Source: an uncultured Desulfobulbaceae bacterium
Lineage (GTDB): Bacteria; Desulfobacterota; Desulfobulbia; Desulfobulbales; CALZHT01
Reading direction: 5' to 3'
Length of the DNA: 50,029 bases
Assembly: GCA_945787445.1 (NCBI GenBank)
Contig: CALZHT010000043.1
Span: 1-50,029 of the forward strand
How positions within the stretch are numbered: position 1 is the first letter of the stretch; every line of letters starts with the position of its first letter. The notes beneath the pieces are model-generated. The model was not told where the DNA came from. It did no database searches and was given only the letters and a program-made list of their open reading frames with translations. Shown piece after piece: positions 1 to 50,029 of the stretch. The position numbers were made by a program, and so were the translations under genes.

Positions 1-288
1 CATTTTGCAGGCTCCCTTACCAGGTCCTGATGGGAAGAGCTCATAAATTCTCTTCAGCGGGAAGCCGGTAGTCTTTGAAAGGATACGCACCATAGGAGCA
101 ATACCGTTTTTCTTATAGTATTCTTGCAAAGTGTCGAGAACTTTCTGGTGCTCATCGGTCAACTCGCCAATTCCCTCAACGGTCTTTACATAATCTACCC
201 AGGTCTCATTCCATTCTTCCATTCCTTTTGCCAGGAAACCGTCCTCATCAACCTCAAAAGACTGGCCACCATGTTCTATTGTAGGCAT
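1..288 (-). CDS. dsrC: DsrC/TusE-family sulfur-relay protein (3' end cut by window edge)
   Basis: DsrC is a small cytoplasmic protein that carries sulfur as a trisulfide between dissimilatory sulfite reductase and the membrane complex DsrMKJOP. The 96 visible codons give the family's start (acidic strand EVDEDGFL), the middle VRILSKTTGFPLKRIYELFP and the C-terminal arm GPGKGACKM, which contains the first of the two redox cysteines. The last about ten residues, with the second cysteine, lie beyond base 1. The ATG at 288 follows a strong AGGAGGAG ribosome site, and a sigma-70-like promoter lies at 361-389. The gene stands alone here, as is common for dsrC in sulfate reducers. Because the second cysteine is not visible, a TusE-like protein lacking it cannot be formally excluded. 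Confidence 0.93.
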   Translation of the reverse strand, partial: MPTIEHGGQSFEVDEDGFLAKGMEEWNETWVDYVKTVEGIGELTDEHQKVLDTLQEYYKKNGIAPMVRILSKTTGFPLKRIYELFPSGPGKGACKM

Positions 289-360
289 TTTACTCCTCCT
301 TAACTTAGAGTTTATCTTCTTTATAAAATCGTTCCCTGTTCCTCCGTTATAGGTTGTTGT

Positions 361-389
361 TACATACTATAGGAGTTTTGAATTGTCAA
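361..389 (-). promoter_or_regulatory. sigma-70-type promoter of dsrC
   Basis: On the minus strand TTGACA (389-384) is followed after 17 bases by TATGTA (366-361). Transcription would start about 65 bases before the dsrC ATG. The perfect -35 box fits a highly expressed gene. Confidence 0.6.
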
Positions 390-472
390 GATGTCTGGTG
401 GAGATTTTTTTACCCCAGGAAGATAAAAATTTTTTTCTAATAATTTTAGACAAATACAAGACAGGTCTACGC

Positions 473-1162
473 TCAATGCCAAATTCCCAAACGTGATATC
501 ATCTCCCTATACCGAGAAAAAATTTCCGGCGGAAAGCCCTTATCTGTCGATAGGCTTGGGTCCATGGTCGACTGCGGATTAAAATTCTGCAAAGTCAGAT
601 GCGAATCATCACCGAGAAAAGAGGCCCAATTAATAATGTCGACCTCGGAATGAAAACGGGGAACCACGGTCATCCGGAATTCATGGTCCACACCACTGTT
701 CTTGATTATGGCAATACTTGATTTGATAGTATCCAGGTTGACATGTATTCCGGCGCATTGATCATATTTGTCCTGTTGGAGGGGTGCTTTAACGTCCATG
801 GCAATCATGTCCACCAAACCGTCGGCGAGCAGTTGGGCCAGGACACGCGGCCGGGTTCCGTTGGTATCAAGCTTTATAGCCCAACCATCTTTTTTGAGCT
901 GCTGAATCTTGGCAGGTAAATTTGGATCAAGGGTCGGCTCTCCCCCTGAGATACAAACTCCTTCCAGCCACTTCTTCAGAGAGGCAAGCTTTATTCGCAA
1001 CGCATCAAAATCAAGGGAATCCAAAGATTCCGGTGACTGCACCAGAGGATGGTTATGGCAAAATGGGCAGCGGAGGTTGCAGCCACTCAGAAACATAACA
1101 CCACACATCCGGCCGCGCCAATCTAAAAAAGAAGTTTCAAGAAATCCTTTAATCTCAACCAT
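473..1162 (-). CDS. nrdG: anaerobic ribonucleotide reductase activating protein (radical SAM)
   Basis: This radical-SAM activase puts the glycyl radical on NrdD. The cluster-binding motif is CNLRCPFC (CX3CX2C), followed by CISGGEPTLDP, the SAM-binding GGE region. The protein is of the longer NrdG type (about 229 residues). The frame is open to a TTG at 1201, but I chose the ATG at 1162, which gives MVEIKGFLETSFLDW, because the upstream codons overlap the preceding gene and look non-native. No clear Shine-Dalgarno is visible there, so translation may be coupled to the glutaredoxin-like gene that stops 11 bases upstream. It is the last gene of the nrdD-grx-nrdG group on the minus strand. Confidence 0.9.
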   Translation of the reverse strand: MVEIKGFLETSFLDWRGRMCGVMFLSGCNLRCPFCHNHPLVQSPESLDSLDFDALRIKLASLKKWLEGVCISGGEPTLDPNLPAKIQQLKKDGWAIKLDTNGTRPRVLAQLLADGLVDMIAMDVKAPLQQDKYDQCAGIHVNLDTIKSSIAIIKNSGVDHEFRMTVVPRFHSEVDIINWASFLGDDSHLTLQNFNPQSTMDPSLSTDKGFPPEIFSRYREMISRLGIWH

Positions 1163-1173
1163 GAGCGCACCAT

Positions 1174-1488
1174 TTACAGAGAACACGCACCGGAGGGGCA
1201 ATTTTTCTTTTTGGTGGCGGAATCGCGCCCATTGATTCCATACTGAGTGGCTCTGGAAATGAGTTGATTTTCGATAAGAGAAAAATCGTCTATTGTGGAT
1301 GAATCATCCAGTACGAGGATCGGCAATGTTTTTCTGGCTGTTTCGATCAAGCTATGCCATGCCAAATGCGCAAGAGAATCGGCGTTGTTGTTATCAAGCA
1401 CCTCAACATGTACCCGCATTGCGGCAAGATCAAACCTATCCTTTAGTTGCTTACAGCGACTGCATTGCGGTTTAGTAAACAGTGTCAT
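1174..1488 (-). CDS. glutaredoxin/NrdH-like thiol protein
   Basis: This is a 104-residue protein starting MTLFTKPQCSRCKQLKDRF, which is a thioredoxin-fold beta strand followed by a CxxC redox site (CSRC) and helix. The middle LPILVLDDSS resembles the cis-proline strand region. The C-terminus ends CPSGACSL, an additional cysteine pair not typical of plain glutaredoxins. The ATG at 1488 has a GGAGGAGG site. It lies between nrdD and nrdG, so it probably acts as an electron donor or thiol partner of the class III reductase; that role is inferred from position only. Fold assignment is fairly sure, exact subfamily is not. Confidence 0.7.
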   Translation of the reverse strand: MTLFTKPQCSRCKQLKDRFDLAAMRVHVEVLDNNNADSLAHLAWHSLIETARKTLPILVLDDSSTIDDFSLIENQLISRATQYGINGRDSATKKKNCPSGACSL

Positions 1489-1550
1489 GCCTCCTCCTTC
1501 CCTCTATTTTTCATTTAACGATCGATGATTTTACCAAAACTTTCAACCCA

Positions 1551-1618
1551 TCGATCTATTACGTTGTAACCCTTTGAATTTACATGGCACGTGAACCGCA
1601 TTCCCACCTTTTTACAGG
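1551..1618 (+). repeat. repeat family C, copy 1 (contains GG-N10-GC motif)
   Basis: About three quarters of the bases match 36831-36898 when aligned by eye, with shared blocks such as CGTTGTAACC and CATGGCACGT. At 1585-1600 it contains TGGCACG followed by CCGCA, with GG and GC separated by exactly ten bases as in sigma-54 promoters. It sits between nrdD and the glutaredoxin-like gene, pointing the opposite way to both, so a promoter role here is doubtful. Confidence 0.55.
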
Positions 1619-1669
1619 AACGGCAAAGAGTATGCCCAATACTATTTTGCAAAACCGATTTCCCGGCTT

Positions 1670-3802
1670 TTACGCGGTTTTCATGAATTGATTGTCGTTA
1701 CGATACCGGTCATGCAATTCACCCACTTTACCCTTGTTCCAGCTTGAAACCTTGGTAAAGTAACCGGTTATCCTGGTGATGCCGTCCACATGCTCTGAGT
1801 CGCAATAGGTGCAGGTTGAGTGCAATCCTCTGCAGGTCTTACCGCAATCAAGGCAGGTAGTAAATTCCGGTGAAAAGGCGACCTGATCATTCTGGGTATA
1901 TTTGAAGGTCTTGATGACAAAATCAGCTAACGCCTCTCTATCGGGATACGCCTCACCCAACCATATATGGGTCAAAGAACCTGCCTCAATCAATGGATGG
2001 AACAATCCTTCCTGTTCAACCCGCTGGATAGGGTTCATTGTCTGTCCGACATTAAAAAGGGTGGAGTTGGTATAATACATGTTCTCTTTTTCCACACAGC
2101 CTTGCACTACCTTTCGGGCTCTTTCGCCGAAATGGGCGATATCGAGTTTTGCAAATCGATATGCCGTGCTTTCTGCAGGAGTCTGCTCCAGCACGAATTT
2201 CATGCCGGTTTCTTCATTGAGTTTCTTGCAGATAATATTCATATGGGCGATGACCTTGAGGCCAAATTTCATGGCCTCATCTGACGCATGAATTTCCTGC
2301 CCAAAATGGACTTTGACAAGTTCATTGAGGCCGACCATGCCGATCAGATAGGTGCAGCGGTGCAACCGCAGGTATTCCTGGCCATCGCATTTCATGGCCA
2401 GCAAGGAAAGCGGCCCGTTTTCCCCAAGTGACATAAGCTTTTCAATGAATCTCTTCTTTTGTTGGTGGCCCTTCTTGGCCAGCATCATTTTTTCGGCTAG
2501 CAAAGTGAAAAGCTTGGTGTCATCGCCCTCAGCCTTGTATGCCAAGCGTGGCAGATTGATTGTAATATTCTGCAGGGCGGAATAGCGCATGCGCCAAGGC
2601 TCCTTCGCATCTTCAAAATCCGAGGCCTCGAGCTTGAAGCTCAGACGGCAGCATTCTGAGATTTTTGCCGTGTCGCCGCGATCAAAAACAAAATAGGTGT
2701 TTCCTTTGTCTGCAGCAACATCACAAATATGATGCAGAAAATCCATATGGCCTTCGGTCTTGAAAAACTTCTCGGTAATATGGACCAATGGTTTCGGGAA
2801 AAAGAAGGGCCGGCCGGAAGCATCACCTTCCTTGTACACATCAAAAAGGGCCCAAGCGAAACGCTGCGCCTGGTCTTCGTAGTCCCGATATGTTTTTCCG
2901 GTGTAATTGCCGCCAGGACCTATGGCTGGAACATTTTCAAAATGTTTCGGCACTTCCCAATAAATATTGATATCGGAAAAAATCGCCTGTCCGCCCCGAG
3001 CTACTGCCTGCTGTGAGAACTCAAAAATCAACATCTGGGCAAGCTGCCTTACCTGGCGGTCGCCCAAATCTTCAAGATAGGGGGCGAAGAAGAGGTTTAC
3101 CGCGTCCCAGCCGATGGCGCCGGCAAAATGACTTTGCAGGGCAGCGGCAAACTTGACCATATGGGCGAGAAGCACTTCAGGGTGTTTGGCCGGTGCAGCC
3201 ATGGATAAGGAATGTGGTAAATTAAGGCCGAATTTTTTTATGTATTCAAGGGATTGGCCGGTACAATAAGGCCGGTCAATAAAACCAAGGTCATGCAGAT
3301 GCAGGTCGCCGCTTAAATGGGCATCCCCCACATCGGCAGAATAAACATGGAGCAAGGCATATTCTTTTTTTATTCCTTCAGACAGCGTAAGATTTGTCGC
3401 CTCCGGACTGTGTGGCACATTGGCGTTTTCCTTGTTGGGATGGACAAGGAGCTGGTCCACATCATAGAGGGGAACACCAAGACGTGTATGCATCCGGCGC
3501 GCTCGCTCAAGACCTTTTTCCAGCAGCTTGGCATTAACCATTTCGCGGATAAGCGGACCGGTCACCGTTTTTACGGCGCCGCTCAAAATGATATTTTCAA
3601 CTTCAATACTGATTTTTTCAGCGGTTTTCGGATCGATATAGGTTTCCCGTAAAAGAGCTTCAACGATGCGATGGCGATTCCAGCCGGTTATATCCTCTTC
3701 AGAAGTACGAACAAAAAGAGCAAGATCAGTGGTTTCTCCCTTAACTGTAGAAACCTCTCTGTCTTTTTTTCCTTTTTGTTGCAATTGCATGATAACGCCC
3801 AT
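1670..3802 (-). CDS. nrdD: anaerobic (class III) ribonucleoside-triphosphate reductase
   Basis: This enzyme reduces ribonucleoside triphosphates to deoxyribonucleotides without oxygen, using a glycyl radical made by NrdG. It has 710 residues, the normal size. The N-terminal ATP-cone region (about residues 25-120, VRTSEEDITGWNRHRIVEALL) gives allosteric control. The C-terminal zinc ribbon has CLDC at 650-653 and CTYC at 664-667, with the radical glycine in RITGY at about 680. The ATG at 3802 has a GGAGG site seven bases upstream. The promoter region carries two NrdR-like boxes. It leads the nrdD-grx-nrdG group, although 181 bases containing a small repeat separate it from the next gene. Confidence 0.97.
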   Translation of the reverse strand: MGVIMQLQQKGKKDREVSTVKGETTDLALFVRTSEEDITGWNRHRIVEALLRETYIDPKTAEKISIEVENIILSGAVKTVTGPLIREMVNAKLLEKGLERARRMHTRLGVPLYDVDQLLVHPNKENANVPHSPEATNLTLSEGIKKEYALLHVYSADVGDAHLSGDLHLHDLGFIDRPYCTGQSLEYIKKFGLNLPHSLSMAAPAKHPEVLLAHMVKFAAALQSHFAGAIGWDAVNLFFAPYLEDLGDRQVRQLAQMLIFEFSQQAVARGGQAIFSDINIYWEVPKHFENVPAIGPGGNYTGKTYRDYEDQAQRFAWALFDVYKEGDASGRPFFFPKPLVHITEKFFKTEGHMDFLHHICDVAADKGNTYFVFDRGDTAKISECCRLSFKLEASDFEDAKEPWRMRYSALQNITINLPRLAYKAEGDDTKLFTLLAEKMMLAKKGHQQKKRFIEKLMSLGENGPLSLLAMKCDGQEYLRLHRCTYLIGMVGLNELVKVHFGQEIHASDEAMKFGLKVIAHMNIICKKLNEETGMKFVLEQTPAESTAYRFAKLDIAHFGERARKVVQGCVEKENMYYTNSTLFNVGQTMNPIQRVEQEGLFHPLIEAGSLTHIWLGEAYPDREALADFVIKTFKYTQNDQVAFSPEFTTCLDCGKTCRGLHSTCTYCDSEHVDGITRITGYFTKVSSWNKGKVGELHDRYRNDNQFMKTA

Positions 3803-3850
3803 TATGCTTCCTCCAGGTATGAATAGCTCTTGAATGTAGAATTGCCATGC

Positions 3851-3897
3851 ACACGATATATTGTGTTGCTCTAAAATTATTGCACAACATATGGTAT
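3851..3897 (-). promoter_or_regulatory. two NrdR-box-like operators over the nrdD promoter
   Basis: ACACGATATATTGTGT at 3851-3866 is a nearly perfect match to the published NrdR box ACACWATATATWGTGT. A weaker box (GCACAACATATGGTAT, 12 of 16) begins exactly 31 bases further, at 3882, the usual three-turn spacing of paired NrdR sites. On the minus strand TTGTGC within the distal box can serve as a -35 element, and the proximal box covers the -10 region, as expected for repression by NrdR with bound dATP/ATP. The nrdR gene itself is not in the window. Confidence 0.75.
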
Positions 3898-4099
3898 GTC
3901 AGTCAAGAAAAAAATACTCGTGATGAAAAAAATTATCATTTTCGGGAAGACAGCACAGGGAACAGGTGCTGTTAAAAAATGGAAAAATGGCAGAGAGCAA
4001 GAAAACAATTTTATTGTTTCCAGAGAGTTAATGGACTTAATCGTAATTTCCCTCTCTGGGACAACATGGCGCGAATTCTTCTTTCCTATTTGTTACTTA

Positions 4100-4286
4100 G
4101 TTCCCATCCGGAAAGTCGCAGACTTGGAGGATGCTGGAACAAGTTGTTTCCAATTCGGGAATTGACAATTTTGCGAAAGGTCAAGGAGATCAAGGAATTG
4201 TGCGGAGACGTACTCGAGTACGTCGCACAAGCAATTGCGCAGATTGACGCAGAGATTTCGCAAAAGGGGCGTTTCCGGATGGAAAC
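4100..4286. repeat. repeat family A, full-length foldback element
   Basis: Its ends are inverted copies: GTTCCCATCCGGAAA at the left and TTTCCGGATGGAAAC at the right. The centre is the palindrome GACGTACTCGAGTACGTC near 4207-4224, and stretches such as TTTTGCGAAA and ATTG/TGCG recur inverted on both arms, so the whole element can fold back on itself. TACTTA occurs on both sides (4094-4099 and 4287-4292), which may be a target-site duplication. A half copy lies at 46823-46938 and an inverted fragment at 48226-48286. No protein is encoded. It resembles a MITE. Confidence 0.75.
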
Positions 4287-4320
4287 TACTTAGCTTGCTG
4301 TTTCAGAAACGTTAAGATGT

Positions 4321-5937
4321 TCATACTTCTGACTTATACAAAACAGAATCTTTTTTCCAATGGACATCATCCGGTTCAGGGTAGTCGGCAAGATAGTGCA
4401 ATCCCCGTGATTCCTTGCGGGCAATGGCGCTTTGCACGATAAGCTCCGCCACCTGGGCCAGGTTGCGCAGCTCGACAAGATCCGGGGTGAGGAGGAAATT
4501 CCGGTAGTGCTGGGCAACTTCCAGCAAGATAGGTTGCAGCCTTATTTCGACGAGATTTAGACGGTTTACCGTCCTTACTATGCCGACATAATTCCACATG
4601 AGCCTCCGGATCTGGTCCCAGCTATGGGTTATGAGAATCCCTTCCTGAATTTTTTGTGCTTTGCCACTTTGCCATTCAGGGATTTGAATTGTCGGCTGCC
4701 TTTTCAGGTCAGGCCAATCTGCTCGGCATTGCAGAAAAGCCTGGTGTGCGAAAACCACAGCCTCCAAAAGGGAATTGCTTGCCAACCGGTTACCGCCGTG
4801 GAGACCGGTACAGGCGGTTTCTCCAAAGGCATAGAGGTTTTCAATATCGGTGCGGCCCATAAGGTCGGTCATCACCCCACCGCACATGTAATGGGCTGCC
4901 GGCACCACAGGAATGGGCTCTGTGGTCATATCAATCCCATACGAAAGGCACGTTTCATAAATATTTGGAAAGCGATTTTTAATAAAGTCGGCCTGCTTAT
5001 AGCTTATATCCAGGTAGACGCAATCATCGCCACTGGCCTTCATTTCCAAGTCAATGGCCCTGGCTACCGTATCCCGGGTTGCTAGATCGCCGCGCTCATC
5101 ATATTTGGGCATGAAGGCATATCCCCTTTCATCTATGAGCTTGCCGCCCTCACCGCGTACCGCTTCGGAAATAAGAAAATTTTTTGCTTTTGGATGATAC
5201 AGGCAAGTGGGATGGAACTGGACAAATTCAAGGTTTCCTACTTGGGCGCCGGCGCGGTAAGCCATGGCCACCCCGTCACCGGTAGCTATATCAGGATTGG
5301 TTGTATAGAGATAGACCTTGCCGGCCCCACCGGTGCAAAGAATTGTAAATTTTGCCTGAAATGCGTCAATGTTGCCATCCGGTTTAAGAACATAAGCTCC
5401 CAGGCACCGGTCCCGAAAAGATGAACCCGATGTGGACCTTATTCCTGCCTTGGACCCAACCAATAGGTCCACGGCAATATGGTTTTCTAACACCGAAATA
5501 TTTGGATTATCGGCAACAGCACGAAGCAGTCCTTTTTCTATCTCCCTTCCGGTGAGGTCTCTGGCATGAACAATGCGCCGGGCCGAATGGCCTCCCTCCC
5601 GGCCCAGATCGAAACGGGATGGATCCCGCGCATCACTGCTGAAATGGATGCCCAGATCAACCAATTCCTTGATTCGTTCAGGTCCGTTTTCCACGACGAG
5701 ACGAACAACGTCCTCGCGGCACAATCCGGCTCCGCTCCGAAGGGTATCCTCGATATGGAGCGCAAAGGAATCCTCCTTGGATAGCACCGCAGCGATGCCC
5801 CCTTGGGCGAGATTGGTGGCGGAATCCACCCTTGCTTTTTTCGTGATGATGGTAACGGTACCAAGCTGAGCCGCTTTCAAGGCAAATGATAATCCTGATA
5901 TGCCGCTGCCAATTATGAGAAAATCAGTTTTGTGCAT
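4321..5937 (-). CDS. nadB: L-aspartate oxidase
   Basis: NadB oxidises L-aspartate to iminoaspartate in the first step of de novo NAD synthesis; in anaerobes fumarate is the likely electron acceptor. The 538 residues start with the FAD dinucleotide-binding motif DFLIIGSGISGLSFALKAA. The succinate dehydrogenase/fumarate reductase flavoprotein fold continues with NLAQGGIAAV, GREGGHSARRIVHA, QFHPTCLY and EAVRGEGG. AHYMCGGVMTD and GLHGGNRLASNSLLEA complete the family signature. The ATG at 5937 opens directly on the FAD motif. nadA and nadC are not adjacent; NadB usually works with the quinolinate synthase NadA. Confidence 0.96.
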   Translation of the reverse strand: MHKTDFLIIGSGISGLSFALKAAQLGTVTIITKKARVDSATNLAQGGIAAVLSKEDSFALHIEDTLRSGAGLCREDVVRLVVENGPERIKELVDLGIHFSSDARDPSRFDLGREGGHSARRIVHARDLTGREIEKGLLRAVADNPNISVLENHIAVDLLVGSKAGIRSTSGSSFRDRCLGAYVLKPDGNIDAFQAKFTILCTGGAGKVYLYTTNPDIATGDGVAMAYRAGAQVGNLEFVQFHPTCLYHPKAKNFLISEAVRGEGGKLIDERGYAFMPKYDERGDLATRDTVARAIDLEMKASGDDCVYLDISYKQADFIKNRFPNIYETCLSYGIDMTTEPIPVVPAAHYMCGGVMTDLMGRTDIENLYAFGETACTGLHGGNRLASNSLLEAVVFAHQAFLQCRADWPDLKRQPTIQIPEWQSGKAQKIQEGILITHSWDQIRRLMWNYVGIVRTVNRLNLVEIRLQPILLEVAQHYRNFLLTPDLVELRNLAQVAELIVQSAIARKESRGLHYLADYPEPDDVHWKKDSVLYKSEV

Positions 5938-6324
5938 GGTCTCTGCCTGGTTCGTAGCCTTTCTTTATGATGGAAGAGTGAATAAATCCCTAGGCAGTCA
6001 TAGTATTTCTGCCACTGTGGGCTTGACACGTACCCGGGACTTCCGGTAAACAATATCGTGCTCTGAAACACAAGGCAAGGCAAGAATTGCAGACGCTTAA
6101 TCCATTAACCAGGTCTTGTCCGGAAATTCTTCACCTCTGCGGAGACCGAAACATATTGTATCCAATCCGGATATTGAAATTTTTCACCACGTTCAAAGGA
6201 AAAAAGGAGTTACTCTCATGGATTTCCTGTGGTCACGCGAAAGTGGACCCAGGTACGCCCCAGACGGAACACTGCATTTGGCGACAAGCCTGTTTTCGGA
6301 TGGAAACCAACTAATAAAGAAAAC
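5938..6324. other. intergenic region with degenerate repeat A
   Basis: This 387-base gap between the divergent nadB and HAD genes contains TCCGGAAA at 6119 and TTTTCGGATGGAAAC at 6293-6307, inverted to one another and about 189 bases apart, close to the size of the intact family A element at 4100-4286. The interior is poorly conserved, so it is at best a decayed copy. The open frames through it look accidental. Confidence 0.35.
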
Positions 6325-6960
6325 ATGTCAAACCTAAAACTTGTGATATTTGATTGCGACGGGGTGCTCTTTGATTCCAAAAACGCCAACAGGGTGTATT
6401 ACAATCATGTTTTGGAAAAATTCAGCCATCCACCGATGAGCGAAGAGGAACTGGAGTATGTCCACATGCATCATGCCATGGACTCTATCCGCCACATCTT
6501 TAGAAAGTATCCTGAAGATCTTGACAGGGCCAACGAATACCGCGCCGGTCTCGATTATACTGTTTTTCTTAAGCATATGATCATGGAGCCGGATCTTATC
6601 CGGTTTCTCCAAATACTCAAAAAAAACAACTTGAAAACGGCGATCAGTACAAACCGCACAACCACCATGCCGGCGGTTATGTCGATCTTCGGCCTTGATC
6701 CCTATTTTGACAAGGTGGTAACCGCTCTGGATGTGAAAAACCCGAAACCGCACCCGGAAGCGCTCTTAAAAATACTTGACTATTTTGACGAATCAGTCAA
6801 AAACTCAATATTTATTGGGGATTCACAAGTGGATTTGGAACATTCGGCAAGCATCGGCATGGAGATGATCGCCTTTAAAAATCCCAAACTTTCGGCAGAA
6901 TATCATGTACAAAGCTTCTTGGAAATCACCCGTCTTCCTGTAGCTCATGCTCTTTCCTAA
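6325..6960 (+). CDS. HAD-superfamily phosphatase (phosphoglycolate-phosphatase-like)
   Basis: This 211-residue hydrolase has all four HAD motifs: the nucleophile loop FDCDGVLFDS near the N-terminus, motif II AISTNR, motif III lysine in NPKPHPEAL, and motif IV IFIGDSQVDLEHS. The alpha-helical cap between motifs I and II places it in subfamily I, near phosphoglycolate phosphatase and pyrophosphatase PpaX, but the substrate cannot be read from sequence. The frame is open to 6229; I chose the ATG at 6325 because the catalytic loop must lie about ten residues from the start and the upstream codons fall in a degenerate repeat. No strong ribosome site is visible. Confidence 0.82.
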   Translation: MSNLKLVIFDCDGVLFDSKNANRVYYNHVLEKFSHPPMSEEELEYVHMHHAMDSIRHIFRKYPEDLDRANEYRAGLDYTVFLKHMIMEPDLIRFLQILKKNNLKTAISTNRTTTMPAVMSIFGLDPYFDKVVTALDVKNPKPHPEALLKILDYFDESVKNSIFIGDSQVDLEHSASIGMEMIAFKNPKLSAEYHVQSFLEITRLPVAHALS

Positions 6961-7050
6961 ACTGAAAAATGTGTTTTGTACCAAGGCAGCTTGTCATATG
7001 CATCTATTCTGCTCCCCTAACCAGCAATAATTAAAGAGTTTTTCAAGACC

Positions 7051-7545
7051 ATGAATATCACCCACTCCTTTCTGGTACATGCTCCTGAAGTAAAAACAGG
7101 GGCGGCACAAGCCCTGCGTTTCCTGGATAAAACAATCCTGGTCAAATACGATTCTGTGAATGTTCTCCAAGAAAACTGTTTTTCTGCTGAAAAGGATATT
7201 TTTTGGCAAAAAATTACAGATGGTGTTGCGCAAAACCGCCAGGTGCTCACCCAGCTCATTCAAGAACTTGAAGACACCGGGCTGCAAAATCTGCAAGATT
7301 TTACGCAATTCATGGAAGGCTATCAAAGCAAAACCCTCCATGCGGCAGCCCATATTCTTGATGGTTTTTTTGGAATAGATTCCGTGTTTTACAATTTGAT
7401 AGCCGATTCCCACTGGGTCACTGACTCTTTGAAGCAAGAAATCATGTCCCATCCATCGGAATACTGGTGTATTGCTGTGCAAGGGACCTTTACAACCAAA
7501 TCTACTGCTTCACTGATTCATGCGGAGGACGAAAAAGCAAACTGA
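7051..7545 (+). CDS. unrecognised protein, 164 residues
   Basis: I do not recognise a family. The protein begins MNITHSFLVHAPEVKTGAAQALRF, has no signal peptide or membrane segment, and is rich in amphipathic helix in the middle (QNLQDFTQFMEGYQ), followed by a histidine-rich stretch (TLHAAAHILDGFFG). It starts 90 bases after the HAD gene and may be cotranscribed with it. An open frame on the opposite strand (6994-7482) is of similar length, but its composition, rich in Cys, Phe and Ile with no helical pattern, looks like a shadow. Moderately confident it is a real gene. Confidence 0.55.
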   Translation: MNITHSFLVHAPEVKTGAAQALRFLDKTILVKYDSVNVLQENCFSAEKDIFWQKITDGVAQNRQVLTQLIQELEDTGLQNLQDFTQFMEGYQSKTLHAAAHILDGFFGIDSVFYNLIADSHWVTDSLKQEIMSHPSEYWCIAVQGTFTTKSTASLIHAEDEKAN

Positions 7546-7638
7546 TCCCCGATGCAAATGAGAAATTTAGAATTCCTGACCCCATGGCGTAATAGTGAGG
7601 AGATAGAGGGATCCTTGAGAAAATTGTTTGATACTGAG

Positions 7639-7741
7639 TTAAGTGCCTAAAGTGCGCTAAAGTTCGAAGTGCCTAAAGTTAAAGGAACATCTGATAAAAT
7701 AAGTACATTAATTTTAGGCACTTAAGGCACTTAAGGCACTC
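7639..7741. repeat. repeat family E: inverted AAGTGCCTAAAGT repeats
   Basis: Two copies of AAGTGCCTAAAGT, plus a decayed one, lie in the left part, and the inverse TTTAGGCACTTAAGGCACTT, extended by a further AAGGCACT, lies in the right part around an A/T-rich centre. The structure can form a long hairpin. It lies between the converging ends of the genes at 7051-7545 and 7801-8046, where it could act as a structural transcript end, but there is no T run. Confidence 0.6.
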
Positions 7742-7800
7742 TTACGGGCATTATCAATGCTGGTATTATCGCAAAATCCTCGAGTTCAGGAGATTTGAAA

Positions 7801-8046
7801 TTAATGATCGTGGCTTTGTTCATTTGCTCCAGATGGCCCGCCAATTTTTTGAAGCGCCTGTTCAATGGCTTTGTCAGCCTCTTTCATTGAAGAAATTGCC
7901 TTGCTTATCAGCTCTGATACTTCTACCTGGCCCTGTTCTCTTGCAATGGCTGCCCACTTATGATACTCAGCCTCGTGGCTATGGTTATGTTCTATCCAAT
8001 GAGGCATAAGTATTCTTAATTTGTCTACATCTGAAATACCCATCAT
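7801..8046 (-). CDS. small protein paired with CooT
   Basis: This is an 81-residue soluble protein, a three-helix type beginning LRILMPHWIEHNHSHEAEYHKWA and ending with His-rich ANEQSHDH. The central HNHSHEAEYHKW cluster looks able to bind a metal. Its start ATG (8046) follows the cooT stop codon by one base (TGA-G-ATG), so the two are translationally coupled. Similar small proteins occur next to cooT elsewhere to my knowledge. A role in nickel handling is inferred from position and histidines only. Another ATG follows immediately at 8043, and the frame extends upstream into cooT. Confidence 0.72.
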   Translation of the reverse strand: MMGISDVDKLRILMPHWIEHNHSHEAEYHKWAAIAREQGQVEVSELISKAISSMKEADKAIEQALQKIGGPSGANEQSHDH

Positions 8047-8047
8047 C

Positions 8048-8254
8048 TCACCCTTGGTTATCCTTCCCCTTGACAAGGGTCACTAAACCACCCATAAAAT
8101 CAATTTGTTTTACTTGGACTGACGCTATGGTTTTAGGCTCTTCAAACAATGCGCTAACCTTCACCCCCTCAGATGTTGTTTCAAGGAGAGTTACATTTTC
8201 CATAACTGTTTCTTGATTGCCGTCATCTTCAAGAATAACCCGCATCTGGCACAT
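8048..8254 (-). CDS. CooT-family nickel-binding protein
   Basis: This 68-residue protein starts MCQMRVILEDD and continues with MENVTLLE and KQIDFMGGLVTLV, the pattern of CooT proteins. CooT of Rhodospirillum rubrum takes part in nickel insertion into carbon monoxide dehydrogenase, and its Cys2 is the nickel ligand; the same cysteine is present here. No CO dehydrogenase gene is in the window, so the client enzyme is unknown. The start at 8254 has only a weak GAGG site upstream. It is cotranscribed with the His-rich gene downstream. Confidence 0.8.
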   Translation of the reverse strand: MCQMRVILEDDGNQETVMENVTLLETTSEGVKVSALFEEPKTIASVQVKQIDFMGGLVTLVKGKDNQG

Positions 8255-8596
8255 GATAGCATCGTAACCTCATTAAATTATAATATTTCGAAAATTTCCA
8301 TATTTTGTTTTCGTGATAGTTCATACCAAGTTGCATTCAAAGATGTAACAAGGCGGCAAGGAGGAGGCCCCGGAGGCGTATATGAAATACGTCGAGGAAG
8401 CCGACAACGTAGCCAACAAAGTTAAAATTTGAATGCGGTCTTGGTATCAACATATAATGAGTGAACCACGCTTACAAGCCCTAAAGTGAATGATAATGCA
8501 AAAAGTCCTATGCTGCCTTGCTGTCTTGGGCTACTCTGAATAGAGTTTTTTCGTCTCGTAAAATCTCAAGTAACACCAAAAAACGGACTCCAACCG
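8255..8596. other. intergenic region holding repeat B copy 1
   Basis: This 342-base gap upstream of the divergent cooT and CoA-binding genes is largely filled by the 125-base inverted-end repeat at 8323-8447. The rest (8448-8596) is A/T-rich without a clear promoter or hairpin, and I see no coding sequence. Confidence 0.6.
8323..8447. repeat. repeat family B, copy 1
   Basis: The ends are inverted: ATACCAAGTTGCATTCAAA at the left and TTTGAATGCGGTCTTGGTAT at the right. The inside, including GGCGGCAAGGAGGAGG and GAAATACGTCGAGGAAGCCG, is almost identical to copy 2 at 44728-44851. It encodes no protein and looks like a MITE. Confidence 0.85.
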
Positions 8597-9007
8597 ATGC
8601 GTATCTCTCCACATCTGAATATTACAGATATCATGAAGAAATACAACTCCATAGCTATTGTAGGCCTCTCACCTAAAACCAACCGGCCCAGCAACCAGGT
8701 GGCCCGCTATCTGCTTGAGGCCGGATATACAGTGATTCCTGTCAATCCGGGACAACATGAGATCATGGGACTCAAATGCTATCCCAACCTCCTTGCCATC
8801 CCTGATAAGGTCGAGATAGTGGACATTTTCAGGAGGTCTGAAGATATTCCCCCCATCGTTGACCAGGCCATTCAGATTAAAGCCAAGGTGGTTTGGATGC
8901 AACTCGGCATTGTCAATGAAGATGCGGCCACAACGGCCCAAAACGCCGGCCTTACAGTAATCATGGATCGATGCATAAAAGTTGATCACGCAAATCATCT
9001 ATTATGA
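8597..9007 (+). CDS. CoA-binding domain protein (YccU type)
   Basis: This is a 136-residue stand-alone Rossmann domain of the CoA_binding_2 family. Hallmarks are SIAIVGLSPKTNRPSNQVARYL, the nucleotide-binding loop, then GYTVIPVNPG, GLKCYPNL, VDIFRRSEDIPP and VVWMQLGI. Family members bind CoA in crystal structures, but their physiological role is not settled. The ATG at 8597 gives the usual N-terminal helix; ATG 8633 is an alternative. Neither has a strong ribosome site. It lies alone between two intergenic gaps. Confidence 0.85.
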   Translation: MRISPHLNITDIMKKYNSIAIVGLSPKTNRPSNQVARYLLEAGYTVIPVNPGQHEIMGLKCYPNLLAIPDKVEIVDIFRRSEDIPPIVDQAIQIKAKVVWMQLGIVNEDAATTAQNAGLTVIMDRCIKVDHANHLL

Positions 9008-9074
9008 AAGCCGGCTTTCCGAAAAAAATTGCTTATATTGTTGAAAGTATGTAAGGAGCCATGAGCGGCTTCGC

Positions 9075-9103
9075 TTGACTTTTCCCATTTTATACGATAA
9101 ATT
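9075..9103 (+). promoter_or_regulatory. possible sigma-70 promoter of hisS-aspS
   Basis: TTGACT at 9075 is followed after 17 bases by TAAATT at 9098. It is the only good match in the 227-base gap upstream of hisS. No T-box leader or other attenuation structure was recognisable. Confidence 0.4.
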
Positions 9104-9234
9104 CGCATCCTTTTTCACTGCCTGGTTTCCATAATGTGCAAAACGTAATTTTGCCACCAATGCGCAGAAAATAACAGTTAAGGCACTGCAAGACCACCGG
9201 CTTTTGCTTTCCCAGTAACTAAAGAGGATTTTTC

Positions 9235-10509
9235 TTGACTATACAGGCCCTTAAAGGATTTAAAGATATCCTCCCGGACGAGGTGGGTACATGGCAATGG
9301 CTTGAATCCATGGCGCGCAATGTCTTTCACCGTTTCGGATTTGAAGAAATCAAGGTTCCCATCCTCGAGAAAACAGAACTCTTTGCCCGCTCCATCGGCG
9401 AGTCCACCGACATCGTTGAAAAAGAAATGTATACCCTTATCGACAGAAACGGCGAGTCCATCACCATGCGACCGGAGGGCACTGCCAATGTTTTACGGGC
9501 CTTTATCGAACATGGCTTGCATGTCCGCAAGCCTTTGCAAAAACTCTATACCATCGGCCCCATGTTCCGGCATGAAAACCCGCAAAAGGGCCGATTGCGG
9601 CAATTTCATCAACTGAGTGTGGAAGTTCTCGGCACCAACAATCCCATGGTCGATGCAGAGTTGATGGCCATGGCCTGGGTGCTATTGCAGGAATTTGGAC
9701 TATCCGCCAGCCTGGAAGTAAATTCCTTAGGCTGCCCCCAATGCCGCCCGCAATATAAAGAAGCTCTGGTTTCGTTTCTTAAAGGCAATAAAAATGACCT
9801 ATGCGAGGATTGCCGGCGACGCACCCTGACCAATCCTTTGCGGGTCCTTGATTGCAAGAAAGAAAAATGCCGGGCCCGGTATCAAGAAGCGCCCTCCATC
9901 CTGGACTATTTATGCCCCTCCTGCAAGGAGCATTTCCAGGCAACGGAAAAAGGCTTACAAACCTTAAGTATACCGTATACTATTAATTCTTTTATGGTAA
10001 GAGGGCTTGATTATTACAGCCGTACTACTTTCGAACTGATCACCGACACACTTGGTGCACAGTCCGCTGTCGGCGCCGGCGGCCGCTACGACGGCCTGAT
10101 TGAACAGCTGGGCGGGCCTTCTTTGCCGGGCATAGGATTTGCCATGGGCATGGAGCGCTTGGTTTTAATGCTTAGCCAACAGAAAAAAGACCCGTTCCAT
10201 CAGGAAATCGACCTCTTTGTCGCTGTTCTCGGAAATACTGCCCAAGAAACCGGCTTTATACTGATTCATGCTATCCGCCGCAAAGGACTCCGGGCAGTCA
10301 TGGACTTTGAAGGCCGCAGCCTGAAAAGCCAGATGAAACAGGCAAACCGCCACAACGCCCGATATACCCTTATTCTTGGCCAAGACGAGATTGATAAAAA
10401 AGAGGGCGTTTTACGTAATATGGCCACCAAGGAACAACTTCCGGTTTCTCTTGCTGGTGATATAGGTTCCTGGTGTGATGCCGTTATTTCAATTACCAAG
10501 ACTCAATAA
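9235..10509 (+). CDS. hisS: histidyl-tRNA synthetase
   Basis: HisRS is a class II synthetase that charges tRNA-His. The 424 residues are normal length. They start with the family's QALKGFKDILPDE, then motif 2 (MFRHENPQKGRLRQFHQL), the histidine-specific YTINSFMVRGLDYYSRTTFE and the motif 3 region GIGFAMGMERL. The insertion with CPQC, CEDC and DCKKEKC is common in bacterial HisRS. The C-terminal anticodon-binding domain begins near DLFVAVLG. The start is a TTG at 9235 with an AGAGGA site upstream. It is 17 bases ahead of aspS, forming an operon seen in many Desulfobacterota and Firmicutes. Confidence 0.97.
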   Translation: MTIQALKGFKDILPDEVGTWQWLESMARNVFHRFGFEEIKVPILEKTELFARSIGESTDIVEKEMYTLIDRNGESITMRPEGTANVLRAFIEHGLHVRKPLQKLYTIGPMFRHENPQKGRLRQFHQLSVEVLGTNNPMVDAELMAMAWVLLQEFGLSASLEVNSLGCPQCRPQYKEALVSFLKGNKNDLCEDCRRRTLTNPLRVLDCKKEKCRARYQEAPSILDYLCPSCKEHFQATEKGLQTLSIPYTINSFMVRGLDYYSRTTFELITDTLGAQSAVGAGGRYDGLIEQLGGPSLPGIGFAMGMERLVLMLSQQKKDPFHQEIDLFVAVLGNTAQETGFILIHAIRRKGLRAVMDFEGRSLKSQMKQANRHNARYTLILGQDEIDKKEGVLRNMATKEQLPVSLAGDIGSWCDAVISITKTQ

Positions 10510-10526
10510 TAAAGGAGCACATTCCT

Positions 10527-12308
10527 ATGGAATCCATGGGAGGCCTAAAACGTAGCCATACCTGCAATGATCTCAGGGCACCAAATGTCGGCGAAGAAGT
10601 CACCTTGATGGGATGGGTGATGCGGCGGCGCGACCATGGCGGGGTAATCTTCATCGATCTCCGCGACCGTTGGGGCCTAACCCAGGTGGTATTTAACCCG
10701 GTATTTAATGAAGAGGTGCATGAAAAAGCCCATTCTTTACGGAGCGAATGGGTCCTTGCTGTCCGGGGAAAAGTAGAAAAGCGGCCGGAAGGCATGACCA
10801 ACCCCAACCTTACCACCGGCGAAATTGAGGTCATGGTGGACGAATTGCGGATCCTCAACACCAGCTTGACCCCGCCCTTTCCGCTCGATGAAGAAAGTGA
10901 AATTTCAGACAATTTGCGACTCAAGTACCGCTACCTCGATCTGCGCCGGCTTGACATGGCCGCCAATCTGATTATGCGGCATGAGGCCTGCCAGGCCATT
11001 CGCGCCCATCTCAATACCCAAAACTTCCTCGAAGTCGAAACCCCGATCCTGACCAGGTCAACCCCGGAAGGAGCAAGGGACTATCTGGTACCCAGCAGGG
11101 TCAATCCAGGCCGATTCTACGCCTTGCCCCAGTCCCCGCAGCTTTTTAAGCAGCTTCTCATGGTAGCGGGAATGGACCGCTATTACCAAATCGTCAAATG
11201 TTTCCGAGACGAGGACCTGCGGGCCGACCGGCAGCCGGAATTCACCCAGATTGACATGGAGCTTTCCTTTGTGGAAGAGGAGGATATCTATGGGATCACT
11301 GAAGGGATGATTGCTTCTTTGTTCAAAGCAACCCGCGGAATAGACTTACAGCCTCCCTTTCCCCGCATGACTTACGCAGAAGCCACGGACCGGTTCGGCA
11401 CCGATCGTCCTGATATCCGCTTTGCCCTGGAATTGGTTTCCCTTACAGATATTGTAAGGGATTGCGGATTTAAAGTCTTCCAGACCGTGGCTGCAAAAGG
11501 CGGCATGGTAAAAAGCCTAAATGCAAAGGGATGTGCGGATTTTTCCCGCAAAGACCTGGATGATCTGACCGAATATGTTGGCCAGTTCGGGGCCAAAGGG
11601 TTGGCCTGGGTCAAAGTCAAGCAGGGAGGAGAGTGGCAATCGCCCATAGCCAAGTTCTTCACTGATGCAGAACGGTCCAATATGGCCACCACTCTGGGGG
11701 CGGAAGAAGGCGATCTCCTCTTCTTTGTAGCTGACCAGCCCACAATTGTCCAACAGTCCCTTGCCGAACTGCGGCTTGAGCTGGGCCGCCGCCTTGGCCT
11801 GGTTGACAAATCGACCTTCCAGTTCGTCTGGGTAACCGACTTTCCTCTTCTGGAGTACGACAATGATGAAAAACGCCATGTTGCCGTGCACCATCCTTTC
11901 ACGGCAGCAAAGGAGGAAGATATCGGACTGCTCCTGTCCGAGCCGGGAAAGGTGCGGAGCCGGGCCTATGATCTCGTGTTAAACGGCATTGAAATAGGGG
12001 GCGGCAGTATACGCATCCACCAGAAGGATATGCAGGAAAGGATGTTTACCGCTTTGTCCATTTCCCCTGCAGAGGCAAAGGAAAAATTCGACTTTCTGCT
12101 CAAAGCTCTGGAGCTTGGGGCACCGCCCCACGGTGGGATTGCCTTTGGCCTTGACCGCCTCATGATGATCCTGGCCGGCAAGGATTCAATCCGGGATGTC
12201 ATTGCATTCCCCAAAACCCAGAAGGCGACCTGTCCGTTGACCGAGGCGCCGGCCAAGGCCGAAAGAAAGCAGCTGACCGAACTCTCTCTGCGGCCGGATT
12301 GGGATTAA
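10527..12308 (+). CDS. aspS: aspartyl-tRNA synthetase, probably non-discriminating (Asp/Asn)
   Basis: This is a bacterial-type AspRS of 593 residues: an N-terminal OB-fold anticodon-binding domain, a class II catalytic core split by the GAD insertion (about residues 290-430), motif 2 CFRDEDLRADRQPEFTQID and motif 3 GGIAFGLDRLMMIL. The OB-fold has RRRDHGG with His37 and KRPEG with Gly89, the residues linked in Pseudomonas AspRS to relaxed specificity, where E. coli has Leu and Lys. This suggests the enzyme also charges tRNA-Asn with Asp, to be amidated by GatCAB. The start ATG has an AAAGGAG site and lies 17 bases after hisS. Confidence 0.96.
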   Translation: MESMGGLKRSHTCNDLRAPNVGEEVTLMGWVMRRRDHGGVIFIDLRDRWGLTQVVFNPVFNEEVHEKAHSLRSEWVLAVRGKVEKRPEGMTNPNLTTGEIEVMVDELRILNTSLTPPFPLDEESEISDNLRLKYRYLDLRRLDMAANLIMRHEACQAIRAHLNTQNFLEVETPILTRSTPEGARDYLVPSRVNPGRFYALPQSPQLFKQLLMVAGMDRYYQIVKCFRDEDLRADRQPEFTQIDMELSFVEEEDIYGITEGMIASLFKATRGIDLQPPFPRMTYAEATDRFGTDRPDIRFALELVSLTDIVRDCGFKVFQTVAAKGGMVKSLNAKGCADFSRKDLDDLTEYVGQFGAKGLAWVKVKQGGEWQSPIAKFFTDAERSNMATTLGAEEGDLLFFVADQPTIVQQSLAELRLELGRRLGLVDKSTFQFVWVTDFPLLEYDNDEKRHVAVHHPFTAAKEEDIGLLLSEPGKVRSRAYDLVLNGIEIGGGSIRIHQKDMQERMFTALSISPAEAKEKFDFLLKALELGAPPHGGIAFGLDRLMMILAGKDSIRDVIAFPKTQKATCPLTEAPAKAERKQLTELSLRPDWD

Positions 12309-12343
12309 GATTTTGCCTCTCTTACCAGCGGTTTCCTATAATC

Positions 12344-12736
12344 CTACCTGCCTGTCGACAGAATGTCCCTGACGATTTCAGCGACCTGAGGGTCTGGATC
12401 ATCTGCAAGTATCCGCAGATGGATCTTGACCTCATCTGTGCCGATTATTCCGAGGAGGGTCGCAGCCTCGCCTCGGACATAGGGGTCCTCTTCCTTCAGC
12501 AGGGGAAGAAGGGACGGGATGGCTAGAGCAACTTCCTGGGGCCTGAGGTCGGTCAGTTCTTCAAAAAGAACGGCCATACCCATGCGGACCATGTAACGCT
12601 CATCCTGCAGAATTTTGCCGGTCAGTCCATAAAGGGATGTGTCCTGCTTGAACATGGCGACAATATTTTCGACATGGCCAAGTTCTAGAAAATCCGCAAT
12701 AACTTGTACCAGCTCTTCATCGCTTGTCTCATACAT
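12344..12736 (-). CDS. HEAT-repeat protein
   Basis: This is a 130-residue all-helical protein with HEAT-like repeats; the clearest runs from DLRPQEVALAIPSLLPLLKE through DPYVRGEAATLLGIIG and DPDPQVAEIVRDIL. It has no signal peptide. Such small HEAT proteins are scaffolds or lyase-like partners in various pathways, and nothing here fixes the function. It is convergent with aspS (35 bases) and divergent from the EamA exporter. The start at 12736 is an ATG. Confidence 0.75.
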   Translation of the reverse strand: MYETSDEELVQVIADFLELGHVENIVAMFKQDTSLYGLTGKILQDERYMVRMGMAVLFEELTDLRPQEVALAIPSLLPLLKEEDPYVRGEAATLLGIIGTDEVKIHLRILADDPDPQVAEIVRDILSTGR

Positions 12737-12775
12737 GTTGGAAACACCGTAACCTATTATTTTCGGATACCTACC

Positions 12776-13618
12776 ATGGGCGTGATTTTCATGCTTCTCT
12801 CATCAGCAAGCTTTGCAACCATGTCCGCTTTCATCAAAGGGATTGGACCGGGACTGCCGCTTACCCAGCTTGTTTTTCTGCGCTGTATTCTGGCGGCGCC
12901 CCTTCTTCTCCTCTTCATTATGGCCCAAGAAAGACCCCTTGTGGTGAAAGCAAAAAAAGTGCTGCTCATCAGGACATTTCTCGGCATAACCGCCATGCAC
13001 GGCTTTTTTTATGCAATAACCCATATGCCTTTGGCTGAATGCATATTTATCGGGAGAACCCAACCTCTCATCCTAGCATTGATGGCGCCATTTGTCTTGG
13101 GAGAAAAGGCTCCGCGTCCCGCCTGGTTCGCCATTTTCACCGGTCTTGCCGGGGCGGCGCTGATCATGAAACCGGCCATGGCCTGGCCCATGGCAGCATG
13201 GATTGCGCTCGGCGCGGCCGCAGCCTCGGCAGGTGCGCATCTCATGGTGCGGCGGTTGAACAAAACCGATTTCCCCATGGTCATTGTATTCAACTTTACC
13301 CTACTTACCGCTTTTTTCACTGCTTTTAAAGCGCTTCCTGAGTTTGTCCCTTTAACCGCAAAACAATGGATCTTTATATCCGGTGTCGCACTATTTGCAA
13401 GCTTGGGCCAAATCCTGATGACCCTGGCCTATCGCAAGGACAAGGCACCGGCTGTTGCGGCGGCAAGCTATTCATCGGTAATTCTTTCCGTCATCTACGG
13501 CTACTTTTTTTGGCAAGAAATACCCCACCCCTTGGCATGGCTCGGAGGAGGACTTATAGTAGTAGGAGGTCTGCTTCTGGTGAAATCACGATACCGTATA
13601 ACCGAGCCTGCCGGCTGA
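12776..13618 (+). CDS. EamA-family (DMT) small-molecule transporter
   Basis: This is an inner-membrane exporter of the drug/metabolite transporter superfamily with about ten predicted helices in two EamA repeats, around residues 1-125 and 135-275. Typical features are the first-helix MLLSSASFATMSAFIKGIG, FLRCILAAPLLLL, and the second repeat's SLGQILMTLAYRKDKAPAVAAASYSSVI. The substrate cannot be predicted. The frame opens at 12704, but the ATG at 12776 leads straight into helix 1 and avoids overlap with the divergent HEAT gene, so I prefer it (280 residues). Confidence 0.85.
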   Translation: MGVIFMLLSSASFATMSAFIKGIGPGLPLTQLVFLRCILAAPLLLLFIMAQERPLVVKAKKVLLIRTFLGITAMHGFFYAITHMPLAECIFIGRTQPLILALMAPFVLGEKAPRPAWFAIFTGLAGAALIMKPAMAWPMAAWIALGAAAASAGAHLMVRRLNKTDFPMVIVFNFTLLTAFFTAFKALPEFVPLTAKQWIFISGVALFASLGQILMTLAYRKDKAPAVAAASYSSVILSVIYGYFFWQEIPHPLAWLGGGLIVVGGLLLVKSRYRITEPAG

Positions 13619-13664
13619 CCGTAAACTTTTGCCCTGGCTTGCTCAAGATGGCGTTACAGTAACT

Positions 13665-14228
13665 ATGCATGCTCTTCGATTCGATCCTTTTGAAGACCGC
13701 CTCTCACGGGATATCCGCAATGCACTCTCAGAGTCCTTTATGGAATCTCTTGATAGCCTTGACATGGCACCGGTTAAAAAAACGGCGGCGCAATTTTTTT
13801 CCCGGTCTATGGCGCCGTGTTATCGTACTTATATAAAAAATCGACTCTCCATGTATGAAAAAGCGGTTCAAATTATAAAGGTGCAGGGGCTCTCCGAGCC
13901 ATTCAAGCAGTCTCTACTCCTGTGGGACTTGGACCTTTTTTTCGAAGTGCATGAACGAGTGGAAAGATTGTGGATGAAGGCACGCGGACACCAACGCAAG
14001 GCCTTGCAGGGCATGGTCCAGGCTGCAGGATTTTATATTCATCTGGCATTCGATCATGAAGAGGCGGCAAGAAAAATGGCGGCCAAGGCTGCTTTAAAGC
14101 TCGCGCAATACGGCGATTCCCTTCCTTGTCCGCTACAAGTGAACACGTTACTGGCAGCCCTTGAACAAAATGACCCCAATCCGCCCAAATTATCAGGCTG
14201 CCATGGTAAAACAAGACCTAAAGGCTGA
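13665..14228 (+). CDS. DUF309 family protein
   Basis: The central segment LFFEVHERVERLWMKARGHQRKALQGMVQAAGFYIHL is the DUF309 signature, an HExxE-like helix pair followed by QG-hydrophobic-Q helices (about residues 85-125 of 187). The family is small, helical and functionally uncharacterised. The N-terminal 80 residues precede the domain. ATG 13665 was chosen; the frame extends to a TTG at 13629 with no better ribosome site. It follows the EamA gene by 46 bases and may be cotranscribed. Confidence 0.75.
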   Translation: MHALRFDPFEDRLSRDIRNALSESFMESLDSLDMAPVKKTAAQFFSRSMAPCYRTYIKNRLSMYEKAVQIIKVQGLSEPFKQSLLLWDLDLFFEVHERVERLWMKARGHQRKALQGMVQAAGFYIHLAFDHEEAARKMAAKAALKLAQYGDSLPCPLQVNTLLAALEQNDPNPPKLSGCHGKTRPKG

Positions 14229-14240
14229 CAGGAAAAAAAC

Positions 14241-14269
14241 TTGTCATCATAGGGATCTGCCGGTATGAT
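14241..14269 (+). promoter_or_regulatory. sigma-70-type promoter of trxA-trxB
   Basis: TTGTCA at 14241-14246 and TATGAT at 14264-14269 are separated by exactly 17 bases, about 75 bases ahead of the trxA start codon. Confidence 0.62.
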
Positions 14270-14346
14270 TATTTTCTTATATTAAAGAGAACCAAAGGAT
14301 ATTCCCTCTGTCTTTATAAATTTACATTTTATGAAAGGAGATTATT

Positions 14347-14676
14347 ATGGCTGGTGATAAAGTAACACACCTTACCGACGGAGAATTTGAAGCCCAGGCC
14401 CTCAAGGCTGATATTCCTGTACTCGTTGATTTCTGGGCACCATGGTGCGGGCCATGTAAAGCAATTGGTCCTGTAATCGAAGAACTTGCCGAGGAATTTG
14501 ACGGCAAAGTAAAAATTGGCAAAATGAATGTTGATGAGAATCCTGCCACACCGGGGAAATATAGTATTCGTGCCATCCCAACCCTTATTCTTTTTAAAAA
14601 CGGTGAAATTATTGACCAGATTACAGGTGCGGTTGGCAAGACCCAGCTTGTGGCAATGATCAATAAATCATTATAA
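14347..14676 (+). CDS. trxA: thioredoxin
   Basis: This is a 109-residue classical thioredoxin with the redox site WAPWCGPCK (CGPC), the buried aspartate/lysine strand VDFWA, the cis-proline loop RAIPTLILFKNG and the final helix. It reduces protein disulfides using electrons from the adjacent thioredoxin reductase. The ATG has an AAAGGAG site. The gap to trxB is 11 bases, so the two genes form an operon from the promoter at 14241. Confidence 0.97.
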   Translation: MAGDKVTHLTDGEFEAQALKADIPVLVDFWAPWCGPCKAIGPVIEELAEEFDGKVKIGKMNVDENPATPGKYSIRAIPTLILFKNGEIIDQITGAVGKTQLVAMINKSL

Positions 14677-14687
14677 TTTTTAGGCAT

Positions 14688-15620
14688 ATGAATTCGGCTG
14701 ACTATGAACTCATAATAGTTGGGGGCGGGCCTGCTGGTCTTACTGCAGGCCTTTATGCTGCCCGCTCGCAACTCAAAGCCGTTCTCCTTGAAAAAGGGGC
14801 GGTCGGTGGCCAGGTCTTGCTCACTGACTGGATAGACAATTACCCCGGCTTCCCTGAAGGCCTAACCGGATTTGACCTGGTTGATAAGATGGCAGCCCAG
14901 GCAGCCCGTTTCGGCCTTGAAACACAAGTGGCAAATATTATCTCCATGGACCTTTCCGGACCTCTTAAAAAACTCTATCTCGAGGACGGCAAAGAGCTTA
15001 CTGCCAAGGCGTTGATAATTGCCACCGGCGCCCGCCCCAATACGCTCGGCATCCCGGGAGAGGCTGAACTCACCGGCAAAGGAGTATCGTATTGCGCCAC
15101 CTGCGATGCCCCTTTTTACCGGGACCAGGAAGTGGCAGTTGTTGGAGGAGGCAACACCGCGGTCCAGGAGGCCATCTACCTTACCCGCTTTGCCAGCAAA
15201 GTTACGGTTATTCATCGCCGGGACACCTTGCGGGCCACCAAGGTTTATCAGGATGAGGCGTTTGCCAATGAAAAAATCGATTTCCTTTGGAACTCAGTGG
15301 TTACGCATGTAGATGGCAAGAACGGCGTTGAATCAATACGGATTAAAGATACCATGGAAGGACAGGAAAGCGTTCTCAAACTGCAGGGCATATTCGTACT
15401 GATCGGTACAATCCCCAACAATGAAATGCTTCCAGCGCACCAGCTTGCAATGGAGGATGGCTTTTTAGTGACGGACAATGAAATGCGCACAAACATTCCC
15501 GGCGTAACGGCGGCAGGCGATATCCGCAGTAAAGCCGTGCGGCAGGTTGTCAATGCTGCTGGCGAAGGTGCCGTAGCCGAACAGTCAATTGAAGAATATC
15601 TTGGGGAACATTCCTCTTAA
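14688..15620 (+). CDS. trxB: thioredoxin reductase
   Basis: This flavoprotein passes electrons from NADPH (or another donor) through FAD and a disulfide to thioredoxin. The 310 residues have the FAD motif IIVGGGPAGLTAGLYAARS, the redox-active site CATCDAPFY (CxxC), the pyridine-nucleotide motif VVGGGNTAVQEAIYL and the C-terminal FAD signature VTAAGDIRSKAVRQVVNAAGEG. The nucleotide loop is followed by HRRDTLRATK, matching the NADPH-binding HRRxxxRA pattern. It is cotranscribed with trxA; bamD follows after 49 bases. Confidence 0.97.
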   Translation: MNSADYELIIVGGGPAGLTAGLYAARSQLKAVLLEKGAVGGQVLLTDWIDNYPGFPEGLTGFDLVDKMAAQAARFGLETQVANIISMDLSGPLKKLYLEDGKELTAKALIIATGARPNTLGIPGEAELTGKGVSYCATCDAPFYRDQEVAVVGGGNTAVQEAIYLTRFASKVTVIHRRDTLRATKVYQDEAFANEKIDFLWNSVVTHVDGKNGVESIRIKDTMEGQESVLKLQGIFVLIGTIPNNEMLPAHQLAMEDGFLVTDNEMRTNIPGVTAAGDIRSKAVRQVVNAAGEGAVAEQSIEEYLGEHSS

Positions 15621-15669
15621 AACCATAGTCATTATTAAAAAAATTATGATGTAATTATTATCTGATTAT

Positions 15670-16398
15670 ATGAATACGAATATACATAACAAAACATTCA
15701 CAAAACATCTTTTCGCTCTTATTTGCCTGATCTTAACAATCTCCTTCTGTACAGCCTGCTCCACCAAGGATATAAATGCTGAGGCCCAAGCAGAGGCCCT
15801 GGCCCAAAAAGGGCTCGATGAATTCAAACATGGAAAATATCATATTGCCGTTGACACTTTTGGCAGTATTAAAAATCGTTTTCCCTTCAGTAAATACAGC
15901 CTGCTTGCGGAAATTAAGGCGGCTGATTCCCATTATTATATGGAACATTATGATGAAGCCTTGACCCTCTATGAAGAATTCGAAAACAATCACCCAACCA
16001 ATGAAGCAATTCCCTATGTCCTTTTTCAGATAGGCATGTGCTATTACAATTGGATAAATTCTCCGGACCGTGATCCCGATGCTGCCGCCAGGGCAGAGCA
16101 GAACTTTTCCAGATTGATCCGGACCTATCCCAATTCTTGTTACACTAATGAAGCAAAAGCCCGTATCAAGGAAACAAAAAACTTTCTGGCCGAGCATGAG
16201 TTGCTGGTGGCGAAATATTACGCAAAAACAGGCTCCCTGGAACAGGCGGTAAGCAGGTTGGAATATCTGCTTATTAATTATCCGGATTCAGGCAAGGCCG
16301 AAGAAGCGAAAATGCTGCTGGCCTCAGTGCAGGCGGGTGAAAGGCCCAAACGTCCCTTAATTCTATGGATCCCCGGCATGTCAATCCTCTTTGACTGA
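15670..16398 (+). CDS. bamD: outer membrane protein assembly factor BamD (lipoprotein)
   Basis: BamD is the essential lipoprotein of the BAM complex that folds beta-barrels into the outer membrane. The 242-residue protein has a lipoprotein signal ending ISFCTACS, with Cys36 as the lipidated residue, followed by about five TPR-like repeats, for example GLDEFKHGKYHIAVDTFGSI and HYDEALTLYEEFENNHP. Length and repeat order match BamD. It lies 49 bases after trxB on the same strand and overlaps queH tail to tail by 18 bases. Confidence 0.88.
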   Translation: MNTNIHNKTFTKHLFALICLILTISFCTACSTKDINAEAQAEALAQKGLDEFKHGKYHIAVDTFGSIKNRFPFSKYSLLAEIKAADSHYYMEHYDEALTLYEEFENNHPTNEAIPYVLFQIGMCYYNWINSPDRDPDAAARAEQNFSRLIRTYPNSCYTNEAKARIKETKNFLAEHELLVAKYYAKTGSLEQAVSRLEYLLINYPDSGKAEEAKMLLASVQAGERPKRPLILWIPGMSILFD

Positions 16399-16965
16399 TA
16401 CAATCTCCTTGTTTGCCGCCTTTTTCTTCTTTCGCCATCGCTTGTCGAAACGTTCCTGTTCACTGTAAATACAGCCGCAATATGATTGGCGGTACAACTC
16501 CATGCGCAGGGAAAGGTCGATGCCCTGCTGCCACCCCTTTCGAAAGTCCTGGTAATAAAAAGGAATACCATGTTCAACGGCTAGCCGCTCGGCAATGCTT
16601 CGTATGCTTTGGTGTTTCTGGTAGCGGCTGTATAACAGAGTGGTGGTAAAGGCATCAGCCCCGATGCTGCGGGCATGCTGCACCGAGGAGGAAAGTCGCA
16701 TTTCATAGCAAAGGGCGCATCGTTCCTCTTCGTTGTATACCACCCGCCGCAGGTATTCCCTGAGCCCGTATTCCCTCACAGTTTCAACCTTGAAATCCAT
16801 AAGCCGCACTAATGAGTCCACAGCCTGCAACCGCTTTTGAAATTCTTTATACGGATGAATATTGGGATTGAAAAAAAATCCGGAAACGGAATGGCCCGCG
16901 TCACGCAATACTGATAGAGGATATGTCGTGCATGGCGCACAGCAGAGATGCATCAATATTTTCAT
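16381..16965 (-). CDS. queH: epoxyqueuosine reductase QueH
   Basis: QueH reduces epoxyqueuosine to queuosine in tRNA, as the non-cobalamin replacement for QueG. The protein (about 194 residues, formerly DUF208) starts with MHLCCAPCTTYPLSVL, holding the conserved double cysteine and CxxC, then FFFNPNIHPYKEF, GCIYSEQERFD and a second CAxCYEMRL pair. The cysteines bind an iron-sulfur cluster and metal. A GTG at 16974 overlapping the preceding stop is an alternative start; I chose the ATG at 16965. It directly follows the NifA-like gene. Confidence 0.9.
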   Translation of the reverse strand: MKILMHLCCAPCTTYPLSVLRDAGHSVSGFFFNPNIHPYKEFQKRLQAVDSLVRLMDFKVETVREYGLREYLRRVVYNEEERCALCYEMRLSSSVQHARSIGADAFTTTLLYSRYQKHQSIRSIAERLAVEHGIPFYYQDFRKGWQQGIDLSLRMELYRQSYCGCIYSEQERFDKRWRKKKKAANKEIVSVKED

Positions 16966-16973
16966 GGTGCTCA

Positions 16974-18530
16974 CTATGCGTGCCCAACCCTGAATTGTTT
17001 GGGGTTGATCATGTATTTACTGATCTTGTAATTGATAATCCTCAGGCTTGTATCAAGAAGTTGAGCTGCTTTGGTTTGGTTGCCCTTTGTTTTTTTTAGG
17101 GACTCTATGATCATTTCCCGTTCGAAATTCTCAACCGCTATTGCCAGGGAAAGGGGATTTTTCCCCTCGCTGACGCTTTCCGCTGTTTGCAGGGTGGGCG
17201 GCAAATGGTAGCCTTTTACCGAGTCTTCGTCACAGATCAGGACGGCCCGTTCCATGCAGTTCTGCAGTTCCCTGACATTGCCGGGCCAATGGTATTGGAC
17301 AAGAAGGTCGATGGCCGGTGTTGATATCCTCCTGATATTCTTATTGTTTTCCTTGTTATATTTTTCAAGAAAATACTCGGCGAGCAAGAGAATATCCGTA
17401 CGTCTCTCTCGTAAGGGTGGCAGATAGATGGGGAACACATTCAACCGGTAATAAAGATCTTCCCGGAAAGAACCGTTTTCAACCGCTTTCTCCAGGTCCT
17501 TATTGGTGGCGGTAACCAAGCGGACATCACAACGCATTGGTCTGATCCCGCCCAGTCTCTGAAAGACTCTGTCCTGCACCACATTTAAAAGCTTTACCTG
17601 AACGGAGTGTGACAATTCTCCGATTTCGTCAAGAAAAAGGGTACCGCCTTCCGCTAGTTCAAATCTCCCTTTCTTCGCGGTGTTTGCCCCGGTAAAAGCC
17701 CCTTTCTCATGGCCAAAGAGTTCGCTTTCAAGCAGGGTTTCCGGCAAGGCAGAGCAGTTTACTACAATAAAGGGCTTTTTGGCCCGCTTGCTGTTGTGGT
17801 GGATAGCTTTAGCCACCAGTGTTTTTCCAGTTCCGGATTCACCCCGTAAAAGCACGGTGGCATTGCTGGAAGCCACCCGCGATACCATTTCAAAAACCTC
17901 CTGCATGCGGCTGCTGTTGCTGATGATGTTATCGATATTGTATTTCTCTGTGAGTTCTTGCCGGAGTTTGATGTTTTCATTTTTGAGCTGGTCTTTCTCT
18001 TCATTAACCGCTTGGATGCGGACCACTGTCTGCGCGACCAGGCCACTAAAGATGGTAAGAAACTGCAGATCATTCTCAAAATCCATGCCCCCTTTAAAAT
18101 CCCGGTCTACACTCAAGGCGCCGATGGTATAGCGGCCATGTTTCACCGGCACACAGAGGAAAGAAAGATCTTTCTTGTCCGCATCGCTTCGGGAGCGGGT
18201 TCTGTTCAGGAAAAGGGGTTCTTCGCTGATCTGCGGAACGACGATTGGTTTACCGAGAGCAACCACCCTGCCGGTGATGCCCTCACCGATTTTATATTTG
18301 CCGCGTTTCCTGGCCTCAGCGGTCAGGCCGCAGGCCACTTCGATTTCAAGCTGGCCGGTAATGGGATTGACGATGGTCACAGTACCGTTGTACAAACCGG
18401 TTTCCCTGGCCACAATTTCCAAGGACTGTTTCAGACATTCATGCAGGTCCATTGAAGAGGCAAGGACCTTGGTAATTTCAAAAAGACAGCCGAGATGGAT
18501 ATAATCGTGTTCTGCTGCGATGTTATTCAT
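16974..18530 (-). CDS. nifA: NifA-like sigma-54-dependent activator (GAF-AAA-HTH)
   Basis: This is a 518-residue enhancer-binding protein. An N-terminal GAF domain (about 25-170) has the KIGEGITGRV and PLFLNRTR features typical of NifA. The AAA+ domain has Walker A GESGTGKT at 231-237, the sigma-54-contacting GAFTGA at 278-283 and Walker B TLFLDEIGEL. A Fis-type helix-turn-helix at the C-terminus reads GNQTKAAQLLDTSLRIINYKI. NifA activates nitrogen fixation genes through sigma-54. No nif genes are in the window, and the recognition helix differs from classical NifA, so another regulon is possible. The queH start lies at its 3' end. Confidence 0.72.
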   Translation of the reverse strand: MNNIAAEHDYIHLGCLFEITKVLASSMDLHECLKQSLEIVARETGLYNGTVTIVNPITGQLEIEVACGLTAEARKRGKYKIGEGITGRVVALGKPIVVPQISEEPLFLNRTRSRSDADKKDLSFLCVPVKHGRYTIGALSVDRDFKGGMDFENDLQFLTIFSGLVAQTVVRIQAVNEEKDQLKNENIKLRQELTEKYNIDNIISNSSRMQEVFEMVSRVASSNATVLLRGESGTGKTLVAKAIHHNSKRAKKPFIVVNCSALPETLLESELFGHEKGAFTGANTAKKGRFELAEGGTLFLDEIGELSHSVQVKLLNVVQDRVFQRLGGIRPMRCDVRLVTATNKDLEKAVENGSFREDLYYRLNVFPIYLPPLRERRTDILLLAEYFLEKYNKENNKNIRRISTPAIDLLVQYHWPGNVRELQNCMERAVLICDEDSVKGYHLPPTLQTAESVSEGKNPLSLAIAVENFEREMIIESLKKTKGNQTKAAQLLDTSLRIINYKISKYMINPKQFRVGHA

Positions 18531-18659
18531 GTATATACAATACCTTTATACTTAAGCCGTTTTTACGCCATGCAAAAAAGTAAAATTATACAATATTGTA
18601 AAATTTTTTACACGCCCTGAATGGGCATTGCGTTAAAAAAATCACCAAATGATCGAATG

Positions 18660-19184
18660 TTATGAGCGGATCAAGTCTGCAACGGCCTCGGACCAGACAG
18701 CATACCCTTGATCGCTCAAGTGGACGCCGTCCTCGAGAAAATAGTGCGAAACAGGATTGTTGTGGTCGCCAAGGAAGAGAGAATAGATGTCAAGGAAATG
18801 AACTCCTTTTGTTACGGCCAGCTGCATCAGCATAGCATTCATACGTGGCACGGCGGAAGAGGCAAGCCAGGGGAGCGTAATCGGCAATAGACTGGTAATG
18901 ACGATCTGAATCTTTGGAAAGGCGCTGATAAGGGCATCAACTATTATTGTATATGACGGCGTGAACGCATAATCATCCATGGCCAGGTTATTGGTCCCGG
19001 TCATGATAAAAAGCCAATCCGGCTCTTTGAGATTTTTTACAATCTTTACCGATCGGTAGAGAAGACCCTCCACGGTTTCCCCGGCACTGCCGAAATTGGC
19101 AACCACATGCTCTGGAAACCTTTTCTGCCAGTCAAAAAATTCTATGAGTGAGTCACCGATAAAGACCAAATTTTTTTGCTGCAT
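18660..19184 (-). CDS. SGNH/GDSL-type hydrolase
   Basis: This 174-residue esterase or lipase-like protein has the block I serine motif VFIGDSLI, block II glycine in FGSAGET, block III GTNN and block V DGVHLSDQGY with the catalytic Asp and His. The complete set suggests an active enzyme of the lysophospholipase/arylesterase group; the substrate is unknown. No signal peptide is seen. The frame runs up to a TTG at 19250 inside the glgX remnant, but ATG 19184 opens immediately before the catalytic strand and is preferred. Confidence 0.8.
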   Translation of the reverse strand: MQQKNLVFIGDSLIEFFDWQKRFPEHVVANFGSAGETVEGLLYRSVKIVKNLKEPDWLFIMTGTNNLAMDDYAFTPSYTIIVDALISAFPKIQIVITSLLPITLPWLASSAVPRMNAMLMQLAVTKGVHFLDIYSLFLGDHNNPVSHYFLEDGVHLSDQGYAVWSEAVADLIRS

Positions 19185-19224
19185 GAATTTTATGACCCGC
19201 TGGAAAAATTTTCCATTGCTATAA

Positions 19225-20591
19225 TTATCTGGGTTTGGAGATGAGAACAACCGGCGACATATCTGCTACAATATACTTATCATTCTGCAGCGGAACACCT
19301 TCTGATTCCGGCAGAATGTCTTGCGGGTGCGGCGCTGCCGTGTCAATGATCCTGAGCCATTTTCGGTTCTCCACAGCCAGGGGCACCTCAAAGGCTTTGC
19401 TGATAGAAATCTGAACTGCCGGCAATCCTGGTGGCGAGGTTGGCAATGGTATCTTTTTCTCCGCAAGCAAAGGCACGCACCTGGTCCCGAAATTTACCAT
19501 TCCATTCCGCCCAGCCTACGTTGGTGGAAAAAGAGCCCACCTGGTATAAGCCGCTCACATCCCAAGCCTCAGCAATGATTTTAGTGTTGGCCAGGATTGG
19601 ATCTTCAGCGATTCTTTCCACCATGGGCGGATTTCTCAGCACCTTCCCCTGCCGGTCACGCCCCATGACCGAGGCAAGATCGAACCTGAATCCATCCACA
19701 TGCATTTCCATTACCCAGTAATGCAGGCAGTCCATAATAAGATCACGCACCAGGGGATGATTGCAGTTGACAGTATTGCCGCAGCCTGTGAAGTTCAGAT
19801 AATCATTAGTCTGTGGATCAAACATATAATAAATGGTGCTATCAATTCCCCGGAAACTGATGACCGGACCGTTTGCTCCTCCCTCTGCGGTCCGTTGACT
19901 GCATACGAAGCCTTGGGAGCAAAAAAACCTAAAGGGCTATACCCCCAAAGATTCTTGAGACCTTCTCCGGTTACCGGATCGGTATTTATATTTTCATTTT
20001 CGTTGAACTCAGCGACCGGCATCAACTCAACCGCCTTTATCCCAAGCTCTTTGAGGTACGGAATTTTTTCAATAATGCCGCTGTACGTGCCGGGGTGCTG
20101 AACACCGGAGGAGGGATGCCGGGTAAAACTTCGTACATGCTGTTCATAAATTATCGAATCCTTGAGAGGAATATTGAGCGGCCTGTCGTCCTCCCAATCA
20201 AATTGGTCATTCATCACCATACCGCGTCTTTTGAAGCTGCTTTCCGGCGTTGATCTGCCCTTGCGCTTATAAGGCGAACTGCCTGTCAAAGCGCGGGCAT
20301 ACGGATATATGAGGAAGTTTTTCACCGAGTACTGTCAAAAGGTCCATCCATTCGGTAGCCGTATCTGAGGTCCGGGTCCGTATTATGGACGAGGAGATGC
20401 CAGATATCGCCGGTCCGGTTAAGTTGCGGATCAAAGGATATTTCCGCAAGTTTCGGCCCTTCACCGGACCTGAACAACAACAGAAAAACATTTGTGGCGT
20501 GGCGGGAAAATATGGCAAAGTTAATGCCGTCCGGTACCTTGGTAACGCCTAAGAGGAACGACGACCCCGGACTTGTGGTAAACGTTTTCAT
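19225..20591 (-). pseudogene. glgX: glycogen debranching enzyme, decayed by frameshifts and deletions
   Basis: Four pieces in different minus-strand frames match GlgX in order. 20591-20322 is the N-terminal CBM48-like domain (NFAIFSRHAT, LNRTGDIWH). 20322-19900 has LIYPYARALTG, DRPLNIPLKDSIIYEQHVR and LKNLWGYSPLGFFAP. 19890-19388 has TGCGNTVNCNHP, the nucleophile strand MHVDGFRFDLAS and acid/base IIAEAWD. 19440-19225 has the C-terminal beta domain (KWLRIIDTAAP). Frameshifts lie near 20322 and 19880 and around 19430. About 35 codons, including the usual NHT region, are missing near 19880, and about 200 codons before the C-terminal piece. The total is about 455 codons against about 700 in the family. 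Confidence 0.9.
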
Positions 20592-20735
20592 TGTGTAATG
20601 ATGCCCCGCTGCTTTAGTATGACATCTATTTCGAGAAGAGAAACAGTATTCCTGCCACCACTGCATAATAATATGTCGTTATATTATAAAAGGCAAGATC
20701 GTCTTCTCTATTGCAATGGATAGTAATTTTTTTAT

Positions 20736-20825
20736 TGATAGTAACTATCATTTCTTGCTCATCCCGAGTATTTTCAAGTATGATAAACTATCATGACAAA
20801 GAATTGCAGGTCTATCATTTCATAG
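20736..20825. promoter_or_regulatory. three TATCAT-type inverted-repeat sites upstream of the histidine kinase
   Basis: TGATAGTAACTATCA lies at 20736-20750, the perfect inverted repeat ATGATA-AAC-TATCAT at 20780-20794, and CTATCATTTCATAG at 20812-20825. Centres are 44 and about 31 bases apart, roughly four and three helical turns. They look like operators for a dimeric regulator and lie 50-140 bases ahead of the kinase gene and behind the start of the dead glgX gene. The surrounding 285-base gap is A/T-rich and has no other recognisable feature. Confidence 0.5.
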
Positions 20826-20876
20826 GATTTTTTCGCATAATTACTTGAGATATATCAGCTTTTTTCATTTAAGCTA

Positions 20877-23345
20877 ATGAATAATACTGCCCATATTTTA
20901 CTTGCATGTTCGTCCGAAACAATCGCTGCGCAAATTATTGAAAAGCTCAATGATCATGGCTTTGCCCATCAATATAAGGTTGTAAACAGCCCGGAGTCGG
21001 TTATTGAAGTTTTCGACAATACGCCATGGGATATGGTGGTCTGCCATGATACTTTTGCTCATTGGAATCCTGACCAAGCCCTTCAGATTGCCCAAAAGAT
21101 TCACCCCATTCCATTTATATTGATTAGCGATTCGATTGATGCAAAAAACTATGAATCACTTATTGCATCCGGAATCCATGATATTATCCCTTCCTCACTT
21201 GAGCGGTTGATTCCCCTTACCCGGGAGATTATTGCCAAGACAGAACTCAAGGAGAGCCTTTACTCTGCCAAAAAAGAAATCGAGAGAAACCGGGAGACGC
21301 AGGATATTGTCAACAATCTCCTTCATCTTTCCCTAACAAGCGCCTCATTAACAGAGGTACTTGAAACATTTATCAAGCAGATAGTTTCACTGCCATGGCT
21401 TGGTGTAAAACCAAAAGGCGCTGTTTTTCTTGTGGACGATGGTGGTGCTAATCTGGTTTTACAAGCACAAAAGGGACTCCATCCCGCTCTTATCAAGGAA
21501 TGCGCGCAAGTGCCATATGGCAAGTGTTTGTGTGGCAGGTGCGCGGCAACCATGGATGTGGTTTTTGCAGATTGTCTAGATGATCAACACACCAACATCT
21601 ATGACGGCATTGAGCCGCACGGCCATTATTGCATTCCTCTTATCACATCGCACAAAGAGCTGATTGGCGTGTTTACCCTATACACCAAGGAAGGCTGCAT
21701 ACGTGAAAAACGTGCAGAGGAAACCCTGAAGGCTGCAGCAAGCGCAGTGGCTGGCATCATCGAGCGCCTGAGGACTGAAGATATTCAGAGGGAGAGTGAA
21801 GGAAAATACCGGGCCATTACCGACACGGCTAAGGATGCCATAATAATGCTCGATAGTAACGGCAAAATCATTTTTTGGAATCCGGCCGCCCAGAGAATCT
21901 TTGGCTACAGTACAGATGAAGTGCTCGGCAAAGACTGCCATGATCTCCTCATGCCACAAATATACGTATCTGCATTTCAAAAAGGTTTTGAGCACTATAA
22001 AAAAACAGGCCAGGGCATGGCAATTGGGGAAACCATTGAAATAACAGCACTCCGAAAGGGCGGCGAAGAGTTTCCGGTGGAAATGTCTCTTGCTGCTTAT
22101 CAAGCACACAATACCTGGCAGTCAATTGGTATAATCCGAGAAATCTCAAAAAGAAAAGCCGCGGCAAAGGAAAAAGAAAAGCTTCAGGAAGAGGTGCGAC
22201 AGGCGAGAAACCTGGAAGCAATAGCAACCCTTGCAGGAGGCATAGCCCATGATTTTAACAATATTCTCGCAGCTATTTTTGGCTATGCAGATATGGCCAT
22301 GGAGGGTCTGCCGGAAGAAAGCAGTTCCCAAAAAGATCTGGAACAGGTACTCATCGCTGCCACCCGCGCCAAAGAACTTGTCCAGCAGCTCCTGGCCTTC
22401 AGCAGACAAACAGAGCAGGCCCATGAACCGATTCAAGTCCATCTCCTTATCAAGGAAGGACTTAAATTTCTGCGTTCCTCGATTCCCAGTACCATTAAAA
22501 TTTCCTGGAACATAAGCCCCGACAGTGGTTCAGTAATTGCCGATCCCGGCCAAATCCACCAAATCCTTATAAATCTTTGTACCAACTCTTTTCAGGCCAT
22601 GCGACATACCGGAGGTGAACTCCAGGTTGATCTTGAGCCAATTGATGTTGACACCTCAAGTTCAGAAGCTGGATTTCATTTGGAGGCAGGTCCCTATGTC
22701 AGATTGACGGTGCATGATACTGGTCCTGGCATGGATGCCGCTTTAATAGAGCGGATCTTTGAACCCTATTTCACAACCAAGGATGTGGATGAGGGCTCAG
22801 GCTTGGGTCTTTCAGTTGTTCATGGCATAGTTTTAAACTTGGGCGGCGCAACTTTTGCTGAAAGCGTTCCCCAAGAAGGTACGACCTTCAAGGTATATTT
22901 GCCGCGCTATGAAAAAAGCCGACAAAATAATGCTCTTGAAGGGCTACCAGTCCCCAGAGGATCGGAGCGGTTGCTCTTTGTTGATGACGAAATTGCCCTG
23001 GCAAAGCTGGGCGAGAAGCTTCTTGAACGCTTAGGGTATCAAGTCACCACACATACGGATAGCGTCAAGGCCTGGGAAGATATCCGGCAGGATCCGGATA
23101 AATATGATTTGGTAATTACTGATATGACCATGCCCGACATGACAGGCCTTGATCTTGCTAAAAAAATATTTTCCCTTAAACCTGATTTTCCGATTATACT
23201 AACAACCGGTTTTAGTGAACTCATTACCGAAGAACAGGTCAAAGAATTGGGTATTAAGGAATTTATCATGAAACCGATCATCCCCAAAGAATTTGGTGTG
23301 ATAATCAGAAACATCCTTGACCAGGAGAAAAAACAGGAGAATTGA
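20877..23345 (+). CDS. hybrid sensor histidine kinase (REC-like, GAF, PAS, kinase, REC)
   Basis: This 822-residue soluble kinase has no membrane segment. Residues 5-115 form a receiver-like domain lacking the usual acidic pair, so it is probably not phosphorylated normally. A GAF domain (about 150-300) carries a cysteine-rich PYGKCLCGRCAAT loop. A PAS domain (about 308-425) follows. HisKA has the phospho-acceptor His458 in LAGGIAHDFNNILAAIFGYA, and the ATPase has NSFQAM and GSGLGLSVVHGIV. The C-terminal receiver (about 700-818) has Asp749 in VITDMTMPD. It senses a cytoplasmic signal, which is unknown. The ATG at 20877 is the first in frame. It overlaps nothing and runs into a receiver gene two bases later. 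Confidence 0.9.
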   Translation: MNNTAHILLACSSETIAAQIIEKLNDHGFAHQYKVVNSPESVIEVFDNTPWDMVVCHDTFAHWNPDQALQIAQKIHPIPFILISDSIDAKNYESLIASGIHDIIPSSLERLIPLTREIIAKTELKESLYSAKKEIERNRETQDIVNNLLHLSLTSASLTEVLETFIKQIVSLPWLGVKPKGAVFLVDDGGANLVLQAQKGLHPALIKECAQVPYGKCLCGRCAATMDVVFADCLDDQHTNIYDGIEPHGHYCIPLITSHKELIGVFTLYTKEGCIREKRAEETLKAAASAVAGIIERLRTEDIQRESEGKYRAITDTAKDAIIMLDSNGKIIFWNPAAQRIFGYSTDEVLGKDCHDLLMPQIYVSAFQKGFEHYKKTGQGMAIGETIEITALRKGGEEFPVEMSLAAYQAHNTWQSIGIIREISKRKAAAKEKEKLQEEVRQARNLEAIATLAGGIAHDFNNILAAIFGYADMAMEGLPEESSSQKDLEQVLIAATRAKELVQQLLAFSRQTEQAHEPIQVHLLIKEGLKFLRSSIPSTIKISWNISPDSGSVIADPGQIHQILINLCTNSFQAMRHTGGELQVDLEPIDVDTSSSEAGFHLEAGPYVRLTVHDTGPGMDAALIERIFEPYFTTKDVDEGSGLGLSVVHGIVLNLGGATFAESVPQEGTTFKVYLPRYEKSRQNNALEGLPVPRGSERLLFVDDEIALAKLGEKLLERLGYQVTTHTDSVKAWEDIRQDPDKYDLVITDMTMPDMTGLDLAKKIFSLKPDFPIILTTGFSELITEEQVKELGIKEFIMKPIIPKEFGVIIRNILDQEKKQEN

Positions 23346-23347
23346 CA

Positions 23348-23710
23348 ATGGCTCGAGTGTTAATTGTTGATGACGACATGCAAGTAAGGGACATGCTTAC
23401 CCAGATGCTGAAACGCGCCGGCCATGATGTGGCTGAAGCAGGCAACGGCAATGAAGCCATACAATATTGTCAAAAAAACCAGACCGATTTGGTTATTACA
23501 GACATTATCATGCCTGACAAGGAAGGTATTGAAACCATTGTTGAACTTCGCCGCGATTTTCCAGACATTAAAGTTTTTGCCATCTCGGGCGGTGGCAGGG
23601 TCAGCCCTAATAACTACCTGAAGCTTGCCGAAAAAATAGGTGCATTAAAAACATTCACCAAACCCTTTTCGAAAGCAGAAATTCTTAGCGCCATTGATGA
23701 AGTTATTTAA
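23348..23710 (+). CDS. single-domain response regulator
   Basis: This 120-residue CheY-like receiver has an acidic pocket VLIVDDD, phospho-acceptor Asp52 in VITDIIMPDKEG, and the switch Ser and Lys in FAISGGG and FTKPF. There is no output domain. It starts two bases after the hybrid kinase stop with an AGGAG site inside the kinase's last codons, so the pair are coexpressed and probably form one phosphorelay, the kinase's own receiver passing phosphate to or competing with this protein. It ends overlapping the convergent radical SAM gene by four bases. Confidence 0.92.
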   Translation: MARVLIVDDDMQVRDMLTQMLKRAGHDVAEAGNGNEAIQYCQKNQTDLVITDIIMPDKEGIETIVELRRDFPDIKVFAISGGGRVSPNNYLKLAEKIGALKTFTKPFSKAEILSAIDEVI

Positions 23711-25380
23711 TCAGTATCAGAGATCAACTTTGCCTTTCTTGCCGGTGTTGCTCCTTTTGTCATCTTCGGCAAAAAAATAACTATGCCCTTCTCTTTTTCA
23801 TGTTGAAAACCGAGGACTTTCAGGGCTTCCCCTGAAAAAATTGCAAAACTACACTGCCTGAAAAACTGATTGCGGCTCCACGGGTCATAAAATCCTGGCA
23901 TATTTTGTGGGAGGCTTTTTTTTAACATTTTTTTTACATCATTCTGCGTCGCAGCACAAAGAAAGTCAGGCAAACTCTGACGCCCGCTCCTCAACCAGTC
24001 ATATCGCAATATTTCCAAGAAAATTTCCCGGTCAACTCTATCTGTTGCTGCTTCAAAAAGCATCCTGCTCATCTTATCCTGGGTTTTGGCAAGATCAAAA
24101 AATCCCTGTCTGCTGCATACTGAATACAGGTTTTCAAAAAAACCAAAAAAATCCTTTTCATTGTTTCTGATGTAATGCCACACCTTCCTGAAAAACCGGT
24201 TGTTGTAAAATGCCTCAACCATTTCGCCAAACCAGTGCAGCATTCTAATCGTAGTATGGTCCATCCAGCCTGTTGCCGCAATTTCATACGGTGGCCGGGA
24301 ACACCAAACCATGTTGAAATCCCTTTCCTGGGCAATCGCTGTACCCGGCAATATCTTGAGATGCCCCATCTGGATATAATGCGGGAGGAGAGCAAAAACA
24401 TCGTTGAAAGATCGACGAAACGATGTCTTTGTCTCATAGGGCAAACCGAGTATCAAATCTACATGGATGTGGATATTGTCGAAACTCATAAGTTTGGTGA
24501 TAGATCTTCTGATTTTTTTAAAATCAGAGTGGCGATTCACCGCCGAAAGACTATCACGGTTCGTTGACTGAACACCTATTTCAAACCTGAAAAGGCCGGG
24601 CGGTACCGTTTCAAGGAATTGCAGCATTTCCTCTGTGAAAATGTCCGCTGCAATCTCAAAGTGGAATACGGTCTTGTTCTGCCTTTCCAGCAAAAACCGC
24701 CAGATTTCCAAGGCACGTGCCGGCTTGGCATTAAAGGTGCGGTCAACAAAACGTACAGATTGGGGTTGACGATCTAAAAGCATCTGCAGCTCTTTTTTTA
24801 CCGCCTCCATATCCTTGAATCTGGCGCCTTTGCTTGTTGAAGATAAGCAGTAGGTACAGGAAAAAGGGCATCCTCTGCTTGATTCATAATAAATGTGGCG
24901 GTTCTTCAAGGGTCCGGTAAAATCTTCGTCTTTATATGGAAAACCAAAATCTCTTCCTTCGTCCGCTGGATACTCTTGCTGTAAAGCCTTGTTTGCCAAA
25001 TCCTTATAGAATGTCTGCGGCAGCCCTTCAACCTCACCTCTAACCAAGGTTGCAGGACGTGAAAAATCGGCGCCTCCCATGAAAGCGGCTTGCGGACCGC
25101 CAAAGACTATGGAAATATTAGGCAGGATGGCAATGATATCCTGGGCCAGCCGCCTGGTTATTTCCTCGTTCCAGACATAAACGGAGAAGAACACAGCATC
25201 GGGGCTATTGTGGGTAAGGCGAAGCAGCGTATCAAAATATGGGTCATTTATGGTGAACTGGCAGAGTTCGACCGTGCAATGAGATGGGAGATATTTCCTC
25301 AACTCATTCCTCACATAAAACAGGGCCAAGCAGGAATGGGTAAAACGGCAATTTAATGCAACGACTTTTATTTTCATCAT
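23707..25380 (-). CDS. B12-binding-domain radical SAM protein (DUF4080 type)
   Basis: This 557-residue protein has an N-terminal cobalamin-binding-type Rossmann region (about 1-125; ALNCRFTHSCLAL, IVFGGPQAAFMG), the radical SAM cluster motif RGCPFSCTYCLSS (CX3CX2C) and a C-terminal DUF4080-like extension. Members are thought to be methyl or other transferases on small molecules, but this family is not characterised. The typical DxHxxG cobalamin ligand motif is not obvious, so B12 may not be bound. ATG 25380 and 25377 are both possible starts. It lies alone, convergent with the response regulator. Confidence 0.82.
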   Translation of the reverse strand: MMKIKVVALNCRFTHSCLALFYVRNELRKYLPSHCTVELCQFTINDPYFDTLLRLTHNSPDAVFFSVYVWNEEITRRLAQDIIAILPNISIVFGGPQAAFMGGADFSRPATLVRGEVEGLPQTFYKDLANKALQQEYPADEGRDFGFPYKDEDFTGPLKNRHIYYESSRGCPFSCTYCLSSTSKGARFKDMEAVKKELQMLLDRQPQSVRFVDRTFNAKPARALEIWRFLLERQNKTVFHFEIAADIFTEEMLQFLETVPPGLFRFEIGVQSTNRDSLSAVNRHSDFKKIRRSITKLMSFDNIHIHVDLILGLPYETKTSFRRSFNDVFALLPHYIQMGHLKILPGTAIAQERDFNMVWCSRPPYEIAATGWMDHTTIRMLHWFGEMVEAFYNNRFFRKVWHYIRNNEKDFFGFFENLYSVCSRQGFFDLAKTQDKMSRMLFEAATDRVDREIFLEILRYDWLRSGRQSLPDFLCAATQNDVKKMLKKSLPQNMPGFYDPWSRNQFFRQCSFAIFSGEALKVLGFQHEKEKGIVIFLPKMTKGATPARKAKLISDTD

Positions 25381-25690
25381 GTAAAGATATCCTTTCCTAA
25401 CAGTTTTTTGATCACCCTCTTTACTTGTAATCCGAACAGCAAAAATCCATTACGCAAGGAGTTTGACAACCGCCACTGCCTGTGATAAGTCATTTGATGC
25501 TTTATGATATAGCGTTTATTGACGAACTATACATGACGTAAAAAGTTCTTGCCAATTGAACAGGCAAGGAACGAGCGAGGAGCCGGCGGAGCAGCCTTGC
25601 AGAGCTGTGAGCAGGCACCGCAGAGAGTGACGCAGCATGGCAAGATGGATAGGACTTTTTGCGTTGTGTATATAAATTCTAAGGTGCTTG
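25381..25690. other. intergenic region with repeat D
   Basis: This 310-base gap between the divergent radical SAM and lgt genes contains the 129-base inverted-end repeat at 25536-25664. The remaining A/T-rich part may carry promoters for both genes, but none stands out. Confidence 0.5.
25536..25664. repeat. repeat family D, inverted-end element
   Basis: The left end ACGTAAAAAGTTCTTGCCA is answered at the right by TGGCAAGAT...AGGACTTTTTGCGT, an imperfect inverted pair. The interior is G/C-rich (GAGCGAGGAGCCGGCGGAGC) and different from families A-C. Only one copy is seen in the window. It lies 25 bases before the lgt start region. Confidence 0.6.
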
Positions 25691-26479
25691 ATGATTGCCT
25701 TTCCTGAAATAGAACCGGTTATTATTCAAATTGGTCCGCTGCAGATTCGCTGGTACGGACTGATGTATGTCCTGGGTTTTACCGCAACCTATCTTCTTGT
25801 TCAACACCAGATCAAAAAACAATCCTTGTATGACTTTGCAGCCCATTTTGAAAACCTAAACCTGCTGCTCATCGTAAGTCTGGTAGTCGGCGGCCGTCTG
25901 GGGTATGTACTGTTCTATAATTTACCCTACTATATCGAGAATCCTTTGGAAATAGTGGCCACCTGGCATGGCGGCATGTCCTTTCACGGAGCCCTGCTGA
26001 CCCTTATTTTCGCAGGATATTGGTTTTGCAGGAAAAAAGGGCTCGATTTCTGGAAAGCCGCAGACCTGTATATTGTCACAGTGCCCATTGGCCTTGGCCT
26101 GGGTCGTCTCGGCAATTTCATTAACGGCGAATTGTTCGGCCGGGTCACAGATGTGCCCTGGGCCATGATATTTCCAACCGGCGGACCGCTCCCTCGTCAT
26201 CCCTCTCAGCTTTATGAATGCTTTCTTGAAGGTGTGTTGTTGTTTGTCATCTTATGGACCTTGAAAGAAAAAAAGCTCCCCTCAGGATCATTGCTTGGAT
26301 TGTTTCTGCTTTTCTATGGAATATTCAGAATTATTGTGGAATTTTTCAGGGAGCCGGACGCTCATCTCGGATTTGTTGTCTCTGTGGTCACCATGGGGCA
26401 GTTGCTGAGCAGTTTTATGATTATCGGGGGTATTTTACTCTTTTTTTTGCGATATCGCCGGTGCTCGGTTGGCAGGTAA
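25691..26479 (+). CDS. lgt: phosphatidylglycerol-prolipoprotein diacylglyceryl transferase
   Basis: Lgt is the inner-membrane enzyme that adds diacylglycerol to the lipobox cysteine of prelipoproteins, the first step of lipoprotein maturation. The 262 residues have about seven membrane helices, the essential HGGMSFHGAL segment, the family signature GRLGNFINGELFGRV and RHPSQLYE. The ATG at 25691 has an AAGGTG site; a TTG three bases earlier is less likely. It would act on BamD and the FlgO-like lipoproteins of this window. Confidence 0.96.
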   Translation: MIAFPEIEPVIIQIGPLQIRWYGLMYVLGFTATYLLVQHQIKKQSLYDFAAHFENLNLLLIVSLVVGGRLGYVLFYNLPYYIENPLEIVATWHGGMSFHGALLTLIFAGYWFCRKKGLDFWKAADLYIVTVPIGLGLGRLGNFINGELFGRVTDVPWAMIFPTGGPLPRHPSQLYECFLEGVLLFVILWTLKEKKLPSGSLLGLFLLFYGIFRIIVEFFREPDAHLGFVVSVVTMGQLLSSFMIIGGILLFFLRYRRCSVGR

Positions 26480-26492
26480 TAGTTTACGTATT

Positions 26493-26521
26493 GGGAGCCG
26501 GTTCCCGCCCGACCTTTTTTT
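26493..26521 (+). terminator. possible terminator after lgt
   Basis: GGGAG-CCGG-TTCCC at 26493-26506 can pair, and a run of eight T follows at 26514-26521. The seven-base gap between stem and T run makes it a weak candidate. Confidence 0.3.
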
Positions 26522-26690
26522 AAGGCCCTATCTCCATTTAATCCTTTACGGAAAATAAATAATTCGTTTTATTGGTTTTGCTGAGCGGTTTTGATACATT
26601 ATAAATGGTTTTGGCTGTGTCCTTGCAAACTGCAAATAATATCGCACAGGAAGCAGAGTAAAACCGCATTTACTAAGGAGCGGGTTCCAC

Positions 26691-29414
26691 ATGGTTCTTC
26701 GCAATTTTTTCATTATTGCTGTTACTTGTCTATTGATTATGAGCGCAAACAAACTTCAGGCTGCTGAACTTTCGCCTAACTTGCACAAATCGACCCTTGA
26801 TAATGGCTTAACCCTCATTGTCAAGGAAACACCGTCTAAAAAAGCGGCCACTGTCCAGTTCTGGATAAAGGCCGGCAGTGTGTACGAGGCCGAAAATGAA
26901 GGCGGCATCACCCATGTAATTGAACATATGATTTTTAAGGGGACGCCAACGCGTGGGCCAGGAGGTATCGCCAAGGCGGTTGAAGAACTGGGCGGCCAGA
27001 TAAATGCCTATACCTATTATGAATATACAGTTTATCACGCTACGCTGTCGGCCCGTTTCTGGGATACCGCCCTTGAAGTATTGACCGATGCAGTACTTAA
27101 CTCCACTTTTGATTCCGCGGAACTTGAACGGGAAAAGCTTGTCGTACTTGAAGAAATTCGAATGCGTAATGACAGGCCTAATATCAAGCTTTTTCAGGAA
27201 TTGATGACCAAAAGCTATACCTCACATCCATACCGTCTGCCGATCATAGGGACTACTGAAAGCGTTTCCGGCTTTACCAGGGACAATATCATCAAGTATA
27301 TATCCAACCATTATCACCCTGAGAACATAACGATAGTAGTGGTCGGCGATGTAAAATATCCCCTTGTCCAGGAAAAGGTAGTACAGCTTTTAGGCGGTAT
27401 CCCCAAAGGCAACATCGCCCAGTTGCAGCTTCCCCAAGAACCTGCCCATGAAAAGTCGCGGTTTTTTACGATTGAGGAAGACGTTAACCAGACCCACCTG
27501 GCTCTATCGTTTCCCATTTCACCTTTTGACAGTCCGGATACAGCAGTTCTGGACGTGATGACTCATATTCTTGCCCATGGCGAGGCCTCCCGCCTCTATA
27601 ACGAACTACGAAACCAAAAAGGTCTGGTATATAAGATTGATGGTTCCGCTTTCACACCAAGGGATCCTGGTCTTTTGGAAATCACCGCCACCGCAGAAAC
27701 AAATAATGTTATTCCTGCTCTTGAGGCGATTTTGGCGGAAGTATTTAAACTGAAGCACATTCCAGTTAGCGATGAGGAGCTGGCCCGGGCCAAGCGCAAC
27801 CTTGAAAGCGATTTTGTCTTTAACCTGGAGCGGGTTGAAGGGCAGGCCAGGGTACTGGGCTCTTTTGAGTTCTTGGCTGGAGATCCCAGAGAAGATGATT
27901 ATCTTGCCGAGGTCCGCTCCGTGTCAAAAGAAGAAATTAAGGAAGTTGCTTCCAAGTATTTTTCGCAAAACGGCTTAACCGCAGGTTTTTTGGTGCCCTT
28001 GGGCACTTCATTAAAGATAGACGAATCCACAATTCGCGACCTCGTTCAAAAGGCTGAAAAAAAGGCCATACATTCGTTGCCTCCTTCACTGGTAGCTGAC
28101 GCCTATCTTTCCAATGTTTACCGTTTTTCGCTTGCCAACGGCATTACCTTGCTGGTGAGAGAAGATCCTGAAATACCCACGGTTGCCATGCGGGCGGTTT
28201 TTCCGGGCGGTCTGCAGGGTGAAACATCTTCCACCAACGGCGCTTTTGCCTTTATCAGTGAATTACTTCCCAAAGGAACCAAAGACCTTTCGGCCCGGGA
28301 ACTCGCTCTTAAAGTGGCTGAAATGGCGGGAAGCATCTCTGGCTTTAACGGTAAAAACACCTTTGGCATTAAAGCTGATTTCCTCTCCCGTTTTTTCGAG
28401 GAGGGTCTTGCGCTTGTCAGGGACATAATTCTCACCCCGGCTTTTGATACGGCTGAAGCGGAAAAAATCCGGCCTGAGCTGCTCGCCCAGCTGAAACAAC
28501 AGGAGGATTCGCTCCCCTCTGTAGCCTTTCGTGAATTCAATCGTCTGCTCTTTAAAGGCCACCCCTATGGTCTGAACACTGCCGGCTCAGAAACAGCGAT
28601 CAAGAGTTTTACCATTGCGGAACTCCAGTCTATCTATAAGGAACATGCCAAGCCGAATCGCATGGTCTTGTCTGTTGCCGGAGATGTGAAAGCTGAAGAA
28701 GTCCAAAAAGTTGTGACCCAACTTTTCGGTGATTGGAACATACATGGGCGTGACAGAGGTATAAAAGAGGAAGGCTTTTTGGCCCCTGACCCGCCTGCTT
28801 CCCCGGAAATTTTTAATGTCGCCCGCAATAAAGAGCAAGTCCATATTATCATCGGCTTCTTGGGAACTTCACTCACTGATCCGGATCGATATGGACTTGA
28901 GGTGCTCGATACAATCCTCAGCGGTCAAAGCGGCAGACTTTTTTCTGAACTCAGAGATAAAAAGAGCCTGGCCTACAGCCTTTCATCATTTGCTCTCCTG
29001 GGTATTGACACAGGGTCCTTTGGCATATATGTAGGAACCAGTCCGGATAACAGAAACCAAACAATTAAAAATGTCTGGCATCAACTTTCACTTGTCCAGG
29101 AAGAACTTATTAGTGATGGGGAACTGCAAAGAGCAAAAAACGTCCTTATCAGCCACTATGAGCTTGGACTGCAAACCCACGGGTCCCAGGCTATGGAAAT
29201 GGCCCTTACCCAAACTTATAATCTTGGGCAGGATTTCGGAAAACGCTATGTTAAGGAAATCAGTCAAGTAAGCGCAGAGACTGTTCGGGAAATGGCACGC
29301 AAATACATACAACCCAATAAATATGTCCTGGTCACTGTAGGCGGAAAGCCGAATACAGAAGAACCTGAAACTGCGCCGGAAGGTAATCCGACGGATACTT
29401 CGGAATATGAATAA
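26691..29414 (+). CDS. exported M16-family zinc metalloprotease (two-domain)
   Basis: This 907-residue protein begins with a signal peptide ([19 protein letters not shown]...QAAE). The first M16 unit has the inverted zinc motif HVIEH (His75, Glu78, His79) and the distal glutamate in [14 protein letters not shown]. The second unit (about residues 470-890) keeps the fold ([15 protein letters not shown]) but has lost HxxEH, as is usual for the two-unit periplasmic members. It probably degrades peptides in the periplasm, like E. coli PqqL or the processing-peptidase group. The acidic, Thr/Pro-rich tail ([18 protein letters not shown]) is unusual. Its end overlaps the rpe start by eight bases. Confidence 0.92.
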
Positions 29415-30090
29415 CATGCAAACTCATGGTATAGCCCCCTCGATACTCTCGGCTGACTTCGCCCGCCTTGGAGAAGAAATAGATGCTGTTGCCAAAGCAG
29501 GCGCTGATATTATCCATGTTGATGTGATGGACGGTCACTTCGTGCCAAATATTACCATCGGACCCCTGGTTGTAAAGGCAGTCCGCAAAATCACCGACCT
29601 GCCGCTTGACGTGCATCTGATGATTGCAAACCCCGATCAATATCTGGAAGATTTTGCCGCTGCCGGGGCAGACTGGATCACTGTCCACGTTGAGGCATGC
29701 AACCACCTCCACCGGACTATTGCCAAGATCAAAGAGCTTGGCAAAAAGGCCGGGGCAGTACTAAATCCCGCCACTCCCCTTGATACTCTTGACTATGTCA
29801 TTGGCGATGTTGATCTGGTGATGCTTATGAGCGTAAATCCTGGTTTCGGCGGCCAATCATTTATACCGACTGTGCTTGACAAGATCAAAAAACTCAAAAA
29901 AACAATCACCGAACAGGGATTAGCAACCGGAATAGAGGTTGACGGCGGTGTAGGATTAAACACCCTCAAGTCGGTGGCCGAAGCCGGGGCCAATATATTT
30001 GTGGCCGGTTCCGCCATTTTTGGTACAGACGACTATGCTGACACCATCGCTTCCATGAAAGAGATACTCAAAAAAATTGAACCCGCTTGA
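29407..30090 (+). CDS. rpe: ribulose-phosphate 3-epimerase
   Basis: Rpe interconverts ribulose 5-phosphate and xylulose 5-phosphate in the pentose phosphate pathway. The 227-residue TIM barrel has [16 protein letters not shown], the metal and catalytic residues in [15 protein letters not shown] and [21 protein letters not shown] and [11 protein letters not shown]. The ATG at 29407 overlaps the M16 stop; ATG 29416 is an alternative with no overlap. It overlaps the next gene by 14 bases. Confidence 0.96.
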
Positions 30091-31951
30091 TCCGCCATAT
30101 ACCGCTCAACCACATTCCGTTTTTTTTACAAGCCGCCGCTATCTGTTTTCTTCTCTCTTTATTGTTTTTTTCGGTTTTGTTCTCTACTATAACAGCCTTG
30201 ACGTCCCCTTTTATCTCGACGACTTTCGAAACATCTCTGATAATCCCCATTGCCGTATCAGTAAAATAAGCATAAAAGGCCTTATTGATGCAGCCTTTCA
30301 AAGTCCTATTCCTACTCGGCCTGTGGCCAATTTAAGTTTCGCGCTCAATTATCTTTTTCATCGGGATGCTGTTGCCGGATACCACCTAATCAATATCGGA
30401 ATCCACATTGCAACCGGACTATTCCTGTTTCTATTGTTTGCAAAAACAATGGACCTTGTGGGGCGAAACAACGGCAAGAAAATTTCATCGCCATTGACCA
30501 TCGCCCTTTTTGCTGCGCTCCTGTGGCTCGCCCATCCCATCCAAACCCAGTCGGTCACTTACATTGTTCAGCGCATGAACAGCTTGGCATCCATGTTTTT
30601 TGTGCTCTCTCTCCTGCTCTATGTCAATGGCCGGCTTGCCAAGCTGCCCAAGCGCAGTGTCTTTTGGTTTACAGGATCGTTCATTGCCGGGGTGTTCTCG
30701 GTTTTTTCAAAAGAAAACGGCGCAACCCTGCCGTTTTTCATTTTCCTGTATGAGTGGTATTTTTTTCAGGATCTTAGGTTCTCCTGGCTCAAAAGAAAAT
30801 TGCCTGTTTTTCTTTGTGCCGTCCTTCTTGTTTTTATCCTGGCCCTATATTTTACCGGCGGCCATCCATTCTCATCCATTCTTGCCTCCTATCAGCATCG
30901 AGATTTTACTCTTGGCCAGAGGCTATTGACTGAATTTCGAGTGGTAATTCTTTATATTGGCCACGTGTTTTACCCCCATCCCGCCAGGCTGAGCCTTGAA
31001 CACGACATTGCCCTGTCGAATTCCCTTGTTGATCCCATTACAACGCTCTTATCTGCTCTCGCTCTGTTGGCTCTCGTTTTTCTGGCATTCTTTTCAGCCA
31101 GGAAGGAACGGATCTTTTCCTTTGCAATCATTTGGTTCCTTGGCAACCTCATCATCGAATCCTCAATAATTGGCCTGGAAATCATTTTTGAACACAGACT
31201 GTATCTCCCTTCCATGTTTGTCGTTCTGGCAGCTGTTTTGCTTATCTACCGCTGGTTACACTACCCGCGCCTACGAACGGTTCTTTTATGCGCAATTCTC
31301 CTGATTTTTTCATTCTGGACCCATGAGAGGAATGAAACGTGGCGGAATCCCATCCGATTCTGGACCGACGCCGCCGATAAGGCGCCGGGCAATCCCCGGG
31401 TCCATAACAACCTGAGCGTTGAACTGCGTAAGGCCGGAAAATACCCGGAAGCCCATGCATCCTCCCTGGAAGCGCTCAGGTTAAAATCCGATTTTGTGAA
31501 TGGTTATGTGAGTCTTGGCAATATTTATCTCGACATCAGATCATTTGATTTGGCCATTCAGCAATTCCATAGAGCTTTGGCCCTTAAACCTGACTATGGA
31601 GAAGTATATGTTAATCTCGGAAACACGTATATGGGAAAAGGTGAGACAGACAAAGCCATAGAGGCATACAGCAAGGCGCTTAAGCATAAGTCTGATAATA
31701 TAGAAGCCTTGGTTAATCTTGCCTCGGCTAACGCCTCAAAAGGGCTGCTTGATGATGCGGCAAGAGGCTTCAGGACGGCATTGATCCTATCCCCTGAAAA
31801 TGCGGATATATATTTCAACCTGGGTTTGGCCTATAAGGGCATGGGTCAGTATGATAAGGCGCTAAAGGCATTTGCAGAGGCAGTGCGCCTTAAGCCCAAA
31901 GACAAAGCCTCGCGTGAACATATCAAGCAGATACAGAACAGGAAGCCCTAA
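30077..31951 (+). CDS. polytopic membrane protein with C-terminal TPRs
   Basis: This 624-residue protein has an N-terminal half (about 1-410) with roughly ten hydrophobic segments and a first loop [13 protein letters not shown] containing an acidic DD pair, the layout of membrane glycosyltransferase-like proteins of the TMTC/GT-C type. [18 protein letters not shown] is typical of such TPR proteins in deltaproteobacteria. The C-terminal 200 residues hold five to six TPR repeats (for example [20 protein letters not shown]). A role in protein or surface glycosylation is a guess. The start is a TTG at 30077 overlapping rpe by 14 bases; no ATG is available before the first helix. Confidence 0.75.
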
Positions 31952-32066
31952 AAAGGGGCATTTAAACGCTCATTAATTTATTAAACGAATATCGAATAAA
32001 GACTGAAATTTTCGCCGGGTTGGTAGAACCTATCCGGGTCGCGGTGGGTTCCGTGAAAAACAACCT

Positions 32067-34403
32067 TTAAAGAGCCGTGCAATCACCCCGGGGGCAGGCT
32101 GGAGTTCTTAGCACCCCGATCCCGCGAAGTGCGCCCCATAAAGCTGTTTGGCGTCGCGAAACAGAATTGATCTTGATCTCCTTGCTGTCGCTTTGGCCGG
32201 TCTTATCATAGACGGTTAATCGCACTCTTGGCCCGGGATTTTCGTTGGTATTAAACGATGAGGGAACCATAAACGTTATACGTGAAGCTTGGTCGTTCAA
32301 CTTCACCAGCTCTATTGGCGTACCCGAAGTCTGTTCCCACACAAAAATCAATGAGTCGCGATCATCGTCCATGGTCTCTTGGGCGTCCAGTACCACGGTC
32401 TCTCCTACCGTATATGCTGATTGCGCAAGCGGATGCAAATGGATCTCAGGAGGTGGCTCACCTGTTTCCACCTCCAAAAGAAGAATCCTTGGTTTTGAAT
32501 AATACCCTGCCATTGTAAAGCGGTATTTAAGTTCTTCTTGTCCGGAAAAAAAGCGCGGCGGCGTATACCGGTGCGCTGAAGGGTTAATCTTTTTCAAGGT
32601 GCCCCCTAAGTTATTATCAAGAATTTCAACCGAAACCTTGGAATTATAGGGTATATAATTGGCTTGCTGCCAAATGCTTTTCCAGTCAATGATCACATCA
32701 TCAGTACTTACAGCGGGAACGGCAACGTTTGTCGCCAGAAGCAGAGGCCTTTTGGGATTAATGATGATCGGCTCCCTCGGGACTTTACGGCGTAAATCAG
32801 GGCCTGATATATAAACCGTTGCCGGTTTGCTGCTATCCTTTCCATCCGAAACAGCAAACAAAAATTTGTCTTTACCGGGAAATTCTTCTGTCGGAGTATA
32901 CACCATATCCGGAGGTTCTCCCTCCAAGGTGCCGAAGAGCGGATTGCTGATTATATCATATTGCATAGGATCGCCGTCGTCATCCTCACAGGCCAGGAGT
33001 ATTCGTATATCACTTAGGGCATCCTCCAGTTGAAAATTTCCGTCAGAGGCTCGAGGCACAATATTGATCTGCGGCATAACGGATTGTTGAGCGGCAATTT
33101 GGTGGACTTGGGAATCCATGGTTTCTGGAACTGTTTTGAGGTCTTTCTTTTGCACATCAGCAAACACAACAGGTTGCGAAGGAGTCACCGCTATGGTTTT
33201 CTCTGCGCCACTCCCGGAAAACAGATACATTACCAGGCCAATCAACACAACAAGACATCCGGCAATTGCACCCATGATAGGCCGGTTGTCAATAATCTTC
33301 TGATAAAAGGGCTGGGGCAGGATCATTTGAGTAGAGTCATATTCGGTTACATCGTCCTCAGATCCAGAACCCACAGGAGGGGCTATCGCGTCTTCTGTTA
33401 ATTCCTTGCTTGGACTGGCAAACTCCTTTTCGTCAGGTATATCTGGTATGTCTTTATCTAAATCAAATTCGCTAACATCAACATCAAAACCACCGGCTGA
33501 CCCCAGGGTAAAGGATTCATCTCCCAAATCGCCCAAAAATTCCTCATCCTTGTCTTCAAAAGGATCGTCTTTGGCTCCGCCTTGGGTCGCCTCTGAAAAA
33601 AGTTGGTCCATCTCTTCCTGACTGGGAACCTTTTCTTTTCCCGACGCTTGTCCCAAAGCCTCTTCCTGCTGAGGAACATTTACGGACTCATCCGAAGCAC
33701 CTTCATCTGATCCAGGCGAGTCCATAACCTGACCTGGTTGAGCGGACTCATCTTGATCCTCTCCACCAAAAAGTTCCTTTTCCTCGCTATCCTCTGAAGC
33801 AACCTCTATCTCGGCCGCTTCTTCTTCGGGTCCTGCCCCTTCAATCTCAAAAACATCCTCCGGCGGTGTGCCCCCATCTTCCTTGTCAAGTTCGCCTCCG
33901 GCAACTACCTCCTCCGGCTCCGGCTCCGGGAGTTCTGCAGCAAGATCCCCCATCAATGCATTGATTCCCTGGCTGATCTCCTCAGACGCTTCATTATCCA
34001 GTAAGGAGTCAATAGCATCTTGATCAATTTTGTCAGAATTTCTTTCACCATTTTCTTCCGAGGGTATGTCTTCATCTGGCTTGGCCAATAAATCATCAAT
34101 TTCACCTTGGCCGACTTCTTCATCTTTTTCGTGTTCAGGCATGCTTCCGGTCTCTGCTTCCGTCGTTAGGTCTTTGACTTCATTTTCCTCTGCTTTTCCT
34201 GCTTGCTCAACAGGAGGATCCTCCTCCGAAGGCACGCTTACTGTCTCTTCATTGGTTGCAGGCTCTTTATCCTTGTCGTCGAAAGAATCGCTTAACAATG
34301 CCTCAATGTTAGCCTGGTCCAGTTCAGAAAAAATGTCATCACTAGCATCTTCGAAGTCGTCGAGCCAATCGTCGCTTTCCGGGATTTTCGTTTCATCTGA
34401 CAT
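32067..34403 (-). CDS. large acidic single-pass membrane protein with repeated FliM-N-like motifs
   Basis: The family is unrecognised. Residues 1-375 are a very acidic, low-complexity, probably cytoplasmic tail. One helix at about 376-397 (IMGAIAGCLVVLIGLVMYLF) crosses the membrane. The outside part has one cadherin/Big_9-like Ig unit (about 455-535: GDPMQYDIISNPLFGTLEG, FAVSDGK) and a PKD/REJ-like unit (about 675-760: VVLDAQETMDDDRDSLIFVWEQ). The tail repeats the pattern [DGS]Qxx[IM][DE]xL[LF]: QANIEALL (30-37), QGEIDDLL (99-106), QDAIDSLL (128-135) and SQEEMDQLF (261-269), with a shorter variant SQGINALM (144-151). It resembles SQDEIDALL at the N-terminus of FliM. It is last in a four-gene operon. 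Confidence 0.8.
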   Translation of the reverse strand: MSDETKIPESDDWLDDFEDASDDIFSELDQANIEALLSDSFDDKDKEPATNEETVSVPSEEDPPVEQAGKAEENEVKDLTTEAETGSMPEHEKDEEVGQGEIDDLLAKPDEDIPSEENGERNSDKIDQDAIDSLLDNEASEEISQGINALMGDLAAELPEPEPEEVVAGGELDKEDGGTPPEDVFEIEGAGPEEEAAEIEVASEDSEEKELFGGEDQDESAQPGQVMDSPGSDEGASDESVNVPQQEEALGQASGKEKVPSQEEMDQLFSEATQGGAKDDPFEDKDEEFLGDLGDESFTLGSAGGFDVDVSEFDLDKDIPDIPDEKEFASPSKELTEDAIAPPVGSGSEDDVTEYDSTQMILPQPFYQKIIDNRPIMGAIAGCLVVLIGLVMYLFSGSGAEKTIAVTPSQPVVFADVQKKDLKTVPETMDSQVHQIAAQQSVMPQINIVPRASDGNFQLEDALSDIRILLACEDDDGDPMQYDIISNPLFGTLEGEPPDMVYTPTEEFPGKDKFLFAVSDGKDSSKPATVYISGPDLRRKVPREPIIINPKRPLLLATNVAVPAVSTDDVIIDWKSIWQQANYIPYNSKVSVEILDNNLGGTLKKINPSAHRYTPPRFFSGQEELKYRFTMAGYYSKPRILLLEVETGEPPPEIHLHPLAQSAYTVGETVVLDAQETMDDDRDSLIFVWEQTSGTPIELVKLNDQASRITFMVPSSFNTNENPGPRVRLTVYDKTGQSDSKEIKINSVSRRQTALWGALRGIGVLRTPACPRGDCTAL

Positions 34404-34442
34404 TGCTTGTCACCTGATCGGAATCTTTCACTCTGGTTCTTC

Positions 34443-34967
34443 TTAACTCTCAATATATGTATGCATTGCACGGTAAAGCGATTCCGACATTTCAACATTC
34501 ACCACATAGGAGCGCCTTTCACCGCGCATATTGATACCACTGATATGGACCCGCAAATAGCCGTCAATTTCCTGATATACTCCCTGTAGCCATTGATCAT
34601 AATTCCCCCCAAGGTCAGGTTTTTCTAGAGAATCACTATTAATTCGGGCTGTCATCTGATCAGCCAGGGTTATCCCGAGCAGGGTTATGTTTTGGTTGGG
34701 AAATTCACCGATTGCTGTAAAAGGTCTCACATAGACAGCTTCCGGGGCATAAAAATCATAGAACTGGCTACTGGCTTCTGCACAAATCATATGGACCAAA
34801 TGGGTAAGGGAGGTATAGGTATTTATAACAGAAGGAGACAAGTGTTCTTGAACATCAGCATCCCTGGCCGTCTCTTCCTGACCAGCGAAACCATTTTGGG
34901 CCGCAACCACAAAAAAAGTAAGTACAGTAAACAATACGCTTTTACGCCACGTTACAGAAAAACTCAT
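34443..34967 (-). CDS. small exported protein of unknown family
   Basis: This 174-residue protein has an N-terminal signal (residues 1-28, SVLFTVLTFFVVAAQNGFAG). The mature part contains YVRPFTAIGEFPNQNITLLGITLADQM, which looks like the beginning of the CsgG/FlgO-type alpha-beta domain also present in the two upstream lipoproteins, then an ending rich in strands (YLRVHISGINMRGERRSYVVNVEM). It lies 46 bases after one FlgO-like gene and 39 bases before the acidic membrane protein, so it belongs to their operon. Relation to FlgO is weak and by eye. Confidence 0.65.
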   Translation of the reverse strand: MSFSVTWRKSVLFTVLTFFVVAAQNGFAGQEETARDADVQEHLSPSVINTYTSLTHLVHMICAEASSQFYDFYAPEAVYVRPFTAIGEFPNQNITLLGITLADQMTARINSDSLEKPDLGGNYDQWLQGVYQEIDGYLRVHISGINMRGERRSYVVNVEMSESLYRAMHTYIES

Positions 34968-35013
34968 AACTCTCTCCTTGCAAAAAAGACTAGTGTCGTA
35001 TCACGACACTAGG

Positions 35014-35787
35014 TTAAAATCCCTTAACCGCTATGCTGAAGGGCTTTTCCACCGAGCGGCAAAGAGCCAGTAAGTCCCGGTTCAACGGCAGGCTATGGCG
35101 CCATGAACTCTTTATCTGGCCGTCCTTTAAACTCACGAGTCGTCCTTGCAGTATCAAAGTTTTGCGAGTGTTGGAAAATGTTGAGATAACAATGTATTCC
35201 AGCTCCTGATGGTTATTGGCCAATTCGCCGATATTTCTGGACATGATAAATTCACCGGTTTGGGGGAGAATGCAGATCTCCTTGCCCAACCGTAATTCAC
35301 TGACCTTTAATCCTCGATCAGCCAGGTCGGTCAGTAAATATTCCCCAATCAAACGCCCGAACTCCGTCTCTCTCTTAAAATCAGAAAGAGGAACCGCTGC
35401 CACCACCGCCACTTTAGCGGTAAATGGCTTTTCACCTTCTTCCTTCAATTCATAGTAAACCTTGCCGGCAATCTCTTTGGATACATCAGAAAGCCTGACC
35501 TCGGTACCAAGGGATCTGGAGGTGTCGGGCATGTACTGATAAATTTGATAATTTTCCCGGGTAAGGGTCGTGGCGGCTGCCTTTGGCATACTGTTCCGTT
35601 CCTTTTCTTCCAGTTCCGTTATTTCTACCTCTTCGTTCTGCTCCTTTTTATCCGGTCCCGGTCTTTCCTGCACCTCTATTGAGGCCTTATCGTTAACCAC
35701 TACCTTTGTTGTTGGACAGCCTGCAAAAACCAGGAAGCACATACCCAACAAACAAAAAATTACCGCGCCCTTGCTCTTCATATTCAT
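35014..35787 (-). CDS. FlgO-like lipoprotein 1
   Basis: This protein is about 257 residues from ATG 35787. A lipoprotein signal ends LGMCFLVFAGCPTT, with the lipidated cysteine before PTT. An acidic linker (about 30-70) is followed by a FlgO-type domain: KVAVVAAVPLSDFKRETEFGRLIGEYLLTDLADRGLKVSELR, then FIMSRNIGELANNHQELEYIV and LQGRLVSLKDGQIKSSW. In Vibrio, FlgO is an outer-membrane lipoprotein needed for flagellar stability; here no flagellar gene is adjacent. The frame extends upstream to 35829. It is the second gene of the operon. Confidence 0.78.
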   Translation of the reverse strand: MNMKSKGAVIFCLLGMCFLVFAGCPTTKVVVNDKASIEVQERPGPDKKEQNEEVEITELEEKERNSMPKAAATTLTRENYQIYQYMPDTSRSLGTEVRLSDVSKEIAGKVYYELKEEGEKPFTAKVAVVAAVPLSDFKRETEFGRLIGEYLLTDLADRGLKVSELRLGKEICILPQTGEFIMSRNIGELANNHQELEYIVISTFSNTRKTLILQGRLVSLKDGQIKSSWRHSLPLNRDLLALCRSVEKPFSIAVKGF

Positions 35788-35882
35788 TCCCTGAATCCTT
35801 GTTTGTTTCTTTCTGCTTTGACAACCCATAGAACAACTCCATTAATTTTTATTGTTTGCAAAAACCCAGCATTTCCATTTTC

Positions 35883-36650
35883 TCAAAGTTCCAACCTTTT
35901 CTTGTAGACACGCTCTTTGTTCAGTTGTGTTGCCGATTTCGCATCTGCCAGCAATAGATTACTGAACTTGCTGCGGGGAAACACCATTGTTGCGCTGGAG
36001 AGAACTGCTGCATCCCTGTTGTCCAGAACACGGGCATTGACAATAATTTGATTGTCGGAAGCAGTATAGGTACCGGTGAGCATGGCACCGACCGACAAAT
36101 CTTTCCGGATCACGTGTGGATCTCGGGAAAGGCCGTATTCACCATGTTTCTCCTTAATAAATATGTCTTTGCTTTTTCTGATCTCAACAACGAAATAGCG
36201 GTTTTTCTGGAATTCTCCCATGAGCTGTTCAGCTATATAGCGGCCAAAGGAAGACGTTCTTTTTAATTTTTTTAAATCAACAAACGTACAGACAATAAGG
36301 CCTTCGGCCAAATCGCCGTTATCCGGATCCGGATCAGCAAGGTTATCGACAAGCTCTTTAGCCATCTCGCGAACACTCTCAGCCAACTCTTCCGCATCAT
36401 TTATGATAATTTCCTCTACGACCTGCGAAAGCTGCTGAGTTTCTGGCAGCGCTTTATACTCTTCCGGAGCTTGAGAAGATGAAAAGGGCCTGAAGGCACA
36501 AGCATTGGTTCCGGATACGAGCAGGAATACCAGAAAGGCCAACAGCCACAGCCTCATTGATAACTGATCTGGGCGTTGGTGCCGGAGCCGCATGAAACGC
36601 GCAACAATGTGGTCGGAAAACCTATAAAAAAATTGCGTCAAGGGTTGCAT
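35883..36650 (-). CDS. FlgO-like lipoprotein 2
   Basis: This protein is 255 residues from ATG 36650, or shorter from 36557 (MRLWLLAFLVFLLVSGTNAC), which would give a clean lipoprotein signal; the 30 residues before it are basic. The domain contains IVCTFVDLKKLKRTSSFGRYIAEQLMGEF, GLSRDPHVIRKDLSVGAMLTGTY and NARVLDNRDAAVLSSATMVFPR, a FlgO-type fold. The helix EELAESVREMAKELVDNLADP precedes it. It is the first gene of a four-gene minus-strand operon; a GAGAAGTGAG ribosome site lies before 36650. The two FlgO-like proteins may be paralogues. Confidence 0.78.
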   Translation of the reverse strand: MQPLTQFFYRFSDHIVARFMRLRHQRPDQLSMRLWLLAFLVFLLVSGTNACAFRPFSSSQAPEEYKALPETQQLSQVVEEIIINDAEELAESVREMAKELVDNLADPDPDNGDLAEGLIVCTFVDLKKLKRTSSFGRYIAEQLMGEFQKNRYFVVEIRKSKDIFIKEKHGEYGLSRDPHVIRKDLSVGAMLTGTYTASDNQIIVNARVLDNRDAAVLSSATMVFPRSKFSNLLLADAKSATQLNKERVYKKRLEL

Positions 36651-36977
36651 ATGTCTCACTTCTCCACTATTTTGATGTTCCGTCTCGGGATTGAATTCGG
36701 GATCTTGGCAGAAGATACGGCTTTCAATAAAAAGACAGGCCAAGGTCGACCGCAACGTTGTACTATTTCATCGGTACTATAACCCGCTGACTTGAATAAA
36801 ATTTGATGAAATCGTAAAAATACGATTTCATCGATGTATTGCGTTGTAACCAGTTGAAATCGCATGGCACGTTAATCGCTTTCCCGACTTTTACGGGTAT
36901 GTTAAATTTGATGTCTTCATATCACTTTTTCGCAAAGTGGCCGATTGCTCCTAAAAAAATGCTATTTAAGGCCCCCT
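36651..36977. other. intergenic region with hairpin and repeat C copy 2
   Basis: This 327-base gap between divergent genes contains the repeat at 36805-36898. The remainder (36651-36800) is ordinary sequence with no gene. Promoters for the FlgO-like operon are expected here, but none is obvious. Confidence 0.5.
36805..36898 (+). repeat. repeat family C, copy 2, with hairpin and sigma-54-like site
   Basis: 36805-36832 is a perfect 12-base inverted repeat with a four-base loop (GATGAAATCGTA-AAAA-TACGATTTCATC). 36831-36898 matches copy 1 at 1551-1618. TGGCACG at 36865 followed by TCGCT (36876-36880) has GG and GC ten bases apart, the sigma-54 -24/-12 layout. It points toward the plus-strand gene at 36978, about 100 bases away. 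A further trace, TTTGATGAATTCGTAAAAA read on the minus strand, lies at 44023-44043. Confidence 0.6.
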
Positions 36978-37493
36978 ATGGCTGAGCACAACCATACAAA
37001 ACTCCAGTATCTGACTGATGAACAATTGATTATCAGGCATTCCGGCGAGATCCCCGAAGTAGCCTATCATGGATCAATGTATTACCTGACCGAAGATCCG
37101 GAAGGTCCTGGCCTTGAGCTTAGCACGGAGGATTTGCACTGCCTTGAAGAAATGGTGGTAGAACGATACCGAACCATTATGCTGCGGGATCTTGCTCCGG
37201 AAAACCGAGACAAAAGCCTCTACCGAGGCCTGGCCCGCTGTGCTGTAAACTGGCAACGCCTATGCAAATTCTCTGAACAAAAACACATTTACATTGATGC
37301 TGTCCGCGCGGAGATCGCCGAATCACTCGAAGCCTTTCTGCAGAGGGAAGTTAAGGAATGTAAAAACCGTGACCGCTCTTCTTCCATTAATTGCCCCCCG
37401 GAAACACTCTACTTTTTTGCCAGGGATCTCGGGTTGGACCCGGAAAACTTTCCACCGGACCTGGAACATCTTTGCTGTCAAAAGCAAGACTGA
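36978..37493 (+). CDS. unrecognised cytoplasmic protein, 171 residues
   Basis: I do not recognise the family. From ATG 36978 (AAGG eight bases ahead) the protein reads MAEHNHTKLQYLTDEQLIIRH, then HGSMYYLTEDPEGPGL, and has a helical middle with EEMVVERYRTIMLRDLAPENRD and a cysteine-rich end (NCPPETLYFFARDLG, HLCCQ). There is no signal peptide or membrane helix. The 201-base gap to the ornithine cyclodeaminase gene leaves it unclear whether they share a transcript. The sigma-54-like site of repeat C lies about 100 bases upstream. Confidence 0.62.
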   Translation: MAEHNHTKLQYLTDEQLIIRHSGEIPEVAYHGSMYYLTEDPEGPGLELSTEDLHCLEEMVVERYRTIMLRDLAPENRDKSLYRGLARCAVNWQRLCKFSEQKHIYIDAVRAEIAESLEAFLQREVKECKNRDRSSSINCPPETLYFFARDLGLDPENFPPDLEHLCCQKQD

Positions 37494-37694
37494 TCCTGAC
37501 AAATTTCAGCCCTACCATTTTCCGTTGCCATCATAGGTTCACCCTTGTTCTTGAACATGTGAAATCAACCATGCCGGAAAATAGTATATACCGGCGTGGT
37601 TAAAACATCTGCATGGCTAAAATGTTTCGTTGGCGATATACTTAACAAAATCGAATTACCACTACACCAGATGGAATTGAAACGGAGGTTACTG

Positions 37695-38798
37695 ATGCCT
37701 TTTTCTCTGCCTTCTTATATGCCGCCGGATTTCAGCAAACCGGATTTTTACAATGCCCCCATCGTGAAATTTAAACCGGTTCACCAACCGGGTGTAGCAC
37801 CGGACAACTACCATGCCACCTCGGTTTTTCCGGAATATTTCCAGGTCCGGCAAAACCAATGGCGGGTGCTCAAGGAGTCCCGCATGGACTGCGTGGTGGT
37901 TCTCAAAAAGGACGACTCCCTGATCGTCAAAGAATTTCGGCACCTCAATTTAGGCGATCGAGTTGCCTGTGGCCGCAGGGAAAACGGAGAGGATGGCATT
38001 TATGTCCATACCAATGGTTTCGATTTTCCGGATCAAAATAGCGATAAGTTCGCCTTTAGAACCTGTTTTACCCGGGAAACCTCTTTTTCCATTGACTACG
38101 ATAAACTTTATGAACTCATCGAATTTGAACGGCGCCACGGATTCATTCTCTGGGTCTTGGGGCCGGCGCTGGTCTTTGACCGGGATGCTCGTGACGCCTT
38201 CGCAGCTTTGGTTGAGAAGGGCTATGTACATGGCATGCTGGCCGGCAATGCTTTGCCGACCCATGATGTTGAAGGGGCCCTTTTCGGGACAGCCTTGGGA
38301 CAGGAACTGTATTCGAAACAGAGTGCCCCTCAAGGCCATTACAAACACCTGGACGCCCTTAATACGATTCGCGCCCTGGGGTCCATGCAAAAAGGGATTG
38401 AGAAAGAATTGATCAATGACGGAATCATGCGGGCAGTGATCAGCAAAGACATTCCCTATGTGCTTGCCGGTTCCATTCGCGATGATGGCCCTCTGCCGGA
38501 AGTAATTGAAAATGTCTATCTGGCACAGGACCGGATGCGCACCTTGACGCGCCAGGCGACCACTGTCATCACCCTGGCTACCCAACTGCATGCCATCGCC
38601 ACCGGCAACATGATACCCTCATATACTGTTATTAAAGAAAAACAGGTGCGTCCCGTCTATTTCTATTCCGTGGACATGTCGGAGTTTGCGGTCAGCAAAC
38701 TGGCCAACCGGGGATCCCTGACCGCCAGGGCGATACTCACCAATGTTCAGGATTTCGTGGTCACGCTGGAACGGGGACTCAAAAAGAGGATCGGATGA
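37695..38798 (+). CDS. ornithine cyclodeaminase of the TIGR00300 (archaeal/AgrE C-terminal) type
   Basis: This protein of about 367 residues is similar to the LOR/SDH-like enzymes shown in Methanococcus and in cyanobacterial ArgZ/AgrE to convert ornithine to proline and ammonia with bound NAD. The N-terminal 110 residues form a small domain; the C-terminal NAD-binding part has LAGNALPTHDVEGALFGTALG, VLAGSIRDDGPLPEVIENVY, TLATQLHAIATGNMIPSY and SVDMSEFAVSKLANRGS. ATG 37695 has a clear GGAGG site, so the upstream residues to 37596 are excluded. Its end overlaps the convergent carbamate kinase gene by 20 bases. Confidence 0.8.
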   Translation: MPFSLPSYMPPDFSKPDFYNAPIVKFKPVHQPGVAPDNYHATSVFPEYFQVRQNQWRVLKESRMDCVVVLKKDDSLIVKEFRHLNLGDRVACGRRENGEDGIYVHTNGFDFPDQNSDKFAFRTCFTRETSFSIDYDKLYELIEFERRHGFILWVLGPALVFDRDARDAFAALVEKGYVHGMLAGNALPTHDVEGALFGTALGQELYSKQSAPQGHYKHLDALNTIRALGSMQKGIEKELINDGIMRAVISKDIPYVLAGSIRDDGPLPEVIENVYLAQDRMRTLTRQATTVITLATQLHAIATGNMIPSYTVIKEKQVRPVYFYSVDMSEFAVSKLANRGSLTARAILTNVQDFVVTLERGLKKRIG

Positions 38799-39726
38799 TT
38801 TCGGTTCCGGCCTGGCCTCTAACCCCTCTATTTATATCATCAATGGAAGCAATGACCGCTCGCATGCCGCCGGCCCGGATAAACCGCATGGCCGCTTCTA
38901 CTTTAGGCGCCATGGAACCAGGGGGAAAATGGCCTTCCCCTAGATTGCGATCCGCTTCTGCCAATGTCATGGAACGCAGAAATTTCTGGTCTGCTTTGCC
39001 GAAGTTAAGGGCCGCACCTTTTACGTCCGTAGCTATGAGAAAAATATCCACGCCCACTTCCTCGGCCAGTTTGGCGCTGGCCAGATCCTTATCTATTACT
39101 GCATCCACCCCTGAAAAAGTCCTCCCTTCCCGGACCACGGGGATGCCGCCGCCGCCGCAGCAGATGACAATGAAATCCATATTTATGAGATTGCTTATTT
39201 CACGCTTCTCAACAATGGTTACAGGTTCGGGTGAGGCCACCACCCGCCGGTATCCTTTTGCGGTTTTCCGGGTCGGAAAAGGAGCAGTCGCGGCTTCTTC
39301 TGGCGTGTAGATGGGGCCTATCGGTTTTACAGGCTGCTGGAATGCAGGATCCTTTTCATCAACCACCACGTAGCTGATAAGACTTACCAGGTTCTGGGTA
39401 ATACTCGCCCCTGATGCCATGAATTCGCTGTCCAAGGTTGATTCGATCATGTAGCCGATCTGCCCCTGGGTTTGGGCCACCAGAATTTCCAGGGGCAGCT
39501 TCGGAACCTCTGCGTTACATTCCTGCTGCAGGAGCAGATTGCCTACCTGGGGGCCGTTGCCGTGGGTGATAATGATCCGGTAGTCGCGGGAAAGTTCGGC
39601 AATCTGTTTAATAGGAAGCTTCAGATTGGCAAACTGCTGTTCTATCGAGCCCTGCTGACCTTTGCGAATCAGGGCATTGCCGCCAAGGGCCACCAGAAGA
39701 ATTTTTTTGTCGCGCGCATTTTCCAT
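38779..39726 (-). CDS. arcC: carbamate kinase
   Basis: Carbamate kinase makes ATP and carbamate from carbamoyl phosphate and ADP, or the reverse. The 315-residue protein has the amino-acid-kinase start LVALGGNALIRKGQQGS, ITHGNGPQVGNLLLQQE, GYMIESTL, ICCGGGGIPVV, and the C-terminal GSMAPKVEAAMRFI typical of ArcC. It follows the COG2403 protein by nine bases in the same transcript. No ornithine carbamoyltransferase or arginine deiminase gene is in the window, so the source of carbamoyl phosphate is not shown here. Confidence 0.95.
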   Translation of the reverse strand: MENARDKKILLVALGGNALIRKGQQGSIEQQFANLKLPIKQIAELSRDYRIIITHGNGPQVGNLLLQQECNAEVPKLPLEILVAQTQGQIGYMIESTLDSEFMASGASITQNLVSLISYVVVDEKDPAFQQPVKPIGPIYTPEEAATAPFPTRKTAKGYRRVVASPEPVTIVEKREISNLINMDFIVICCGGGGIPVVREGRTFSGVDAVIDKDLASAKLAEEVGVDIFLIATDVKGAALNFGKADQKFLRSMTLAEADRNLGEGHFPPGSMAPKVEAAMRFIRAGGMRAVIASIDDINRGVRGQAGTEIIRSSF

Positions 39727-39735
39727 AATTATCGA

Positions 39736-41052
39736 TCACCTCTGCAAGAGGGGAAGGAGAACTTCTGCCAAAGTTGGTGTGCTGTGGTCCCGGTAATCAT
39801 AGCGTACCCGCAGGGAAGGCTTTCCAATGGACAGAATGCGGGGAAGATGCATGGGAGTGGCAAAGAGGACCAGATCGCATTCAACATTGCGGATGGTCTG
39901 CTCCAGGTCGAAAATCTGCTGAGTATGATAGCCCATGGCCGGCAGCACCGCATCAATATGGGAGTATTTTTGGAAGGCCTCCTTGATCATTCCCACGGCA
40001 AATGGACGAGGGTCGACAATTTGGGCCGCTTCATATTTTTCAGCAGCGCGCATCCCGGCACCGGAGGGCATTCCGCCGTGGGTAAGGGTTGGACCGTCTT
40101 CGACAACTAAAACACGTTTGTGGCGAATCAGTTCGGGGCGGCTTACCAGCACGGGTGATTCAGCCAGAATGATTTCAGCTTTAGGTGCATGGTGCTCGAT
40201 ATTGCGTCTGACCTGGTTCACCTGGTCCGAGTCGGAAGAGTCAACCTTGTTGATAACAGCGATATCAGCCATCAGCATATTGGTCTCACCCGGATAATAA
40301 AGCAATTCATGTCCGGGCCGATGCGGATCAAAAAGCACGATATGGACATCAGGAAAAAAGAACGGCGTATCGTTATTCCCTCCATCCCAGATAATGATGT
40401 CGCCTTCTGTTTCCGCCATTTTCAGGATCTGTTCGTAATCGATTCCCGCATATACCACTACTCCCTGCTCCACCAGGGGTTCATATTCTTCCCTTTCCTC
40501 AATGGTGCATTGCTGTTTGTCGAAATCAGCAAAAGACGAAAAGCGCTGCACCACCTGTTTTCTCAGGTCGCCATAGGGCATGGGGTGGCGAACGACCACG
40601 ACATTTTTGCCCTTTCCCTTAACGATCTCGCAGACTTTACGGGTTGTTTGTGATTTCCCGCATCCCGTCCTTACCGCACAGACCGCCACCACGGTTTTGG
40701 AGGATTGCAGCATGGTATAGGTGGCGCCAAGGAGGATGAAGTCCGCCCCGTTTGCCATGGCAATGGCGGATTTATGCATGACTTCCAAATGGGGAACATC
40801 ACTATAGGAAAAGGCCACCAGGTCGACCTTGTGCAAGTGGATCAGATCGGCAAGATCCTCTTCCGGATGGATGGGTATTCCCTTGGGGTAGGCTTCGCCG
40901 GCCAGTTCCGGAGGGTAGAACCGGCCCTCGATATCCGGTATCTGGGCCGCGGTAAAGGCGACAACCCGGTAGCGTGGATTGTTCCTGAAATACACGTTGA
41001 AATTATGAAAATCCCGGCCGGCCGCCCCCATGATAATGACGTTTTCGATCAT
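39736..41052 (-). CDS. COG2403 P-loop protein (cyclic 2,3-diphosphoglycerate synthetase-like)
   Basis: The 438-residue protein has a Rossmann-like N-terminus (IMGAAGRDFHNFNVYFRNN), then a P-loop GCGKSQTTRKV (about 155-166), DGGNNDTPF and NKVD (about 288-291), the guanine-type motif of G3E-like GTPases. Members of COG2403 include cyclic 2,3-diphosphoglycerate synthetase of Methanothermus, but many bacterial ones sit with carbamate kinase and have no proven function. GTP use is suggested by NKVD. It is the first gene of the pair with arcC. Its ATG at 41052 has a GGAG-like site. Confidence 0.75.
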   Translation of the reverse strand: MIENVIIMGAAGRDFHNFNVYFRNNPRYRVVAFTAAQIPDIEGRFYPPELAGEAYPKGIPIHPEEDLADLIHLHKVDLVAFSYSDVPHLEVMHKSAIAMANGADFILLGATYTMLQSSKTVVAVCAVRTGCGKSQTTRKVCEIVKGKGKNVVVVRHPMPYGDLRKQVVQRFSSFADFDKQQCTIEEREEYEPLVEQGVVVYAGIDYEQILKMAETEGDIIIWDGGNNDTPFFFPDVHIVLFDPHRPGHELLYYPGETNMLMADIAVINKVDSSDSDQVNQVRRNIEHHAPKAEIILAESPVLVSRPELIRHKRVLVVEDGPTLTHGGMPSGAGMRAAEKYEAAQIVDPRPFAVGMIKEAFQKYSHIDAVLPAMGYHTQQIFDLEQTIRNVECDLVLFATPMHLPRILSIGKPSLRVRYDYRDHSTPTLAEVLLPLLQR

Positions 41053-41127
41053 TGTGACTCCTTTTCCTTTAATGTCAAAATCGTATCCAGATTTTTTTAG
41101 TGTAATAGTTTAGGAAAAGAGTTTCAT

Positions 41128-41799
41128 TTATTTTTTAGGCCTTTGCACTGCTATGGCTGCACTGACAAGGACATCGATATCTATGCGCACCGCATAATCG
41201 GGATTTACATATTGGAATTGTATAATGCCATCTGTCCCAATAATATAAACTGCCGGCACCGGTAGGACATGATCGGCTTCCCCGGAAGCATCCTCAATTG
41301 ATATGCCTTTTTCTTTGTACATTGTATTTAATGGATCACTGAGCGTAAAGGCAATGCCGTATGCTTTAGCTGCAATCTTTTTGCTGTCTGAAAGTAAAAC
41401 ATAGCTGTATTTCTTCTCTTCCATGAGCTGCTTGGTTCGTTCCGGCAGGTCCGGACTGATGGCAATTATCTGGTATCCTAATTCTGCCACGTGCTGCTCT
41501 TTTTCTTGTAGTTGACCCAACTGCGAAATACAGTAATGTCACCAAGCACCGCGATAAAAAACCAGGATTGTCGGTTTGTTCACTATGGCCCCATGTAGAT
41601 CAAATGGCTTTCCATCAGCGGTACGCAAAGCTATTTTTGGCGCTTTGGCTCCAATTAATAAGGGACATATGGTTTCAGCAGAGGCAGGAATTGTATTGTC
41701 CGTCTGCTTGGAGTCCTTGCTGTGAGCAATTGGAAGGGCGATGATTATGAATAAAAGAAGAGCGAGTGCGATTTTCAAGCCTTGCCTTTTTTGCGTCAT
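41128..41799 (-). CDS. peroxiredoxin-like thiol-disulfide protein with selenocysteine (in-frame TGA)
   Basis: Two adjacent open frames are joined in phase through TGA at 41541-41539 to give 223 residues. An N-terminal signal (IALALLLFIIIALPIAHS) exports the protein. The sequence then reads GAKAPKIALR, LVFYRGAW-U-HYC, QLGQLQEKEQHVAELGYQIIAISPD and VPAVYIIGTDGIIQFQYVNPDY, an AhpC/TSA fold in which the usual FYRGxWCPYC gives a UxxC site with Sec87 replacing the first cysteine. A SECIS-like hairpin follows the TGA (41510-41522). ATG 41799 has an AAAGGAGGA site. Without Sec, translation would stop after residue 86. Confidence 0.85.
41510..41522 (-). promoter_or_regulatory. bacterial SECIS-like hairpin after the UGA
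   Basis: On the minus strand AGTTG-GGT-CAACT forms a five-pair stem with the apical loop GGU. The loop begins 21 bases after the UGA, within the 16-37 base window of the bacterial SECIS consensus, and the first two loop bases are G as that consensus requires. It overlaps the coding sequence of the selenoprotein. The stem is short and its lower part imperfect. Confidence 0.6.
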
Positions 41800-42118
41800 T
41801 ATTATTCCTCCTTTATGATATTAACGATTCATTTCTTTTATACGAAATTATAGGCATAGGTTGCCATGTCAACTCAAAGAAAAATTAGATATCAACCTGG
41901 AATGAACTAATTTAGGCCAACTAGTAGCAGTTACAAGAGGTTATTTCTTTGCCCATGTTTTAGAGATGCCCTTAAGATGATTATCAGGCTTGCTCAAAAA
42001 CAAAAGAAATTGAAAGCTGATAGTATGATTTTATAGGTTCGGATTGCACAGAGAATTAGAACGTGACATTGTATATTTTCCATGCTTTTCTGGTAATATC
42101 ATAATAAAAGGTAGAAAA
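41800..42118. other. intergenic region between selenoprotein and outer-membrane barrel gene
   Basis: This is 319 bases of A/T-rich sequence between divergent genes. On the minus strand, TTGACA at 41872-41867 is followed after 16 bases by TAATTT (41850-41845), with TATAAT two bases nearer, a possible promoter of the selenoprotein gene. I see no repeat or small gene; the open frame from 42044 is an upstream extension of the barrel gene. Confidence 0.4.
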
Positions 42119-43099
42119 ATGATAATAAAAATTCCTTTACGTTTTGTCACCGTCTTTGGATGCTTACTGGCAAGCACCAATGCCGCCGCAGATCACCCAA
42201 CGGTGGCCTTTGGCAGTGAATCTGCAGGAGTTATAAATACCATCTCCGCAGAACCTATACCTCAGGGTAAATGGGGGGTTGGAGTTCGGACCGAAATTAT
42301 CGATAACAAGTCATTCAGTGGCGAACAACTGGAGGGGTTTGCCGCACAAGGGTTAGAAGGCGTTCACAGTATTGACGAAATAACCAACACGTCGATTGCA
42401 ATTGCATATGGCGCAAGCAATGACTTGACCATGAGTGCGAGACTTCCTTATATCGAAAGAACAAACATAAGAGAAGGTGAGCTTGAGGGTGGAGTGCCCG
42501 AGGCGCATGGGCATGGAGACTCATCAGGTATCGGCGACCTGCTTCTTCTCGGCCAGTATCGTTTTTTTCAGAATAACAACATTGATACATCTTTTCTGCT
42601 TGGGGTAAAAGCGCCGACTGGTGAGACTGGTGTGGAAGATGATGATGGTGTGCGGTTTGAAACGGAGTTTCAACCGGGAACCGGATCATGGGATTTTTTG
42701 GTTGGTGCGGCAACAGCCAAGAAAGCCGGAAAGGTCGGTTTCCACACTAACATTTTGTATAACATCACTACGGAAGGTTCGCAATCGACTGAAATTGGTG
42801 ATGCCTTGTCGTACAACCTTGCTTTAAGTTACCTGCTTAACAGTGATGAAAGAGACGGTCTAAAATGGGATCTGTTACTGGAATTCAATGGCGAAACGCG
42901 CCGTAAAAATACAATATCCGGTGATTCCGAAATTAACTCTGGTGGAACCATTGTCTACCTGTCCCCCGGAATAAAGGTATCATACAAAAAAGCGCTTGGC
43001 GGCTTCCTATCTATTGGGCTACCAATCATTGAAGATCAAAATGGAACGCAAACAGATATAGATATCCGAATTGTTGCCGGTATTTCCCTTGCTCTGTAG
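42119..43099 (+). CDS. outer-membrane beta-barrel protein (transporter-like)
   Basis: From ATG 42119 the protein has 326 residues. A signal peptide (IPLRFVTVFGCLLASTNAAA) precedes a beta-rich body with alternating strands such as LTMSARLPYI, SSGIGDLLLLGQYRFF, FLLGVKAPTGETG and the final strand IRIVAGISLAL. The repeated GIGDL...GVKAPTG pattern resembles the MetA/phenol-degradation meta-pathway transporter family of outer-membrane proteins, whose substrates are mostly unknown. Histidine-rich EAHGHGD in a loop might bind metal. The upstream extension to 42044 lacks signal character. It stands alone. Confidence 0.72.
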   Translation: MIIKIPLRFVTVFGCLLASTNAAADHPTVAFGSESAGVINTISAEPIPQGKWGVGVRTEIIDNKSFSGEQLEGFAAQGLEGVHSIDEITNTSIAIAYGASNDLTMSARLPYIERTNIREGELEGGVPEAHGHGDSSGIGDLLLLGQYRFFQNNNIDTSFLLGVKAPTGETGVEDDDGVRFETEFQPGTGSWDFLVGAATAKKAGKVGFHTNILYNITTEGSQSTEIGDALSYNLALSYLLNSDERDGLKWDLLLEFNGETRRKNTISGDSEINSGGTIVYLSPGIKVSYKKALGGFLSIGLPIIEDQNGTQTDIDIRIVAGISLAL

Positions 43100-43201
43100 A
43101 AACTTTCACAACCTATCAGAAATCCAGTCATGTCCTGCTCTTAACATATATGGTGCATTTTGCACGTTGCAATCTCCCCATTAAGAGGGTGTTAATACAC
43201 T

Positions 43202-44021
43202 ATGGAAGTGTTTAAAAATCCTAAATGGCGGCTTGGGATTGTATTTTTCGCTATATTTCTCTTGTACGGTACCGCTGCCTTTGCACGCCTTGCATACTAT
43301 TCGGACTACTTCTCCTTTGTTGGGCAGGATGAACAAGGATGGGTCGCATTCGCACTGGACACAAATCGCGGCCAGGATGGTGATGCATATCAGGCCGAAC
43401 ATTTCATAGCATTTTTTGTTGAAGGAAGAGGCTGGGTGCAACTGGAAGGAAGCGATTCCTGAACTTATCGTTAGAATCCATAACAGTGACTCCTATTGGA
43501 TGGGAGCGACGCCTGCGAAACTGGAATGGGGTGGCCGAAAGTTGTCCGGCCGTGTTATATATGAATATGTACATTTTGAAAACTGGAATCGGCTGACTCG
43601 TTCATATGTCGGGTTCTGGTAGGATTTCAACGGGTTCTATCTTGTGGTTCGGGATCCGACTACGAAAACGCTCGGTGATTTCTACCTGCACAGCCACCGC
43701 AGTGAGAAGTTGAAAGATTTGACTGGTGCGGTAGACGGTTTTGCCTTTATGAACAATACGATTATTCGCCTCCAAGAAGCGAAATTAAAAAAGACAAAAA
43801 GCAAGTTTGCTTTGGGGTTCTACCGCTGGCCGATATCCTGGCAGGGCAGCTGGCAGAATGAAAACAGTAGTGAAAAAATTGATTTTGATTTTATTCTCAG
43901 CAAGCGTAAAACCTTTTCCAATTGGTTTGTTGACGGCTTTGCCATGGGAATCGTTAAGGGCTCGATTGTAAAGGATGGCCAGATGTATGAGGTCTATGGG
44001 CTGGGTGAAATTATTCAATAG
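43202..44021 (+). pseudogene. broken gene for a predicted exported protein of unknown family
   Basis: Three open segments read as one protein. 43202-43462 has a membrane or signal helix (LGIVFFAIFLLYGTAAFARLAYYSD) and FSFVGQDEQGWVAFALDTNRG. After a frameshift near 43440, 43420-43622 has ELIVRIHNSDSYW and SGRVIYEYVHFENWNRLTRSYVGFW. An in-frame TAG at 43620-43622 interrupts it, and the same frame continues DFNGFYLVV and LHSHRSEKLKDL to 44021. The body looks like a lipocalin or carotenoid-hydratase-like barrel, but I cannot name it. It is probably inactive. Confidence 0.6.
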
Positions 44022-44135
44022 TTTTTACGAATTCATCAAAATTGCAAACCACAGCAATTTTGTGTTAAACGCGACTTCGTTGCTATAAAGTTTCAACATC
44101 GACAAAATTTTTTTTTATTTAGGGGAGAATACGAA

Positions 44136-44753
44136 TTGAACTACTTGGCACATTTATTTCTCGCTCATAAAAACGAACACTCGTTGCTGGGTAATCTCAT
44201 GGGAGATTTCACTAAAGGAATTTCCCTTGGCAACATGCCTGAGAGAATTGCGCTTGGCATAAAAAATCATCTGGAAGTAGATAAATATACGGATTCCCAC
44301 GTAATCGTAAAGGGAACGAAGAAGTTGTTCAGCAAAGAAAGAAGGCGGTTTTCCGGAATAATTACCGATGTACTCTTCGACCATTTTCTCATCAAGCACT
44401 GGTCATCCTTCAGCAACGAAAAGCTGAATACATTCATTAATTATTCCTATCAATGCCTGTCAGGCAACATGCACCTCATGCCGGAAAGAATGCAAAAAGT
44501 GACTACCTTAATGATCAAACACAACGGCCTCATGCTCTATACTACACTATCAGGTATTGACGAGGCCTTAAACAGGACGTCCGCCAGGATACGGTTTAGC
44601 AATAATTTGGCCGGTGCCATCGAAGAGGTTACCTCTAACTACTCCACTTTAGAGCAAGGATTTTTGGAGTTTTTTCCCCGGTTGCATGGCCATGTGCTTC
44701 GGACTGCAATTGAAGGAAAAAGAGCTTATACCAAGTCGCATTCAAAGAGATAA
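44136..44753 (+). CDS. acpH: acyl-carrier-protein phosphodiesterase (AcpH family)
   Basis: AcpH removes the phosphopantetheine arm from acyl carrier protein. The family (DUF479) is HD-like. The 205-residue protein has MNYLAHLFLAH, GNLMGDF, HLEVDKYTDSHVIV, the metal-region DVLFDHFLIKHW and the C-terminal FFPRLHGHV. Start is a TTG at 44136 with a GGGGAG site. The last eight codons and the stop come from repeat B copy 2 (from 44728), so the native C-terminus has been replaced by repeat-encoded residues. Confidence 0.85.
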   Translation: MNYLAHLFLAHKNEHSLLGNLMGDFTKGISLGNMPERIALGIKNHLEVDKYTDSHVIVKGTKKLFSKERRRFSGIITDVLFDHFLIKHWSSFSNEKLNTFINYSYQCLSGNMHLMPERMQKVTTLMIKHNGLMLYTTLSGIDEALNRTSARIRFSNNLAGAIEEVTSNYSTLEQGFLEFFPRLHGHVLRTAIEGKRAYTKSHSKR

Positions 44754-44851
44754 CGAGGCGGCAAGGAGGAGGCTCCGGAGGCGTATATGAAATACGTCGA
44801 GGAAGCCGACGACGCAGCCAACAAAGTTAGAATTTGAATGCGACTTGGTAT
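44728..44851. repeat. repeat family B, copy 2 (perfect 19-base inverted ends)
   Basis: ATACCAAGTCGCATTCAAA at the left and its exact inverse TTTGAATGCGACTTGGTAT at the right bound a 124-base element nearly identical to 8323-8447. The left end overlaps the acpH reading frame and provides its stop codon. The near-identity of two distant copies suggests recent movement. Confidence 0.9.
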
Positions 44852-44927
44852 TAATATTTAACTGAAAAAGGCGGAGTCCCTCCATGCTTGCTCCCCTCCT
44901 GCCGGCAATATTTGATAATTATTCCGC

Positions 44928-45641
44928 ATGCTGCACATGGACCTCACAGAGCTAAGGAAAAACTTGCGTGATCTGGGCAATCCAGGGAATGCCAAAGAGT
45001 TGCAGCGTTTTTTTAAAACAGGTCCGGGAGAGTATGGTGCAGGAGATATCTTTCTGGGGATAAAGGTCCCTGTCCTGAGGAAGCTTGCCAAAAAATATAA
45101 GAAGCTGCCCCTGTCAGGTATCGAAAATTTACTGTATTCCCCGATTCACGAAGAACGGTTTCTCTCTCTGGTCTTGCTTGTCCAAGCTTACTCCAAAGCA
45201 AACCATCCGGAAAAAAAGAGAATATATAATTTGTATCTAAAAAATACCGGTCACATCAATAATTGGGATCTGGTGGACACCTCTGCCGAGCATATCGTTG
45301 GGGCCTTTCTCAACGACAAAAACAAAGGGCCGCTCTATACCCTGGCTGCGTCAAAAAGTTTGTGGGAAAGGAGGATGGCGGTTATGTCGACTTCCTATTT
45401 TATCAAACACAATCAATTTGACGAGACACTCAAAATTGCCGAAATGCTTCTGGCTGACCAGGAAGATTTAATCCATAAAGCTGTGGGCTGGATGTTGCGG
45501 GAGATCGGCAACAGGCACCTCCCGACCGAAGAAAATTTTTTAAAAAAGCATTACAAAAAAATGCCGCGGGTAATGCTCCGATACGCGATTGAAAAATTTC
45601 CTGAAACCAAAAGACAAAAGTATTTGCATGGCACCATATGA
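44928..45641 (+). CDS. DNA alkylation repair enzyme (AlkD family)
   Basis: AlkD is a HEAT-repeat DNA glycosylase that removes N3- and N7-alkylated bases. The 237-residue protein has DIFLGIKVPVLRKLAKKY, IHEERFLSLVLLV, NNWDLVDTSAEHIVG, where the D of WDLVD is at the catalytic position in this family, SLWERRMAVMSTSYFI and HKAVGWMLREIG. ATG 44928 and ATG 44937 are both possible starts. It stands alone, 76 bases after repeat B. Confidence 0.9.
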   Translation: MLHMDLTELRKNLRDLGNPGNAKELQRFFKTGPGEYGAGDIFLGIKVPVLRKLAKKYKKLPLSGIENLLYSPIHEERFLSLVLLVQAYSKANHPEKKRIYNLYLKNTGHINNWDLVDTSAEHIVGAFLNDKNKGPLYTLAASKSLWERRMAVMSTSYFIKHNQFDETLKIAEMLLADQEDLIHKAVGWMLREIGNRHLPTEENFLKKHYKKMPRVMLRYAIEKFPETKRQKYLHGTI

Positions 45642-45784
45642 TAAATCCCTCTTAAAAAGGATCTCCTTATTAACTGCATAGTAAGCGACCAATTTTCATC
45701 CAGGGATTATCCCCAATGAAACCATACCTTTTTATTTGTTGTTTCCTTCCCTCTTTTCTACACTACAAATAAAGGAGGGGCTGG

Positions 45785-46819
45785 ATGAACCTTCATATTG
45801 ACGGCAGCTTTGGCGAGGGGGGCGGCCAGATCCTCAGGACCTCGCTTGCCATGGCGGCGCTGTTACAGAAACCTGTGGAGATCCATAACATTAGGGCAAA
45901 TAGAAAAAAGCCTGGATTGCGGCCCCAGCATCTTGTGGGTGTCAAGGCTCTTGCCCGGATTACGGAAGCGGAAACAACCGGCGCTTTTGAAAATTCACAG
46001 GAACTCTATTTCGCCCCCCAAACCATAAAAGGAGGCAACTACCGGTTCGATATCCGCACTGCCGGAGCCACCACCTTGGTTTTGGCGGCAATCCTGCCCC
46101 CTCTTTTGTTCGCCCCACAGCCATCGACCATTGTAATTAGCGGCGGTACCCAGGTGCCTTTCAGTCCCCCGGTGCATTACGTTGCAGACATTTTTCTGCC
46201 CATGCTTGAAAAGATGGGGGCCAAGGTGTCTGTTGAGCTGAAGAAATGGGGATGGTATCCAAAAGGGGGTGGACAGATTAATGTTCATATAAATCCGGTA
46301 GACAGACTGTTGCCATGCAATTTTACTAAAAGAGGGTTGCTGCAGAAACTGGATGCTTTGGTCGTACTTGCCAATCTGCCGGATCATATTAGAGAAAGGG
46401 AAGAAAAAACATTGACTGGATTATTGGCTCAGAACAAATATCATGCGCGATTCAGAAGGCTTTCACCCTCTTGCGTGGGCCAGGGAAATCTTCTGTTTCT
46501 GAAAGCTGCTTTTGCGGAAACCGTTGCAGGGTTTACATCACTTGGCCAGAAGGGTAAGCCGGCGGAGCAGGTTGCTGAAGAAGCCGGCCGGGAGTTTCTT
46601 GCATTTACCAAATCCCCTGCAGGAATTGACCTGCACCTGGCTGACCAGCTTATACCATATATGGCTCTTGCCCATGGAGATTCACATTTCATTACCGAAA
46701 GAATCACCAGCCATCTGCTGACCAACATTGCCATTGTGGATAAATTTCTGCCGGTCAAATTCTCGGTGGACGAAAAAACCAACACAGTCACCGTTGCAGG
46801 TGCAAATTATTCCGATTAA
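45785..46819 (+). CDS. rtcA: RNA 3'-terminal phosphate cyclase
   Basis: RtcA converts RNA 3' phosphates to 2',3' cyclic phosphates with ATP. The 344-residue protein has the family start [43 protein letters not shown], the signature FYPKGGGQ-type motif WYPKGGGQI and the catalytic histidine in [15 protein letters not shown] near the C-terminus. ATG 45785 has an AAAGGAGGGG site. No rtcB or rtcR is adjacent. Repeat A copy 2 begins right after its stop. Confidence 0.96.
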
Positions 46820-46822
46820 CTA

Positions 46823-46938
46823 GTTCCCATCCGGAAAGTTGCAGATTTGGAGGATGCTGGAACAAGTTGTTTCCAATTCGGAAACTGACAATTTTGCGAA
46901 AGGTCAAGGAGATCAAGGAATTGGGCGGAGACGTACTC
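46823..46938 (+). repeat. repeat family A, left half only
   Basis: GTTCCCATCCGGAAA and the following 100 bases match the left arm of the full element at 4100 and stop exactly after GACGTACTC, the midpoint of that element's central palindrome. AACTAG flanks the fragment on both sides (46818-46823 and 46939-46944), a possible target duplication. It lies between rtcA and the nitrilase-adenylyltransferase gene. Confidence 0.75.
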
Positions 46939-46955
46939 AACTAGCTGCCCGGTGT

Positions 46956-48206
46956 CTATTTCTGCTTCTGGATCTTCGTTATTACTGACGAGGTAGAAAA
47001 GTCATCAACCAGGGAAATATTGACCACCTTACCGCCTGCAGCCAGGACTTCCTTGGCCCCGACAATTTTATCAATGGGCCAATCAGCGCCCTTGGCCAAT
47101 ACATCCGGGTTGAGGGACTTTATCAGATTGAGAGGGGTGTCCTCATCAAAGAGGACCACGTAGTCAATACAGCCAAGGGCCGCCAACACCCGGGCCCTGC
47201 TTCCCTGATTGTTTATCGGTCTGTCCGGCCCTTTAATTGATTTGACCGAGACATCACTGTTTAGCCCCACCACCAGGCAGTCACCCTGGCGGCGCGCCTC
47301 TTCGAGATAGCTGACATGCCCTTTATGCAGGATATCGAAACAGCCGTTGGTGAAGACTATCTTCCTACCCAGTCTCTTCTGTTGAGCAATTTCATCCTGT
47401 AAATCCGAAAGTTCCATGATTTTTTCCTGGTCATGAAAGCGGTACGGCGTGATAACAGCGGTATTAAATCGCGCCCTGGCCTCTTTGAGCAAAGCAGGAT
47501 CGATAGGGATCATACAGCTTTCCGGACCTTCTGAAGCTTCGGCAAGCACAGTGCCGTCCGGCGCCAAAATCATGGAATGTCCAGCAAAAGCAGTATCGCC
47601 CGTGGTGCCGCATCGGTTGCAGGCAACAACAAAAATCTGATTCTCAATGGCGCGGGCGCGAAGCAGTGCTTGCCAATGCTCCGTCCGTGCAGCGGGCCAT
47701 TGGGCGCTCACCAGCAACATGCCGGCGCCCAGAACCGTCTGGCGCTTTGCCAGTTCCGGAAAGCGCAGGTCGTAACAAACAAGGGACGCCATCCTGCCGA
47801 GATCTGTTTCAATAGGTCTAGGATCAATACCGGCCGCAAAATGAAGATCCTCATCCATGGGCGAGAAAAGCTGTTGTTTGCGGAACTTGCCCTGGGTGCC
47901 GGCCGGTCCGGAGACGTACATGGTATTATAAATATTGACCCCTTCTGTCGATTCTTCCTTTTCAGGCAAAGATCCAGCGATCAATATGGAGTGTTTGGCA
48001 GCAAGCCCTTGTACTTCAGAAAGGATGGCCGGGGTTTCTGCCGCCAAAGTATTCAGAGTATCATAGGCAAAACCCGTGGCCCAGAGTTCCGGTAGCACAA
48101 TAATTCCCGGCCTCCTAGGTGCCAGATCGGCCAGGCCCTTGCGCACCTGTTCGATGTTTTTATCCGGTCTGCCCAGTTTGACATCGATCTGCAGAAAACC
48201 TGCCAC
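46956..48206 (-). CDS. nitrilase-type amidase fused to heptose-1-phosphate adenylyltransferase (RfaE2/HldE-C)
   Basis: Residues 1 to about 262 are a carbon-nitrogen hydrolase with the full triad: Glu in VLPELWATGF, Lys in GKFRKQQLF and Cys in LVCYDLRFP. Residues 264-416 are an RfaE2-type cytidylyltransferase-fold enzyme with FTNGCFDILHKGHVSYL, VGLNSDVSVKSIKG and ADWPIDKIVGAKEV, which makes ADP-heptose for LPS. The frame is uninterrupted. An ATG at 47417 in front of the second domain could give that domain alone. The GTG start at 48206 follows an in-frame TAA closely and has no ribosome site. The gene lies between two inverted copies of repeat A. Confidence 0.88.
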   Translation of the reverse strand: MAGFLQIDVKLGRPDKNIEQVRKGLADLAPRRPGIIVLPELWATGFAYDTLNTLAAETPAILSEVQGLAAKHSILIAGSLPEKEESTEGVNIYNTMYVSGPAGTQGKFRKQQLFSPMDEDLHFAAGIDPRPIETDLGRMASLVCYDLRFPELAKRQTVLGAGMLLVSAQWPAARTEHWQALLRARAIENQIFVVACNRCGTTGDTAFAGHSMILAPDGTVLAEASEGPESCMIPIDPALLKEARARFNTAVITPYRFHDQEKIMELSDLQDEIAQQKRLGRKIVFTNGCFDILHKGHVSYLEEARRQGDCLVVGLNSDVSVKSIKGPDRPINNQGSRARVLAALGCIDYVVLFDEDTPLNLIKSLNPDVLAKGADWPIDKIVGAKEVLAAGGKVVNISLVDDFSTSSVITKIQKQK

Positions 48207-48225
48207 CCTAACAGCGCTGCATTAT

Positions 48226-48286
48226 AATGAGAATGAGACACAACTTGTTCCTGCACCTTCCAAGTCTGCGACTTTCCGGGTGGGAA
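48226..48286 (-). repeat. repeat family A, left-end fragment, inverted
   Basis: The minus strand reads TTCCCACCCGGAAAGTCGC and on to AACAAGTTGT, matching the first 50-60 bases of the family A left arm. It faces copy 2 at 46823-46938, so the nitrilase-adenylyltransferase gene is bracketed by inverted fragments. It ends about 20 bases upstream of the gene's GTG start. Confidence 0.7.
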
Positions 48287-48450
48287 TTAATTACTTTATC
48301 AAACAACCTTGCAAATTTTTTCTATCGCGCACGATATCCACGCTGATATGACGCTGTTCTTCAAGCTCCAGCCTGATTCTGGACAATAAAAAGTTTGCAT
48401 TGCTTGAAAAAACCTCCTGTCGCAGTTCTTGCGCAAGCCCGATTCACCCA

Positions 48451-48945
48451 TTACACAATATCGGTAATGCTGCGAACGGGGGAATAGAATCCCACGGTTG
48501 TCATACGTTTTAAGGTTTCATCCGCTTCGGACAAGCTGATTATCTTGTCGAGAATGGATGCTTTCAGGATTCCGATTGTTCCAGTTACTCGAATCTCCAT
48601 CTGGCTGCACTGCCTTCTAGCGGTCCGGTCATCCGTCACCACGGCAGCGTTATTCTTCTTGGCAAAGGCAATACAGGATGCTTCACCCTTGCCGAGAAAG
48701 CCAATTAGTTCCAAAAAAATCTTATGCTCGTCCCGGGAGAGAGAAACCAGATGAAAGGTTTTTTGGTCAATGAGACGGTCAATCCCTTTTAATTTCGGAT
48801 ATTCGGCAAATCCGGAAGAGACTTCGTCATAGGTTTCCCATGTAATAACACCCTGTTTTCGATAGCGTTTTTCAAGAATGTGAAGGGAGTCCGATAGGAG
48901 GAAATTACTTAAGGCGACCGTATCGAAGACCCATTTGTCAGGCAT
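48451..48945 (-). CDS. PIN-like toxin (DUF3368/COG2405)
   Basis: This 164-residue protein has the PIN active-site acidic residues in FDTVALSNFL, GKGEASCIAFAKK and VVTDDRTARR, followed by VTGTIGILKASI, the DUF3368 pattern. It is likely an RNase toxin of the VapC type. It overlaps the antitoxin gene by eight bases. The C-terminal TDIV comes straight before the stop. Targets are unknown. Confidence 0.82.
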   Translation of the reverse strand: MPDKWVFDTVALSNFLLSDSLHILEKRYRKQGVITWETYDEVSSGFAEYPKLKGIDRLIDQKTFHLVSLSRDEHKIFLELIGFLGKGEASCIAFAKKNNAAVVTDDRTARRQCSQMEIRVTGTIGILKASILDKIISLSEADETLKRMTTVGFYSPVRSITDIV

Positions 48946-49249
48946 TGTCTACATCGGCCTCGAGAAACGAGTTGTTCTGGGGTATATCATGCTCTTGCAG
49001 CCATCTTCTGGTCTGCAGGACATTCATGCCCATTTCTTCCGCAAGTTTCCCCAGACTAATATAGCCGCCCTGAAAAGCCTCGAGCGCCCGCCGCTGCTTT
49101 TCATTTAAGGCAAGCAGATCAATCTGATAGCAGGAAACAACCGCTTGTCTCACTAGTTCGCCAACCGATGTTTCTCGTTTTTTTGATAATTCCTTCAACC
49201 CTTTAGCCAATTCCGGCTTTACTTTGACATGTAAAGTAGCGCTCTGCAT
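48938..49249 (-). CDS. antitoxin with ribbon-helix-helix and UPF0175-type domain
   Basis: From ATG 49249 the protein is about 103 residues. The N-terminus (SATLHVKVKPELAKGLKELSKKRETSVGELVRQAV) is a ribbon-helix-helix DNA-binding domain. The second half, EAFQGGYISLGKLAEEMGMNVLQTRRWLQEHDIP, resembles the UPF0175 (COG2886) antitoxin family. An ATG at 49261 is an alternative start; GGTGA before 49249 is the better ribosome site. It precedes the PIN toxin and overlaps it by eight bases, the usual antitoxin-first order. Confidence 0.8.
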   Translation of the reverse strand: MQSATLHVKVKPELAKGLKELSKKRETSVGELVRQAVVSCYQIDLLALNEKQRRALEAFQGGYISLGKLAEEMGMNVLQTRRWLQEHDIPQNNSFLEADVDNA

Positions 49250-49261
49250 AAGTTTCACCAT

Positions 49262-49312
49262 ATTATAATTATACAATAGTACAACATCAGGTATATATGT
49301 ATATTATCAGGC
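49262..49312 (-). promoter_or_regulatory. A/T-rich promoter/operator region of the toxin-antitoxin pair
   Basis: The minus strand contains TATAATTATAATA just ahead of the antitoxin start and palindrome-like TATACATATATA further up, as expected for a site bound by the ribbon-helix-helix antitoxin. No exact -35 box at normal spacing was found. Confidence 0.35.
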
Positions 49313-49442
49313 ACACCTGGTGATTATGTCAATGAATACTATCTGCTCCGAAAAAAAAATAATCAATGCCCGGCGGCCGAGATTCCCCCCGCACTCATCG
49401 CACGTTGAACACGATCAGCGAGCGCATTCCCCGTGGCTTGTC

Positions 49443-50029
49443 CTAGCCTACATAGCCGCACACCCCGGTGCGTGGAGAATTGACCACCGGCAGAAAATAG
49501 TCATCCTCGCAGTCGTGTTTTTCAGCACATGTTCTGCACAGCCAGCCGCCTTCCTCCCACTGGCACATACCGCATATCTGCTCTGCCGGCGCCTTGGCGC
49601 ATTCGTCACAGGGAATAACCGGCGGTTCGTTCCTAGCCAGAATTTCAATGGGTTTTCGGGGCGCCACCTGGCCCTCGTGGCTGCCGATTACCTTGATCAG
49701 CAATTCAGTGGAGCTGCCGAAATCATACACATAGTTCAATTCCAGACCAGAGGTAAAGGTATTGTCGATCTTGCGGTTCATGCCGAGTTCCTGGCGCCCA
49801 TGCATAAAGGCGCTCATATGGCCGCAGCATTCGAGCCAGATGTCGCGTAAAAATGTGTCCAGTGTTTGCAAACTCGTGCGGCCGGCTACTTTCAGGTGCA
49901 GCCAGTAATCCTTTGCATACAAGTCGGTGACCAGGACATGGTAAAACGGCTGCGCCTCTTTTGTTTTGCTTGCCGCAGCCGGACTGCCCGCCAGACAGGT
50001 TTGCAGATGTTTGGTCATCCCCGCCCGGG
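49443..50029 (-). CDS. pRiA4b ORF-3-like protein (5' end probably cut)
   Basis: The visible 190 residues contain YWLHLKVAGRTSLQTLDTFLRDIWLECCGHMSAF and LNYVYDFGSSTELLIKV, the plasmid pRiA4b ORF-3 domain, followed by a C-terminal Cys/His-rich segment with CDECAKAP, CGMCQWEEGGWLCRTC, probably zinc-binding. The N-terminus reads MTKHLQTC, which looks like the second half of a small zinc finger whose first CxxC would lie upstream; the frame stays open to base 50029, so the real start is likely outside. Function of the domain is unknown; it occurs on plasmids and in mobile-element surroundings. Confidence 0.7.
   Translation of the reverse strand, partial: RAGMTKHLQTCLAGSPAAASKTKEAQPFYHVLVTDLYAKDYWLHLKVAGRTSLQTLDTFLRDIWLECCGHMSAFMHGRQELGMNRKIDNTFTSGLELNYVYDFGSSTELLIKVIGSHEGQVAPRKPIEILARNEPPVIPCDECAKAPAEQICGMCQWEEGGWLCRTCAEKHDCEDDYFLPVVNSPRTGVCGYVG

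Follow-up and report, generated by a model that had tools for sequence, protein, structure and literature searches.

Our analysis revealed that the 50,029-nucleotide stretch of DNA examined here (the window), from an uncultured Desulfobulbaceae bacterium, carries a functional selenoprotein gene of a known kind; the observation behind the original prediction was confirmed, and the interpretation it gave is supported. The product is very probably an exported selenoprotein in which Sec87 acts as the nucleophile and Cys90 as the resolving residue, with a periplasmic disulfide as the most likely substrate. The features of the locus are listed in Table 1.

A single minus-strand frame runs from 41799 to 41128 and is interrupted solely by a TGA at 41541-41539, with 86 codons before it and 136 after it, up to a TAA at 41130-41128. 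Two frames in the same phase split by one TGA had been predicted; the coordinates were correct, and the strand, which had not been stated, is minus. When the TGA is read as Sec, the translation comprises 223 residues (MTQKRQGLKIALALLLFIIIALPIAHSKDSK...FYRGAWUHYCISQLGQ...QFQYVNPDYAVR...), with FYRGAW before and HYC after the TGA, as described previously, and a local site of U-H-Y-C. Plain ORF finders cut such genes at the UGA, and here one splits the gene into pieces of 86 and 130 residues. In the window, TGA serves as an ordinary stop, ending 11 of the 27 non-overlapping ORFs of at least 200 residues. Thus, the UGA at codon 87 is a local recoding, and an alternative genetic code was ruled out on the same count. 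Translation of the plus strand of 41128-41799 met many stops and is non-coding. A scan of the window for further open-TGA-open frames clear of longer ORFs found none besides the selenoprotein gene.

Table 1. Features of the selenoprotein locus (positions in the window).
Feature	Position	Strand	Description
Selenoprotein gene	41128..41799	-	223 codons + stop; homologues; PF00578 domain at residues 49-195
RBS region	41800..41815	-	AAAGGAGGAATAATA; strong Shine-Dalgarno sequence aaaggaggaataataATG ahead of ATG at 41799
Signal-peptide-like N-terminus	41719..41799	-	KRQGLK, then IALALLLFIIIALPI, then AHS; from sequence and hydropathy
Cys45 of ICPLLIG motif	41665..41667	-	kept in 6/7 same-phylum clade members
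In-frame UGA (Sec87, first position of UxxC)	41539..41541	-	TGA or Cys in 61/61 aligned relatives
Cys90, UxxC partner of Sec87	41530..41532	-	invariant, 61/61
Candidate bSECIS upper hairpin	41510..41522	-	AGUUG-GGU-CAACU; geometry fits model, energy weak
LPVPA, residues 179-183	41251..41265	-	conserved loop where peroxiredoxins have the catalytic Arg

The homologues indicate that the TGA stands where a Cys can replace it. At residue 87, the 61 aligned family members carry TGA (44) or Cys (17) and nothing else, as expected if the original prediction holds, and C90, R83, G84, and W86 are invariant across the same set. The search of related genomes yielded matches containing exactly one TGA, which in those aligned corresponds to query residue 87. 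Close relatives with TGA were found in other genomes of the phylum (L034, at 50% identity, L062, L065, L066, and L067), together with one close relative, L035, that has Cys at this position. Further Cys forms, approximately 37-44% identical, come from Marinicella, Lacimicrobium, and other Gammaproteobacteria, and offer a ready-made Sec/Cys comparison for the benefit that selenocysteine brings. In pairwise codon comparisons of the gene with six relatives, third codon positions after the TGA differed at 0.65-0.70 and first and second positions at 0.29-0.46, and the pattern before the TGA was like that after it. This third-position excess indicates that the downstream half is selected as protein, i.e., translated. 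Random stops without downstream conservation had been named as the outcome that would speak against a selenoprotein; we found the post-TGA sequence conserved as protein.

The active site of this protein also shows local peculiarities. The U-H-Y-C of the present gene (window 41536-41547) corresponds to U/C-P-[YF]-C in almost all relatives, and A85 to G85 in all other members of the clade. H88 and A85 are departures from a near-invariant P88 and from the clade's G85, and we counted them against the best explanation.

The source genome (G000; 4.46 Mb, 95.6% complete) encodes the machinery for selenocysteine. The tRNA-Sec gene (selC) scored 71.5 bits against a cut-off of 47, and selA, selB, and selD all exceeded their curated cut-offs; the absence of these four genes, which would have counted against the prediction, is thus not the case here. 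The selD gene (L032:1402-2487, minus strand) is a selenoprotein gene itself, with one in-frame TGA (GLARTCGUAAKIG), at the position where selenophosphate synthetase is known to carry Sec.

The N-terminus starts with basic residues, which are followed by an extended hydrophobic segment and a cleavage-like site, AHS/K, and by inspection and hydropathy it reads as a signal peptide cleaved at a type I site. Cleavage after S27 is likely. There is no lipobox, and the protein is not a lipoprotein. The peak 12-residue hydropathy is 3.45 here and at most 1.38 in any member of the cytosolic clade; among the relatives in its own clade, L065-L067, L035, and the forms from Gammaproteobacteria reach signal-like values of 1.9 to 3.0. 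L034 and L062, which are two of the clade's six Sec forms, have no visible signal peptide or hydrophobic stretch. The N-termini of the protein and most of its clade therefore suggest export, as had been claimed.

The protein matched Pfam AhpC/TSA (PF00578) at 1.4e-25, with 90 bits against a cut-off of 26. AlphaFold, supplied with an alignment of 13 sequences in which Cys stood in for Sec, returned a pLDDT of 82 overall and at least 88 in each ten-residue block from 51 to 200. The best PDB matches of the predicted model are peroxiredoxins, with 3hjp (Bcp4) at the top (Z 22.7, rmsd 1.9, 158 residues aligned) and AhpE at Z 21.9. The model places residue 87 after strand 77-81 and directly ahead of helix 88-99, at the thioredoxin active-site position. 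The fold is thus shared with peroxiredoxin Q/BCP (Bcp4 3hjp, 2cx3) and AhpE; in contrast, by comparison with 3hjp and 2cx3, the protein has neither the classical PxxxTxxC signature nor the catalytic Arg. In HMMER alignments to these two proteins, R83 falls at the signature Pro, Sec87 at the Thr/Ser, and P182 at the Arg that precedes the next strand, and Cys90 is matched to the peroxidatic Cys in 2cx3. Since Sec87 lies on the Thr/Ser of TxxC and Cys90 on the peroxidatic Cys, the term “peroxiredoxin-like” used in the original prediction holds for the fold and names no proven peroxidase.

It is conceivable, although we doubt it, that the protein is a true Sec periplasmic peroxidase, with H2O2 or alkyl peroxides reduced at Sec87 or Cys90 as in a PrxQ/BCP enzyme. 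The peroxiredoxin fold, nearest to Bcp4 and AhpE, and the alignment of Cys90 noted above are consistent with this activity; however, the whole family keeps the replacements of Pro, Thr, and Arg, and catalogues list the known members under thiol:disulfide oxidoreductase, itself a predicted function. The loop LPxPA at residues 179-183 is also conserved in the family, and LPVPA is a probable thioredoxin-type cis-Pro loop. Thioredoxin-type disulfide reductases have this arrangement of a UxxC opposite a Pro loop. With the peroxiredoxin active-site positions lost and the UxxC and the VPA loop left, a periplasmic selenol-disulfide reductase is favored over a classical peroxidase, and disulfide rather than peroxide chemistry is tentatively favored accordingly.

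For this reductase, SelB and tRNA-Sec would decode the codon-87 UGA as selenocysteine, and the N-terminal signal sequence would export the product, which would fold as a peroxiredoxin-type thioredoxin-fold protein. Outside the cytoplasm, Sec87, located at the N-terminal end of the active-site helix, would attack an oxidized substrate, most likely a disulfide and possibly a peroxide. Cys90 would then resolve the intermediate as an Se-S bond, which a DsbD/CcdA-type electron carrier would re-reduce. Three DsbD/CcdA-type transmembrane proteins are encoded in the source genome and could be the electron source for the selenoprotein. Cys45, whose position is occupied by Thr in most forms from Gammaproteobacteria, may have a role in the redox cycle. 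Placing a selenol in the envelope entails exporting a highly reactive group and holding it in the reduced state beyond the cytoplasm. A bolder proposal, which we advance tentatively and with more doubt than confidence, is that the protein represents an undescribed, mostly periplasmic Prx-like UxxC branch in which Sec87, Cys90, and Cys45 would form a three-residue relay reducing extracytoplasmic disulfides or peroxides; the branch would be sporadic in a largely anaerobic phylum, with Cys versions in Gammaproteobacteria.

The signal for Sec insertion was sought downstream of the TGA. The bSECIS model describes an apical loop of 3-9 nt with G in the first two positions and a stem of 4-16 bp, located 16-37 nt from the UGA, with an MFE of at most -7.5 kcal/mol (PMC13188914). 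A script with these published constraints was used in place of bSECISearch. The candidate hairpin has a 5-bp stem (41522-41518 / 41514-41510) and a GGU loop (41517-41515), 21 nt past the UGA. Thus, the GGU-loop hairpin of the original prediction exists and its geometry and distance fit; however, its energy is weak, ranging from about -2 to -5 kcal/mol with the choice of flanks, and misses the -7.5 limit. Plain folding of the 62-nt stretch gave z = -0.19, and the lowest-energy fold was another hairpin. With dinucleotide shuffles or slid codons, 36-45% of cases from these coding sequences meet the SECIS criteria, which makes them poor controls, and synonymous recoding was therefore used instead. 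The hairpin of this gene was equaled in stability by 285 of 500 synonymous recodings. Family-wide, the 46 TGA genes had a mean post-TGA hairpin of -10.0 kcal/mol versus -3.6 for their synonymous recodings, while the same test on 17 Cys genes gave -1.9 versus -2.2 kcal/mol. The hairpin of this gene alone is therefore suggestive and not significant against chance, whereas the family-wide signal is clear. The QLGQL codons are CAG TTG GGT CAA CTA here and CAA TTG GGA CAA TTG in L034, the closest Sec relative; one G-C pair of the stem becomes A-U in the latter with the peptide unchanged, a single synonymous compensatory pair that is suggestive only.

The weak SECIS and the UGA-C context, as well as the inefficiency of Sec decoding in bacteria generally, would suit a UGA that stops part-time, leaving an 86-residue exported fragment under selenium shortage and making Sec insertion a selenium-dependent switch. 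We regard such a switch as improbable, as the fragment would be missing the greater part of the fold and shows no sign of conservation as a product. A pseudogene, or a sequencing error that turned TGC or TGT into TGA, would need one changed base and would agree with the weak local SECIS, but is scarcely credible given that five close and 38 more distant relatives, nearly all in other genomes, share the TGA at this codon, and given the Sec machinery, the 223 otherwise undamaged codons, and the purifying selection past the TGA. We infer that selenocysteine is inserted at codon 87 of a functional gene.

Prx-like UxxC selenoproteins have been in catalogues since 2005. A Prx-like protein (PMC1088965) and Prx-like 1 (PMC2398784) are earlier entries of this kind, members were listed from Deltaproteobacteria such as Geobacter, Syntrophus, and Desulfotalea (PMC1794560), and WP_010940744.1 represents the Prx-like thiol:disulfide oxidoreductases with PF00578 and UxxC (PMC9312934, PMC13188914). 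The thiol:disulfide oxidoreductase function of this family is a prediction and has not been experimentally verified. The present protein shares the PF00578 domain and the UxxC active site (U87-H-Y-C90) and is homologous to members found in genomes of the same phylum, and on domain and motif we assign it to this family. The genome's own paralog, L028, is of the general Prx-like UxxC type. Unlike other members, the query falls in a separate supported clade (99/93) with mostly signal peptides and an FxYVxPD-type tail, whereas nearly all other UxxC members found are cytosolic-looking. An exported or periplasmic branch is absent from the accounts cited here, the subscription literature lying mostly outside our search, and this exported branch of a known selenoprotein family looks undescribed.

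Comparison with curated models gave a similar picture. The best NCBIfam match was the SelL-related redox protein NF040769 (2e-13, residues 52-213), of which the query, at 50.3 bits against a cut-off of 120, is not a member by that model, and none of the curated NCBIfam selenoprotein models matched the query clade at its cut-off. The periplasmic thiol-disulfide oxidoreductases ResA and TlpA share with the query export, a redox pair two residues apart at the start of a helix, and a Pro-containing loop before the next strand, and sequence matches to both were found in residues 50-150; however, the query is closer overall to peroxiredoxins in sequence and structure.

A maximum-likelihood tree, which included duplicate rows as the neighborhood loci repeat six genes, united the query with its five close Sec relatives, L035, and the Cys forms from Gammaproteobacteria in the clade mentioned above (99/93). 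Its sister group (99/98) is the cytosolic type, including L028, the second Sec gene of the source genome (G000:C28). The tree needs six Sec/Cys changes, five of which are forced by supported branches. At E 1e-30, the exported type was found among 258 genomes of the same order in the source genome only; the two other genomes hit had matches of approximately 34%. With so patchy a distribution, horizontal transfer is plausible. The GC content of the gene region is 38-43% versus 50-54% in the downstream genes; since the genes on the other side are also GC-poor, composition fails to single out the gene as a recent transfer. The paralog L028 (G000:C28:50709-51215) is itself a Prx-like UxxC selenoprotein of the cytosolic type (FYRGVWUPYC) with a stronger SECIS-like hairpin. 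Two distant TGA relatives from the same phylum differ in architecture: L061 has a long C-terminal extension and L060 an N-terminal membrane region.

The absence of an obvious partner nearby, noted in the original prediction, was borne out by the neighborhoods of six relatives, in which the selenoprotein gene is the only one that the window has in common with them. The only shared matches in this comparison were the selenoprotein, antisense ORFs overlapping it, and one set present among three of the loci. The next gene downstream, on the same strand and 75 nt away, encodes a 438-residue protein for which Pfam gave no match at the threshold applied and which we take to be cyclic 2,3-diphosphoglycerate synthetase-like; it is followed by one for a member of the amino acid kinase family, probably carbamate kinase. 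Neither of the two is a redox partner. The neighbors at 37596-41052 comprise an ArgZ-like arginine dihydrolase domain, the amino acid kinase, and the cyclic 2,3-diphosphoglycerate synthetase-like protein, which suggests an arginine catabolism locus.
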